Shown here in pieces: positions 1-33,805 of a stretch of 33,805 bases of DNA (the first letter of the stretch is position 1; every line of letters begins with the position of its first letter). The translations under genes were made by a program, and so were the position numbers. The notes under the pieces were generated by a model, which saw only the letters and a list, made by a program, of their open reading frames with translations, was not told the origin of the DNA and made no database searches. Source of the stretch: Sneathiella sp. (GTDB lineage Bacteria > Pseudomonadota > Alphaproteobacteria > Sneathiellales > Sneathiellaceae). The DNA lies in the NCBI RefSeq assembly GCF_002694385.1, contig NZ_NZMB01000005.1, positions 469,473 through 503,277 of the forward strand, given 5' to 3'.

Positions 1-563
1 CGGCGGGCGCGGGGGAGGATACAGCGTTGCTCGCGCTCAAGATCGAGGGGTTGGGCCCATCGGCCGAGTTTCGCGTGCGGGCGCTGCAAGAGCTTCTGAA
101 GGAAGAGGGCGATATTCTCTGCCTTGAAACGGAGGCATCCCTTGCTTTCTGGTCGTTCCTTGGGGGCGCAGGGGCCTTTGCGAACAGTGACCGGCCGCTT
201 TGGAGGGTGTCCATAACGCCCGCCAACGCCACGCGGGTCATATCTGCAATCCTCGCCAATATTCCCGCGGCTCGCTATTTCCTCGACTGGGGCGGCGGGT
301 TGCTCTGGGCGGAGATGCCGGAGGAGGAGTTTGACGGCGGTGAGAGTGTGATCCGCGCGGCCCTCGGCGGGGCCGGGCATGCCACCCTGATCCGGGGGAG
401 TAGCAAGTTACGCCGGACCATTTCACCGTTCCAGCCGCAACCGGCAGCCATTCAGAAGCTGAACGCGCGGATCAAAAATGCCTTCGATCCGGAGAATATT
501 CTCAATCCCGGCCGGATGACGGAAGCTGAAGACATTTCTCATGAATCTCCGGCAGGGGACTGA
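1..563 (+). CDS. glcE: Glycolate oxidase FAD-binding subunit GlcE, 3' part (5' end outside window)
   Basis: The reading frame is open from the left edge (first full codon at base 3), so only about 187 C-terminal residues are visible. GlcE is an FAD-binding subunit of the GlcDEF complex, which oxidises glycolate to glyoxylate and passes electrons to the respiratory chain. The C-terminus carries the FAD-linked oxidase ending that runs through IKNAFDPENILNPGRM, typical of the GlcD/GlcE family. The TGA stop lies one base before the glcF ATG, so the two genes are co-transcribed and probably translationally coupled. The D-lactate dehydrogenase family shares this fold, but the glcF gene directly behind it favours GlcE. 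The ATP/FAD-binding N-terminal half cannot be judged here. Confidence 0.88.
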   Translation, partial: AGAGEDTALLALKIEGLGPSAEFRVRALQELLKEEGDILCLETEASLAFWSFLGGAGAFANSDRPLWRVSITPANATRVISAILANIPAARYFLDWGGGLLWAEMPEEEFDGGESVIRAALGGAGHATLIRGSSKLRRTISPFQPQPAAIQKLNARIKNAFDPENILNPGRMTEAEDISHESPAGD

Positions 564-564
564 T

Positions 565-1872
565 ATGAAAACGGAATTTACCCTCACCCAGCTTGCCGAT
601 CCGGAATTTTCTCGCTCCAACGATATCCTGCGTAAATGCGTGCATTGCGGTTTCTGCACGGCGACATGCCCGACCTATCTGGAGCTTGGGGATGAGCGGG
701 ACAGCCCGCGCGGGCGGATTTATCTGATGCAGCAGATGCTGGAAAGCGGCGCGCCTGCTAAGGCGTCCACCGTCACCCATCTGGATCGCTGCCTGGGCTG
801 TCTGTCCTGCATGACAACCTGCCCGTCCGGCGTTGACTATATGCATCTGCTGGAGCATGGCCGCGCCTATGTGGAAGAAACATACCGTCGCCCGCTGCTG
901 GACAGGGCGCTGCGCTTCCTGCTGGCGCTGCTGCTGCCGCGACCGCGGCTGTTTCGTCTGTCCCTGACCGGGGCAAAGCTGATGCAACCGGTAAAAGGTC
1001 TGTTCAGGGGGCGTCTCGCGGCGATGCTGTCGATGGCGCCGGTGAGCATACCGGCCCCCTCCCGCCTCACGTCCCGGCGACTGCATCAGGCGGAAGGCGT
1101 CCGGAAAAAGCGTGTGGTGCTGATGACCGGCTGCGCACAGAAGGTTCTGTCGCCGGAAATCAATGATGCTACCATTCGCCTGCTGACCCGGCATGGGGTG
1201 GAGGTAATCATCCCGCAGGAGGCGGGCTGCTGCGGCGCACTGACCCTGCATATGGGTAAGGAAGAACCGGCACGCAGCTTCGCGGCCCGGAATATCCGCG
1301 CCTTCGCCCGCGAGATGGCGGGAGAGGGGCTGGACGCTGTCATCATCAACACCTCCGGCTGCGGCACAACGGTAAAGGATTATGGCAACCTGTTCGCCCA
1401 TGACGCGGACTCCGAACTTCGCAGGCAGGCGAAAGAAGTCGCCGCAATTACCTGCGATATAACGGAATTTATGAGCCGGATAGAGATCAAGGCGGCGGGC
1501 GGCATCCCCGCTTTAACGGTCGCCTATCATTCCGCCTGTTCGTTACAGCATGGCCAGAAAATCCGGGAGGAACCCAAAAACCTTTTGCGCCGTGCGGGTT
1601 TCACAGTGACCGATATCCCCGAAAGCCATATCTGCTGCGGATCGGCAGGAACCTATAATCTGCTGCAACCGGAGCTGGCGGACCGGCTGAAAGCGCGCAA
1701 GGTCGCCAATATCACAAAATGCGCCCCCGATCTGGTGGCCGCGGGCAATATCGGCTGCATCACGCAGATTGCCTCCGGCATGGACCTGCCGGTCGTGCAC
1801 ACGGTGGAACTGCTCGACTGGGCGAGTGGCGGACCCGTGCCGCCCGCCCTCGCAAATAACCGGGCCCTCTAG
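565..1872 (+). CDS. glcF: Glycolate oxidase iron-sulfur subunit GlcF
   Basis: This 435-residue protein has two ferredoxin-type 4Fe-4S motifs, CVHCGFCTATCP (Cys25, 28, 31, 35) and CLGCLSCMTTCP (Cys76, 79, 82, 86). These are followed by two CCG-type cysteine-rich domains with GCCGAL and HICCGSAGTYN, the domain order of GlcF and related heterodisulfide-reductase-like subunits. It should carry electrons from the GlcD/GlcE flavins to quinone at the membrane. I chose the ATG at 565 over the in-frame ATG at 541 because AGGGGA at 554-559 is well placed for 565, and because 541 would overlap glcE. The length fits the family (about 400-440 residues). Confidence 0.93.
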   Translation: MKTEFTLTQLADPEFSRSNDILRKCVHCGFCTATCPTYLELGDERDSPRGRIYLMQQMLESGAPAKASTVTHLDRCLGCLSCMTTCPSGVDYMHLLEHGRAYVEETYRRPLLDRALRFLLALLLPRPRLFRLSLTGAKLMQPVKGLFRGRLAAMLSMAPVSIPAPSRLTSRRLHQAEGVRKKRVVLMTGCAQKVLSPEINDATIRLLTRHGVEVIIPQEAGCCGALTLHMGKEEPARSFAARNIRAFAREMAGEGLDAVIINTSGCGTTVKDYGNLFAHDADSELRRQAKEVAAITCDITEFMSRIEIKAAGGIPALTVAYHSACSLQHGQKIREEPKNLLRRAGFTVTDIPESHICCGSAGTYNLLQPELADRLKARKVANITKCAPDLVAAGNIGCITQIASGMDLPVVHTVELLDWASGGPVPPALANNRAL

Positions 1873-1937
1873 CCGCTCACAACTTTGTGTCGCAACTTGC
1901 GCTTATCAATCCACCGTCGCCGCGCTATATTGTTAAT

Positions 1938-2495
1938 ATGGTGCGAGGCATATTCGGCATTCTTTTCCTGACCGGTTTCCTCCTTGTGGGGAGCCTTGCT
2001 CACGCCCGTCAGGACGATCCCAAACTGGATGAGCTTTTTTCCCGCCTGGCGGAGACGCAAAGCAGCGCTGAAGCCAAAACCATCGAGCAGCGGATTTGGC
2101 AGATCTGGCTCACTTCCGGCAGCGATACAATAGATTTTCTGATGTTGCAGGGGGTGAGCTATATGGGGCGCGGCGATCTGGCGAAGGCCCTCACCCTGTT
2201 CACTACGGTGGTCAAGGTCGATCCTGGTTATTCGGAAGGCTGGAACAAACGGGCGACGGTTCTGTTCTTGATTGGCGAATATGACAGCTCTATGGAGGAC
2301 ATTGCGAAAGTGTTGGAGTTGGAACCCCGGCATTTCGGCGCCCTGTCCGGCCTTGGCCAGATTTTCGAGCTACGCGAGCGGGAGGCGGGGGCACTGTCCG
2401 CCTACGAGAAGGCCGTCACCCTCAATCCGCATCTGGAGGGGGTGAAGATACGCCTTGACCGGCTTATTCTGGAGCGGGACAAGAAGCGCATCTGA
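1938..2495 (+). CDS. Exported tetratricopeptide-repeat protein
   Basis: This 185-residue protein has an N-terminal signal peptide (MVRGIFGILFLTGFLLVGSLAHA, about residues 1-23) and a predicted periplasmic body with about three TPR units from residue ~70 to the end. Typical positions are visible in GRGDLAKALTLFTTVVKVDPGY, LFLIGEYDSSMEDIAKVLELEP and REREAGALSAYEKAVTLNP. TPR domains are protein-interaction scaffolds; no partner is evident. The frame is open back to a GTG at 1887, but ATG 1938 puts the signal peptide at the true N-terminus. It follows glcF by about 65 bp. A small GC-rich hairpin without a T-tract (2497-2511) follows the stop. Specific function unknown. Confidence 0.8.
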   Translation: MVRGIFGILFLTGFLLVGSLAHARQDDPKLDELFSRLAETQSSAEAKTIEQRIWQIWLTSGSDTIDFLMLQGVSYMGRGDLAKALTLFTTVVKVDPGYSEGWNKRATVLFLIGEYDSSMEDIAKVLELEPRHFGALSGLGQIFELREREAGALSAYEKAVTLNPHLEGVKIRLDRLILERDKKRI

Positions 2496-2541
2496 GGCGC
2501 CGCAGCGGCGCTGATAGATACCCTCATTTATCCAAAACGCC

Positions 2542-3963
2542 TTACTGTTCGCCGACCCAGGCGATGCGCAGGATGTTGGTGGAGCCGGGCGTTCCGAATG
2601 GCACGCCGGCCATAATCACTACCCGCTGGTTGGCGCGGGCGAAACCTTCGGCGAAGGCAAGTTTGCAGGCCTTGTTCACCATATCGGCGAAATTTTCCGC
2701 ATCCGGCGTGTGCACGCAATGCAGCCCCCAGGCGAGCGCCAGCATCCGCGCGGTGCGGATGTTCGGGGTGAGGACCAGCACCGGCACGGCGCATCTTTCC
2801 CGCGCGGCACGGAGCGCGGTCGATCCCGAGGTGGTATAGGTAACGATGGCGGCGGCGCCGATGGTGCGGGCGACCTGCGCGGCGGCGGCGCTGATGGCAT
2901 CGGCGGTGGTGGCTTCCAGATGGCCATGCTTGGCGTCGATAACGCTGCGATAGATGGGGTCTTTTTCTGTTACCTCGGCGATGCTGCTCATCATGCTGAC
3001 CGCTTCCAGCGGGTAACTTCCCGCCGCGCTTTCCGCCGACAGCATGACCGTATCCGTGCCGTCGTAAATGGCGTTGGCAACGTCGGTCACCTCGGCCCGT
3101 GTCGGCACGGGGGAGGAGATCATGCTCTCCAGCATCTGCGTCGCGACGACGACGGGCTTGCCCGCCTCGCGCGCGCGCGCGATGATATGCTTCTGGATGG
3201 ATGGGACTTCCTGCACCGGCACCTCGACGCCAAGATCGCCCCGCGCCACCATGATGGCGTCGGCAAGGTCGATGATCTCGTCAATATTATCAACGGCGGC
3301 GGGCTTTTCTATCTTCGCCATTACGGCGGCCCGCCCGGCGACAAGCTTCTTGATTTCGGCGATATCCTCGGCCCGCTGCACGAAGGACAGCGCGACCCAG
3401 TCGACCCCGAGTTCGAGCGCGAAATCCAGATCGCGGCGGTCCTTGTCGGTCAGTGGGCTCATGCGGATGACGGCATTGGGCACGCTGACCCCCTTGCGAT
3501 CGGAAATTTTGCCGCCGACCTCCACCTTGCAGTCGACGAAGTCCTTGCCCGTCCTTGTGACGACGAGGCGCAGCTTGCCGTCGTCGAGCAGCAGGATGCT
3601 GCCGTCTTCCAGACTCTCGAGAACTGCCGGATGGGGCAGGGAAACCCGTGTTGCATTGCCCGGCTTTTTATCAAGATCGAGCCGGAAGGCCGCGCCATTT
3701 TCCAGCATAACCGGACCTTTGGCAAAGCTGCCGATGCGGATTTTCGGCCCCTGCAGGTCGGCGAGAATGGCGATGGGCCTGCGGCTTTTCTCCTCCAATT
3801 CGCGGATGATTTGATAGCGCGCCGCATGGTCCGCATGGTCGCCGTGGCTGAAATTAAGGCGGAATACATCCGCCCCCGCAAAATGCATGGCCTCGATCGT
3901 TTCCGCATCGGAGCTGGCAGGGCCGAGGGTGGCTATAATCTTGGTCTTACGTTGTCGTCGCAT
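2542..3963 (-). CDS. pyk: Pyruvate kinase
   Basis: Pyruvate kinase converts phosphoenolpyruvate and ADP to pyruvate and ATP, the last step of glycolysis, in the cytosol. The 473-residue product shows the family landmarks: N-terminal RKTKIIATLGPASS, the FRLNFSHG segment with substrate-binding residues, DLQGPKIRIG, the active-site signature region MAKIEKPAAVDN, MVARGDLGVEVP and ATQMLESM. It ends with the C-terminal regulatory domain. Full length compared with the usual 470-480. It is transcribed alone on the minus strand, convergent with the TPR gene. Confidence 0.97.
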   Translation of the reverse strand: MRRQRKTKIIATLGPASSDAETIEAMHFAGADVFRLNFSHGDHADHAARYQIIRELEEKSRRPIAILADLQGPKIRIGSFAKGPVMLENGAAFRLDLDKKPGNATRVSLPHPAVLESLEDGSILLLDDGKLRLVVTRTGKDFVDCKVEVGGKISDRKGVSVPNAVIRMSPLTDKDRRDLDFALELGVDWVALSFVQRAEDIAEIKKLVAGRAAVMAKIEKPAAVDNIDEIIDLADAIMVARGDLGVEVPVQEVPSIQKHIIARAREAGKPVVVATQMLESMISSPVPTRAEVTDVANAIYDGTDTVMLSAESAAGSYPLEAVSMMSSIAEVTEKDPIYRSVIDAKHGHLEATTADAISAAAAQVARTIGAAAIVTYTTSGSTALRAARERCAVPVLVLTPNIRTARMLALAWGLHCVHTPDAENFADMVNKACKLAFAEGFARANQRVVIMAGVPFGTPGSTNILRIAWVGEQ

Positions 3964-4207
3964 CCTGTTTCACCTGAGTAAAGCGTTGCCATCTTTCCCA
4001 CATTGCCCTTTTTCATTTATAGCAGGCATCTGAAATATTGCAGGATTTTTCTGGGTTCCAACCCGAAATGACGATGGCAGGGATGCGGGCGGGCAACAGA
4101 TACGCCGCCCCGCCATATATCCGCAGCGTTCACCATTCCCTCCATTGTAAGCGGGGACGGGTATGAGCTAGTATGACGTAACTGTGAAATATTTCTGATG
4201 TTGTCCC

Positions 4208-4972
4208 ATGCCCGATACCGTGTCTGATGCCTTTTACATTCTGAATGCCGACAGCCCGTCTGCGCTGATCCTGACCGTGGATCATGCGAGCCGTCATATC
4301 CCGGCGGAATATGACAATCTCGGCCTCACCGATCCAACGGTGCTGGCGCGGCATATCGCCTGGGATATCGGGATCGAGGATGTGTCGAAGCGGCTCTCGG
4401 AAAAGCTGGAGGCGAGCGCCATTTTCGCGCGCTTCTCCCGTTTGCTGGTGGATGCCAACCGTTATACCGACGATCCCGCCAGCATGCCGGAGGTGAGCGA
4501 CGGCATTGAAATTCCCGCCAACCGGAATGTGAGCACGGCGGAGCGGCAGAAGCGTCTTGATCAATGGTTCTGGCCGTATCAGACCGCACTGGACCGGCTG
4601 ATCGAAAAGAAAGCGGCCGCGCATGATCATCCCATTCTCATTTCCATGCACAGCTTCACCCCGGTCATGAATGAGTTCGAACGTCCGTGGCATATCGGCG
4701 TGTTGTGGGACCAGGATGCGCGCATTGCTGCGCCATTGCTGGATATCCTGCGAGAGAACAGCAGCCTTGTGGTCGGCGATAACGAGCCCTATTCGGCGCG
4801 CGAACCGCTTGGCTATACCATGAATGAACATGGCACGAAACGCGGCCTGCCCCATGTCGCCATCGAAATCCGGCAGGATCTGATCGATACCCATCAAGGG
4901 GCGGAAAAATGGGCCGCAATCATGGCGGACGCCCTCCATAAACTGCAGGCAGGCGGCGCGCTCGGCAGATAG
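4208..4972 (+). CDS. N-formylglutamate amidohydrolase family protein
   Basis: This 254-residue protein belongs to the FGase family (PF05013 type). Family members hydrolyse N-formyl-L-glutamate to formate and glutamate in histidine degradation, and related members act on other N-acylated amino acids. Conserved pieces include VDHASRHIPAEY near residue 23, RHIAWDIG, the FSRLLVDANR stretch, ISMHSFTP with probable metal-ligand residues, and VAIEIRQDLI near the C-terminus. No other hut gene is nearby, so a role specifically in histidine breakdown is unproven. It is followed at 30 bp by a carboxylate-amine ligase and then DUF1244 and GapR, probably one transcript. Confidence 0.87.
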   Translation: MPDTVSDAFYILNADSPSALILTVDHASRHIPAEYDNLGLTDPTVLARHIAWDIGIEDVSKRLSEKLEASAIFARFSRLLVDANRYTDDPASMPEVSDGIEIPANRNVSTAERQKRLDQWFWPYQTALDRLIEKKAAAHDHPILISMHSFTPVMNEFERPWHIGVLWDQDARIAAPLLDILRENSSLVVGDNEPYSAREPLGYTMNEHGTKRGLPHVAIEIRQDLIDTHQGAEKWAAIMADALHKLQAGGALGR

Positions 4973-5002
4973 CGCGTTTTAGGGGTTAGGGGAGGAAGGC
5001 GG

Positions 5003-6148
5003 ATGAGCATAAAGGAGCCGACATTCACCATCGGGATCGAGGAGGAATATCTGCTTGTCGATCTGGAAACGCGGGAACTGGCCATCGAACCGCCCGAGGA
5101 GATCCTAAGTGAATGCGAGGCGCGGCTGCCCGGCCATATCGTGACGCCGGAGTTCCTCCGCTCCCAGATCGAGGTGGGGACCTGCATCTGCCGCAATATC
5201 GGTGAAGCGCGGGCGGCATTGACCGAGCTGCGCGGTACCACGGCGGCGGTGGCGCGGGAATATGGCCTTGGTCTCATGGCGGCCTCCGTGCATCCTTTCG
5301 CCGACTGGCATCAGCTCAAGCATACGCCGAAGGAACGCTATGACATCATTGCCCGCGATATGCAGGCGACGGTGCGCCGCCTGATGATCTGCGGCATGCA
5401 TGTGCATTGCGCCATCGAGGATCCGGAGCTGCGCATCGATTTGATGAATCAGGCCAGCTATTTCCTGCCGCATCTGCTGGCGCTCAGCACCTCGTCGCCC
5501 TTCTGGCGGGGGGAGGTGAGCGGCCTTAAATCCTATCGTATTTCTGTGTTTGACGGGCTGCCGCGCACTGGCGTGCCGGACCGGTTCGAAAGCTGGGGCG
5601 AATATGCCCGCTTCACCGATACGCTGGTTGAGGCGGGAGCGTTCGAGGATGCGTCGAAATTATGGTGGGACATGCGCCCGTCGGCCAAGTTCCCGACGCT
5701 GGAAATGCGCCTTTGCGATGTCTGCCCGTTGATGGAGGATGCGCTGGCAATCGCGGCGCTCTATAGCTGTATCCTGCGCATGCTGTATCGGCTGCGGCGC
5801 AGCAATCAGCGCTGGCGTATCTATCCGCAGACGCTGGTTGCCGAGAACCGCTGGATCGCGCAGCGCTTCGGCGTGGAGGGGAAGCTGATCGATTTCGGCA
5901 TTCCGGCTCCCGTCCCGGCGGGGGAACTGATTGAGGAGATCATTACGCTGACAGCCGAGGATGCGGCGGCGCTCGGCTGCGAGGCGGAAGTTGCCCATGC
6001 CCGCGAGATTATCCGCCGCGGCGCTTCCGCCGACCGGCAGCTTGCGCTTTACCAGGCCTCGGTCGGGGCGGGAGACAGCCCGCGCGACGCGCTCATAAAA
6101 GTTGTTGATCAGGTCTTGCAGGAGACGGTTTCCGGCATAGAGTCATAA
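5003..6148 (+). CDS. Carboxylate-amine ligase, YbdK/GCS2 family
   Basis: This 381-residue protein has the glutamate-cysteine ligase type 2 (GCS2) fold. It opens with FTIGIEEEYLLVDLETREL, the family's metal/substrate-binding start, and has HVHCAIEDPELRIDLMNQ and the core SAKFPTLEMRLCDVCP. Known relatives join an amino acid to an amine-containing compound with ATP; E. coli YbdK has weak glutamate-cysteine ligase activity. The true substrate is unknown. ATG 5003 has GGAGGAAGG just upstream. It sits between an N-formylglutamate amidohydrolase and DUF1244, so a glutamate-linked substrate is plausible but not shown. Confidence 0.88.
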   Translation: MSIKEPTFTIGIEEEYLLVDLETRELAIEPPEEILSECEARLPGHIVTPEFLRSQIEVGTCICRNIGEARAALTELRGTTAAVAREYGLGLMAASVHPFADWHQLKHTPKERYDIIARDMQATVRRLMICGMHVHCAIEDPELRIDLMNQASYFLPHLLALSTSSPFWRGEVSGLKSYRISVFDGLPRTGVPDRFESWGEYARFTDTLVEAGAFEDASKLWWDMRPSAKFPTLEMRLCDVCPLMEDALAIAALYSCILRMLYRLRRSNQRWRIYPQTLVAENRWIAQRFGVEGKLIDFGIPAPVPAGELIEEIITLTAEDAAALGCEAEVAHAREIIRRGASADRQLALYQASVGAGDSPRDALIKVVDQVLQETVSGIES

Positions 6149-6174
6149 GAAGACGAGAAACAAAGGAAAAAGTG

Positions 6175-6471
6175 ATGGACCCGAAAACAGTGGAACTTGA
6201 AGCCGCGGCCTTTCGCCGCCTGCGCGATCATTTGCGTCGGCGCACCGATGTGCAGAATATCGACCTGATGATCCTGGCGGGTTTTTGCCGCAACTGCCTG
6301 GCCGACTGGTACCGCGAGGCAGCGGAGGAACGCGGCATGGAGATGGACAAGCTGGCGGCGCGGGAAATCGTCTATGGCATGCCGTTTGATGAATGGAAGG
6401 CGAAATACCAGCAGGAAGCCAGCCCGGAACAGCAGGCCGCCTTCGCCAAATCGCAGAAGGAGCATGGCTGA
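6175..6471 (+). CDS. DUF1244 family protein
   Basis: This 98-residue soluble protein of unknown function is recognisable by the family core AGFCRNCLADWYREAAEERG and by FDEWKAKYQ. The two cysteines in FCRNC could bind a metal or cofactor; this is inference. A GTG at 6172 is also in frame, but AAAGGA at 6162-6167 has better spacing to ATG 6175. The family is common in Proteobacteria. Here it lies immediately upstream of a small basic ORF and GapR. Confidence 0.85.
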   Translation: MDPKTVELEAAAFRRLRDHLRRRTDVQNIDLMILAGFCRNCLADWYREAAEERGMEMDKLAAREIVYGMPFDEWKAKYQQEASPEQQAAFAKSQKEHG

Positions 6472-6562
6472 CGCGGCGCGTAAAAAATTTTCCGCCAGGC
6501 ATGTACTTGCGGGCGGCAAACGGGTAAAAAAGCCGCGCCGGGCATTCATCCGGACGGTTTGA
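6464..6562 (+). CDS. Possible small basic peptide between DUF1244 and GapR
   Basis: A 32-residue frame starts at an ATG that overlaps the DUF1244 stop codon by 8 bases. The product (MADAARKKFSARHVLAGGKR at its start) is rich in Lys and Arg. AAGGAG lies only one base before the ATG, which is too close for efficient independent initiation, though reinitiation from the overlapping gene is possible. I recognise no family. It could be an untranslated spacer. Confidence 0.3.
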   Translation: MADAARKKFSARHVLAGGKRVKKPRRAFIRTV

Positions 6563-6587
6563 CGAGTAATGATGGAGACAAGAGATT

Positions 6588-6881
6588 ATGGCTGATGTCG
6601 GCGGAGTCGCAGCGGAGCATTTGCGGTCCTATATCGAGAGAATTGAACGTCTGGAAGAAGAGAAGAAGGGCATAGCCGACGATATCAAGGAAATCTTTGC
6701 CGAGGCCAAGGGCACGGGCTTTGATGTCAAGGCGATGCGCGCCGTCCTGCGGCTGCGCAAGATGGACAAGGCCGATGTCCAGGAACAGGAATATATGGTC
6801 GATCTCTACAAGCAGGCCCTCGGCATGATCGAAGGGCCGGGAGAGACCCCGGATGATGAGGCGGACGGCCCGGCCTTCTGA
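6588..6881 (+). CDS. gapR: GapR-family nucleoid-associated protein (DUF2312)
   Basis: This 97-residue protein has the complete DUF2312 core: EHLRSYIERIERLEEEKKGIADDIKEI forms an N-terminal coiled coil, and GFDVKAMRAVLRLRKMD follows. In Caulobacter, GapR is a DNA-binding protein that encircles overtwisted DNA and stimulates type II topoisomerases during replication. The same role is inferred here from family membership. ATG 6588 lies behind a purine-rich GGAGACAAGAG. An inverted-repeat terminator at 6933-6961 ends this transcript. It is a strong marker for Alphaproteobacteria. Confidence 0.9.
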   Translation: MADVGGVAAEHLRSYIERIERLEEEKKGIADDIKEIFAEAKGTGFDVKAMRAVLRLRKMDKADVQEQEYMVDLYKQALGMIEGPGETPDDEADGPAF

Positions 6882-6892
6882 ACCATAAAAAA

Positions 6893-6914
6893 ACAGGCCC
6901 GCAAACGGGCCTGT
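6893..6914 (-). terminator. Rho-independent terminator of the HupE gene
   Basis: A 9-bp GC-rich stem (ACAGGCCCG with CGGGCCTGT) has a 4-nt loop. Read on the minus strand it is followed by a run of T (the A-run at 6887-6893 on the plus strand), as expected for termination after the minus-strand gene ending at 6965. It may also help stop plus-strand transcription after gapR. Confidence 0.7.
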
Positions 6915-6932
6915 CAGATCCCTCGAAATGTG

Positions 6933-6961
6933 AACGGGCCGGCATTAGATCGGCCCGTTTT
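6933..6961 (+). terminator. Rho-independent terminator after gapR
   Basis: A 9-bp stem (AACGGGCCG with CGGCCCGTT) encloses a 9-nt loop and is followed by TTTTC on the plus strand. It lies between the convergent gapR and HupE genes and overlaps the last codons' flank of the HupE gene. Confidence 0.6.
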
Positions 6962-6964
6962 CAG

Positions 6965-7561
6965 TCAGGCGATACCAAACAGGAACGCCGCGCCGATGGC
7001 GGAAATCACGCCGCCGCTTATACGGATGAGCGTCTCGCCAACCGGCAGACGGTTCAGCGATCCGACGCCGATACCGATGCCGTGCAACAGCAGTGTGGCG
7101 AGGACAAAACCGATGGCATAGGTAAACGGGCTGGCCGCATCCGGCAGCTCCGTGCCATGGGCATGACCGTGAAAAATGGCAAAGGCACCGACAAGGATGC
7201 CCGCCACCCAGAGCGGCGGCTTCGCCATGAAGACAATCAGCAGGCCCAGAATGAGAGCGGAGGAGGCAATGCCCGTTTCTACGGCGGGCAGCGGCACGCC
7301 CATTAACCCAAGCGCCGCGCCTGCCACCATTAGCAGCGGAAAAACAATGGGCAGGATCCAAATGGCTGGACGGCCGAGAACTCCGGCCCAAAGGCCGACG
7401 GCGATCATGGCGACCACATGGTCCCAGCCGAACAGGGGGTGGGTGAAGCCGCTGGCAAACCCGCCCGTCGCATGATCCCCGACATGGGCGAGGGCGGATT
7501 GGGTAAACAACAGGGTGATGGCCATGGCGATGGCGGCGGCCGGCAATTTTCTGACTGACAT
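6965..7561 (-). CDS. HupE/UreJ family membrane protein (putative nickel/cobalt permease)
   Basis: This 198-residue protein has an N-terminal signal sequence ending near TQSALA and then six or so hydrophobic segments. The family signature GFTHPLFGWDH follows the first His (residues ~26-50), and a second His cluster, FHGHAHG, lies near residue 140; both suit Ni or Co coordination. Family members act as secondary transporters for nickel or cobalt in hydrogenase or urease loci. Neither enzyme is encoded here, so substrate and role are open. I saw no convincing cobalamin riboswitch upstream. Confidence 0.85.
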   Translation of the reverse strand: MSVRKLPAAAIAMAITLLFTQSALAHVGDHATGGFASGFTHPLFGWDHVVAMIAVGLWAGVLGRPAIWILPIVFPLLMVAGAALGLMGVPLPAVETGIASSALILGLLIVFMAKPPLWVAGILVGAFAIFHGHAHGTELPDAASPFTYAIGFVLATLLLHGIGIGVGSLNRLPVGETLIRISGGVISAIGAAFLFGIA

Positions 7562-7656
7562 TAAGATACCTTTCCTGATTTTCGGGAATGGCAGCCCTGG
7601 GGGAGACCGCTTTTAAATAACATAAGCCGATTGGGGCGGGAATGGCAAGACATGGC

Positions 7657-7692
7657 GAAAGCAGAAGCAGAAGCAGAAGCAGCAGCAGCAGG
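7657..7692. repeat. AGCAGA/AGC microsatellite
   Basis: A short-period run of GAAGCA units changes to pure AGC triplets. It lies in the 226-bp gap between the divergently transcribed HupE gene and the small hypothetical gene at 7788. On the minus strand it would read as poly-Leu, but that frame is not a gene. Confidence 0.75.
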
Positions 7693-7787
7693 CGTGCGCC
7701 CGCGCCCCCTTGTATTCGGTCAATGCAATAATTAAGTGCAGAAAAGAAATTCAATAAACTGACAGGTGGCTTTTCCGGTTTCAGGAT

Positions 7788-8159
7788 ATGAAGAATTTTT
7801 CCACCGATGCGGCAGGCTTTGCAGCTTTGACCCTTTCCGAGTTGATTTTGCAGCAATGCCTGCTCGGGGGGCTCATTGCGCCCGAGGAGGCGCGGCGTTT
7901 GCTGGGCATTGCTGTCCACCGTCATGAGGAGGCGGCAAATGGCTCGGAAGAGAAAATCGCCCTCAATATGGAGGCGGCGCACATCTTGCGTCTTCTGTCC
8001 CATGGGTTGGAGCCATTGCTGGCGGACAAGGCGGCGAATGACGACAACACCGCCGCGCCCGCCGCATCCGAGCCGCTGCGCTGGCCCGGCCGGACGGGGG
8101 AGACGCCGCAGAGGGAGCCTCCCTCCCGGCGCGCCAACTGGGTTCGCTTTCCCGACTGA
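7788..8159 (+). CDS. Hypothetical protein, 123 residues
   Basis: I do not recognise this family. Residues ~1-85 look alpha-helical (LTLSELILQQCLLGGLIAPEEARRLL and NMEAAHILRLLSHGLEPLL). The last ~40 residues are a disordered, Pro/Arg-rich tail ending in ANWVRFPD. There is no signal peptide or membrane segment. An AGGA lies just before the ATG. It converges with the DUF1272 gene, with only 2 bp between the stops. The helical front half resembles no domain I can name. Confidence 0.6.
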   Translation: MKNFSTDAAGFAALTLSELILQQCLLGGLIAPEEARRLLGIAVHRHEEAANGSEEKIALNMEAAHILRLLSHGLEPLLADKAANDDNTAAPAASEPLRWPGRTGETPQREPPSRRANWVRFPD

Positions 8160-8161
8160 CG

Positions 8162-8392
8162 TTATTCTTGCGCGAGGATGCGTTTTATACTCTGCGGGTA
8201 TTTATCCATCAGCGCGGCGGGCCGCACCGGGCGCAAGCTGAAATTTCCGCCACAGTTCGGACAGACGCCCTTATGCGTATTTTCTGCGCACTCCTTGCAG
8301 AAAGTGCATTCAAACGTGCAGATATAGGCATCAACCTCGCCATTCGGCAGGTCACAATCGCAACTTTCGCAATTCGGTCTGAGTTCCAGCAT
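8162..8392 (-). CDS. DUF1272 family small Cys-rich protein
   Basis: This 76-residue protein has zinc-ribbon-like cysteine pairs in NCESCDCDLP, CTFECTFCKECAE and GVCPNCGGNF. DUF1272 is a widespread small family of unknown function, probably zinc binding. I chose ATG 8392 rather than the upstream in-frame start at 8413 because AAGGAG lies 7 nt before it and because the family usually begins with MLELRPNCE. Confidence 0.85.
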   Translation of the reverse strand: MLELRPNCESCDCDLPNGEVDAYICTFECTFCKECAENTHKGVCPNCGGNFSLRPVRPAALMDKYPQSIKRILAQE

Positions 8393-8431
8393 GACACTCT
8401 CCTTACCCCTCAATAGCCGAAACGGGGCGAC

Positions 8432-8460
8432 CCGGACAGGTCCAATCGGCCATTGTCCGG
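8432..8460. other. Inverted repeat after the indolepyruvate oxidoreductase gene
   Basis: CCGGACA and TGTCCGG form a 7-bp perfect inverted repeat with a 15-nt loop, between the end of the oxidoreductase gene and the DUF1272 start. No T-run follows on either strand, so terminator function is uncertain. Confidence 0.35.
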
Positions 8461-8475
8461 GGGGCCAGTTTCAAC

Positions 8476-11400
8476 CTATTCCGCCGCCTGTTTCTGCGGT
8501 TCCGGGTTGCGGAAGGAGCTGAGCAGGTTGTCAAGATCGCCGCGGTAGATGTTGATCGCCCTGTCCTTCACATGGCCATAGCCGCGGATTTCCATCGGCA
8601 GTTCGGCGATGGCGACGGCGGTGGCATGGTTATCGCGGGTGAGGCCCTGGGTCAGTTCCTCGATGATCGCTTCATACTCGCGGATCAGCGCGCGTTCGAT
8701 CTTGCGTTCCTCCTGATAGCCGAAGATGTCAAAGGGGGTAGCGCGCAGCGCCTTGAACTTCGCGAGGAAGCCGAACGCCTTCATCATATACGGGCCGTAT
8801 TCCTTCTTTTTGAGATGACCCGTTTCGGAATCGTGTTTGGCGAACAAGGGCGGGGCGAGATGGAATTTCAGCTCATACTCCCCTTCCATCATATGCTCGA
8901 CACGCTGCATGAAGGTGCCATCCGTATAAAGCCGCGCAACCTCATACTCATCCTTATAGGCGAGAAGTTTGAAATAGGCGCGCGTCACAGCTTCAGACAG
9001 GCTGGTATCGCCGGGCGTCACCTCGCTTTCGCGCTGGCGGACGCGGGCTACCAGATCGCTGTAGCGGCGGGCATAACGGGCGCTCTGATAACCGGTGAGG
9101 AAATCAACCCGGCGGGCGATCATCTCATCAATATCATTTGAGGGGGAGAGGATCAGATCAGGGCCTTTCAATTCCGCCACCTCTTTCAGGACGCGGTCCG
9201 GATCATGAGCCATGACGCGGCCCCAGCCGAAGGACTTTTTGTTGAAGTCTATGGCGACGCCGTTCAGCTCCACCGCGCGCAGCAGGGCCTCCTCGCTGAG
9301 CGGGATGAGGCCTTTCTGATAGGCAAAGCCGAGCATGAACAGATTGGTGGCGATGGCGTCCCCCATCAGGGTGGTGGCGATATCGCTCGCCTCGATCAGG
9401 TCGCACTGATCAGGGCCGATGGCCTCGCGGATATGATCGAGGGTGTCCTTGACCGGGAAGGGCGCGTCGGGGTCGAGGGTGAAATCCATGGTGGGAGAGG
9501 GGTGCGCATTGATCACCGCATGGGCGACATTAACGTCGAATTTGGCAAGACTGTCGTAGGAGCCGGAGACCACCATGTCGCAGCCGATGAGCAGATCGGC
9601 GCGCCCGGCCGGGATGCGAACGGCATTGATGTCTTCGGGCTTCGGGGCGATATGCACATGGCTGGTGACGGCGCCGCCCTTCTGGGCGAGGCCCGCCTGA
9701 TCCAGCACGGATATCCCCTTGTCTTCCAGATGCGCGGCCATGCCGACAATGGCGCCGATGGTCACGACGCCGGTGCCGCCGATGCCGGTGATCAGAATGC
9801 GGTAGGGGCCCTTGAGGTCGCGATGGGCAGGCGCGGGCAACCCTTCCGCCGGATTTTCGGAGGCATGCGGTGCGGCCTTGCGGAGCGCGCCGCCCTCGAT
9901 GGTCACAAAACTCGGACAGAAGCCGTTGACGCAGGAGTAATCCTTGTTGCAGCTCGACTGGTTAATCATCCGCTTGCGGCCGAACTCGGTCTCCACCGGC
10001 TCCACCGACAGGCAGTTCGACTTGACGGAGCAATCGCCGCAGCCTTCGCAGACAAGATCATTGATCAGCACCCGTTTCGCCGGATCGGGGAAGGTGCCGC
10101 GCTTGCGGCGGCGGCGCTTCTCGGCAGCGCAGGTCTGGTCGTAGATGAGGATCGAGACGCCTTTCTCCTCGCGCAGGCTCCGCTGGATCTTATCGAGATC
10201 ATCCCGATGATGGATCGTCGTCCCCTTGGGCCAGGGGGTATTTGCGGCGTATTTGTCAGGTTCGTCCGTTACCACGCGGATCATCGAGACGCCTTCGCCC
10301 TCGAGTTGCTGGGCAATCTGCCAGGGGGTGATATGCCCTTCCGTCGGCTGGCCGCCGGTCATGGCGACGGCATCGTTGTAAAGGATCTTGTAGGTGATGT
10401 TGGCCTTCGCCGCGACCGCCTGACGGATGGCGAGAATGCCGGAATGATAATAGGTGCCATCGCCGAGATTAGCGAAGATATGCTGCTCGTCCGTGAAATG
10501 CATCTGGCCGATCCACGGCACGCCTTCGCCGCCCATCTGGGTGAAGGTGTCGGTATTGCGGTTCATCCAGGTGACCATGAAATGACAGCCGATCCCGGCG
10601 ACGGCGCGGCTGCCCTCCGGCACCTTGGTGGAGGTGTTATGCGGACAGCCGGAGCAGTAGAAGGGCGTGCGCACCAGCTTGGCTGGTTTGGCCTCCAGCT
10701 GTTTTTCCTTGCGATCAAGAAAGGCGAGGCGGCTTTCGATGGCTTCCGAGGTGTAGAAACGGCGGATGCGGGCCGCGATCAGCCGGGCGACCAGCGCCGG
10801 CGTCAACTCCCCGGTGGAGGGCTGCAGCGAATGGCGGTTCTCATCAAACTTGCCGAGGATGCGCGGCCGGACGTTGGTGTCCCAGTTATAAAGCTGCTCC
10901 TTCATCTGGTTTTCGACGATGGCGCGCTTTTCCTCAACCACCAGCACCTCTTCCAGACCTTCGGCGAACTGGCGCACCCCGTCGGGTTCCAGCGGCCAGG
11001 GCATACCGACCTTATAGACGGTGAGGCCGATGTCGGCGGCCAGCTCGTCATTGATGCCGAGATCGCGGAGCGCCTGACGGACATCGTAATAGGCCTTGCC
11101 GACCGTGACGATGCCAAGGCGGCGCTTCGGGCTGTCCATGGTGATATGGTCGATATTGTTGGCGCGGGCAAAAGCGCGGGCGGCGTAGATCTTGTGCTTG
11201 TTGAGCCGCACCTCCTGATCGAAGCGGTTGTCATGGGGCTGGATGTTCAGCCCGCCCTCCGGCAGTTCGATATTGGGGCGGATGAAGCGGCCGCGTTCCG
11301 GCGAGACATAGACGGAGGCGCCGCCCTCCACCGTTTCGGAAATGCATTTGAAACCGATCCAGAGACCGGAGAAGCGCGACATTTCAAAGCCGAGCAGGCC

Positions 11401-11946
11401 GTAATCGAGAATTTCCTGCACATTGGCCGGATGCAGCACCGGCATCATCCATCCGGCGAAGCTATGCTCGCTCTGATGTGCGATGGTGGAGGAGACGATG
11501 CCGTGATCGTCGCCCGCGAGCGCCAGCACGCCGCCATGCTTCGATGTGCCCGCGCTGTTGGCGTGGCGGAACACATCGCCCGTCCGGTCGACGCCCGGCC
11601 CCTTGCCATACCACAGGCCGAACACCCCGTCGTAACGCGCGCCTTTGAACATATTGAGCTGCTGACTGCCCCAGACGGCGGTGGCCGCCAGATCCTCATT
11701 GACGCCCGGCTCAAAATGAATGTCCCGTTCTTTCAGAATTTTCGCGGCTTTCCAAAGCTGCTGATCATAACCCGCAAGGGGAGAGCCGCGATAGCCGGAG
11801 ATAAACCCGGCCGTATTCAGCCCCGCCTCAAGATCGCGCGCCTTCTGCATCAGCGGCAGGCGCACCAGCGCCTGAATACCGGTCAGGAAAACGCGCCCTT
11901 CTTCCAGCGTGTATTTGTCATCAAGCGAAACATTGGAAAGCATCAT
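8476..11946 (-). CDS. Indolepyruvate ferredoxin oxidoreductase, fused subunits
   Basis: This 1156-residue protein fuses the alpha and beta parts of a 2-oxoacid:ferredoxin oxidoreductase. It should decarboxylate indolepyruvate-type aryl 2-oxoacids to acyl-CoA with TPP, Fe-S clusters and ferredoxin, in the breakdown of aromatic or branched amino acids. Visible are the pyrimidine-binding region GFISGYRGSPLAGYDQ near residue 50, the TPP domain with CSGCPHNTSTKVPEGS and GDGTYYHSG in the middle, and a ferredoxin-like stretch NDLVCEGCGDCSVKSNC with CNKDYSC. The C-terminal gamma-type domain contains ITGIGGTGVVTIGA and LAQKGGAVTSH. Full length for this proteobacterial family. It starts with tandem ATG codons. 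A long open frame on the opposite strand is only a GC-driven shadow. Confidence 0.93.
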   Translation of the reverse strand: MMLSNVSLDDKYTLEEGRVFLTGIQALVRLPLMQKARDLEAGLNTAGFISGYRGSPLAGYDQQLWKAAKILKERDIHFEPGVNEDLAATAVWGSQQLNMFKGARYDGVFGLWYGKGPGVDRTGDVFRHANSAGTSKHGGVLALAGDDHGIVSSTIAHQSEHSFAGWMMPVLHPANVQEILDYGLLGFEMSRFSGLWIGFKCISETVEGGASVYVSPERGRFIRPNIELPEGGLNIQPHDNRFDQEVRLNKHKIYAARAFARANNIDHITMDSPKRRLGIVTVGKAYYDVRQALRDLGINDELAADIGLTVYKVGMPWPLEPDGVRQFAEGLEEVLVVEEKRAIVENQMKEQLYNWDTNVRPRILGKFDENRHSLQPSTGELTPALVARLIAARIRRFYTSEAIESRLAFLDRKEKQLEAKPAKLVRTPFYCSGCPHNTSTKVPEGSRAVAGIGCHFMVTWMNRNTDTFTQMGGEGVPWIGQMHFTDEQHIFANLGDGTYYHSGILAIRQAVAAKANITYKILYNDAVAMTGGQPTEGHITPWQIAQQLEGEGVSMIRVVTDEPDKYAANTPWPKGTTIHHRDDLDKIQRSLREEKGVSILIYDQTCAAEKRRRRKRGTFPDPAKRVLINDLVCEGCGDCSVKSNCLSVEPVETEFGRKRMINQSSCNKDYSCVNGFCPSFVTIEGGALRKAAPHASENPAEGLPAPAHRDLKGPYRILITGIGGTGVVTIGAIVGMAAHLEDKGISVLDQAGLAQKGGAVTSHVHIAPKPEDINAVRIPAGRADLLIGCDMVVSGSYDSLAKFDVNVAHAVINAHPSPTMDFTLDPDAPFPVKDTLDHIREAIGPDQCDLIEASDIATTLMGDAIATNLFMLGFAYQKGLIPLSEEALLRAVELNGVAIDFNKKSFGWGRVMAHDPDRVLKEVAELKGPDLILSPSNDIDEMIARRVDFLTGYQSARYARRYSDLVARVRQRESEVTPGDTSLSEAVTRAYFKLLAYKDEYEVARLYTDGTFMQRVEHMMEGEYELKFHLAPPLFAKHDSETGHLKKKEYGPYMMKAFGFLAKFKALRATPFDIFGYQEERKIERALIREYEAIIEELTQGLTRDNHATAVAIAELPMEIRGYGHVKDRAINIYRGDLDNLLSSFRNPEPQKQAAE

Positions 11947-11994
11947 CTCTGCCCACTCCCATTGGAAAAGACGTCATTCAGGGTTGATATAAGA

Positions 11995-12023
11995 AAGTTA
12001 TCATAAAAGGCAATAAAGGTCAA
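11995..12023 (-). promoter_or_regulatory. Probable sigma70-type promoter for the indolepyruvate oxidoreductase
   Basis: On the minus strand, TTGACC and TAACTT are separated by 17 nt, with the -10 box about 50 nt before the start codon. It sits in an AT-richer patch of the divergent intergenic region. Called by eye from consensus similarity. Confidence 0.4.
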
Positions 12024-12137
12024 TAGTACTGACTTATAGCCGGGATGGGCCCTGATTTCGCTGATTCCCTTTGACTTTTCCCGGGTGAGGGGGTTTTAAG
12101 GGAGATAACGGGCAGTGTTCAGGTGAAAGGGCGTTAC

Positions 12138-13118
12138 ATGACCATTCTGGTGACAGGAGCGGCGGGTTTTATCGGTATGCATGTGGCGGAGGCGTTGCTG
12201 GCGGATGGTCGGCAGGTCATCGCCGTGGACAACCTCAACCCCTATTATGATGTGACGCTGAAAAAGGCGCGGCTCGCGCGGCTGCAACTCTATAAGAACA
12301 TCACCTTTTATGATTGCGATATCGCCGATCGTCCGGCGCTTTTTGCGGCCCTTGGCGCGCATCCGGAAATCAGCCTGATCGTCCATCTGGCGGCGCAGGC
12401 AGGGGTGCGCCACAGCATCAGCCGTCCGTTCGACTATACCCAGGCCAATGTCACGGGCTTTCTGTCGATCCTGGAGGCAGCGCGGCAGATGGACAAGCTG
12501 AAACATCTGGTCTATGCCAGTTCCTCCTCCGTTTACGGGGCCAATAACAAGCTGCCCTATTCGGTGGATGATCGCACGGACAGCCCGGTCTCCCTCTATG
12601 CGGCGACGAAGAAGGCCAATGAGCTGATGGCCCATTCCTATTCGCATCTGTATGAGATCCCGATGACGGGATTGCGGTTCTTTACGGTCTATGGCCCGTG
12701 GGGGCGGCCGGATATGGCCTATTGGCGCTTTACCGAGAAAATCATGCGCCGTGAGCCCGTGGATATTTATAATCACGGTGACATGATGCGCGATTTTACC
12801 TATATCGACGATGTGGTGAGGGGCGTTCTCGGTGTTCTTGCGGCGCCGCCGGAAAAGACGGTTGATACCGCCGCCCATCGGGTCTACAACATCGGCAACA
12901 ACCGGGCGGAAAAGCTCCTTGATTTTATTTCAATCATCGAGAAAACCCTGGGCATGACGGCGGAGCGGCGGTTGCTGCCCATGCAGCCGGGCGATATTCA
13001 GGCGACCTATGCAGATATCGAGCCGATCCGCCGCGACATCGGTTTCGAGCCGACAACTCGTCTTGAAGACGGCCTGCCGAAATTCGTCGCCTGGTATCAC
13101 GATTATTGCAAGGAATAG
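12138..13118 (+). CDS. NAD-dependent sugar-nucleotide epimerase, UDP-glucuronate 4-epimerase type
   Basis: This 326-residue short-chain dehydrogenase of the extended type begins MTILVTGAAGFIG (Rossmann GxxGxxG at residues 7-13). It has the catalytic Ser/Thr region ASSSSVYG (~128-134) and Tyr154-x-x-x-Lys158 in SLYAATKKANE. The motifs DNLNPYYD, FFTVYGPWGRPDMA and RDFTYIDD match the UDP-glucuronate 4-epimerase (CapI/LspL-like) branch, which makes UDP-galacturonate for surface polysaccharides. ATG 12138 (AAAGGG six bases before) is preferred to GTG 12123. No other polysaccharide gene is adjacent, so substrate assignment rests on motif resemblance. Confidence 0.85.
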   Translation: MTILVTGAAGFIGMHVAEALLADGRQVIAVDNLNPYYDVTLKKARLARLQLYKNITFYDCDIADRPALFAALGAHPEISLIVHLAAQAGVRHSISRPFDYTQANVTGFLSILEAARQMDKLKHLVYASSSSVYGANNKLPYSVDDRTDSPVSLYAATKKANELMAHSYSHLYEIPMTGLRFFTVYGPWGRPDMAYWRFTEKIMRREPVDIYNHGDMMRDFTYIDDVVRGVLGVLAAPPEKTVDTAAHRVYNIGNNRAEKLLDFISIIEKTLGMTAERRLLPMQPGDIQATYADIEPIRRDIGFEPTTRLEDGLPKFVAWYHDYCKE

Positions 13119-13123
13119 ATTTT

Positions 13124-13600
13124 ATGTCGGACATGTTCGATATCAACCAGATACAAACAATTATTGACAAGGGCATCCCCCATTGCGCCGAGATCGGCGT
13201 GAAGATCGAGAAGATGGGCGCGGATGGCGTTGTCTTCTATCTGCCCTATCAGGAACGCTTTGCGGGCAATCCGGTGAATGGCGTGCTGCATGGCGGGATT
13301 ATCACCACATTGATCGATTCCGCCATGGGGATGAGCATCTATGCCCGGCTGGAAAAATACCTGCCGCTGGCGACGCTGGATTTACGCATTGACTATCTGA
13401 AGCCCGCCACACCGGGGGAGGATGTCTATACCCATTCCTTCTGCTACAAGACGACGCGGCAGATTGCCTTCGTGCGGGCCATCGCCTATCACGGCGACCG
13501 GCATGACCCGATTGCCAATGCGGTTGGCACCTTCATGCTGAAATCAACGGATAGCCCGGCCCTTGATATGGTGGCCGAACGTGTGAGGGCGGCGCAATGA
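13124..13600 (+). CDS. PaaI-type hotdog-fold thioesterase (first of a tandem pair)
   Basis: This 158-residue protein has the hotdog thioesterase core: FAGNPVNGVLHGGIITTLIDSAMG contains the HGG loop and an acidic residue (Asp in TLIDSA) expected in catalysis. LATLDLRIDYLKPATPGEDV and a C-terminal GTFMLK strand complete the fold. Members cleave acyl-CoA or aryl-CoA thioesters. I prefer ATG 13124 to the TTG at 13106; AAGGA precedes it. It follows the epimerase by 5 bp and overlaps the next gene by 4 bp. Confidence 0.82.
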   Translation: MSDMFDINQIQTIIDKGIPHCAEIGVKIEKMGADGVVFYLPYQERFAGNPVNGVLHGGIITTLIDSAMGMSIYARLEKYLPLATLDLRIDYLKPATPGEDVYTHSFCYKTTRQIAFVRAIAYHGDRHDPIANAVGTFMLKSTDSPALDMVAERVRAAQ

Positions 13601-14046
13601 GCGAACAACGCGCGGAAAATTTCATCAGCAAAATCAATGCGGCGAAGCAGGATCGCAACTGGCAGCAGGTGTTCGATTTCATCCCCTATTTCAGCTTTCT
13701 CGGCCTTCGTCTGGAGGAACGGGAAAGCGGCCTTGTCTGCGTCCTGCCGGAAGACAAGAAGTTTATCGGCAACCCGACGCTGCCGGCGCTGCATGGCGGG
13801 GTGGTCGGCGCGTTTCTCGAAAGCGCGGCGCTGGTCCATCTGATGGCAACGCAGGAAGTGACGCGTATGCCCAAGATCATCAATATCACGGTGGAATATC
13901 TCCGCTCCGGCAAGCCGATTGAAACCTATGCCGAAGCGGTGATCACCAAGCCCGGACGGCGCGTCGCCAATATGCGGGTTGAGGCCTGGCAGAAGGATCG
14001 CAGCAAGCCGATTGCGGCGGCGCATGCCAATTTCCTTGTCAGTTGA
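13597..14046 (+). CDS. PaaI-type hotdog-fold thioesterase (second of a tandem pair)
   Basis: This 149-residue paralogue of the preceding gene overlaps it by ATGA, which suggests translational coupling. The hotdog core reads IGNPTLPALHGGVVGAFLESAALV, with Glu (LESA) where the first copy has Asp (IDSA). INITVEYLRSGKPIETYAEAV and VRVEAW-type strands follow. The two may form a heteromer or have diverged in substrate; both ideas are inference from adjacency. Confidence 0.82.
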   Translation: MSEQRAENFISKINAAKQDRNWQQVFDFIPYFSFLGLRLEERESGLVCVLPEDKKFIGNPTLPALHGGVVGAFLESAALVHLMATQEVTRMPKIINITVEYLRSGKPIETYAEAVITKPGRRVANMRVEAWQKDRSKPIAAAHANFLVS

Positions 14047-14102
14047 CGATTGCTGCCTACATGAATTGATAATGATGCCTGTTTAGCCGGAGTTGATTAT
14101 TC

Positions 14103-15875
14103 ATGACAAAAGCCGCCCTTGCCAATCTGCCCGAATGGGATTTGAGCGATCTGTATCCGTCCCGCACCTCCCCGGAACTGCTCGAGGATCTGGAGACGGT
14201 GGCGCAGGATGCAAAAGCTTTCGCCGCGCAATATAAGGGCAAGCTGTTGGGCCTGGACGGGCAGGGGCTCTATCTCGCCATCTCGAAATTCGAGGAAATC
14301 GGCGAGATGGAAGGGCGGATCATGTCCTATGCCTATCTCGTTTATGCGGGCAATATGTCGGATCCGGACATCGCAAAATTCTTCCAGACCATGCAGGAAA
14401 AAATCAGCGCCACCAGCACTGATCTGCTGTTCTTCACGCTGGAACTGAACCGCATCGGGGAAGAAAAGCTGCAAGGCATGTATGAGGGCAGCAGCCTGAA
14501 AAAATATGAGCCCTGGCTCAACAATGTGCGGGCGCTGAAGCCCTATCAGCTCTCCGATGAGGTGGAGAAGCTGCTGCATGAGAAGGAAATCTCCGGGCGC
14601 AGCGCCTGGGTGCGGCTGTTTGATGAGACAATGGCCGGCCTCAAGTTCGAACTGGATGGCGAAGAGCTTGCCTCGCAGCAGGTTCTGCACCTGCTGTCCA
14701 GTCCCAACGCGGAACTGCGCAAGAAGGCGGCGAAAAGCCTCGGCAAGGTGTTCGGGCAGAATGCCCGGCTGTTTTCCCTGATCACCAACACGCTGGCAAA
14801 GGACAAGGCGATTGAGGATGACTGGCGCGGCGCGCCCGAGCCCGCCGCCATGCGTCATCTCGCCAATCAGGTGGAGCCGGAGGTGGTGAACGCCCTCTCC
14901 AAGGCTGTGCAGGACGCCTATCCGGAGTTGTCGCATCGTTACTATGCCCTGAAAGCCAAATGGATGGGGCAGGAGAAGATCGACTATTGGGACCGCAATG
15001 CGCCGCTGCCCGCCGCCGATGACCGTCTCATCCCGTGGGAGGAGGCGCGCGATACGGTGCTGGAGGCCTATGGCCGCTTCTCGCCGGAGCTGTCAAAGCT
15101 GGGCCAGCAGTTTTTCGAAAAGCCGTGGATTGACGCGGCCGTCCGCCCCGGCAAGTCGCCGGGCGCTTTCGCGCATCCCACCGTTTCCGATGTGCATCCC
15201 TATCTGCTGCTGAATTATCAGGGTAATATCCGCGATGTGATGACGCTCGCCCATGAGCTGGGCCACGGGGTGCATCAGCTTCTGGCCGCGCCGCAGGGCG
15301 GATTGCTGGCCAATACGCCGCTGACCCTCGCGGAGACGGCCAGCGTGTTTGGCGAACAGCTCACCTTCCGCGCGATGCTGGAAAAACAGACCGATCCCGA
15401 AAAGCGCCGCATCATGCTGGCGGGCAAGGTCGAGGATATGCTGAACACGGTGGTACGGCAGATCGCTTTCTATGAGTTCGAGCGGCGCCTGCATGCCGCC
15501 CGGCGGGAGGAGGAGCTGTCCCCCGACCAGATTGGCAAGATCTGGATGGATGTGCAGACTGAAAGCCTCGGCCCGGCGATCCGGCTGCATGACGAGTATC
15601 AGTATTTCTGGTGCTATATCCCGCATTTCATCCATTCGCCCTTCTATGTCTATGCCTATGCCTTTGGCGACTGTCTGGTGAATGCCCTCTACGCCATCTA
15701 TCAGGAGGCGGAGAGCGGCTTTCAGGAGAAATATTTCGACATGCTGAAGGCGGGCGGAACCCTGCGTCACAAGGAACTGCTGGCGCCGTTCAATCTGGAT
15801 GCGTCGGATCCGGCTTTCTGGTCGAAGGGCCTCGGTGTCATCAAGGGGTTTATTGACGAACTCGAAGCCGTCTGA
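14103..15875 (+). CDS. pepF: M3 family oligoendopeptidase F
   Basis: This 590-residue zinc metallopeptidase has the HExxH motif in LAHELGHGVHQ (His384, Glu385, His388) and a third ligand Glu in LAETASVFGEQ about 27 residues on, as in family M3. The N-terminal ~100 residues are the PepF-type domain (ANLPEWDLSDLYPS). It degrades short cytosolic peptides. Length matches the M3B/PepF subfamily of about 600 residues. It appears to form its own transcription unit, 56 bp after the thioesterase pair. Confidence 0.93.
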   Translation: MTKAALANLPEWDLSDLYPSRTSPELLEDLETVAQDAKAFAAQYKGKLLGLDGQGLYLAISKFEEIGEMEGRIMSYAYLVYAGNMSDPDIAKFFQTMQEKISATSTDLLFFTLELNRIGEEKLQGMYEGSSLKKYEPWLNNVRALKPYQLSDEVEKLLHEKEISGRSAWVRLFDETMAGLKFELDGEELASQQVLHLLSSPNAELRKKAAKSLGKVFGQNARLFSLITNTLAKDKAIEDDWRGAPEPAAMRHLANQVEPEVVNALSKAVQDAYPELSHRYYALKAKWMGQEKIDYWDRNAPLPAADDRLIPWEEARDTVLEAYGRFSPELSKLGQQFFEKPWIDAAVRPGKSPGAFAHPTVSDVHPYLLLNYQGNIRDVMTLAHELGHGVHQLLAAPQGGLLANTPLTLAETASVFGEQLTFRAMLEKQTDPEKRRIMLAGKVEDMLNTVVRQIAFYEFERRLHAARREEELSPDQIGKIWMDVQTESLGPAIRLHDEYQYFWCYIPHFIHSPFYVYAYAFGDCLVNALYAIYQEAESGFQEKYFDMLKAGGTLRHKELLAPFNLDASDPAFWSKGLGVIKGFIDELEAV

Positions 15876-15949
15876 CCCCTCCCTCTGCCTTGTAAACTGG
15901 CTTGTGATTTCGCCTGCGCCGCTTTTCGCGGTGCGGGCGCGACAATCTG

Positions 15950-15977
15950 TTGCCGTTCATTCAGATTTCGGTATATT
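15950..15977 (+). promoter_or_regulatory. Probable sigma70-type promoter for oxidase subunit IV / pnt operon
   Basis: TTGCCG and TATATT are separated by 16 nt on the plus strand, about 50 nt before the 42-residue subunit IV gene. Called by eye; no other -10-like hexamer in the gap fits better. Confidence 0.4.
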
Positions 15978-16028
15978 GCATCGCACACTGTAATCAGAAT
16001 GAAGTTTATCAAGGGAAAGGCTGTCAAT

Positions 16029-16157
16029 ATGGCTGAAAATGGCAACATGAATATTGAAGCGCAGAATGAATCCTATGCGTTCTTCGTCAACCTGTTTAAG
16101 TTCGGCACCATCGCGGTTGTGGTGGTTCTGATCCTGATGGCCTTCTTCCTGCTCTAG
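16029..16157 (+). CDS. aa3-type cytochrome c oxidase subunit IV
   Basis: This 42-residue single-helix membrane protein begins MAENGNMNIEAQNESYAFFV, with the rest forming one hydrophobic helix ending FFLL. This matches the small bacterial aa3-type oxidase subunit IV family (PF07835), known from Rhodobacter and Paracoccus, where the N-terminal stretch is cytosolic and a single helix packs against the oxidase. AAGG at 16017-16020 is 8 nt from the ATG. It is placed directly upstream of pntAA, a recurring alphaproteobacterial arrangement. None of the large oxidase subunits lies in this window. Confidence 0.85.
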   Translation: MAENGNMNIEAQNESYAFFVNLFKFGTIAVVVVLILMAFFLL

Positions 16158-16165
16158 CAGCGAAG

Positions 16166-16184
16166 CGGCCCCGTCACGGGGCCG
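16166..16184 (+). terminator. GC-rich hairpin between oxidase subunit IV and pntAA
   Basis: An 8-bp perfect stem CGGCCCCG/CGGGGCCG has a 3-nt loop. No T-run follows, so it may attenuate, stabilise mRNA ends or terminate only partly between the small gene and pntAA. Confidence 0.4.
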
Positions 16185-16252
16185 GACTGTCAGTAACGGC
16201 GTTGCGGGGCGTCATCCAACCATCTGAATGACAAGTATAAAAAGGATCGATT

Positions 16253-17404
16253 ATGAAAATCGCTATCCCACGGGAGCGTCGAGAGCATGAAAAACGCGTT
16301 GCGGCCACTCCCGATACCGTAAAGAAATTTGTCGGGCTGGGCGCGGAAGTCATCGTTGAGACAGGAGCGGGCCATGCCAGCTCATTCTCTGATGCTGACT
16401 ATGAGGCGTCGGGGGCCACAATCGCGCCCGACGAAGCCTCTGCCCTCAAGGACGCCGATATTGTCCTCAAGATCCAGCGCCCGCTGACCAAGGCCGAAGG
16501 CGAAGATGAGCTTGCCCTGATGAAAAAGGGCGCGGTTCTGATCGGTCATCTGGCCGCCCTGCAAAACCGTGAACAGGCGGCGGAATACGCCAAGGCCGGC
16601 GTGACGGCCATCGCCCTTGAACTGCTGCCGCGCATCAGCCGCGCCCAGTCCATGGACGTACTGTCGTCGCAGTCCAACCTGTCGGGCTATAAATCCGTGC
16701 TGGACGCGACGGCGGAATATGGCCGGGCGCTGCCGATGATGATGACGGCGGCGGGCACCATCGCGCCCGCCAAATGTTTCATCATGGGCGTTGGCGTTGC
16801 CGGATTGCAGGCCATTGCCACCGCGCGCCGCCTTGGCGCCATCGTGACGGCGACCGACGTGCGCGCCGCCACCAAGGAACAGGTGGAGAGTCTCGGCGCG
16901 AAATTCGTCATGGTCGAAAGCGAAGAGGCCGGCGAGACGGCGGGCGGTTACGCCAAGGAGATGAGCGAAGACTATAAGAAGCGTCAGGCGGAACTGGTGT
17001 TCGAGCATATCAAGAAGCAGGATATCGTCATCACGACGGCCCTTATTCCGGGCCGCACGGCGCCGATCCTCATCACCGATGAAATGCTGGCGGTGATGAA
17101 GCCGGGCTCGGTCATCGTCGATCTCGCGGTTGAGGCGGGGGGCAATGTCACCCAGTCGAAGCTGGGCGAGGTGGTGACCACGGCAAATGGCGTTAAAATC
17201 ATCGGCCATCACAATGTGCCGAGCCGTCTGGCGAGCGATGCGTCCTCGCTGTTCGCCAAGAACCATTTCAACTTCCTCAATCCCATGATTGACAAGGAAA
17301 CGGGGAATTTGAACCTCAACTGGGAAGATGAACTTGTCACCGGCACGGCGCTGACCCGCGATGGCAACATTGTCCACCCGCAACTGACCGAGGGAGGGAA
17401 CTGA
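16253..17404 (+). CDS. pntAA: NAD(P)+ transhydrogenase subunit alpha, part 1 (NAD-binding domain I)
   Basis: This 383-residue soluble subunit binds NAD(H). It begins MKIAIPRERREHEKRVAATP. The loop LLPRISRAQSMDVLSSQSNLSGYKSV is the segment contacting the NADP domain, and the Rossmann motif is MGVGVAGLQAIATARRLGA. The split-alpha layout (domain I separate from membrane part 1) is as in Rhodospirillum rubrum, and the length matches that type. With pntAB and pntB it forms the membrane enzyme that couples proton entry to NADPH formation. It ends 3 nt before pntAB. Confidence 0.96.
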   Translation: MKIAIPRERREHEKRVAATPDTVKKFVGLGAEVIVETGAGHASSFSDADYEASGATIAPDEASALKDADIVLKIQRPLTKAEGEDELALMKKGAVLIGHLAALQNREQAAEYAKAGVTAIALELLPRISRAQSMDVLSSQSNLSGYKSVLDATAEYGRALPMMMTAAGTIAPAKCFIMGVGVAGLQAIATARRLGAIVTATDVRAATKEQVESLGAKFVMVESEEAGETAGGYAKEMSEDYKKRQAELVFEHIKKQDIVITTALIPGRTAPILITDEMLAVMKPGSVIVDLAVEAGGNVTQSKLGEVVTTANGVKIIGHHNVPSRLASDASSLFAKNHFNFLNPMIDKETGNLNLNWEDELVTGTALTRDGNIVHPQLTEGGN

Positions 17405-17406
17405 TC

Positions 17407-17700
17407 ATGGATATGGTAGATCCGACTGTATTCCGGCTGGCGATTTTCGTGCTGGCCATTTTCGTGGGCTATTATGTGGTCTGGAGCGTGACGCCCGCCC
17501 TGCATACCCCGCTGATGGCGGTGACCAACGCCATTTCCTCCGTCATCATCGTCGGCGCCCTGATCGCCGCGGGACCGGAGGATTTCTCACTCGCCAAGGT
17601 GTTCGGCTTTGTCGCCATCACGCTCGCCTCGGTGAATATTTTCGGCGGCTTTCTCGTCACCCAGCGCATGCTGTCCATGTACAAGAAAAAACAGAAGTAA
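17407..17700 (+). CDS. pntAB: NAD(P)+ transhydrogenase subunit alpha, part 2 (membrane)
   Basis: This 97-residue membrane protein has about three hydrophobic helices: FRLAIFVLAIFVGYYVVWSV, AISSVIIVGALIAA and VFGFVAITLASVNIFGGFLV. It contains the family segment TPALHTPLMAVTNAISS. It supplies the first part of the proton channel (domain II) of the transhydrogenase. It sits between pntAA and pntB with gaps of 2 and 11 nt. Confidence 0.95.
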   Translation: MDMVDPTVFRLAIFVLAIFVGYYVVWSVTPALHTPLMAVTNAISSVIIVGALIAAGPEDFSLAKVFGFVAITLASVNIFGGFLVTQRMLSMYKKKQK

Positions 17701-17711
17701 GGGGGCGAAAC

Positions 17712-19100
17712 GTGTCTGCTAATTTTACGGCGCTGGCCTATCTGGTTTCCGCCATCCTGTTCATTCTGGCGTTGCGCGGCCTGTCCTCTCCGGACAGCTC
17801 CCGGCGCGGGAACATCATGGGCATGGCCGGTATGGCCATTGCCATCATTGTCACCATCCTTGACCCGAGTGTCGTCTCCTATGAATGGATCATCGGCGGC
17901 ATTGTCATCGGCGGCGCCATCGGCGCGGTGATTGCCCAGCGCATCGCCATGACCGCCATGCCGCAGCTTGTGGCGGCATTTCACAGCCTGGTCGGTCTCG
18001 CGGCCGTTCTGGTGGCGGCGGCGGCCTTCTATAACCCGGCGGCCTATGGCATCCTCAGCCCGCTTGGCGAACTGACGGTGCTCTCGCGCATTGAAATGTC
18101 CATCGGTATTGTGGTTGGCGCCATCACCTTCTCGGGCTCGGTCATCGCCTTCACCAAGCTGCAGGGGCTGGTCTCCGGCAATCCGGTGACATTTCCCGGG
18201 CAGCATCTGCTGAACCTTGTCGTCGGCCTTGTAATCGTCGGCCTGATCGTCTGGTTCTGCCTTGATCTGAACCCGACCGTGTTCTGGACCATGACCATCC
18301 TCGCCTTCATCATCGGCTTCCTGATCATCATCCCGATTGGCGGCGCCGATATGCCGGTGGTGGTCTCGATGCTGAACAGCTATTCCGGCTGGGCGGCGGC
18401 GGGCATCGGCTTCACGCTCGAGAACACCGCGCTGATCATCGTCGGTGCGCTGGTCGGCTCCTCGGGGGCGATCCTCTCCTACATCATGTGCAAGGCGATG
18501 AACCGCTCCTTCTTCAGCGTTATCCTGGGGGGCTTCGGCGGCGATACGGCGGCCGCCGGTCCCGACAAGGGCGATCGGCCGTTCAAGCCGGGCTCCGCCG
18601 ATGATGCGGCCTTCATCATGAAGAATGCGGGCAAGGTCATCATCGTGCCGGGCTATGGCCTGGCGGTGGCGCAGGCCCAGCATGCGCTCCGCGAGATGGT
18701 CGATCTGCTGAAGGAAGAGGGGGTCGAGGTGGCCTACGCCATCCATCCGGTGGCGGGCCGCATGCCCGGCCATATGAATGTGCTGCTGGCCGAGGCGCAG
18801 GTGCCGTATGATGAGGTGTTCGAGCTGGAGGAAATCAACTCCGACTTCTCCGGCGCCGATGTCGCCTTTGTGGTGGGCGCGAATGACGTGACCAACCCGG
18901 CGGCCCGCGATGACCCGTCGAGCCCGATCTTCGGCATGCCGATCCTCGATGTGGACAAGGCGCGCACGGTTCTGTTCGTGAAGCGCTCCATGTCCTCTGG
19001 CTACGCCGGTATCGACAATGACCTTTTCTACAAGGACAACACCATGATGCTCCTCGCCGACGCCAAGAAAATGGTCGAGGATATCGTCAAGGCGCTGTAG
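17712..19100 (+). CDS. pntB: NAD(P)+ transhydrogenase subunit beta
   Basis: This 462-residue protein starts at a GTG preceded by GGGGGCG. The N-terminal ~270 residues form a bundle of hydrophobic helices, including the channel region FHSLVGLAAVLVAAA. The C-terminal domain III binds NADP(H), with VPGYGLAVAQAQHALREM, HPVAGRMPGHMNVLLAEA and DVAFVVGANDVTNPAA. Full length for the family. A strong terminator follows at 19121. Confidence 0.96.
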   Translation: MSANFTALAYLVSAILFILALRGLSSPDSSRRGNIMGMAGMAIAIIVTILDPSVVSYEWIIGGIVIGGAIGAVIAQRIAMTAMPQLVAAFHSLVGLAAVLVAAAAFYNPAAYGILSPLGELTVLSRIEMSIGIVVGAITFSGSVIAFTKLQGLVSGNPVTFPGQHLLNLVVGLVIVGLIVWFCLDLNPTVFWTMTILAFIIGFLIIIPIGGADMPVVVSMLNSYSGWAAAGIGFTLENTALIIVGALVGSSGAILSYIMCKAMNRSFFSVILGGFGGDTAAAGPDKGDRPFKPGSADDAAFIMKNAGKVIIVPGYGLAVAQAQHALREMVDLLKEEGVEVAYAIHPVAGRMPGHMNVLLAEAQVPYDEVFELEEINSDFSGADVAFVVGANDVTNPAARDDPSSPIFGMPILDVDKARTVLFVKRSMSSGYAGIDNDLFYKDNTMMLLADAKKMVEDIVKAL

Positions 19101-19120
19101 CCGGGACGCAAAGCCAAATC

Positions 19121-19154
19121 AAAAGCCGCTGGTGAAAATCAGCGGCTTTTTTTG
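19121..19154 (+). terminator. Rho-independent terminator of the pnt operon (left copy of a 34-bp repeat)
   Basis: A 10-bp stem (AAAGCCGCTG with CAGCGGCTTT) is followed by a run of seven T. The 34 bases differ at one position from the terminator at 21190-21223 on the far side of the AT-rich island. Confidence 0.85.
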
Positions 19155-19315
19155 ATTGATACAGGAGTTGGAAATCGAACTAAAGACTTTCATGCAGCCT
19201 CCTAATGTTACACGATGGAACGATATAAATTTAGTTGCATTAGCGCCTGATAGTCAGCTAATCCTTGGTGGCATACACACGTTTTGGTTTTTCTTCTCAC
19301 TTGAATAAAGAAATT

Positions 19316-19321
19316 TATAAT
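19316..19321 (+). promoter_or_regulatory. Possible -10 box for the island gene at 19344
   Basis: A perfect TATAAT lies about 22 nt before the start codon in AT-rich DNA. No convincing -35 hexamer is seen 16-18 nt upstream, so this is a weak call. Confidence 0.3.
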
Positions 19322-19343
19322 TGAAAATTCGAGAGATGAATAT

Positions 19344-19757
19344 ATGGTAAAAAAAGTAGTTTTAATCCTTATGGTAGCTGTTGTGATTATTCTTTCTCCA
19401 TTTTGGGGTTCTATTTTAGTAAATGATGTTCGGCTTTGGAATTTCTCACGGCAATTGTCGAAAGTGGAGAGCCTTCTTCCGGAATATTATGTAGTGATGG
19501 CAGAAGGTTCAGATATTTATAATGAAAGTAACGGTAATCATTGCAGTTACAGGGCAACAAAGGTGTATCGGATTATTGCGATGCAAGAAACCTTGGATAG
19601 CTTGAAGAAAGAAATCGAAAAATTGGTTTTTATGCCCGCGAAGAAATCGGATCGTAACGATCCCGCAGAAGTTAGTGTAGACGTTGTCGGATTTTTACTA
19701 ATTGTCTTTATTTCTAACGGTCCGTATGACGCAGGCTTTGATACTAGATGCTGGTAA
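19344..19757 (+). CDS. Hypothetical membrane-anchored protein in AT-rich island
   Basis: This 137-residue protein has one N-terminal hydrophobic segment (VVLILMVAVVIILSPFWGSIL, residues ~5-25), so it is probably anchored in or exported across the inner membrane. The body contains a helical stretch QETLDSLKKEIEKLV, a second hydrophobic patch VDVVGFLLIVFISN near the end, and two cysteines (NHCSY and the C-terminal RCW) that could form a disulfide. I recognise no family. Codon use is much more AT-rich than the flanking pnt genes. It lies 14 nt before the transglycosylase-Hint gene. An immunity or chaperone role for that neighbour is possible but is only an inference from pairing and location. 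Confidence 0.7.
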   Translation: MVKKVVLILMVAVVIILSPFWGSILVNDVRLWNFSRQLSKVESLLPEYYVVMAEGSDIYNESNGNHCSYRATKVYRIIAMQETLDSLKKEIEKLVFMPAKKSDRNDPAEVSVDVVGFLLIVFISNGPYDAGFDTRCW

Positions 19758-19771
19758 AATAGGGGGAAGTT

Positions 19772-21169
19772 GTGGAAGAATATTTAAAAACAGCTGAAGA
19801 TAGACAGAAGTCAATCTTGCATGGTACTAATCACAAATTCTATTTTGAGCATCAAGAAGTTGGAGATGTTGATGCCTTCAAGAATGGAATATATGAGAAT
19901 AGATACAATATTTCTCCGCTAATTGGGACGTTAATGGAGAACAGCATCGTTCCTTTATGGGGAACTGATTATAATGTAGTTTTACCACCCTTGTATATTC
20001 CTCTTCAGGCTAATCAATATGCCGGAACATTTGTAAAAGATAACAGCTTTTTAATCGAGAATGCAGCAAGCGAATTTGGGGTAAATTCTGACCTTGTGAA
20101 AGCCGTAATTTATACCGAAATGAGCAGAGGCTGGTACGAAAATATATTTCCGCCTCTCGCTGATACTATTCTGCCTGGAAATGTTGATCCTGTATGGGAG
20201 GCACTTATTCCGGGAAGCGATGTGCACAATGTGCAAGATAACATCAGACTAACAGCCAAATTGCTTTCAGAAATATCATCACGTCTTGACGAACCTTATC
20301 CCGAGGATGTGTATGCTTTATATAATGGATTAGCCCATGATCGTACCTATGAAAATTTGGATACTAAGAGTACCCCATACTTTATGAAAAAAGTAATGGA
20401 GGAAAAGGCATGGGAAGATGAAGAATGGGAACTTTCAGAAGACCCCGATTTGCCCGGAGTAACCAACGACCAACGCTGCTTCTCCGCCGGTACATTAATC
20501 GATATGGCCGATGGCACCCGGAAACCCATCGAGCAGATCGAAGTTGGGGATGAGGTGTTGGCCTATGATCCGGCGGAACGGGGCGGTCTTGGGGAGCTGA
20601 GGCCTGCGCGGGTGACCCGGACAATGGTCAATCAGGTCGAGGAGATCATCGATTTTCACGGCGTGAAGATAACGCCGGGCCATGCGACGCTTTGCGGCGA
20701 CGGGCCGCATCAGGGCCAGCATGTCCCGATCATGGATATCCTTCTTGCCGATGGCGCGATCGTAAATCGCGAGGGCGAGCTGATCCGCGCCGCGACGAAT
20801 TTACCGGTGGGCAGCGACGGGGACCGCTTCGTTCAGGTTGCCTATATCCTCGATAAATCGCAACGGACTTATTTCCATGGCCGGATGCGCCTCGGCACAC
20901 GCATGGTCGGTCAAAAGGACGGCGATGACTGGCGGGTGATGGAGGCGCTCACGCGCGAGGGTTATGTGCTGGATGCCGACGGTCTGATCGCCAAGGACGG
21001 GGAGACGCCGCATCCGCTCTACTGGTTCGGGCCACTCCCGAAGCCGGAGGATTATGTGCTCGCCAAGTCGCGCCAGACCATCGGCAACCTCTATTCCGAG
21101 CGACATGTGAAAAGCAGCAGCGCCATTGGCGCAAACCTCCCGCGCCATGCCAGGATGACGGTGCAGTAA
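19772..21169 (+). CDS. Lytic transglycosylase-like protein with C-terminal Hint domain
   Basis: This 465-residue protein starts at a GTG behind GGGGGAAG. Residues ~90-215 resemble an SLT/lysozyme-like fold: NAASEFGVNSDLVKAVIYTEMSRG offers Glu116 as candidate catalytic acid, NIRLTAKLLSEI follows, and YALYNG resembles the family's late motif. Residues 236-~365 form a Hint domain: Cys236 starts CFSAGTLIDMADGTRKPIEQ, and T301-P-G-H304 matches the TxxH block. No intein-style C-terminal His-Asn and no downstream extein are seen, so protein splicing is unlikely; autoproteolysis at Cys236 is inferred. There is no signal peptide, and no separate toxin domain follows. The first ~690 bp are AT-rich, while the Hint part is GC-rich like the host, so the gene looks chimeric. 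Confidence 0.75.
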   Translation: MEEYLKTAEDRQKSILHGTNHKFYFEHQEVGDVDAFKNGIYENRYNISPLIGTLMENSIVPLWGTDYNVVLPPLYIPLQANQYAGTFVKDNSFLIENAASEFGVNSDLVKAVIYTEMSRGWYENIFPPLADTILPGNVDPVWEALIPGSDVHNVQDNIRLTAKLLSEISSRLDEPYPEDVYALYNGLAHDRTYENLDTKSTPYFMKKVMEEKAWEDEEWELSEDPDLPGVTNDQRCFSAGTLIDMADGTRKPIEQIEVGDEVLAYDPAERGGLGELRPARVTRTMVNQVEEIIDFHGVKITPGHATLCGDGPHQGQHVPIMDILLADGAIVNREGELIRAATNLPVGSDGDRFVQVAYILDKSQRTYFHGRMRLGTRMVGQKDGDDWRVMEALTREGYVLDADGLIAKDGETPHPLYWFGPLPKPEDYVLAKSRQTIGNLYSERHVKSSSAIGANLPRHARMTVQ

Positions 21170-21189
21170 CCGAAAGCTATCTCCAAAAC

Positions 21190-21223
21190 AAAAGCCGCTG
21201 ATGAAAATCAGCGGCTTTTTTTG
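21190..21223 (+). terminator. Rho-independent terminator (right copy of the 34-bp repeat)
   Basis: It has the same stem, a near-identical loop and the same seven-T tail as the terminator at 19121-19154, with one base different (A at 21201 versus G at 19132). It ends the Hint gene, 20 nt after its stop. Confidence 0.85.
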
Positions 21224-21254
21224 CGGGCGTATTCAGGAGGCGGGGCGGCCGCCC

Positions 21255-21872
21255 TCAATAGAGGTTTTCCTTATAGGCGACTTCGAGATAGGCGTCGGAC
21301 TGTTCCGCGTCCATCCCGGCGATCTGGTCGGCGAGCACCTGTCCGAGTGTCGGGAAGACGCTGCGCTCGACCTTGCTCTCTTCTGCCCAGAGCTTTGAGC
21401 GGATCAGCGCCTTCGCGCAATGCATATAGGCCGAGGTGACTTTCACCAGCAGCACCGAGCGCGGCAGCTTGCCATCTACCGCATGCTGTTTCATCAGCTC
21501 GGGATCGGTGCTGATCGTGGCCGTGCCGTTGATGCGCAGGGTCTCGTTAATCCCCGGCACCAGAAAGATCATGCCGACGGCGGGATTGCTGAGGATATTG
21601 ATCAGGCTGTCGAGACGGTTGTTGCCCGGCCGGTCAGGGATCGCCAGCGTGTTGTCATCGAGCACGGTCACGAAGCCCGGCGCATCGCCGCGCGGGGAGG
21701 CATCGGCCGTGCCGTCGCCGCCATCGGTGCTGAGCACGAGGAAGGGGGAGAGCGCGATGAAGTGGCGGCAATGCTTGTCGAGCCGGGGAAGTTCCTTCTG
21801 CATGGCGCGTTCGGCTGGGGGCTTGTAGACGCTGTACAGCTCGTCAACGGTGGTGATGCTGTGCTCACTCAT
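21255..21872 (-). CDS. Pyridoxamine 5'-phosphate oxidase-family FMN-binding protein
   Basis: This 205-residue protein has the split-barrel flavin-binding fold. The features FIALSPFLVLSTDGGDGTADASPRGDAPGFV, LAIPDRPGNNRLDSLINILSNPAVGMIFLVPGINETLRINGTA and a C-terminal helix bundle match the MSMEG_1061-like PPOX subgroup. Members are FMN- or F420-dependent oxidoreductases or heme/flavin binders of mostly unknown substrate. It is not the vitamin B6 enzyme PdxH. It is the only gene between the Hint island and the chemoreceptor operon. Confidence 0.85.
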   Translation of the reverse strand: MSEHSITTVDELYSVYKPPAERAMQKELPRLDKHCRHFIALSPFLVLSTDGGDGTADASPRGDAPGFVTVLDDNTLAIPDRPGNNRLDSLINILSNPAVGMIFLVPGINETLRINGTATISTDPELMKQHAVDGKLPRSVLLVKVTSAYMHCAKALIRSKLWAEESKVERSVFPTLGQVLADQIAGMDAEQSDAYLEVAYKENLY

Positions 21873-22022
21873 TGTTCTTCTCCCGCTATTTCATGTTCGG
21901 GACAGGATCGCCCGGGCGTCTTTCTTTGTACAGAAATCTTTGCGCAGGATCAATTGCGGCGATGCCGTCGGTTGCACGAGATACTCGCCCATCATGCCAT
22001 CCGTTCGATGTTCGGCAGGGTC

Positions 22023-22056
22023 AAAAAAATCCGGACAGCTAAGGCTGTCCGGATTT
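22023..22056 (-). terminator. Rho-independent terminator of the chemoreceptor operon
   Basis: A 13-bp perfect stem (AAATCCGGACAGC with its complement) has a 4-nt loop. On the minus strand it runs into a T-tract (A-run at 22023-22029), about 20 nt after the chemoreceptor stop. Confidence 0.85.
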
Positions 22057-22078
22057 CCGTGGCCGTAGAGGTTCCGGT

Positions 22079-23854
22079 TTAGCCTGCCATGGCGCGGATA
22101 TCGTCGAGCACGGCCGAGACTTCCTCGCGCAGCTTGCTGGAATAGACCGACAGTTCCCCGACGGAGCCCAGGAGCTGCGTCGCCGAGGAGCCGGAGGCCG
22201 TCGCCATGTTCGATACATCCGTGATCGAGCGGGACACCTCGCCGGTGCTGTCGGAGGCCTGCTGCACATTGCGGGTGATTTCCAGCGTGGCGGAATTCTG
22301 CTCCTCCAGCGCGGCGGCCATGGCCTGGATCGTCTCATTGATGCGGATGATCATTTCCTCGATCCGCTTGACGGCCTCCACCGCCTCGCCGGTGGCATGC
22401 TGCATGCCGTCGATCTGGCGGGTGATCTGCTCGGTGGCGCTGGTTGTCTGCGAGGCGAGGCCCTTGACTTCAGAGGCGACAACGGCGAAGCCCTTGCCTG
22501 CCTCCCCGGCGCGGGCGGCCTCGATGGTGGCGTTCAGCGCCAGCAGGTTGGTCTGGCTGGCGATATTGTTGATCAGCTCGATGATATTGCCGATTTCCCC
22601 GGCGGAGACCGCCAGCTTGCCGACGACTTCATCGGTGGATTCCGCAACATCCATCGTATCCTTTGAAAGCTTCGCCGAGGCATCCACCTGCCGGGCGATT
22701 TCCTGCAGGGAGGTGGACAACTCCTCGGCGGCGGTGGCGACGCCGCTGACATTCACGGCGGCCTGTTCAGAGGCCGCGGCGATGGCGCTGGAATGGCTGT
22801 CGGTATCGGCCGCGCTGGTTACCATGCTTTTCGCCTTTTCCTCCATCGTCTGGGCGGCGGAGGAAATCTGCCGGGCAACCGCATCGACGGAGGATTCCAG
22901 CTTCTCGGCGATGGCGCGGGCGAAGCTGGCGCGTTCAGCGGCCGCTTTGGCGGCGGCTTCCTGATCGCGGTGCTTCTCCTCCTCGACGCGCTGCACTTCC
23001 TCGCGGCGGCGTTCCTCGGCGGCGGCGGCCTTCTCCTCGGCATCCTTTTCCCGCTGGAGTTCCATCGTCCGCAGATTTTCCGCATTGGCCTTGAACACCT
23101 GCACGGCGCGCGACATGTCGCCCACGTCATCCTTGCGCTCAAGCCCGGCAATGGCGATTTCATTGTCGCCATTGGCAAGCGCGGTCATGGCCTGGGTCAG
23201 CTGGCTGAGCGGCTTGCCGATATAGCGGCTGAGCAGCACGCCGGTCAGCAGCAGGATGCCGAGCAGTGCGGCAACGCCGAGCAGGAGCTGCTGCATCAGA
23301 TTGTCGCTGAGCTGTTCGTTGAGCTGATGGAGGCTCCAGGCGACGGCGGCATAGCCGACAAGCTCCCCTTTGGTGGTGAGGACGGGGGTCAGGATAATCT
23401 GGTGGCTGTCCGTCATTTCGGAATAGCTCTCACCCTTGTCGAGCATGTCCTTATGGCTGCTGACAAGCCCGGCAAGGTCCGTGGTGGGCAGGCTGTCGGA
23501 ATGATATTCGGTGACCATGGCCCCATCCTTGTCATAGGTGATGATATCGGCGAGGACACCATCCTCCAGGCTGGTCATCTCCTGATAGACTTCGGCGACT
23601 TTCTCCGCCTTGTTCCATTTGAGGGCGCCGGTCATCTGCGCCGCCATCAGATCGGTGATGGTCAGATTGTTGGAGATTGCCAGGCTTTCCAGGTCCTGGC
23701 GCTGGCTTTGCAGCCCGAGAAAGACGAGAAGCGAGAGGCCGGCAAGGGTCGTCGCGAAGACGACAAGCTGGATTTTCCGGCTGACTGTCAGCTTGACCGC
23801 GGTTTTTTTCGGGTCTTGCCGGTTGTCCGGGGTCGTCGGGGTCTGGACGTTCAT
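22079..23854 (-). CDS. Methyl-accepting chemotaxis protein
   Basis: This 591-residue transmembrane chemoreceptor has TM1 at ~27-48, a periplasmic sensor of about 135 residues containing [21 protein letters not shown] and GYAAVAWSL (single-Cache-like), and TM2 at ~186-207. A HAMP domain ([24 protein letters not shown]) and a Glu/Ala/Arg-rich coiled coil (~260-310) follow. The signalling hairpin tip is [37 protein letters not shown]. The tip would bind CheW/CheA; none of the che genes is here. No C-terminal CheR-tether pentapeptide is visible. It lies 45 nt downstream of a periplasmic Cache-like gene, probably co-transcribed. Confidence 0.94.
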
Positions 23855-23899
23855 TATCTGATTTCCTTGTTTGAAAAGTAGGGGCCGGGGGGCGCGCGC

Positions 23900-24484
23900 C
23901 TAGTCCAGCATATCGACATTGACGCCCACAGTGATGGCGCCGATGATTTCGTCGTTGGCGGGATCAATCACGGCGAGGGAGACCTGGGACTGATAGGCCT
24001 GTGAGGAATCGTCAAAATCCACCTCATCAATCAGCAGGGCGCTGGCGCCGCCGCCATAGGTGTCCTGCCACTTGGCTTCATCGCCCTGCCAGTAGTCGGA
24101 GGTGATGTTGCTCTGGCCGACATTCAGCCCCTTCATGTCCATCACGAAAATTTCGGTATAAAGCCCGCCGGACTTGCTCTGGACATCCCGCAGATAGGCG
24201 GACAGCGCATTGCCGAGCACGGCGTTGATCATCTTCTGATCGCCGTTTTCGGTCTCCGCGCGCCAGGCCTTGTCCTGGCGGTCGATATCGCTCTGATTAA
24301 GTGTTGCGGATGTCTTGTTCTGTTCCCGGATGGCGGTGACGACCTGTTCGCTCTGGATCCAGCCGCGCATGTCACTCTCGACAAGCTTCTGGATGGCGAT
24401 TCGATACTCCTCGGCGGCGGCGGATGTAACCAGTCCGGCCGCCAGGGCAAGGGTGAGGAAGGGGAAAAGAACCTTTCGGATCAT
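23900..24484 (-). CDS. Periplasmic PDC/Cache-like sensor-domain protein
   Basis: This 194-residue protein has a clear signal peptide (MIRKVLFPFLTLALAAGLVTSAAA) and no further membrane segment, so it should be soluble in the periplasm. Residues ~85-190 look like a PDC/Cache fold: YTEIFVMDMKGLNVGQSN, then SDYWQGDEAKWQDTYG, then a VSLAVIDPANDEIIGAITVGVNV strand pair. Normally such a domain sits on a receptor; here it stands alone and is co-directional with the chemoreceptor behind it. It may act as a ligand-binding accessory for that receptor; this is inference. Cleaved protein would be about 170 residues. Confidence 0.75.
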   Translation of the reverse strand: MIRKVLFPFLTLALAAGLVTSAAAEEYRIAIQKLVESDMRGWIQSEQVVTAIREQNKTSATLNQSDIDRQDKAWRAETENGDQKMINAVLGNALSAYLRDVQSKSGGLYTEIFVMDMKGLNVGQSNITSDYWQGDEAKWQDTYGGGASALLIDEVDFDDSSQAYQSQVSLAVIDPANDEIIGAITVGVNVDMLD

Positions 24485-24699
24485 AGGGGTAGCTCCAGTT
24501 ATCTTTTTGAGTGTCAGGTAAATTCAATTATCCGGTTTGTGATGGCGCCGGAATCCGGGCGTTTCATCACTTTCAGAATAGGTGTTAACCGGTTTATTTA
24601 TCGTTAATGGAGTGCGGGGCGGCGGCCGTAATCGGCGGTGGAGCGGCGATATATGTCTGATGCGGTACGCCTGACGCCCCGCGCCTGACGTCTCACGCC

Positions 24700-26697
24700 C
24701 TACGCCACCATCAGGCTTTTCGTCTTTGGCAGTGTGACCGTGACGGTGGTGCCGACACCGTAGCTGCTGTCGATCTGCAATGTCCCGTGATGGGCGGCGA
24801 CGAAGGATTTGACGATCGAAAGGCCAAGCCCGACTCCCTCATGGGTAATGTCGGAGGAGCTATGCCCCTTGACGAAAGGTTCGGTGACCAGCGGCAGCTG
24901 ATCCTTGCGGATGCCCTCGCCGGTGTCGGCAATGGTCACGACAATCCCGTCGTTGCGGCAGCGGGCGGTGACGGTGATCTTGTCGCCGGTACGGGAGAAT
25001 TTCACGGCATTGGTCAGCAGGTTCAGGAAAACCTGCTGCATGGCCGTCTTGTCGGCAATGATTTCCGGCAATTCCGGCGCCGTGATCAGCGCCACCATGA
25101 TGCCCTGGCTTTCGGCCCGGTAGCGGATCGCCTTGACGCAATCGGCAAGCAGATTTTGCAGGCGCAGCGGCTCGGGCTGCAACTCGCGCTTGCCAAGCTC
25201 GATGGCGGAAATATCCAGCACCTCATTGATCAGCGCCAGCAGATGCCGTCCGCTATGGTTGATATCCTTGGCGTATTCGATGTATTTCACATTGCCGACG
25301 GGGCCGAAATACTGCCCCATCAGGATATCGGAAAAGCCGATGATGGCGTTCAGCGGCGTGCGCAGCTCATGACTCATGGTGGCGAGGAATTTCGACTTCG
25401 CCTGGCTGGCTTCCTCCGCTTTCATGAGGGCCTGGCGCAGCGCCTCCTCGGTGCGCTTGTTGCTGCTGATATCGGTGAGGGTGCCGCCCACGGCGATCAC
25501 CTCGCCCTGATCGTCCATGATCGGGAACATTTGCACGAAGGTGGGGACCTTCTTGCCGTCCACGCGCGGGCTCAGATATTCCTGTTCCACCATGTGCCGG
25601 TGGGTCATGATCTGTCGTTGCTGCCTGTCCACCTCTGCCGCATAGCCGGGCGGAAAGACATCGGTGGAGGACAGGCCTTTGACATCCACCCCCTGGGCGT
25701 TGAACCACTCATGCCATTTGGAATTGGCATGCAGATAGCGGAATTTCGCATCCTTGATAACGATGGCGGAGGGGGAGTTTTCAATAAAGGTGCGCAGCAG
25801 CTTGTCGCTGACCATGACTTTAAGCTGCCGCACCATGGCGAGATGGACCAGCCAGGCGATGGCGATGGACAGCAGGATCAGGATCGTCAGAACCAGCTCG
25901 TCGATGAGTGAACTGTGCGCCGCGATGGTGGCCGGCGTGGGCATCAGGTTGATGGTCCATTCCCGATTGCCGACGCGGATATGCTCATGATAGAGCGTTT
26001 CATCGGCGGTCAGGCCGTCCTCGCTGGAGAACACCAGACGTTTATTATCCATGATCACCAGTTGATATCTTTCGAGCAGGCCATTCTGCAGGGCCGTGCG
26101 GACGAGGGGATCACTGCGAAACACGATATTGACGAAGCTGGTGATGCGGTCCAGGCGGACAACCGGCACATAGGCGACAAAACCGATGCCGCCCTGCGTC
26201 AGGGCGAAGGGCGGTGTGATCTGCATGCGCTTCAGCTTCTCGGCCTGCCGGAAGGTGGGGCCGACGAAGGAGTGATTGCGAACGTCGAGATTTTGCACCT
26301 GCTCATTGCCTTTGAGCGGCGAGACCCAGCGGATAACGCCCATGCTGTCGATCCAGTTGATGGCCTGAAAATCGGTGAACAGCCTGTGGATATAGGTGGT
26401 GTGGTTCAGGAAGTCCTGGCGGCTGGTGAATTGTCCGACGGCCAGCGAATGGCGGAGCTGCTCGCCGATGGTGAGGCGGGTGGCGATATGCCCCTCCAGC
26501 CGGGCGGCGAGATTGGCCAGATCGCTTTTGACCTTGGTTTCAAAATCGTTGTTCTGTGCCGTCGGCATAAATGCCCAGATGAGAACAACCAGCAGGATCA
26601 TGGACGCGCCAATGGCCGCCGGCACGAAAGTCGTGCGGCGTGGCAACATCCGGATATGGCGCTTCAGCGCCGTAAGCGCAGGGGCGTGTGAAACCAT
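24700..26697 (-). CDS. Hybrid-free sensor histidine kinase with CHASE and PAS domains
   Basis: This protein has 665 residues from the chosen start. The order is TM1 (~23-43), a periplasmic CHASE domain (residues ~60-230, with NWIDSMGVIRWVSPLKGN and GFVAYVPV), TM2 (~268-290), a PAS domain with FIENSPSAIVIKDAKFRYLHAN, HisKA with phospho-acceptor His443 in SHELRTPLNAIIGFSDIL, and HATPase_c with NLLTNAVKFS, DTGEGI and GVGLGLSIV. There is no receiver domain and no neighbouring response regulator, so it is an orphan kinase. The frame is open 34 codons further upstream through AT-rich, non-coding-looking DNA; ATG 26697 was preferred, but its ribosome site is poor and ATG 26649 is also possible. Confidence 0.9.
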   Translation of the reverse strand: MVSHAPALTALKRHIRMLPRRTTFVPAAIGASMILLVVLIWAFMPTAQNNDFETKVKSDLANLAARLEGHIATRLTIGEQLRHSLAVGQFTSRQDFLNHTTYIHRLFTDFQAINWIDSMGVIRWVSPLKGNEQVQNLDVRNHSFVGPTFRQAEKLKRMQITPPFALTQGGIGFVAYVPVVRLDRITSFVNIVFRSDPLVRTALQNGLLERYQLVIMDNKRLVFSSEDGLTADETLYHEHIRVGNREWTINLMPTPATIAAHSSLIDELVLTILILLSIAIAWLVHLAMVRQLKVMVSDKLLRTFIENSPSAIVIKDAKFRYLHANSKWHEWFNAQGVDVKGLSSTDVFPPGYAAEVDRQQRQIMTHRHMVEQEYLSPRVDGKKVPTFVQMFPIMDDQGEVIAVGGTLTDISSNKRTEEALRQALMKAEEASQAKSKFLATMSHELRTPLNAIIGFSDILMGQYFGPVGNVKYIEYAKDINHSGRHLLALINEVLDISAIELGKRELQPEPLRLQNLLADCVKAIRYRAESQGIMVALITAPELPEIIADKTAMQQVFLNLLTNAVKFSRTGDKITVTARCRNDGIVVTIADTGEGIRKDQLPLVTEPFVKGHSSSDITHEGVGLGLSIVKSFVAAHHGTLQIDSSYGVGTTVTVTLPKTKSLMVA

Positions 26698-26888
26698 AGC
26701 GGCAATTTTAGTAAACAAATATTTAAAAAACCCTAAACACGGGCGCGGGAATGACGAAGAATTTACCGGAAAACTGGCTATTTTCGGCAAAGCGCCCATA
26801 GATCATAAGGTTATCAGAGGAAGGGTGATAGTTTGGCGGGATTATCTGTATATTTATTCGTTATATTCGGGCGTCATGACCATTTTTC
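26698..26888. other. AT-rich intergenic DNA upstream of the histidine kinase
   Basis: This is a gene-free stretch between the histidine kinase start and the sRNA candidate promoter, rich in A/T with oligo-A and oligo-T tracts. It presumably contains the kinase promoter on the minus strand, which I could not place with confidence. Confidence 0.5.
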
Positions 26889-26917
26889 TTGACATTCCAT
26901 ACCTGTTTTGCTATTAT
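26889..26917 (+). promoter_or_regulatory. Near-consensus sigma70 promoter
   Basis: A perfect TTGACA (26889-26894) is separated by 17 nt from TATTAT (26912-26917) on the plus strand. This is the best-matching promoter I saw in the window. No protein gene lies downstream on this strand before a hairpin at 26974; see the ncRNA entry. Confidence 0.6.
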
Positions 26918-26923
26918 ATAAAT

Positions 26924-27005
26924 ATCTTCAATACAGTTCCAGATTTATATGAAAACGCAATAAATGGCGTGAAAAAGCCGCCCTGACGGATCAGGACGGC
27001 TTTCT
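26924..27005 (+). ncRNA. Candidate small RNA, about 80 nt
   Basis: A near-consensus sigma70 promoter would start transcription near 26924, and a 13-bp hairpin at 26974-27003 would end it, giving an RNA of about 80 nt. The transcript holds only a four-codon frame, ATGAAAACGCAATAA, and no credible gene. It is convergent with the small membrane-protein gene, and the hairpin is shared. The plus-strand T-tail after the hairpin is short (TTTCT), which weakens the termination argument. I recognise no known RNA family. Confidence 0.4.
26974..27003 (-). terminator. Terminator hairpin shared by the small membrane-protein gene and the sRNA candidate
   Basis: A 13-bp stem (AAAGCCGCCCTGA against TCAGGACGGCTTT, one imperfect pair) has a CGGA loop. 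On the minus strand it is followed by TTTTTC, fitting the gene ending at 27022; on the plus strand the tail is TTTCT. Confidence 0.75.
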
Positions 27006-27021
27006 GCGTCAGCGGGAAGGC

Positions 27022-27423
27022 TCAGGCGGTGCGGGGCGTGTTATGGCCGAGACGCCGGAGGCTGACGGCTTCAACGGCGGTGAGGAGGGCGACGGCGACC
27101 GCCAGCAGCTCGATCACCAGCATCCCTTCGAAGGTCAGGCGGTCCTGGAAAATGAACAGGACAAGACCGCTGCCGATCACCCAGGCGATGTTGGCGGCGA
27201 TGATGGCCTTGACGAACAGCGGATTGATCTTTTTCCGCGTTGCGACCAGGGCGACATCGGCGGCGAAGATCACCAGGCCCGCCCCGAGCACATAGAGGAT
27301 CCAGGGCGCGATGCCCGTCCAGAGGGCCAGCGAGGGCGCGAAGAGAAGCGCCACCGCTCCCGCGAGAAGTGAGGCACCGGCGTCGATCAGCAGGGTGCCG
27401 CGAAGTATGTTTGCATGTTCCAT
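27022..27423 (-). CDS. Small four-helix integral membrane protein
   Basis: This 133-residue protein has four hydrophobic segments: LLIDAGASLLAGAVALLFAP, WILYVLGAGLVIFAADVALVA, AIIAANIAWVIGSGLVLFIF and MLVIELLAVAVALLTAVEAV. A short basic loop (ATRKKINP) separates helices 2 and 3. It has no charged residues of an obvious transporter active site, and I recognise no named family. I chose ATG 27423 because AAGGAG lies 8 nt upstream; the frame is open further. It is divergently transcribed from an XRE/MmyB-type regulator across a perfect palindrome, so it is probably that regulator's target. Confidence 0.75.
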   Translation of the reverse strand: MEHANILRGTLLIDAGASLLAGAVALLFAPSLALWTGIAPWILYVLGAGLVIFAADVALVATRKKINPLFVKAIIAANIAWVIGSGLVLFIFQDRLTFEGMLVIELLAVAVALLTAVEAVSLRRLGHNTPRTA

Positions 27424-27501
27424 ATCGTCATCTCCTTTGCAAATGTCTGCGCCGTCACGGGCGCCTGACATGCAGAATGAGGCGGGCAGGTTATCTTCTC
27501 A

Positions 27502-27518
27502 ATTACCTTCAAGGTAAT
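27502..27518. promoter_or_regulatory. Perfect 17-bp palindrome, probable operator
   Basis: ATTACCTTCAAGGTAAT is an 8-1-8 perfect inverted repeat lying between the divergent membrane-protein and regulator genes, 78 and 58 bp from their starts. On the plus strand a possible promoter (TTATCT at 27491, TAATGT at 27515) overlaps it. This is the expected place for autoregulation by the adjacent DNA-binding protein. Confidence 0.65.
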
Positions 27519-27576
27519 GTTCGCCGGTCTTTTTTCGCGCTATTGTATCGGCATGATCAGAGAAGGAGGCGAGAAG

Positions 27577-28443
27577 ATGACAGGGTCAGCCATGCAAACA
27601 CCGGTGTCCGGGCTGGGTCAGCTCCTCCGGCACTGGCGGCAGGTGAGGGGCATGAGCCAGCTCGATCTCGCCCTGGAGGCGGAGAGTTCGGCGCGGCACC
27701 TCAGCTTTATTGAGACCGGCCGCGCGCAGGCGAGCCGGGACATGGTGCTGCGGCTGGCGGAGGCGATGGAGCTGCCCTTGCGCGAGCGCAACCGGCTGCT
27801 CAATGCGGCCGGCTATGCGCCCGCCTATGCGGCGCGCACGTTGGGCGATGCGCAGTTTGACAAGGTGCGCGCGGCGCTCGATTTCATGCTGCGCCAGCAG
27901 GAGCCCTATCCGGCGATCGTCATGAACCGCGTCTTTGACGTGCTGATGATCAATCAGGCGGGGGCGAATATGCTGGCGATGCTGGGGCTCGCCCCCGGCG
28001 GGCCGGGCAAGGCCGCGGACGGCGCGCCGTCGCAATCGCGGGAGGGGCCGCCCAATATTCTCCGCCTGATGCTGCATCCGGCGGGGCTGCGGCCTGTGCT
28101 GAAGGATTGGGAGCGGGCGGCCGCGCATATGGTGGAGCGGGCGCACCGGCAGTTGACCGGCGCGGCGGCGGAGGATCCGCTGCGTCGCCTGCTTGATGAG
28201 GTGCTGGCCTATCCGGGGGTGCCGGAAAGTTTCACCCATCAGAATCCGTCCCTCGATGCGCTGCCGGTTCTGCCGCTGGAATTCGAGATTGAGGGCATGA
28301 CGCTGTCCTGGATCACCACCGTGGCGAGCTTCGGCACGCCGCAGGATATCACGGCGGAGGAAATTATGGTGGAAAGCTTTTTCCCCGCCAATGACGCAAC
28401 TGAAACCGCGATCCGCGCCCTGATGACAGAGGAGGAGACATAG
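27577..28443 (+). CDS. XRE-family regulator with MmyB-like ligand-binding domain
   Basis: This 288-residue transcription factor has an N-terminal helix-turn-helix (residues ~12-67: LGQLLRHWRQVRGMSQLDLALEAESSARHLSFIETGRAQASRDM). The C-terminal domain of ~180 residues is of the MmyB-like type (PYPAIVMNRVFDVLMINQAGANMLAML, and PLEFEIEGMTLSWITTVASFGTPQDITAEEIMVESFFPAN). Members usually repress a divergently transcribed neighbour and respond to a small, often fatty-acid-like or xenobiotic, ligand. ATG 27577 is preferred because AGAAGGAGG lies nine bases before it; ATG 27553 and TTG 27517 are in frame upstream. Confidence 0.9.
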   Translation: MTGSAMQTPVSGLGQLLRHWRQVRGMSQLDLALEAESSARHLSFIETGRAQASRDMVLRLAEAMELPLRERNRLLNAAGYAPAYAARTLGDAQFDKVRAALDFMLRQQEPYPAIVMNRVFDVLMINQAGANMLAMLGLAPGGPGKAADGAPSQSREGPPNILRLMLHPAGLRPVLKDWERAAAHMVERAHRQLTGAAAEDPLRRLLDEVLAYPGVPESFTHQNPSLDALPVLPLEFEIEGMTLSWITTVASFGTPQDITAEEIMVESFFPANDATETAIRALMTEEET

Positions 28444-28673
28444 AAGAACAGGACAGGCGGCGCCAGGTTTCATAGATAATCTACTCCTGCGAAAGGAGGC
28501 AGAGCGGGGCAGGATATGTAGCTCAAGGAACCGGTTTTATTTCTTAAAAAATAATTTTAACTTATTGTAATTAAATAAAGAATGTTAATTTTGACGGGCG
28601 GGTTTCGCGGCCGTTTTGTTTCGGAAAAGAGTATATTATTTATGGGTGGATGGATTTGCAAAAGGCAGGATCA
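28444..28673. other. Gene-free region after the XRE regulator
   Basis: The first part is GC-rich with a small CTCCT/AGGAG hairpin near 28483-28497. The centre (about 28540-28585) is strongly AT-rich, then GC returns. I see no credible gene. An 8-bp inverted repeat GCAGGATC/GATCCTGC with a 31-nt loop begins at 28665. Confidence 0.5.
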
Positions 28674-28882
28674 ATGCCTCATGATCCCCCCACAAACCAC
28701 CACGATCCTGCGGTTTTACGCAGAGTGGGACGCGTCCCTCCGATTGGCATCAACAGGCCTATGAGGCGGCGGGCGCATATCTTGATCCGCTGAACCATCT
28801 GATGGTTGAGGGCCGGAAAGCGCGGCTCCGCCAGACCAGCCCGAGGAAACCGAGACGTCTTGTTCTGACGCCCGGATATTGA
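28674..28882 (+). pseudogene. Possible frameshifted gene remnant
   Basis: A 39-codon frame from ATG 28674 (MPHDPPTNHHDPAVLRRVGR) stops at 28793. From about 28745 to 28882 a different plus frame reads SDWHQQAYEAAGAYLDPLNH and onward with protein-like composition, but it has no start codon and is closed just upstream by TGA. One base of shift near 28745 would join them into a 69-residue protein ending LVLTPGY. This is a weak, composition-based call; I recognise no homologue. Confidence 0.2.
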
Positions 28883-28982
28883 GGGGCCGTCCTTCGGCCG
28901 GAAGGCGATCCCCGTCATGCCACGCCATATCAGCCGCCGGATAATGGCGGCAGGCCCCCGGGTTTAAGGCCCGGACAGAGGC

Positions 28983-29009
28983 GGCACTGACGGCACTGAC
29001 GGCACGGAC
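28983..29009. repeat. Three tandem 9-bp units
   Basis: GGCACTGAC occurs twice in tandem, followed by GGCACGGAC. It lies in GC-rich gene-free DNA between the possible remnant and rpsU that holds several short inverted repeats and no convincing gene on either strand. Confidence 0.75.
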
Positions 29010-29135
29010 GGCCGGGAGATGGTGAAAAGCAACAGGCCGCGCCGCAGCGGGCGTCTGTTTTCGTCCATACGGCGCGGGCGTCATTGCAAGTGGGACATTG
29101 CAAATGGACCCACTCAAAACGCCGCCACAAACGGC

Positions 29136-29169
29136 AAAAGCCGCAAACCGGAGGCCCGGCGCGGCTTTT
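29136..29169 (-). terminator. Probable terminator downstream of rpsU
   Basis: AAAAGCCGC (29136-29144) pairs with GCGGCTTTT (29161-29169) around a GC-rich 16-nt loop. It lies about 50 nt beyond the rpsU stop and has T-rich ends on both strands, so it may work in both directions. Confidence 0.6.
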
Positions 29170-29220
29170 TGAATTCTGTGGGGGTCCGGCGCGGGGTAAA
29201 CGCAGGCCGGAGCGACGGCC

Positions 29221-29421
29221 TCAGCCTTCGCGCTGCATCCGCTTGCGGGCGAGCTTGCGGGCCCGACGAATGGCTTCCGCCTTCTGGCGGGCGCGCTTTT
29301 CGGACGGCTTTTCATAAGCACCGCGGAGTTTCAGTTCACGAAAGATGCCTTCGCGCTGCATCTTTTTCTTCAGCGCCCGAAGCGCCTGGTCAACGTTATT
29401 GTCACGTACAGAGACTTGCAC
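29221..29421 (-). CDS. rpsU: 30S ribosomal protein S21
   Basis: This 66-residue basic protein begins [20 protein letters not shown] and continues with [22 protein letters not shown], the standard bS21 sequence, ending in an Arg-rich helix. It binds near the 3' end of 16S rRNA in the small subunit. The start codon is GTG (29419-29421) and AGGAG lies about 11 nt upstream, a rather loose ribosome site for an abundant protein. The gene diverges from def. Confidence 0.96.
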
Positions 29422-29582
29422 AGTTAATCGTGCTCCTATCTATTCCTAAAGTTGGTCCGAGGACGGATGGCTGCGGATGTAACATGCCTCCCCCCTCTTC
29501 ACAAGGGGGAAACCGCATTTTAAGGTGAATTCCCTAAAGAAAAGAATACATAACATAAAAGACGGAAAAAGGAAAGGGCGAC

Positions 29583-30158
29583 ATGGCGGCGAAAGAGATA
29601 CTGAAAATGGGGCACCCGCTGCTGCGGCAGGTGGCGGCGGAGATTGCGCCGCCCTTTGACGATGCCCTCCATCAGCTGGTCGAGGACATGCGCGCGAGCC
29701 TGGAGGCGGTCGGCGGGGTGGGTCTTGCCGCGCCGCAGATCGGCGTCTCAAAATCCCTCGTCATTTTCGAGGTGCCGGAGGACCGGGTCAGGATGGAAGA
29801 GGGGGAGACGGCCACCGGCGTGCCCTCCACCGTGCTGATCAACCCGAAAATCACCCCGCTTTCCGAGGAGATGGAGCTCGGCTGGGAGGGCTGCCTCTCG
29901 GTGCCGGGCCTGCGCGGCCTTGTCCCGCGCCATACCCATATCCGCTATGAGGGGCTCGGCCTCGACGGCAAGCCGGTCTCCATCGAGGCGCGCGGATTTC
30001 ACGCCCGCGTCGTGCAGCATGAGTGCGACCATCTGTTCGGCATCCTCTATCCGGAGCGGATGACGGACATGCGCTACCTGATGTTCGAGAGCGAGGTGCC
30101 GCGCTTCATGGCCGATTTGCGCGCGAAGGCCGCGGCAAAAGAAGCGGACGCCTCCTGA
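29583..30158 (+). CDS. def: Peptide deformylase
   Basis: This 191-residue metalloenzyme removes the formyl group from nascent protein N-termini. All three motifs are visible: GVGLAAPQIG (residues 45-54), EGCLSVPG (102-109, metal ligand Cys104) and QHECDHLFG (His146, catalytic Glu147, His150), where Cys148 replaces the more common Tyr/Leu. An insertion around residues 62-80 (EVPEDRVRMEEGETATGVPS) is longer than in E. coli Def. It has an AAGG-rich ribosome site. It is not next to fmt, so it may be an additional deformylase copy. Confidence 0.95.
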   Translation: MAAKEILKMGHPLLRQVAAEIAPPFDDALHQLVEDMRASLEAVGGVGLAAPQIGVSKSLVIFEVPEDRVRMEEGETATGVPSTVLINPKITPLSEEMELGWEGCLSVPGLRGLVPRHTHIRYEGLGLDGKPVSIEARGFHARVVQHECDHLFGILYPERMTDMRYLMFESEVPRFMADLRAKAAAKEADAS

Positions 30159-30339
30159 ACCCTTCCGGAGGCTCAGATCCTTCTCTGCGATTCTGAACCC
30201 TCCTGGAGGTGGCAAATCTTTCTTCGCTCCTGACGCTCCCTGCGGTCATGAAGCTTCCTTGCGGTCCCGAACCTTCCCGAAGTCCTGAGCGCTTCCCGAT
30301 ATTCCGAGCCTTGCTTGTGATCCCGAACCTTCCCCGAGG
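30153..30339. repeat. Degenerate ~19-bp tandem repeat, about 10 units
   Basis: Ten consecutive units of 18 or 19 bp can be laid out starting at 30153, 30172, 30191, 30210, 30228, 30246, 30265, 30283, 30302 and 30321, with approximate consensus TCCTGAACCTTCCCTGAGG. The second and fourth units are the most divergent. The first unit includes the def stop codon. There are no spacers, so it is not CRISPR, and a period of 18-19 that shifts frame argues against a coding repeat. Confidence 0.7.
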
Positions 30340-30869
30340 CCGGTTTCCCCCGTAGGAAGAGGCTCGCGTTCCCGCCCGTATGAGTGAGGGCCGAGAGCAC
30401 GAGGAGGCCAAGCATTATCGTCGGCTGCCTTTTCCCCGAGTCATCAGGAGTCCCGCGCCGGGGTGAGCCGTTTCCCTCGCAAGCAGGTTTTTTCCCGCAA
30501 TGGCGATATTGCGCCTGCGAAATTCGTCGCGGAAACGCTCCGCCGCGTGGCCCGTCGCTATGTGATTTATCGCGATATTTTCCTGTTTTCTCCCTCAGAA
30601 TTGCGCGTCCGGGCGCTCTGTCCCGGTCACTTTTGTTCACCCTTCCTTCACGGTTGCGTGTGGTCGCCGTTCCTACATAAGGTGAAATGAATGTATCTGA
30701 AATTACCAGCCCCTGCAAGCAAAATGTTCTTATTTTGTTCTTTTCTTTTGCGCGCGGATGTGCCATAATCCCTCTGGTCATCGGGCGGCGTGTTCATTAT
30801 ATCTGGAAGGAGGTGGCCGGGGCGTGATTGTGCGCCGCGGTAGAAAGACAGGTTTTTTGGGGTGTCATC
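30340..30869. other. Gene-free region between the 19-bp array and the COQ9 gene
   Basis: About 530 bp with no credible gene on either strand. The first 20-40 bases may be further decayed repeat units. The rest is moderately GC-rich with C/T-rich stretches, becoming more AT-rich near 30690-30760, where the promoter for the COQ9-family gene is expected. No clear promoter hexamer pair was found. Confidence 0.5.
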
Positions 30870-31532
30870 ATGGCGGAACAATCCGAAAGCGAGAGGAACA
30901 GACGGCTTCTGGACGCGGTGCTGCCGCATGTGCTGTTTGACGGCTGGAGCCGGGCGGCGATGAAGGGCGCGGCCGCCGATCTCGGGGTCGATATCTCGGT
31001 GTTTGATCTCGCCTTTCCGGACGGCGCGACGGATATGATCCGCCTGTTTGTCGAGACCGCCGATGACGAGATGGAGGCGGAGCTGCAAAAGCGCGATGTG
31101 CTCAGCCTCAAGATCCGCGATCGCATCACCCTCGCGATCCGCCTCCGGCTGGAGCTTTACGCCCCGCATAAGGAGGCGGTGCGCCGCGCCGTCAACATCC
31201 TGGCGCTGCCGCAGAATATGGCGCTCGGCACGAAGCTGACGGCCAATACGGTGAGCCGCATGTGGTGGGCGAGCGGCGATATGTCGAGCGATATCAACTG
31301 GTACACGAAGCGCCTGACCCTCGCGGCCGTTTATGGCGCAACGCTGCTCTACTGGCTCGCCGACAAGTCGGACGGGCATGAAAAGACATGGGAATTTCTG
31401 GATCGCCGCATTGAAAATGTGATGCAGTTTGAAACCGCCAAATTCAAGGCCCGCCAGAAACTGAAGGAAAAACCCGACCTCTCCCATATCCCCAGCCCCC
31501 GGCGATTCTGGCGGAATTTGACGGAAAGGTGA
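30870..31532 (+). CDS. COQ9 family protein (ubiquinone biosynthesis)
   Basis: This 220-residue protein resembles eukaryotic COQ9, a lipid-binding protein of TetR-like fold that assists COQ7 in ubiquinone synthesis. Recognisable parts are the helical N-terminus LLDAVLPHVLFDGWSRAAMKGAAADLGVD, DRITLAIRLRLELYAPHKEAVRRAVNILALPQN and the conserved WASGDMSSDINWYTKRLTLAAVYGATLLYW. ATG 30870 was preferred to the upstream non-ATG start at 30828, although its ribosome site (GGGGTG) is modest. Alphaproteobacteria often carry this gene close to rpsU; here def and a repeat array lie between them. Confidence 0.9.
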   Translation: MAEQSESERNRRLLDAVLPHVLFDGWSRAAMKGAAADLGVDISVFDLAFPDGATDMIRLFVETADDEMEAELQKRDVLSLKIRDRITLAIRLRLELYAPHKEAVRRAVNILALPQNMALGTKLTANTVSRMWWASGDMSSDINWYTKRLTLAAVYGATLLYWLADKSDGHEKTWEFLDRRIENVMQFETAKFKARQKLKEKPDLSHIPSPRRFWRNLTER

Positions 31533-31539
31533 GGGGGAT

Positions 31540-32406
31540 TTAAACCCTTCTTTTTGAGTTGCTGACATACCTTTGTCTAGATAACGGCGCTTCGTATATG
31601 TCATCATGTAAAAATCGAAGAATGCGTTTAATAGCTGCCTTCTCGGAAGGCATAACCACTCTGCCTTCTGTAATATTGACGTCAATGCCGACTAATTCGG
31701 CTCGTCTGAGGATTTCCTGAGCTGTATGATCGTCAAGAACGCCATTTCTTTGTATCGCATGTATCAGTTTACGTGAAACCTGATCTACTTCAGTCTTAAA
31801 TTCCGCGATATTGCTAATCGTGAGGCAATGATGCGCCGCGAAGGCGTCAATATCTTGATCAGTTGCTGCTCTGTATAGGTCAGACAAATCAAAAATCATT
31901 CGGATATTATGAAAACTCTTAAAAATTAGAGTCTGGCCTTGCAACAAACCAACTAGTTTGTTGTCTAATGTAAATGCAGGTGAAGTCAGCCGGTTTAAAA
32001 CATTGTTGTTTTGAAAAAGCGTGATTTTATGCTCTAAAATTTGTTGAGAAGAAAATTTTTGAATAGCGACCACCGCATTTCCATTTTCGATTCGGCCGCT
32101 AAAAATAGCTCTAACATTCTCCTCTGAAAAACCTTCAATTTGCAAAATGTCGCATGCGAGAGGATTTAAAACGGCATTTATGAGTAAATCGGTTTGTAAG
32201 GGAATAGAGACGGTAAGCGCTTCGCCTTCATCTGGTTTCCAGCCACCATCGAACTCAATTAGGTCCTCGGTGTTTTCGAGAAACTCTAATTCTTGAGTTT
32301 CAAACATTTGTCCTAAAAGAACTTGAACCGCAGCATCAACGGATAGCCTTTTGACAGCTATTTCGCTGTCTATTCGGCACAATACAAAAAAAGTTTGATA
32401 CGGCAC
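31540..32406 (-). CDS. kwaB: KwaB-like DUF4868 protein, Kiwa anti-phage system
   Basis: This 288-residue soluble protein resembles KwaB (DUF4868). The pattern LVGLLQGQTLIFKSFHNIRMIFDLSDLYRAATDQDIDAF in the middle and the all-helical C-terminal part fit the family. In Kiwa, KwaB is the DNA-binding effector that acts with membrane protein KwaA against phage. I prefer GTG 32406 because GGGGGA precedes it by 8 nt and it follows the kwaA stop; the frame also runs to a TTG at 32427, which would overlap kwaA by 17 bases. AT-rich composition contrasts with the neighbouring coq9 gene, whose stop is only 7 nt away. Recognition is by memory of family patterns, without a search. Confidence 0.75.
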   Translation of the reverse strand: MPYQTFFVLCRIDSEIAVKRLSVDAAVQVLLGQMFETQELEFLENTEDLIEFDGGWKPDEGEALTVSIPLQTDLLINAVLNPLACDILQIEGFSEENVRAIFSGRIENGNAVVAIQKFSSQQILEHKITLFQNNNVLNRLTSPAFTLDNKLVGLLQGQTLIFKSFHNIRMIFDLSDLYRAATDQDIDAFAAHHCLTISNIAEFKTEVDQVSRKLIHAIQRNGVLDDHTAQEILRRAELVGIDVNITEGRVVMPSEKAAIKRILRFLHDDIYEAPLSRQRYVSNSKRRV

Positions 32407-32410
32407 TATC

Positions 32411-32929
32411 TTAATCCCCCAAATCAATAACCATAAATTCTGTAAGTTGCCCTACTTGCATTACCTGTTTGGCCGCTCGTATTTCTTTTCGAGATATTAA
32501 TATGTAAGTGACGCCTTCTGCGGTGCTCACTTTATAGAAATGCCATCCAAATAGCCCTAAAAGAGGATTGAAATGATATCCGTATCCCGTCCATATTACC
32601 CCGGCAAATATCAGTATTGCGGGTACCGTCATAACCCAGTTCAAACTAGCAAAGCCATTTTCAAATAATGGCAATAAATACAATAACATAAAGGCAATGT
32701 TTTCACTATCTGCCGCCTCAATGGTCTGCGGCACAAATCTTTCTCTGCTCAACTTTTTTTGCACTAATATGATAAAGCACAAAGTACAGATGATGAGAAA
32801 AACACATACGGAAATAACGACTATTGCCGCTATATATCTGTCGTCAAAAAACGCCGCCCAAGCGTATGTTAAGCCGATTGGTGTTATTGCTGTTATCATC
32901 AAAAATAACCTGGCTACTTTACTCAGCAT
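32411..32929 (-). CDS. kwaA: KwaA-like membrane protein, Kiwa anti-phage system
   Basis: This 172-residue protein has four predicted helices (VARLFLMITAITPIGLTYAWA, AAIVVISVCVFLIICTLCFIILV, IAFMLLYLLPLFENGF and WVMTVPAILIFAGVIWTGYGY). The C-terminal soluble part GLFGWHFYKVSTAEGVTYILISRKEIRAAKQ resembles the conserved KwaA tail. Kiwa KwaA sits in the inner membrane, senses infection and partners with KwaB. GAGGAG lies 7 nt before ATG 32929, and a perfect TATAAT lies at 32992-32997 on the minus strand, without a good -35. It is the first gene of a two-gene operon with kwaB. Confidence 0.75.
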   Translation of the reverse strand: MLSKVARLFLMITAITPIGLTYAWAAFFDDRYIAAIVVISVCVFLIICTLCFIILVQKKLSRERFVPQTIEAADSENIAFMLLYLLPLFENGFASLNWVMTVPAILIFAGVIWTGYGYHFNPLLGLFGWHFYKVSTAEGVTYILISRKEIRAAKQVMQVGQLTEFMVIDLGD

Positions 32930-33185
32930 GAAAAAACTCCTCGTCCTGAATTCAAGTAAGCAAGCTAATTCGAATATGACTACTTTAACTTATTATAGTA
33001 TTTAAAATCTACTAAAAATAGTACTTGTTCGAAATTAATTAACTAAATACAAGAGTTTTCATTCAATTAAACTCATGATAATTTTATCGCTTGATATAGA
33101 ACAAAATAAGAACAAACTACTATTTTGTAAATAGCTCTAGTGGTTCAATTGCCATTTTTATCCTACAAGCCTTACTTAACCCCAC
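32930..33185. other. AT-rich upstream region of the Kiwa operon
   Basis: About 255 bp of very AT-rich DNA without a gene. It contains a minus-strand TATAAT (32992-32997) as possible kwaA -10 box and a 6-3-6 inverted repeat CTATTT/AAATAG at 33120-33134. The right edge meets the terminator of the BCCT gene. Confidence 0.5.
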
Positions 33186-33188
33186 AAA

Positions 33189-33216
33189 AAAGGCCAGCGG
33201 ATGACCGCTGGCCTTT
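33189..33216 (-). terminator. Rho-independent terminator of the BCCT transporter gene
   Basis: A 12-bp perfect stem (AAAGGCCAGCGG with its complement) has an ATGA loop. On the minus strand it is followed by a T-run (A-run at 33186-33191), about 25 nt beyond the BCCT stop codon. Confidence 0.85.
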
Positions 33217-33239
33217 GTGTTTGCGTCACCGCCGCGCGT

Positions 33240-33805
33240 TTAGGAGGCGGGGGCGTCCTCGACGACGTATTTCGCCTCATGATGGAGACCCATATAGAGA
33301 CTGACGCACATGGCGAGCAGGACGACGGTGAAAGGCAGCCCGACGGTGATGGCCACGGCCTGCAGCGCGGTCAGCGCGTCCGCGCCGCCGCCAAACAGCA
33401 GCGCCGCCGCGACGACGCCCTCGATCACCACCCAGAACACCCGCTGCACGGTCGGGGCGTCGACCTTGCCGCCCGCCGTGATCGCGTCGATCACCAGGCT
33501 GCCGCTGTCCGATGAGGTGATAAAGAACACCAGCACCAGGATGATGCCAATCGCCGAGGTGATGGTGGCGAGCGGCAGATTTTCCAGCATCTGGAACATC
33601 GCGAGCTCCACCTTGCCGATGCCGCCGGCCAGCGCGCCGACATTGTTGACGACCTGATCAAGGGCGGCGCCGCCGAACACGCTCATCCACACCAGGGTGA
33701 CCAGCGTCGGGATGATCAGAACGGCAATCAGGAATTCCCGCACCGTGCGGCCGCGGGAAACGCGGGCGATAAACATGCCGACAAACGGCGACCAGGAAAT
33801 CCACC
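33240..33805 (-). CDS. BCCT family transporter, C-terminal part (5' end outside window)
   Basis: This is the C-terminal ~188 residues of a betaine/carnitine/choline-type secondary transporter; the frame runs off the right edge. The edge residues read WISWSPFVGMFIARVSRGRTVREF, the hallmark BCCT segment with the conserved Trp residues. Three further hydrophobic helices follow, one including LVFFITSSDSGSLVIDAITAGG, another family marker. These carriers take up quaternary ammonium compatible solutes with Na+ or H+. The N-terminal helices, needed to predict the substrate, are not visible. Confidence 0.93.
   Translation of the reverse strand, partial: WISWSPFVGMFIARVSRGRTVREFLIAVLIIPTLVTLVWMSVFGGAALDQVVNNVGALAGGIGKVELAMFQMLENLPLATITSAIGIILVLVFFITSSDSGSLVIDAITAGGKVDAPTVQRVFWVVIEGVVAAALLFGGGADALTALQAVAITVGLPFTVVLLAMCVSLYMGLHHEAKYVVEDAPAS

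Follow-up and report, generated by a model that had tools for sequence, protein, structure and literature searches.

A predicted small-RNA gene in Sneathiella whose promoter and hairpin are conserved in position while the RNA body has diverged

The best promoter-like sequence of the window (i.e., the whole stretch of 33,805 nucleotides that was analyzed) has no gene directly behind it, which raises the question of what it would transcribe. The first-pass annotation, made from the letters alone, had proposed a small RNA (sRNA), with a near-consensus promoter (TTGACA-17-TATTAT) at one end and a hairpin at the other, situated between a histidine kinase and a small membrane protein. The features concerned are:

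24700..26799, - strand: CHASE-PAS sensor histidine kinase, divergent from the RNA gene
26889..26917, + strand: sigma-70 type promoter (-35 TTGACA at 26889-26894, 17-nt spacer, -10 TATTAT at 26912-26917)
26924..26973, + strand: predicted RNA body, putative start at ~26922-26926; unstructured, and alignable with the relatives at its last bases only, GGCGTGAAAAAGCCG
26949..26963, + strand: four-codon frame ATG AAA ACG CAA TAA, absent from the relatives
26974..27003, both strands: terminator-type hairpin, common to the RNA (+) and the convergent gene (-); it folds and has an aligned counterpart in the relatives
27022..27471, - strand: small hydrophobic protein, membrane-like by inspection, 149 aa as called (conserved part ~127-134 aa)

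The promoter proved to be as proposed. Matching the consensus at 11/12, it was the top site of the whole window and the sole one on either strand to reach at least 11/12 (five others reached 10/12), and a TG at 26909-26910 lies one base ahead of its -10 box. Between 22000 and 32000, eight promoter-like sites were found vs 3.7 expected from shuffles, and this site ranked best among them. Within the 3.6-Mb source assembly (G000; 30 contigs), the pattern TTGACA-N17-TAKTAT occurred a single time, at 26889.

The hairpin was likewise found where it had been placed, ~80 nt after the predicted start near 26924. An 84-nt RNA of the + strand folded with a stability that was equaled in two of 200 shuffles, and the U-run that follows the hairpin on this strand is poor (UUUCUG). 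On the - strand, where the fold reaches z -4.3, the hairpin is followed by UUUUU, thus it also suits the convergent gene. A terminator scan did not list this hairpin on either strand. The lead-in of the hairpin resembles GGYGTGARAAAGCCG, as it does in the terminal hairpin of those relatives whose RNAs are of the type described by R1 (a model built from the RNAs of ten relatives). As for the four-codon frame, it is present in the window as stated, but the relatives have no reading frame in common, and it is probably not a gene.

The check suggested in the first-pass annotation was conservation of both promoter and hairpin in relatives, and both turned out to be kept in position there, with a structured, covarying RNA between them. 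The unit of promoter, predicted RNA (~80-90 nt) and hairpin was present at the same place in eight close and two more distant congeners, in all of which it is convergent with the small membrane-protein gene (ten relatives' loci were chosen for also holding the kinase, while the flanks of the remaining homologues were read in search loci). The eight close relatives carry a -35 box of TTGACA (TTGACT in L057), a 17-nt spacer and a -10 box of TAGTAT; their promoters lie 132-139 nt from the neighbor's stop codon, vs 133 nt in the window. In L064 this distance is 171 nt, and in L017 TTGACA-17-TAATAT lies ~139 nt from the end of the match to the neighbor's protein. Of the more distant promoters, three are either weak by comparison or odd: that of L057, that of L063 (TTGACA with a poor -10, TAGTGC) and that of G013, which is unclear. 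Mean pairwise identity among the eight close relatives was 0.25-0.33 upstream and 0.44 in the last five bases before the promoter, and then rose to 0.85 across the promoter, followed by 0.83 over the adjoining 31 nt and 0.84 in the neighbor's gene; the jump at the -35 box therefore indicates that the conserved block starts at the promoter. By eye, the seven most distant homologues of the neighbor (L018-L024) showed no promoter-RNA-hairpin unit. At the G013 locus (L014) a promoter-like site with a pyrimidine-rich start lies 213 nt away; having no R1 match there, it was left out.

A separate trait of these promoters is a 12-base palindrome, TATACTAGTATA, which spans the -10 box in seven of the eight close relatives (L055-L058 and L060-L062), is broken in L059 and is absent in the window; it is possibly an operator.

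The RNAs of the relatives have a common layout: i) a 5' end that is rich in C and U (e.g., CCUUCCC) and unpaired; ii) stem-loop 1, which covaries and has a large loop; iii) the terminal hairpin. In a structure alignment of ten relatives, from which the window copy was excluded, the two helices comprised 20 pairs, with 96.4% of 197 cells paired and six of the 20 pairs altered on both sides. Neither the paired fraction nor the number of two-sided changes was reached in any of 500 shuffles (a control that ignores the relatedness of the sequences), the pair-type count was reached in three of 500, and slid alignments paired in only 28.9-46.3% of cells. Moreover, the RNAs of seven relatives, folded singly, gave z values of -2.9 to -6.0, and the held-out congener L063 (G022) showed the same layout (z -8.8) with an R1 match of 26.9 bits at the expected place.

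How widely such an RNA is found was assessed with R1. Across the genus, where only 150 first-look candidates per genome were scored, R1 matched at E<=1e-7 in 10 of 24 genomes, at one place each and always at this locus; these are the same ten genomes that were used to build R1 (46-94 bits). The search of the order yielded 10 of 25 genomes at E<=0.001. In a class sample of 385 genomes, searched with stricter filters (11 candidates scored per genome among the rows listed), one genome matched, a Sneathiella, and none outside this genus. Weak matches elsewhere (E 0.001-1) looked, where inspected, like common terminators or like the hairpin read on its opposite strand. Rfam 15 at gathering score had no match in the window or in the ten relatives' loci, and permissive searches of the same sequences returned only E>=0.45. 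A DNA search with 26800-27015 found only itself in its own genome; in 60 genomes it matched four, i.e., its own in full and three others in the hairpin part only, one of which (G008) is the orthologous place while the other two are unrelated terminators. Plasmid and phage records held no match to a relative's RNA gene. Among 28 homologues of the neighbor outside the clade, none had a convergent promoter of at least 10/12 within ~300 nt (random stretches: 0.36%), one of these flanks (L168) being unsure as the locus is cut.

The window copy departs from its relatives in the body. Over 58 nt the window body was 0.52-0.63 identical to the eight close relatives, vs means of 0.57-0.60 for its own shuffles, and in every comparison at least 35 of 200 shuffles aligned as well; the neighbor's gene is 0.73-0.76 identical between the window and the same eight. 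Both stem-loop 1 and the C/U-rich 5' end are missing, and the first 45 nt of the RNA are unstructured (an equally good fold was reached by 132 of 200 shuffles). R1 gave 14.3 bits on the window copy, from the hairpin part, and 14.4 bits on the opposite strand. With a body so unlike the R1 RNAs, the window copy is thus orthologous by position, not by sequence.

This change is probably derived, the window lineage having lost the C/U-rich start and the stem-loop, since i) in two of three gene trees the window falls within the clade whose members have the conserved body and ii) L062 and more distant species have a C/U-rich start and a stem-loop. In the kinase tree the window groups with seven of the eight close relatives to the exclusion of L062 (100/99); the tree of the neighbor's gene has the same nesting, more weakly (89/92), and that of the regulator gene described below (in which the L059 row is a wrong frame) does not resolve the placement of the window. 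The end branch of the window is long in the kinase and neighbor trees.

The surroundings of the RNA gene are constant on one side only. The convergent small membrane-protein gene (27022-27471) is its constant neighbor, with homologues of the protein in 20 of the 24 Sneathiella genomes, the window's own among them, and no match in Pfam and NCBIfam. The placement between this gene and the kinase, as first described, holds for the window, but the kinase is no constant neighbor: among the loci fetched it adjoins the RNA gene only in the window species, and in the ten relatives it lies 2.3-4.0 kb away. Beyond the membrane-protein gene, and divergent from it, is a gene for a helix-turn-helix regulator with an MmyB-like ligand-binding domain (27517-28443, + strand), which stands beside it in the relatives too.

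In L055-L064 the space between the kinase and the RNA promoter is a slot of variable genes, and its right edge is the -35 box of the RNA gene; in the relatives the RNA gene marks the edge of an exchangeable-gene slot, some of whose genes resemble known anti-phage genes. Comparison of frames placed a membrane-like protein of ~240 aa in eight of the ten slot loci (two copies in L057), and it was not seen in L062 or L063 among the frames compared. Other cargo includes a DRT5-like reverse transcriptase (L057:4751-6226; E 4.7e-191) whose gene stops 36 nt ahead of the -35 box, a retron type VI-like reverse transcriptase (L064:4048-4989; E 1.1e-82) beyond the ~240-aa gene, a PDC-M34A-like protein (L062:2260-2964; E 5.2e-16) and a weak PD-T7-5 match in L061 (E 1.5e-4); PADLOC, run on ten slot proteins, matched four at E <0.001 and left six without a match at E 0.01. 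None of the relatives' slot genes is present at the window locus, and the only relative of the ~240-aa protein in the same genome is on another contig (G000:C8:106786-107454, L156; 34% identity). A retron noncoding RNA was considered and rejected: among the cargo proteins scanned, reverse transcriptases occurred in two of ten relatives' loci (L057 and L064); none stood beside the window copy among the neighbors scanned; and loci that lack a reverse transcriptase carry the same kind of RNA.

Taken as a gene, the locus would work as follows. The strong sigma-70 promoter would make an RNA of ~80 nt that ends at the hairpin, which it has in common with the convergent membrane-protein gene; judged by position, the window gene would represent an sRNA gene specific to Sneathiella. 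In the relatives, the exposed CCUUCCC-type 5' end probably base-pairs in trans with Shine-Dalgarno regions of target mRNAs and so holds down translation. The window species probably still makes the RNA, with targets altered or lost: as the CCUUCCC-type motif is gone, the targets would have to differ or be absent. We regard it as reasonably probable, on comparative grounds, that 26889-27004 is a lineage-specific, stand-alone predicted sRNA gene in which promoter and hairpin were kept while body and targets were changed or lost. The comparison thus gives good support to the small-RNA reading proposed at the outset, with the qualification that the window body itself is not conserved.

The same locus could also be a remnant, in which the sRNA function was lost in the window lineage and the body decayed, with promoter and hairpin remaining and the convergent gene needing the hairpin. 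A body at shuffle level, without the first stem-loop and the C/U-rich motif, is what such decay would leave, and the convergent neighbor accounts for the hairpin; but no promoter of the window scores higher than this one, which has a TG before its -10 box and is closer to the consensus than those of the relatives, a state that is unexpected after decay that randomized the body. We consider a remnant unlikely, if a serious contender, and favor an RNA that is still made with a changed sequence over decay that has so far spared the promoter. Distinctly unlikely, by our estimate, is a more far-reaching version in which promoter and terminator form a conserved chassis around a rewritable body, yielding an sRNA with new targets, and in which the gene, as the edge of the anti-phage slot in the relatives, may interact with that slot.

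Three further explanations were weighed. The promoter might drive transcription toward the membrane-protein gene and into its 3' end, and this gene would then be tuned by antisense RNA from read-through, or by transcription as such, whatever the body; the convergent layout at a fixed distance, the weak U-run of the + strand and the freedom of the window body to change would all fit, but such a mechanism has no need of the conserved, covarying body and stem-loop of the relatives, and we credit it even less readily. Far less probable is a gene for a small peptide or leader peptide: besides the four-codon frame in the window there is a 12-codon GTG frame in three relatives (L055, L060 and L062), yet the frames of the eight close relatives have 6, 12, 17 or >26 codons (in L056 a stop follows after six), and no purine-rich ribosome site was seen ahead of them. 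Equally hard to credit is a chance promoter beside an ordinary terminator. By itself, TTGACA-N17-TAKTAT is barely more frequent in the 24 genomes of the genus than its reversed form (18 sites vs 14), but nine of the 18, including the single one of the window's genome, fall at this one locus, where the window promoter keeps the relatives' distance.

Candidate targets of the predicted sRNA, such as base-pairing by an Hfq-dependent trans-acting sRNA would require, were sought by crude searches, and none recurred. An 11-base complement of the 5' end had 22 exact sites in 24 genomes vs 55 for the reversed control, with four of these sites in the RNA gene itself; a 12-base complement of the loop had nine vs 16, with three of the nine in the RNA gene; and no common target gene was found among the remaining sites. 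Duplex energy with the ~240-aa gene was good in L057, where 0 and 6 of 100 shuffles came as low, middling in L058, where 11 of 100 did, and not good in L055, L059, L061 and L064 (the start codons in L056 and L060 being doubtful); this gene was dropped as a target. In L058 and L061 some cargo frames gave very low duplex energies, but trivially so, as they overlap the RNA gene.

Anti-Shine-Dalgarno sRNAs such as AbcR1 are short, with their own promoter, a terminal hairpin and a C/U-rich stretch that covers Shine-Dalgarno sequences. The Sneathiella RNA is similar in its short length, own promoter and terminal hairpin, and the exposed C/U-rich stretch of the relatives could cover Shine-Dalgarno sequences in the same manner; it differs in having no sequence or Rfam match, in that its target pairing is predicted, and in that the window copy is without the C/U-rich stretch. 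AbcR1 is named among such sRNAs in Alphaproteobacteria (PMC6234868). PmaR of Agrobacterium also has a C-rich single-stranded pairing region; it sits in a loop at a long stem, and its effect on targets is mostly activation (PMC6234868); unlike this, the C/U-rich region of the Sneathiella relatives is the 5' end, and it is absent in the window. There is likeness, too, to the trans-encoded sRNA families of Rhizobiales, defined by sequence, structure and a conserved neighboring gene (PMC3927594); those belong to another order, and the Sneathiella RNA was compared with Rfam 15 models only.

The locus would add an undescribed sRNA gene to a genus for which a single literature search on small RNA found no papers. 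The gene is apparently new, of a known type, and its copy in the window species is diverged in body. That the RNA body seems to be outlived by its promoter and terminator offers a way to study, by comparison of species, how sRNA targets are lost or changed.

On the other side of the promoter, the kinase may start near 26697 rather than at 26799. Kinase frames in the relatives have 664-708 aa, and since tblastn matches to the kinase begin at residues 9-50, the start near 26697 is tentative. An A/T-rich segment at 26705-26739 matches the kinase upstream regions of five relatives with 80-90% DNA identity; this is perhaps the kinase promoter, and would be a hint for the start near 26697.
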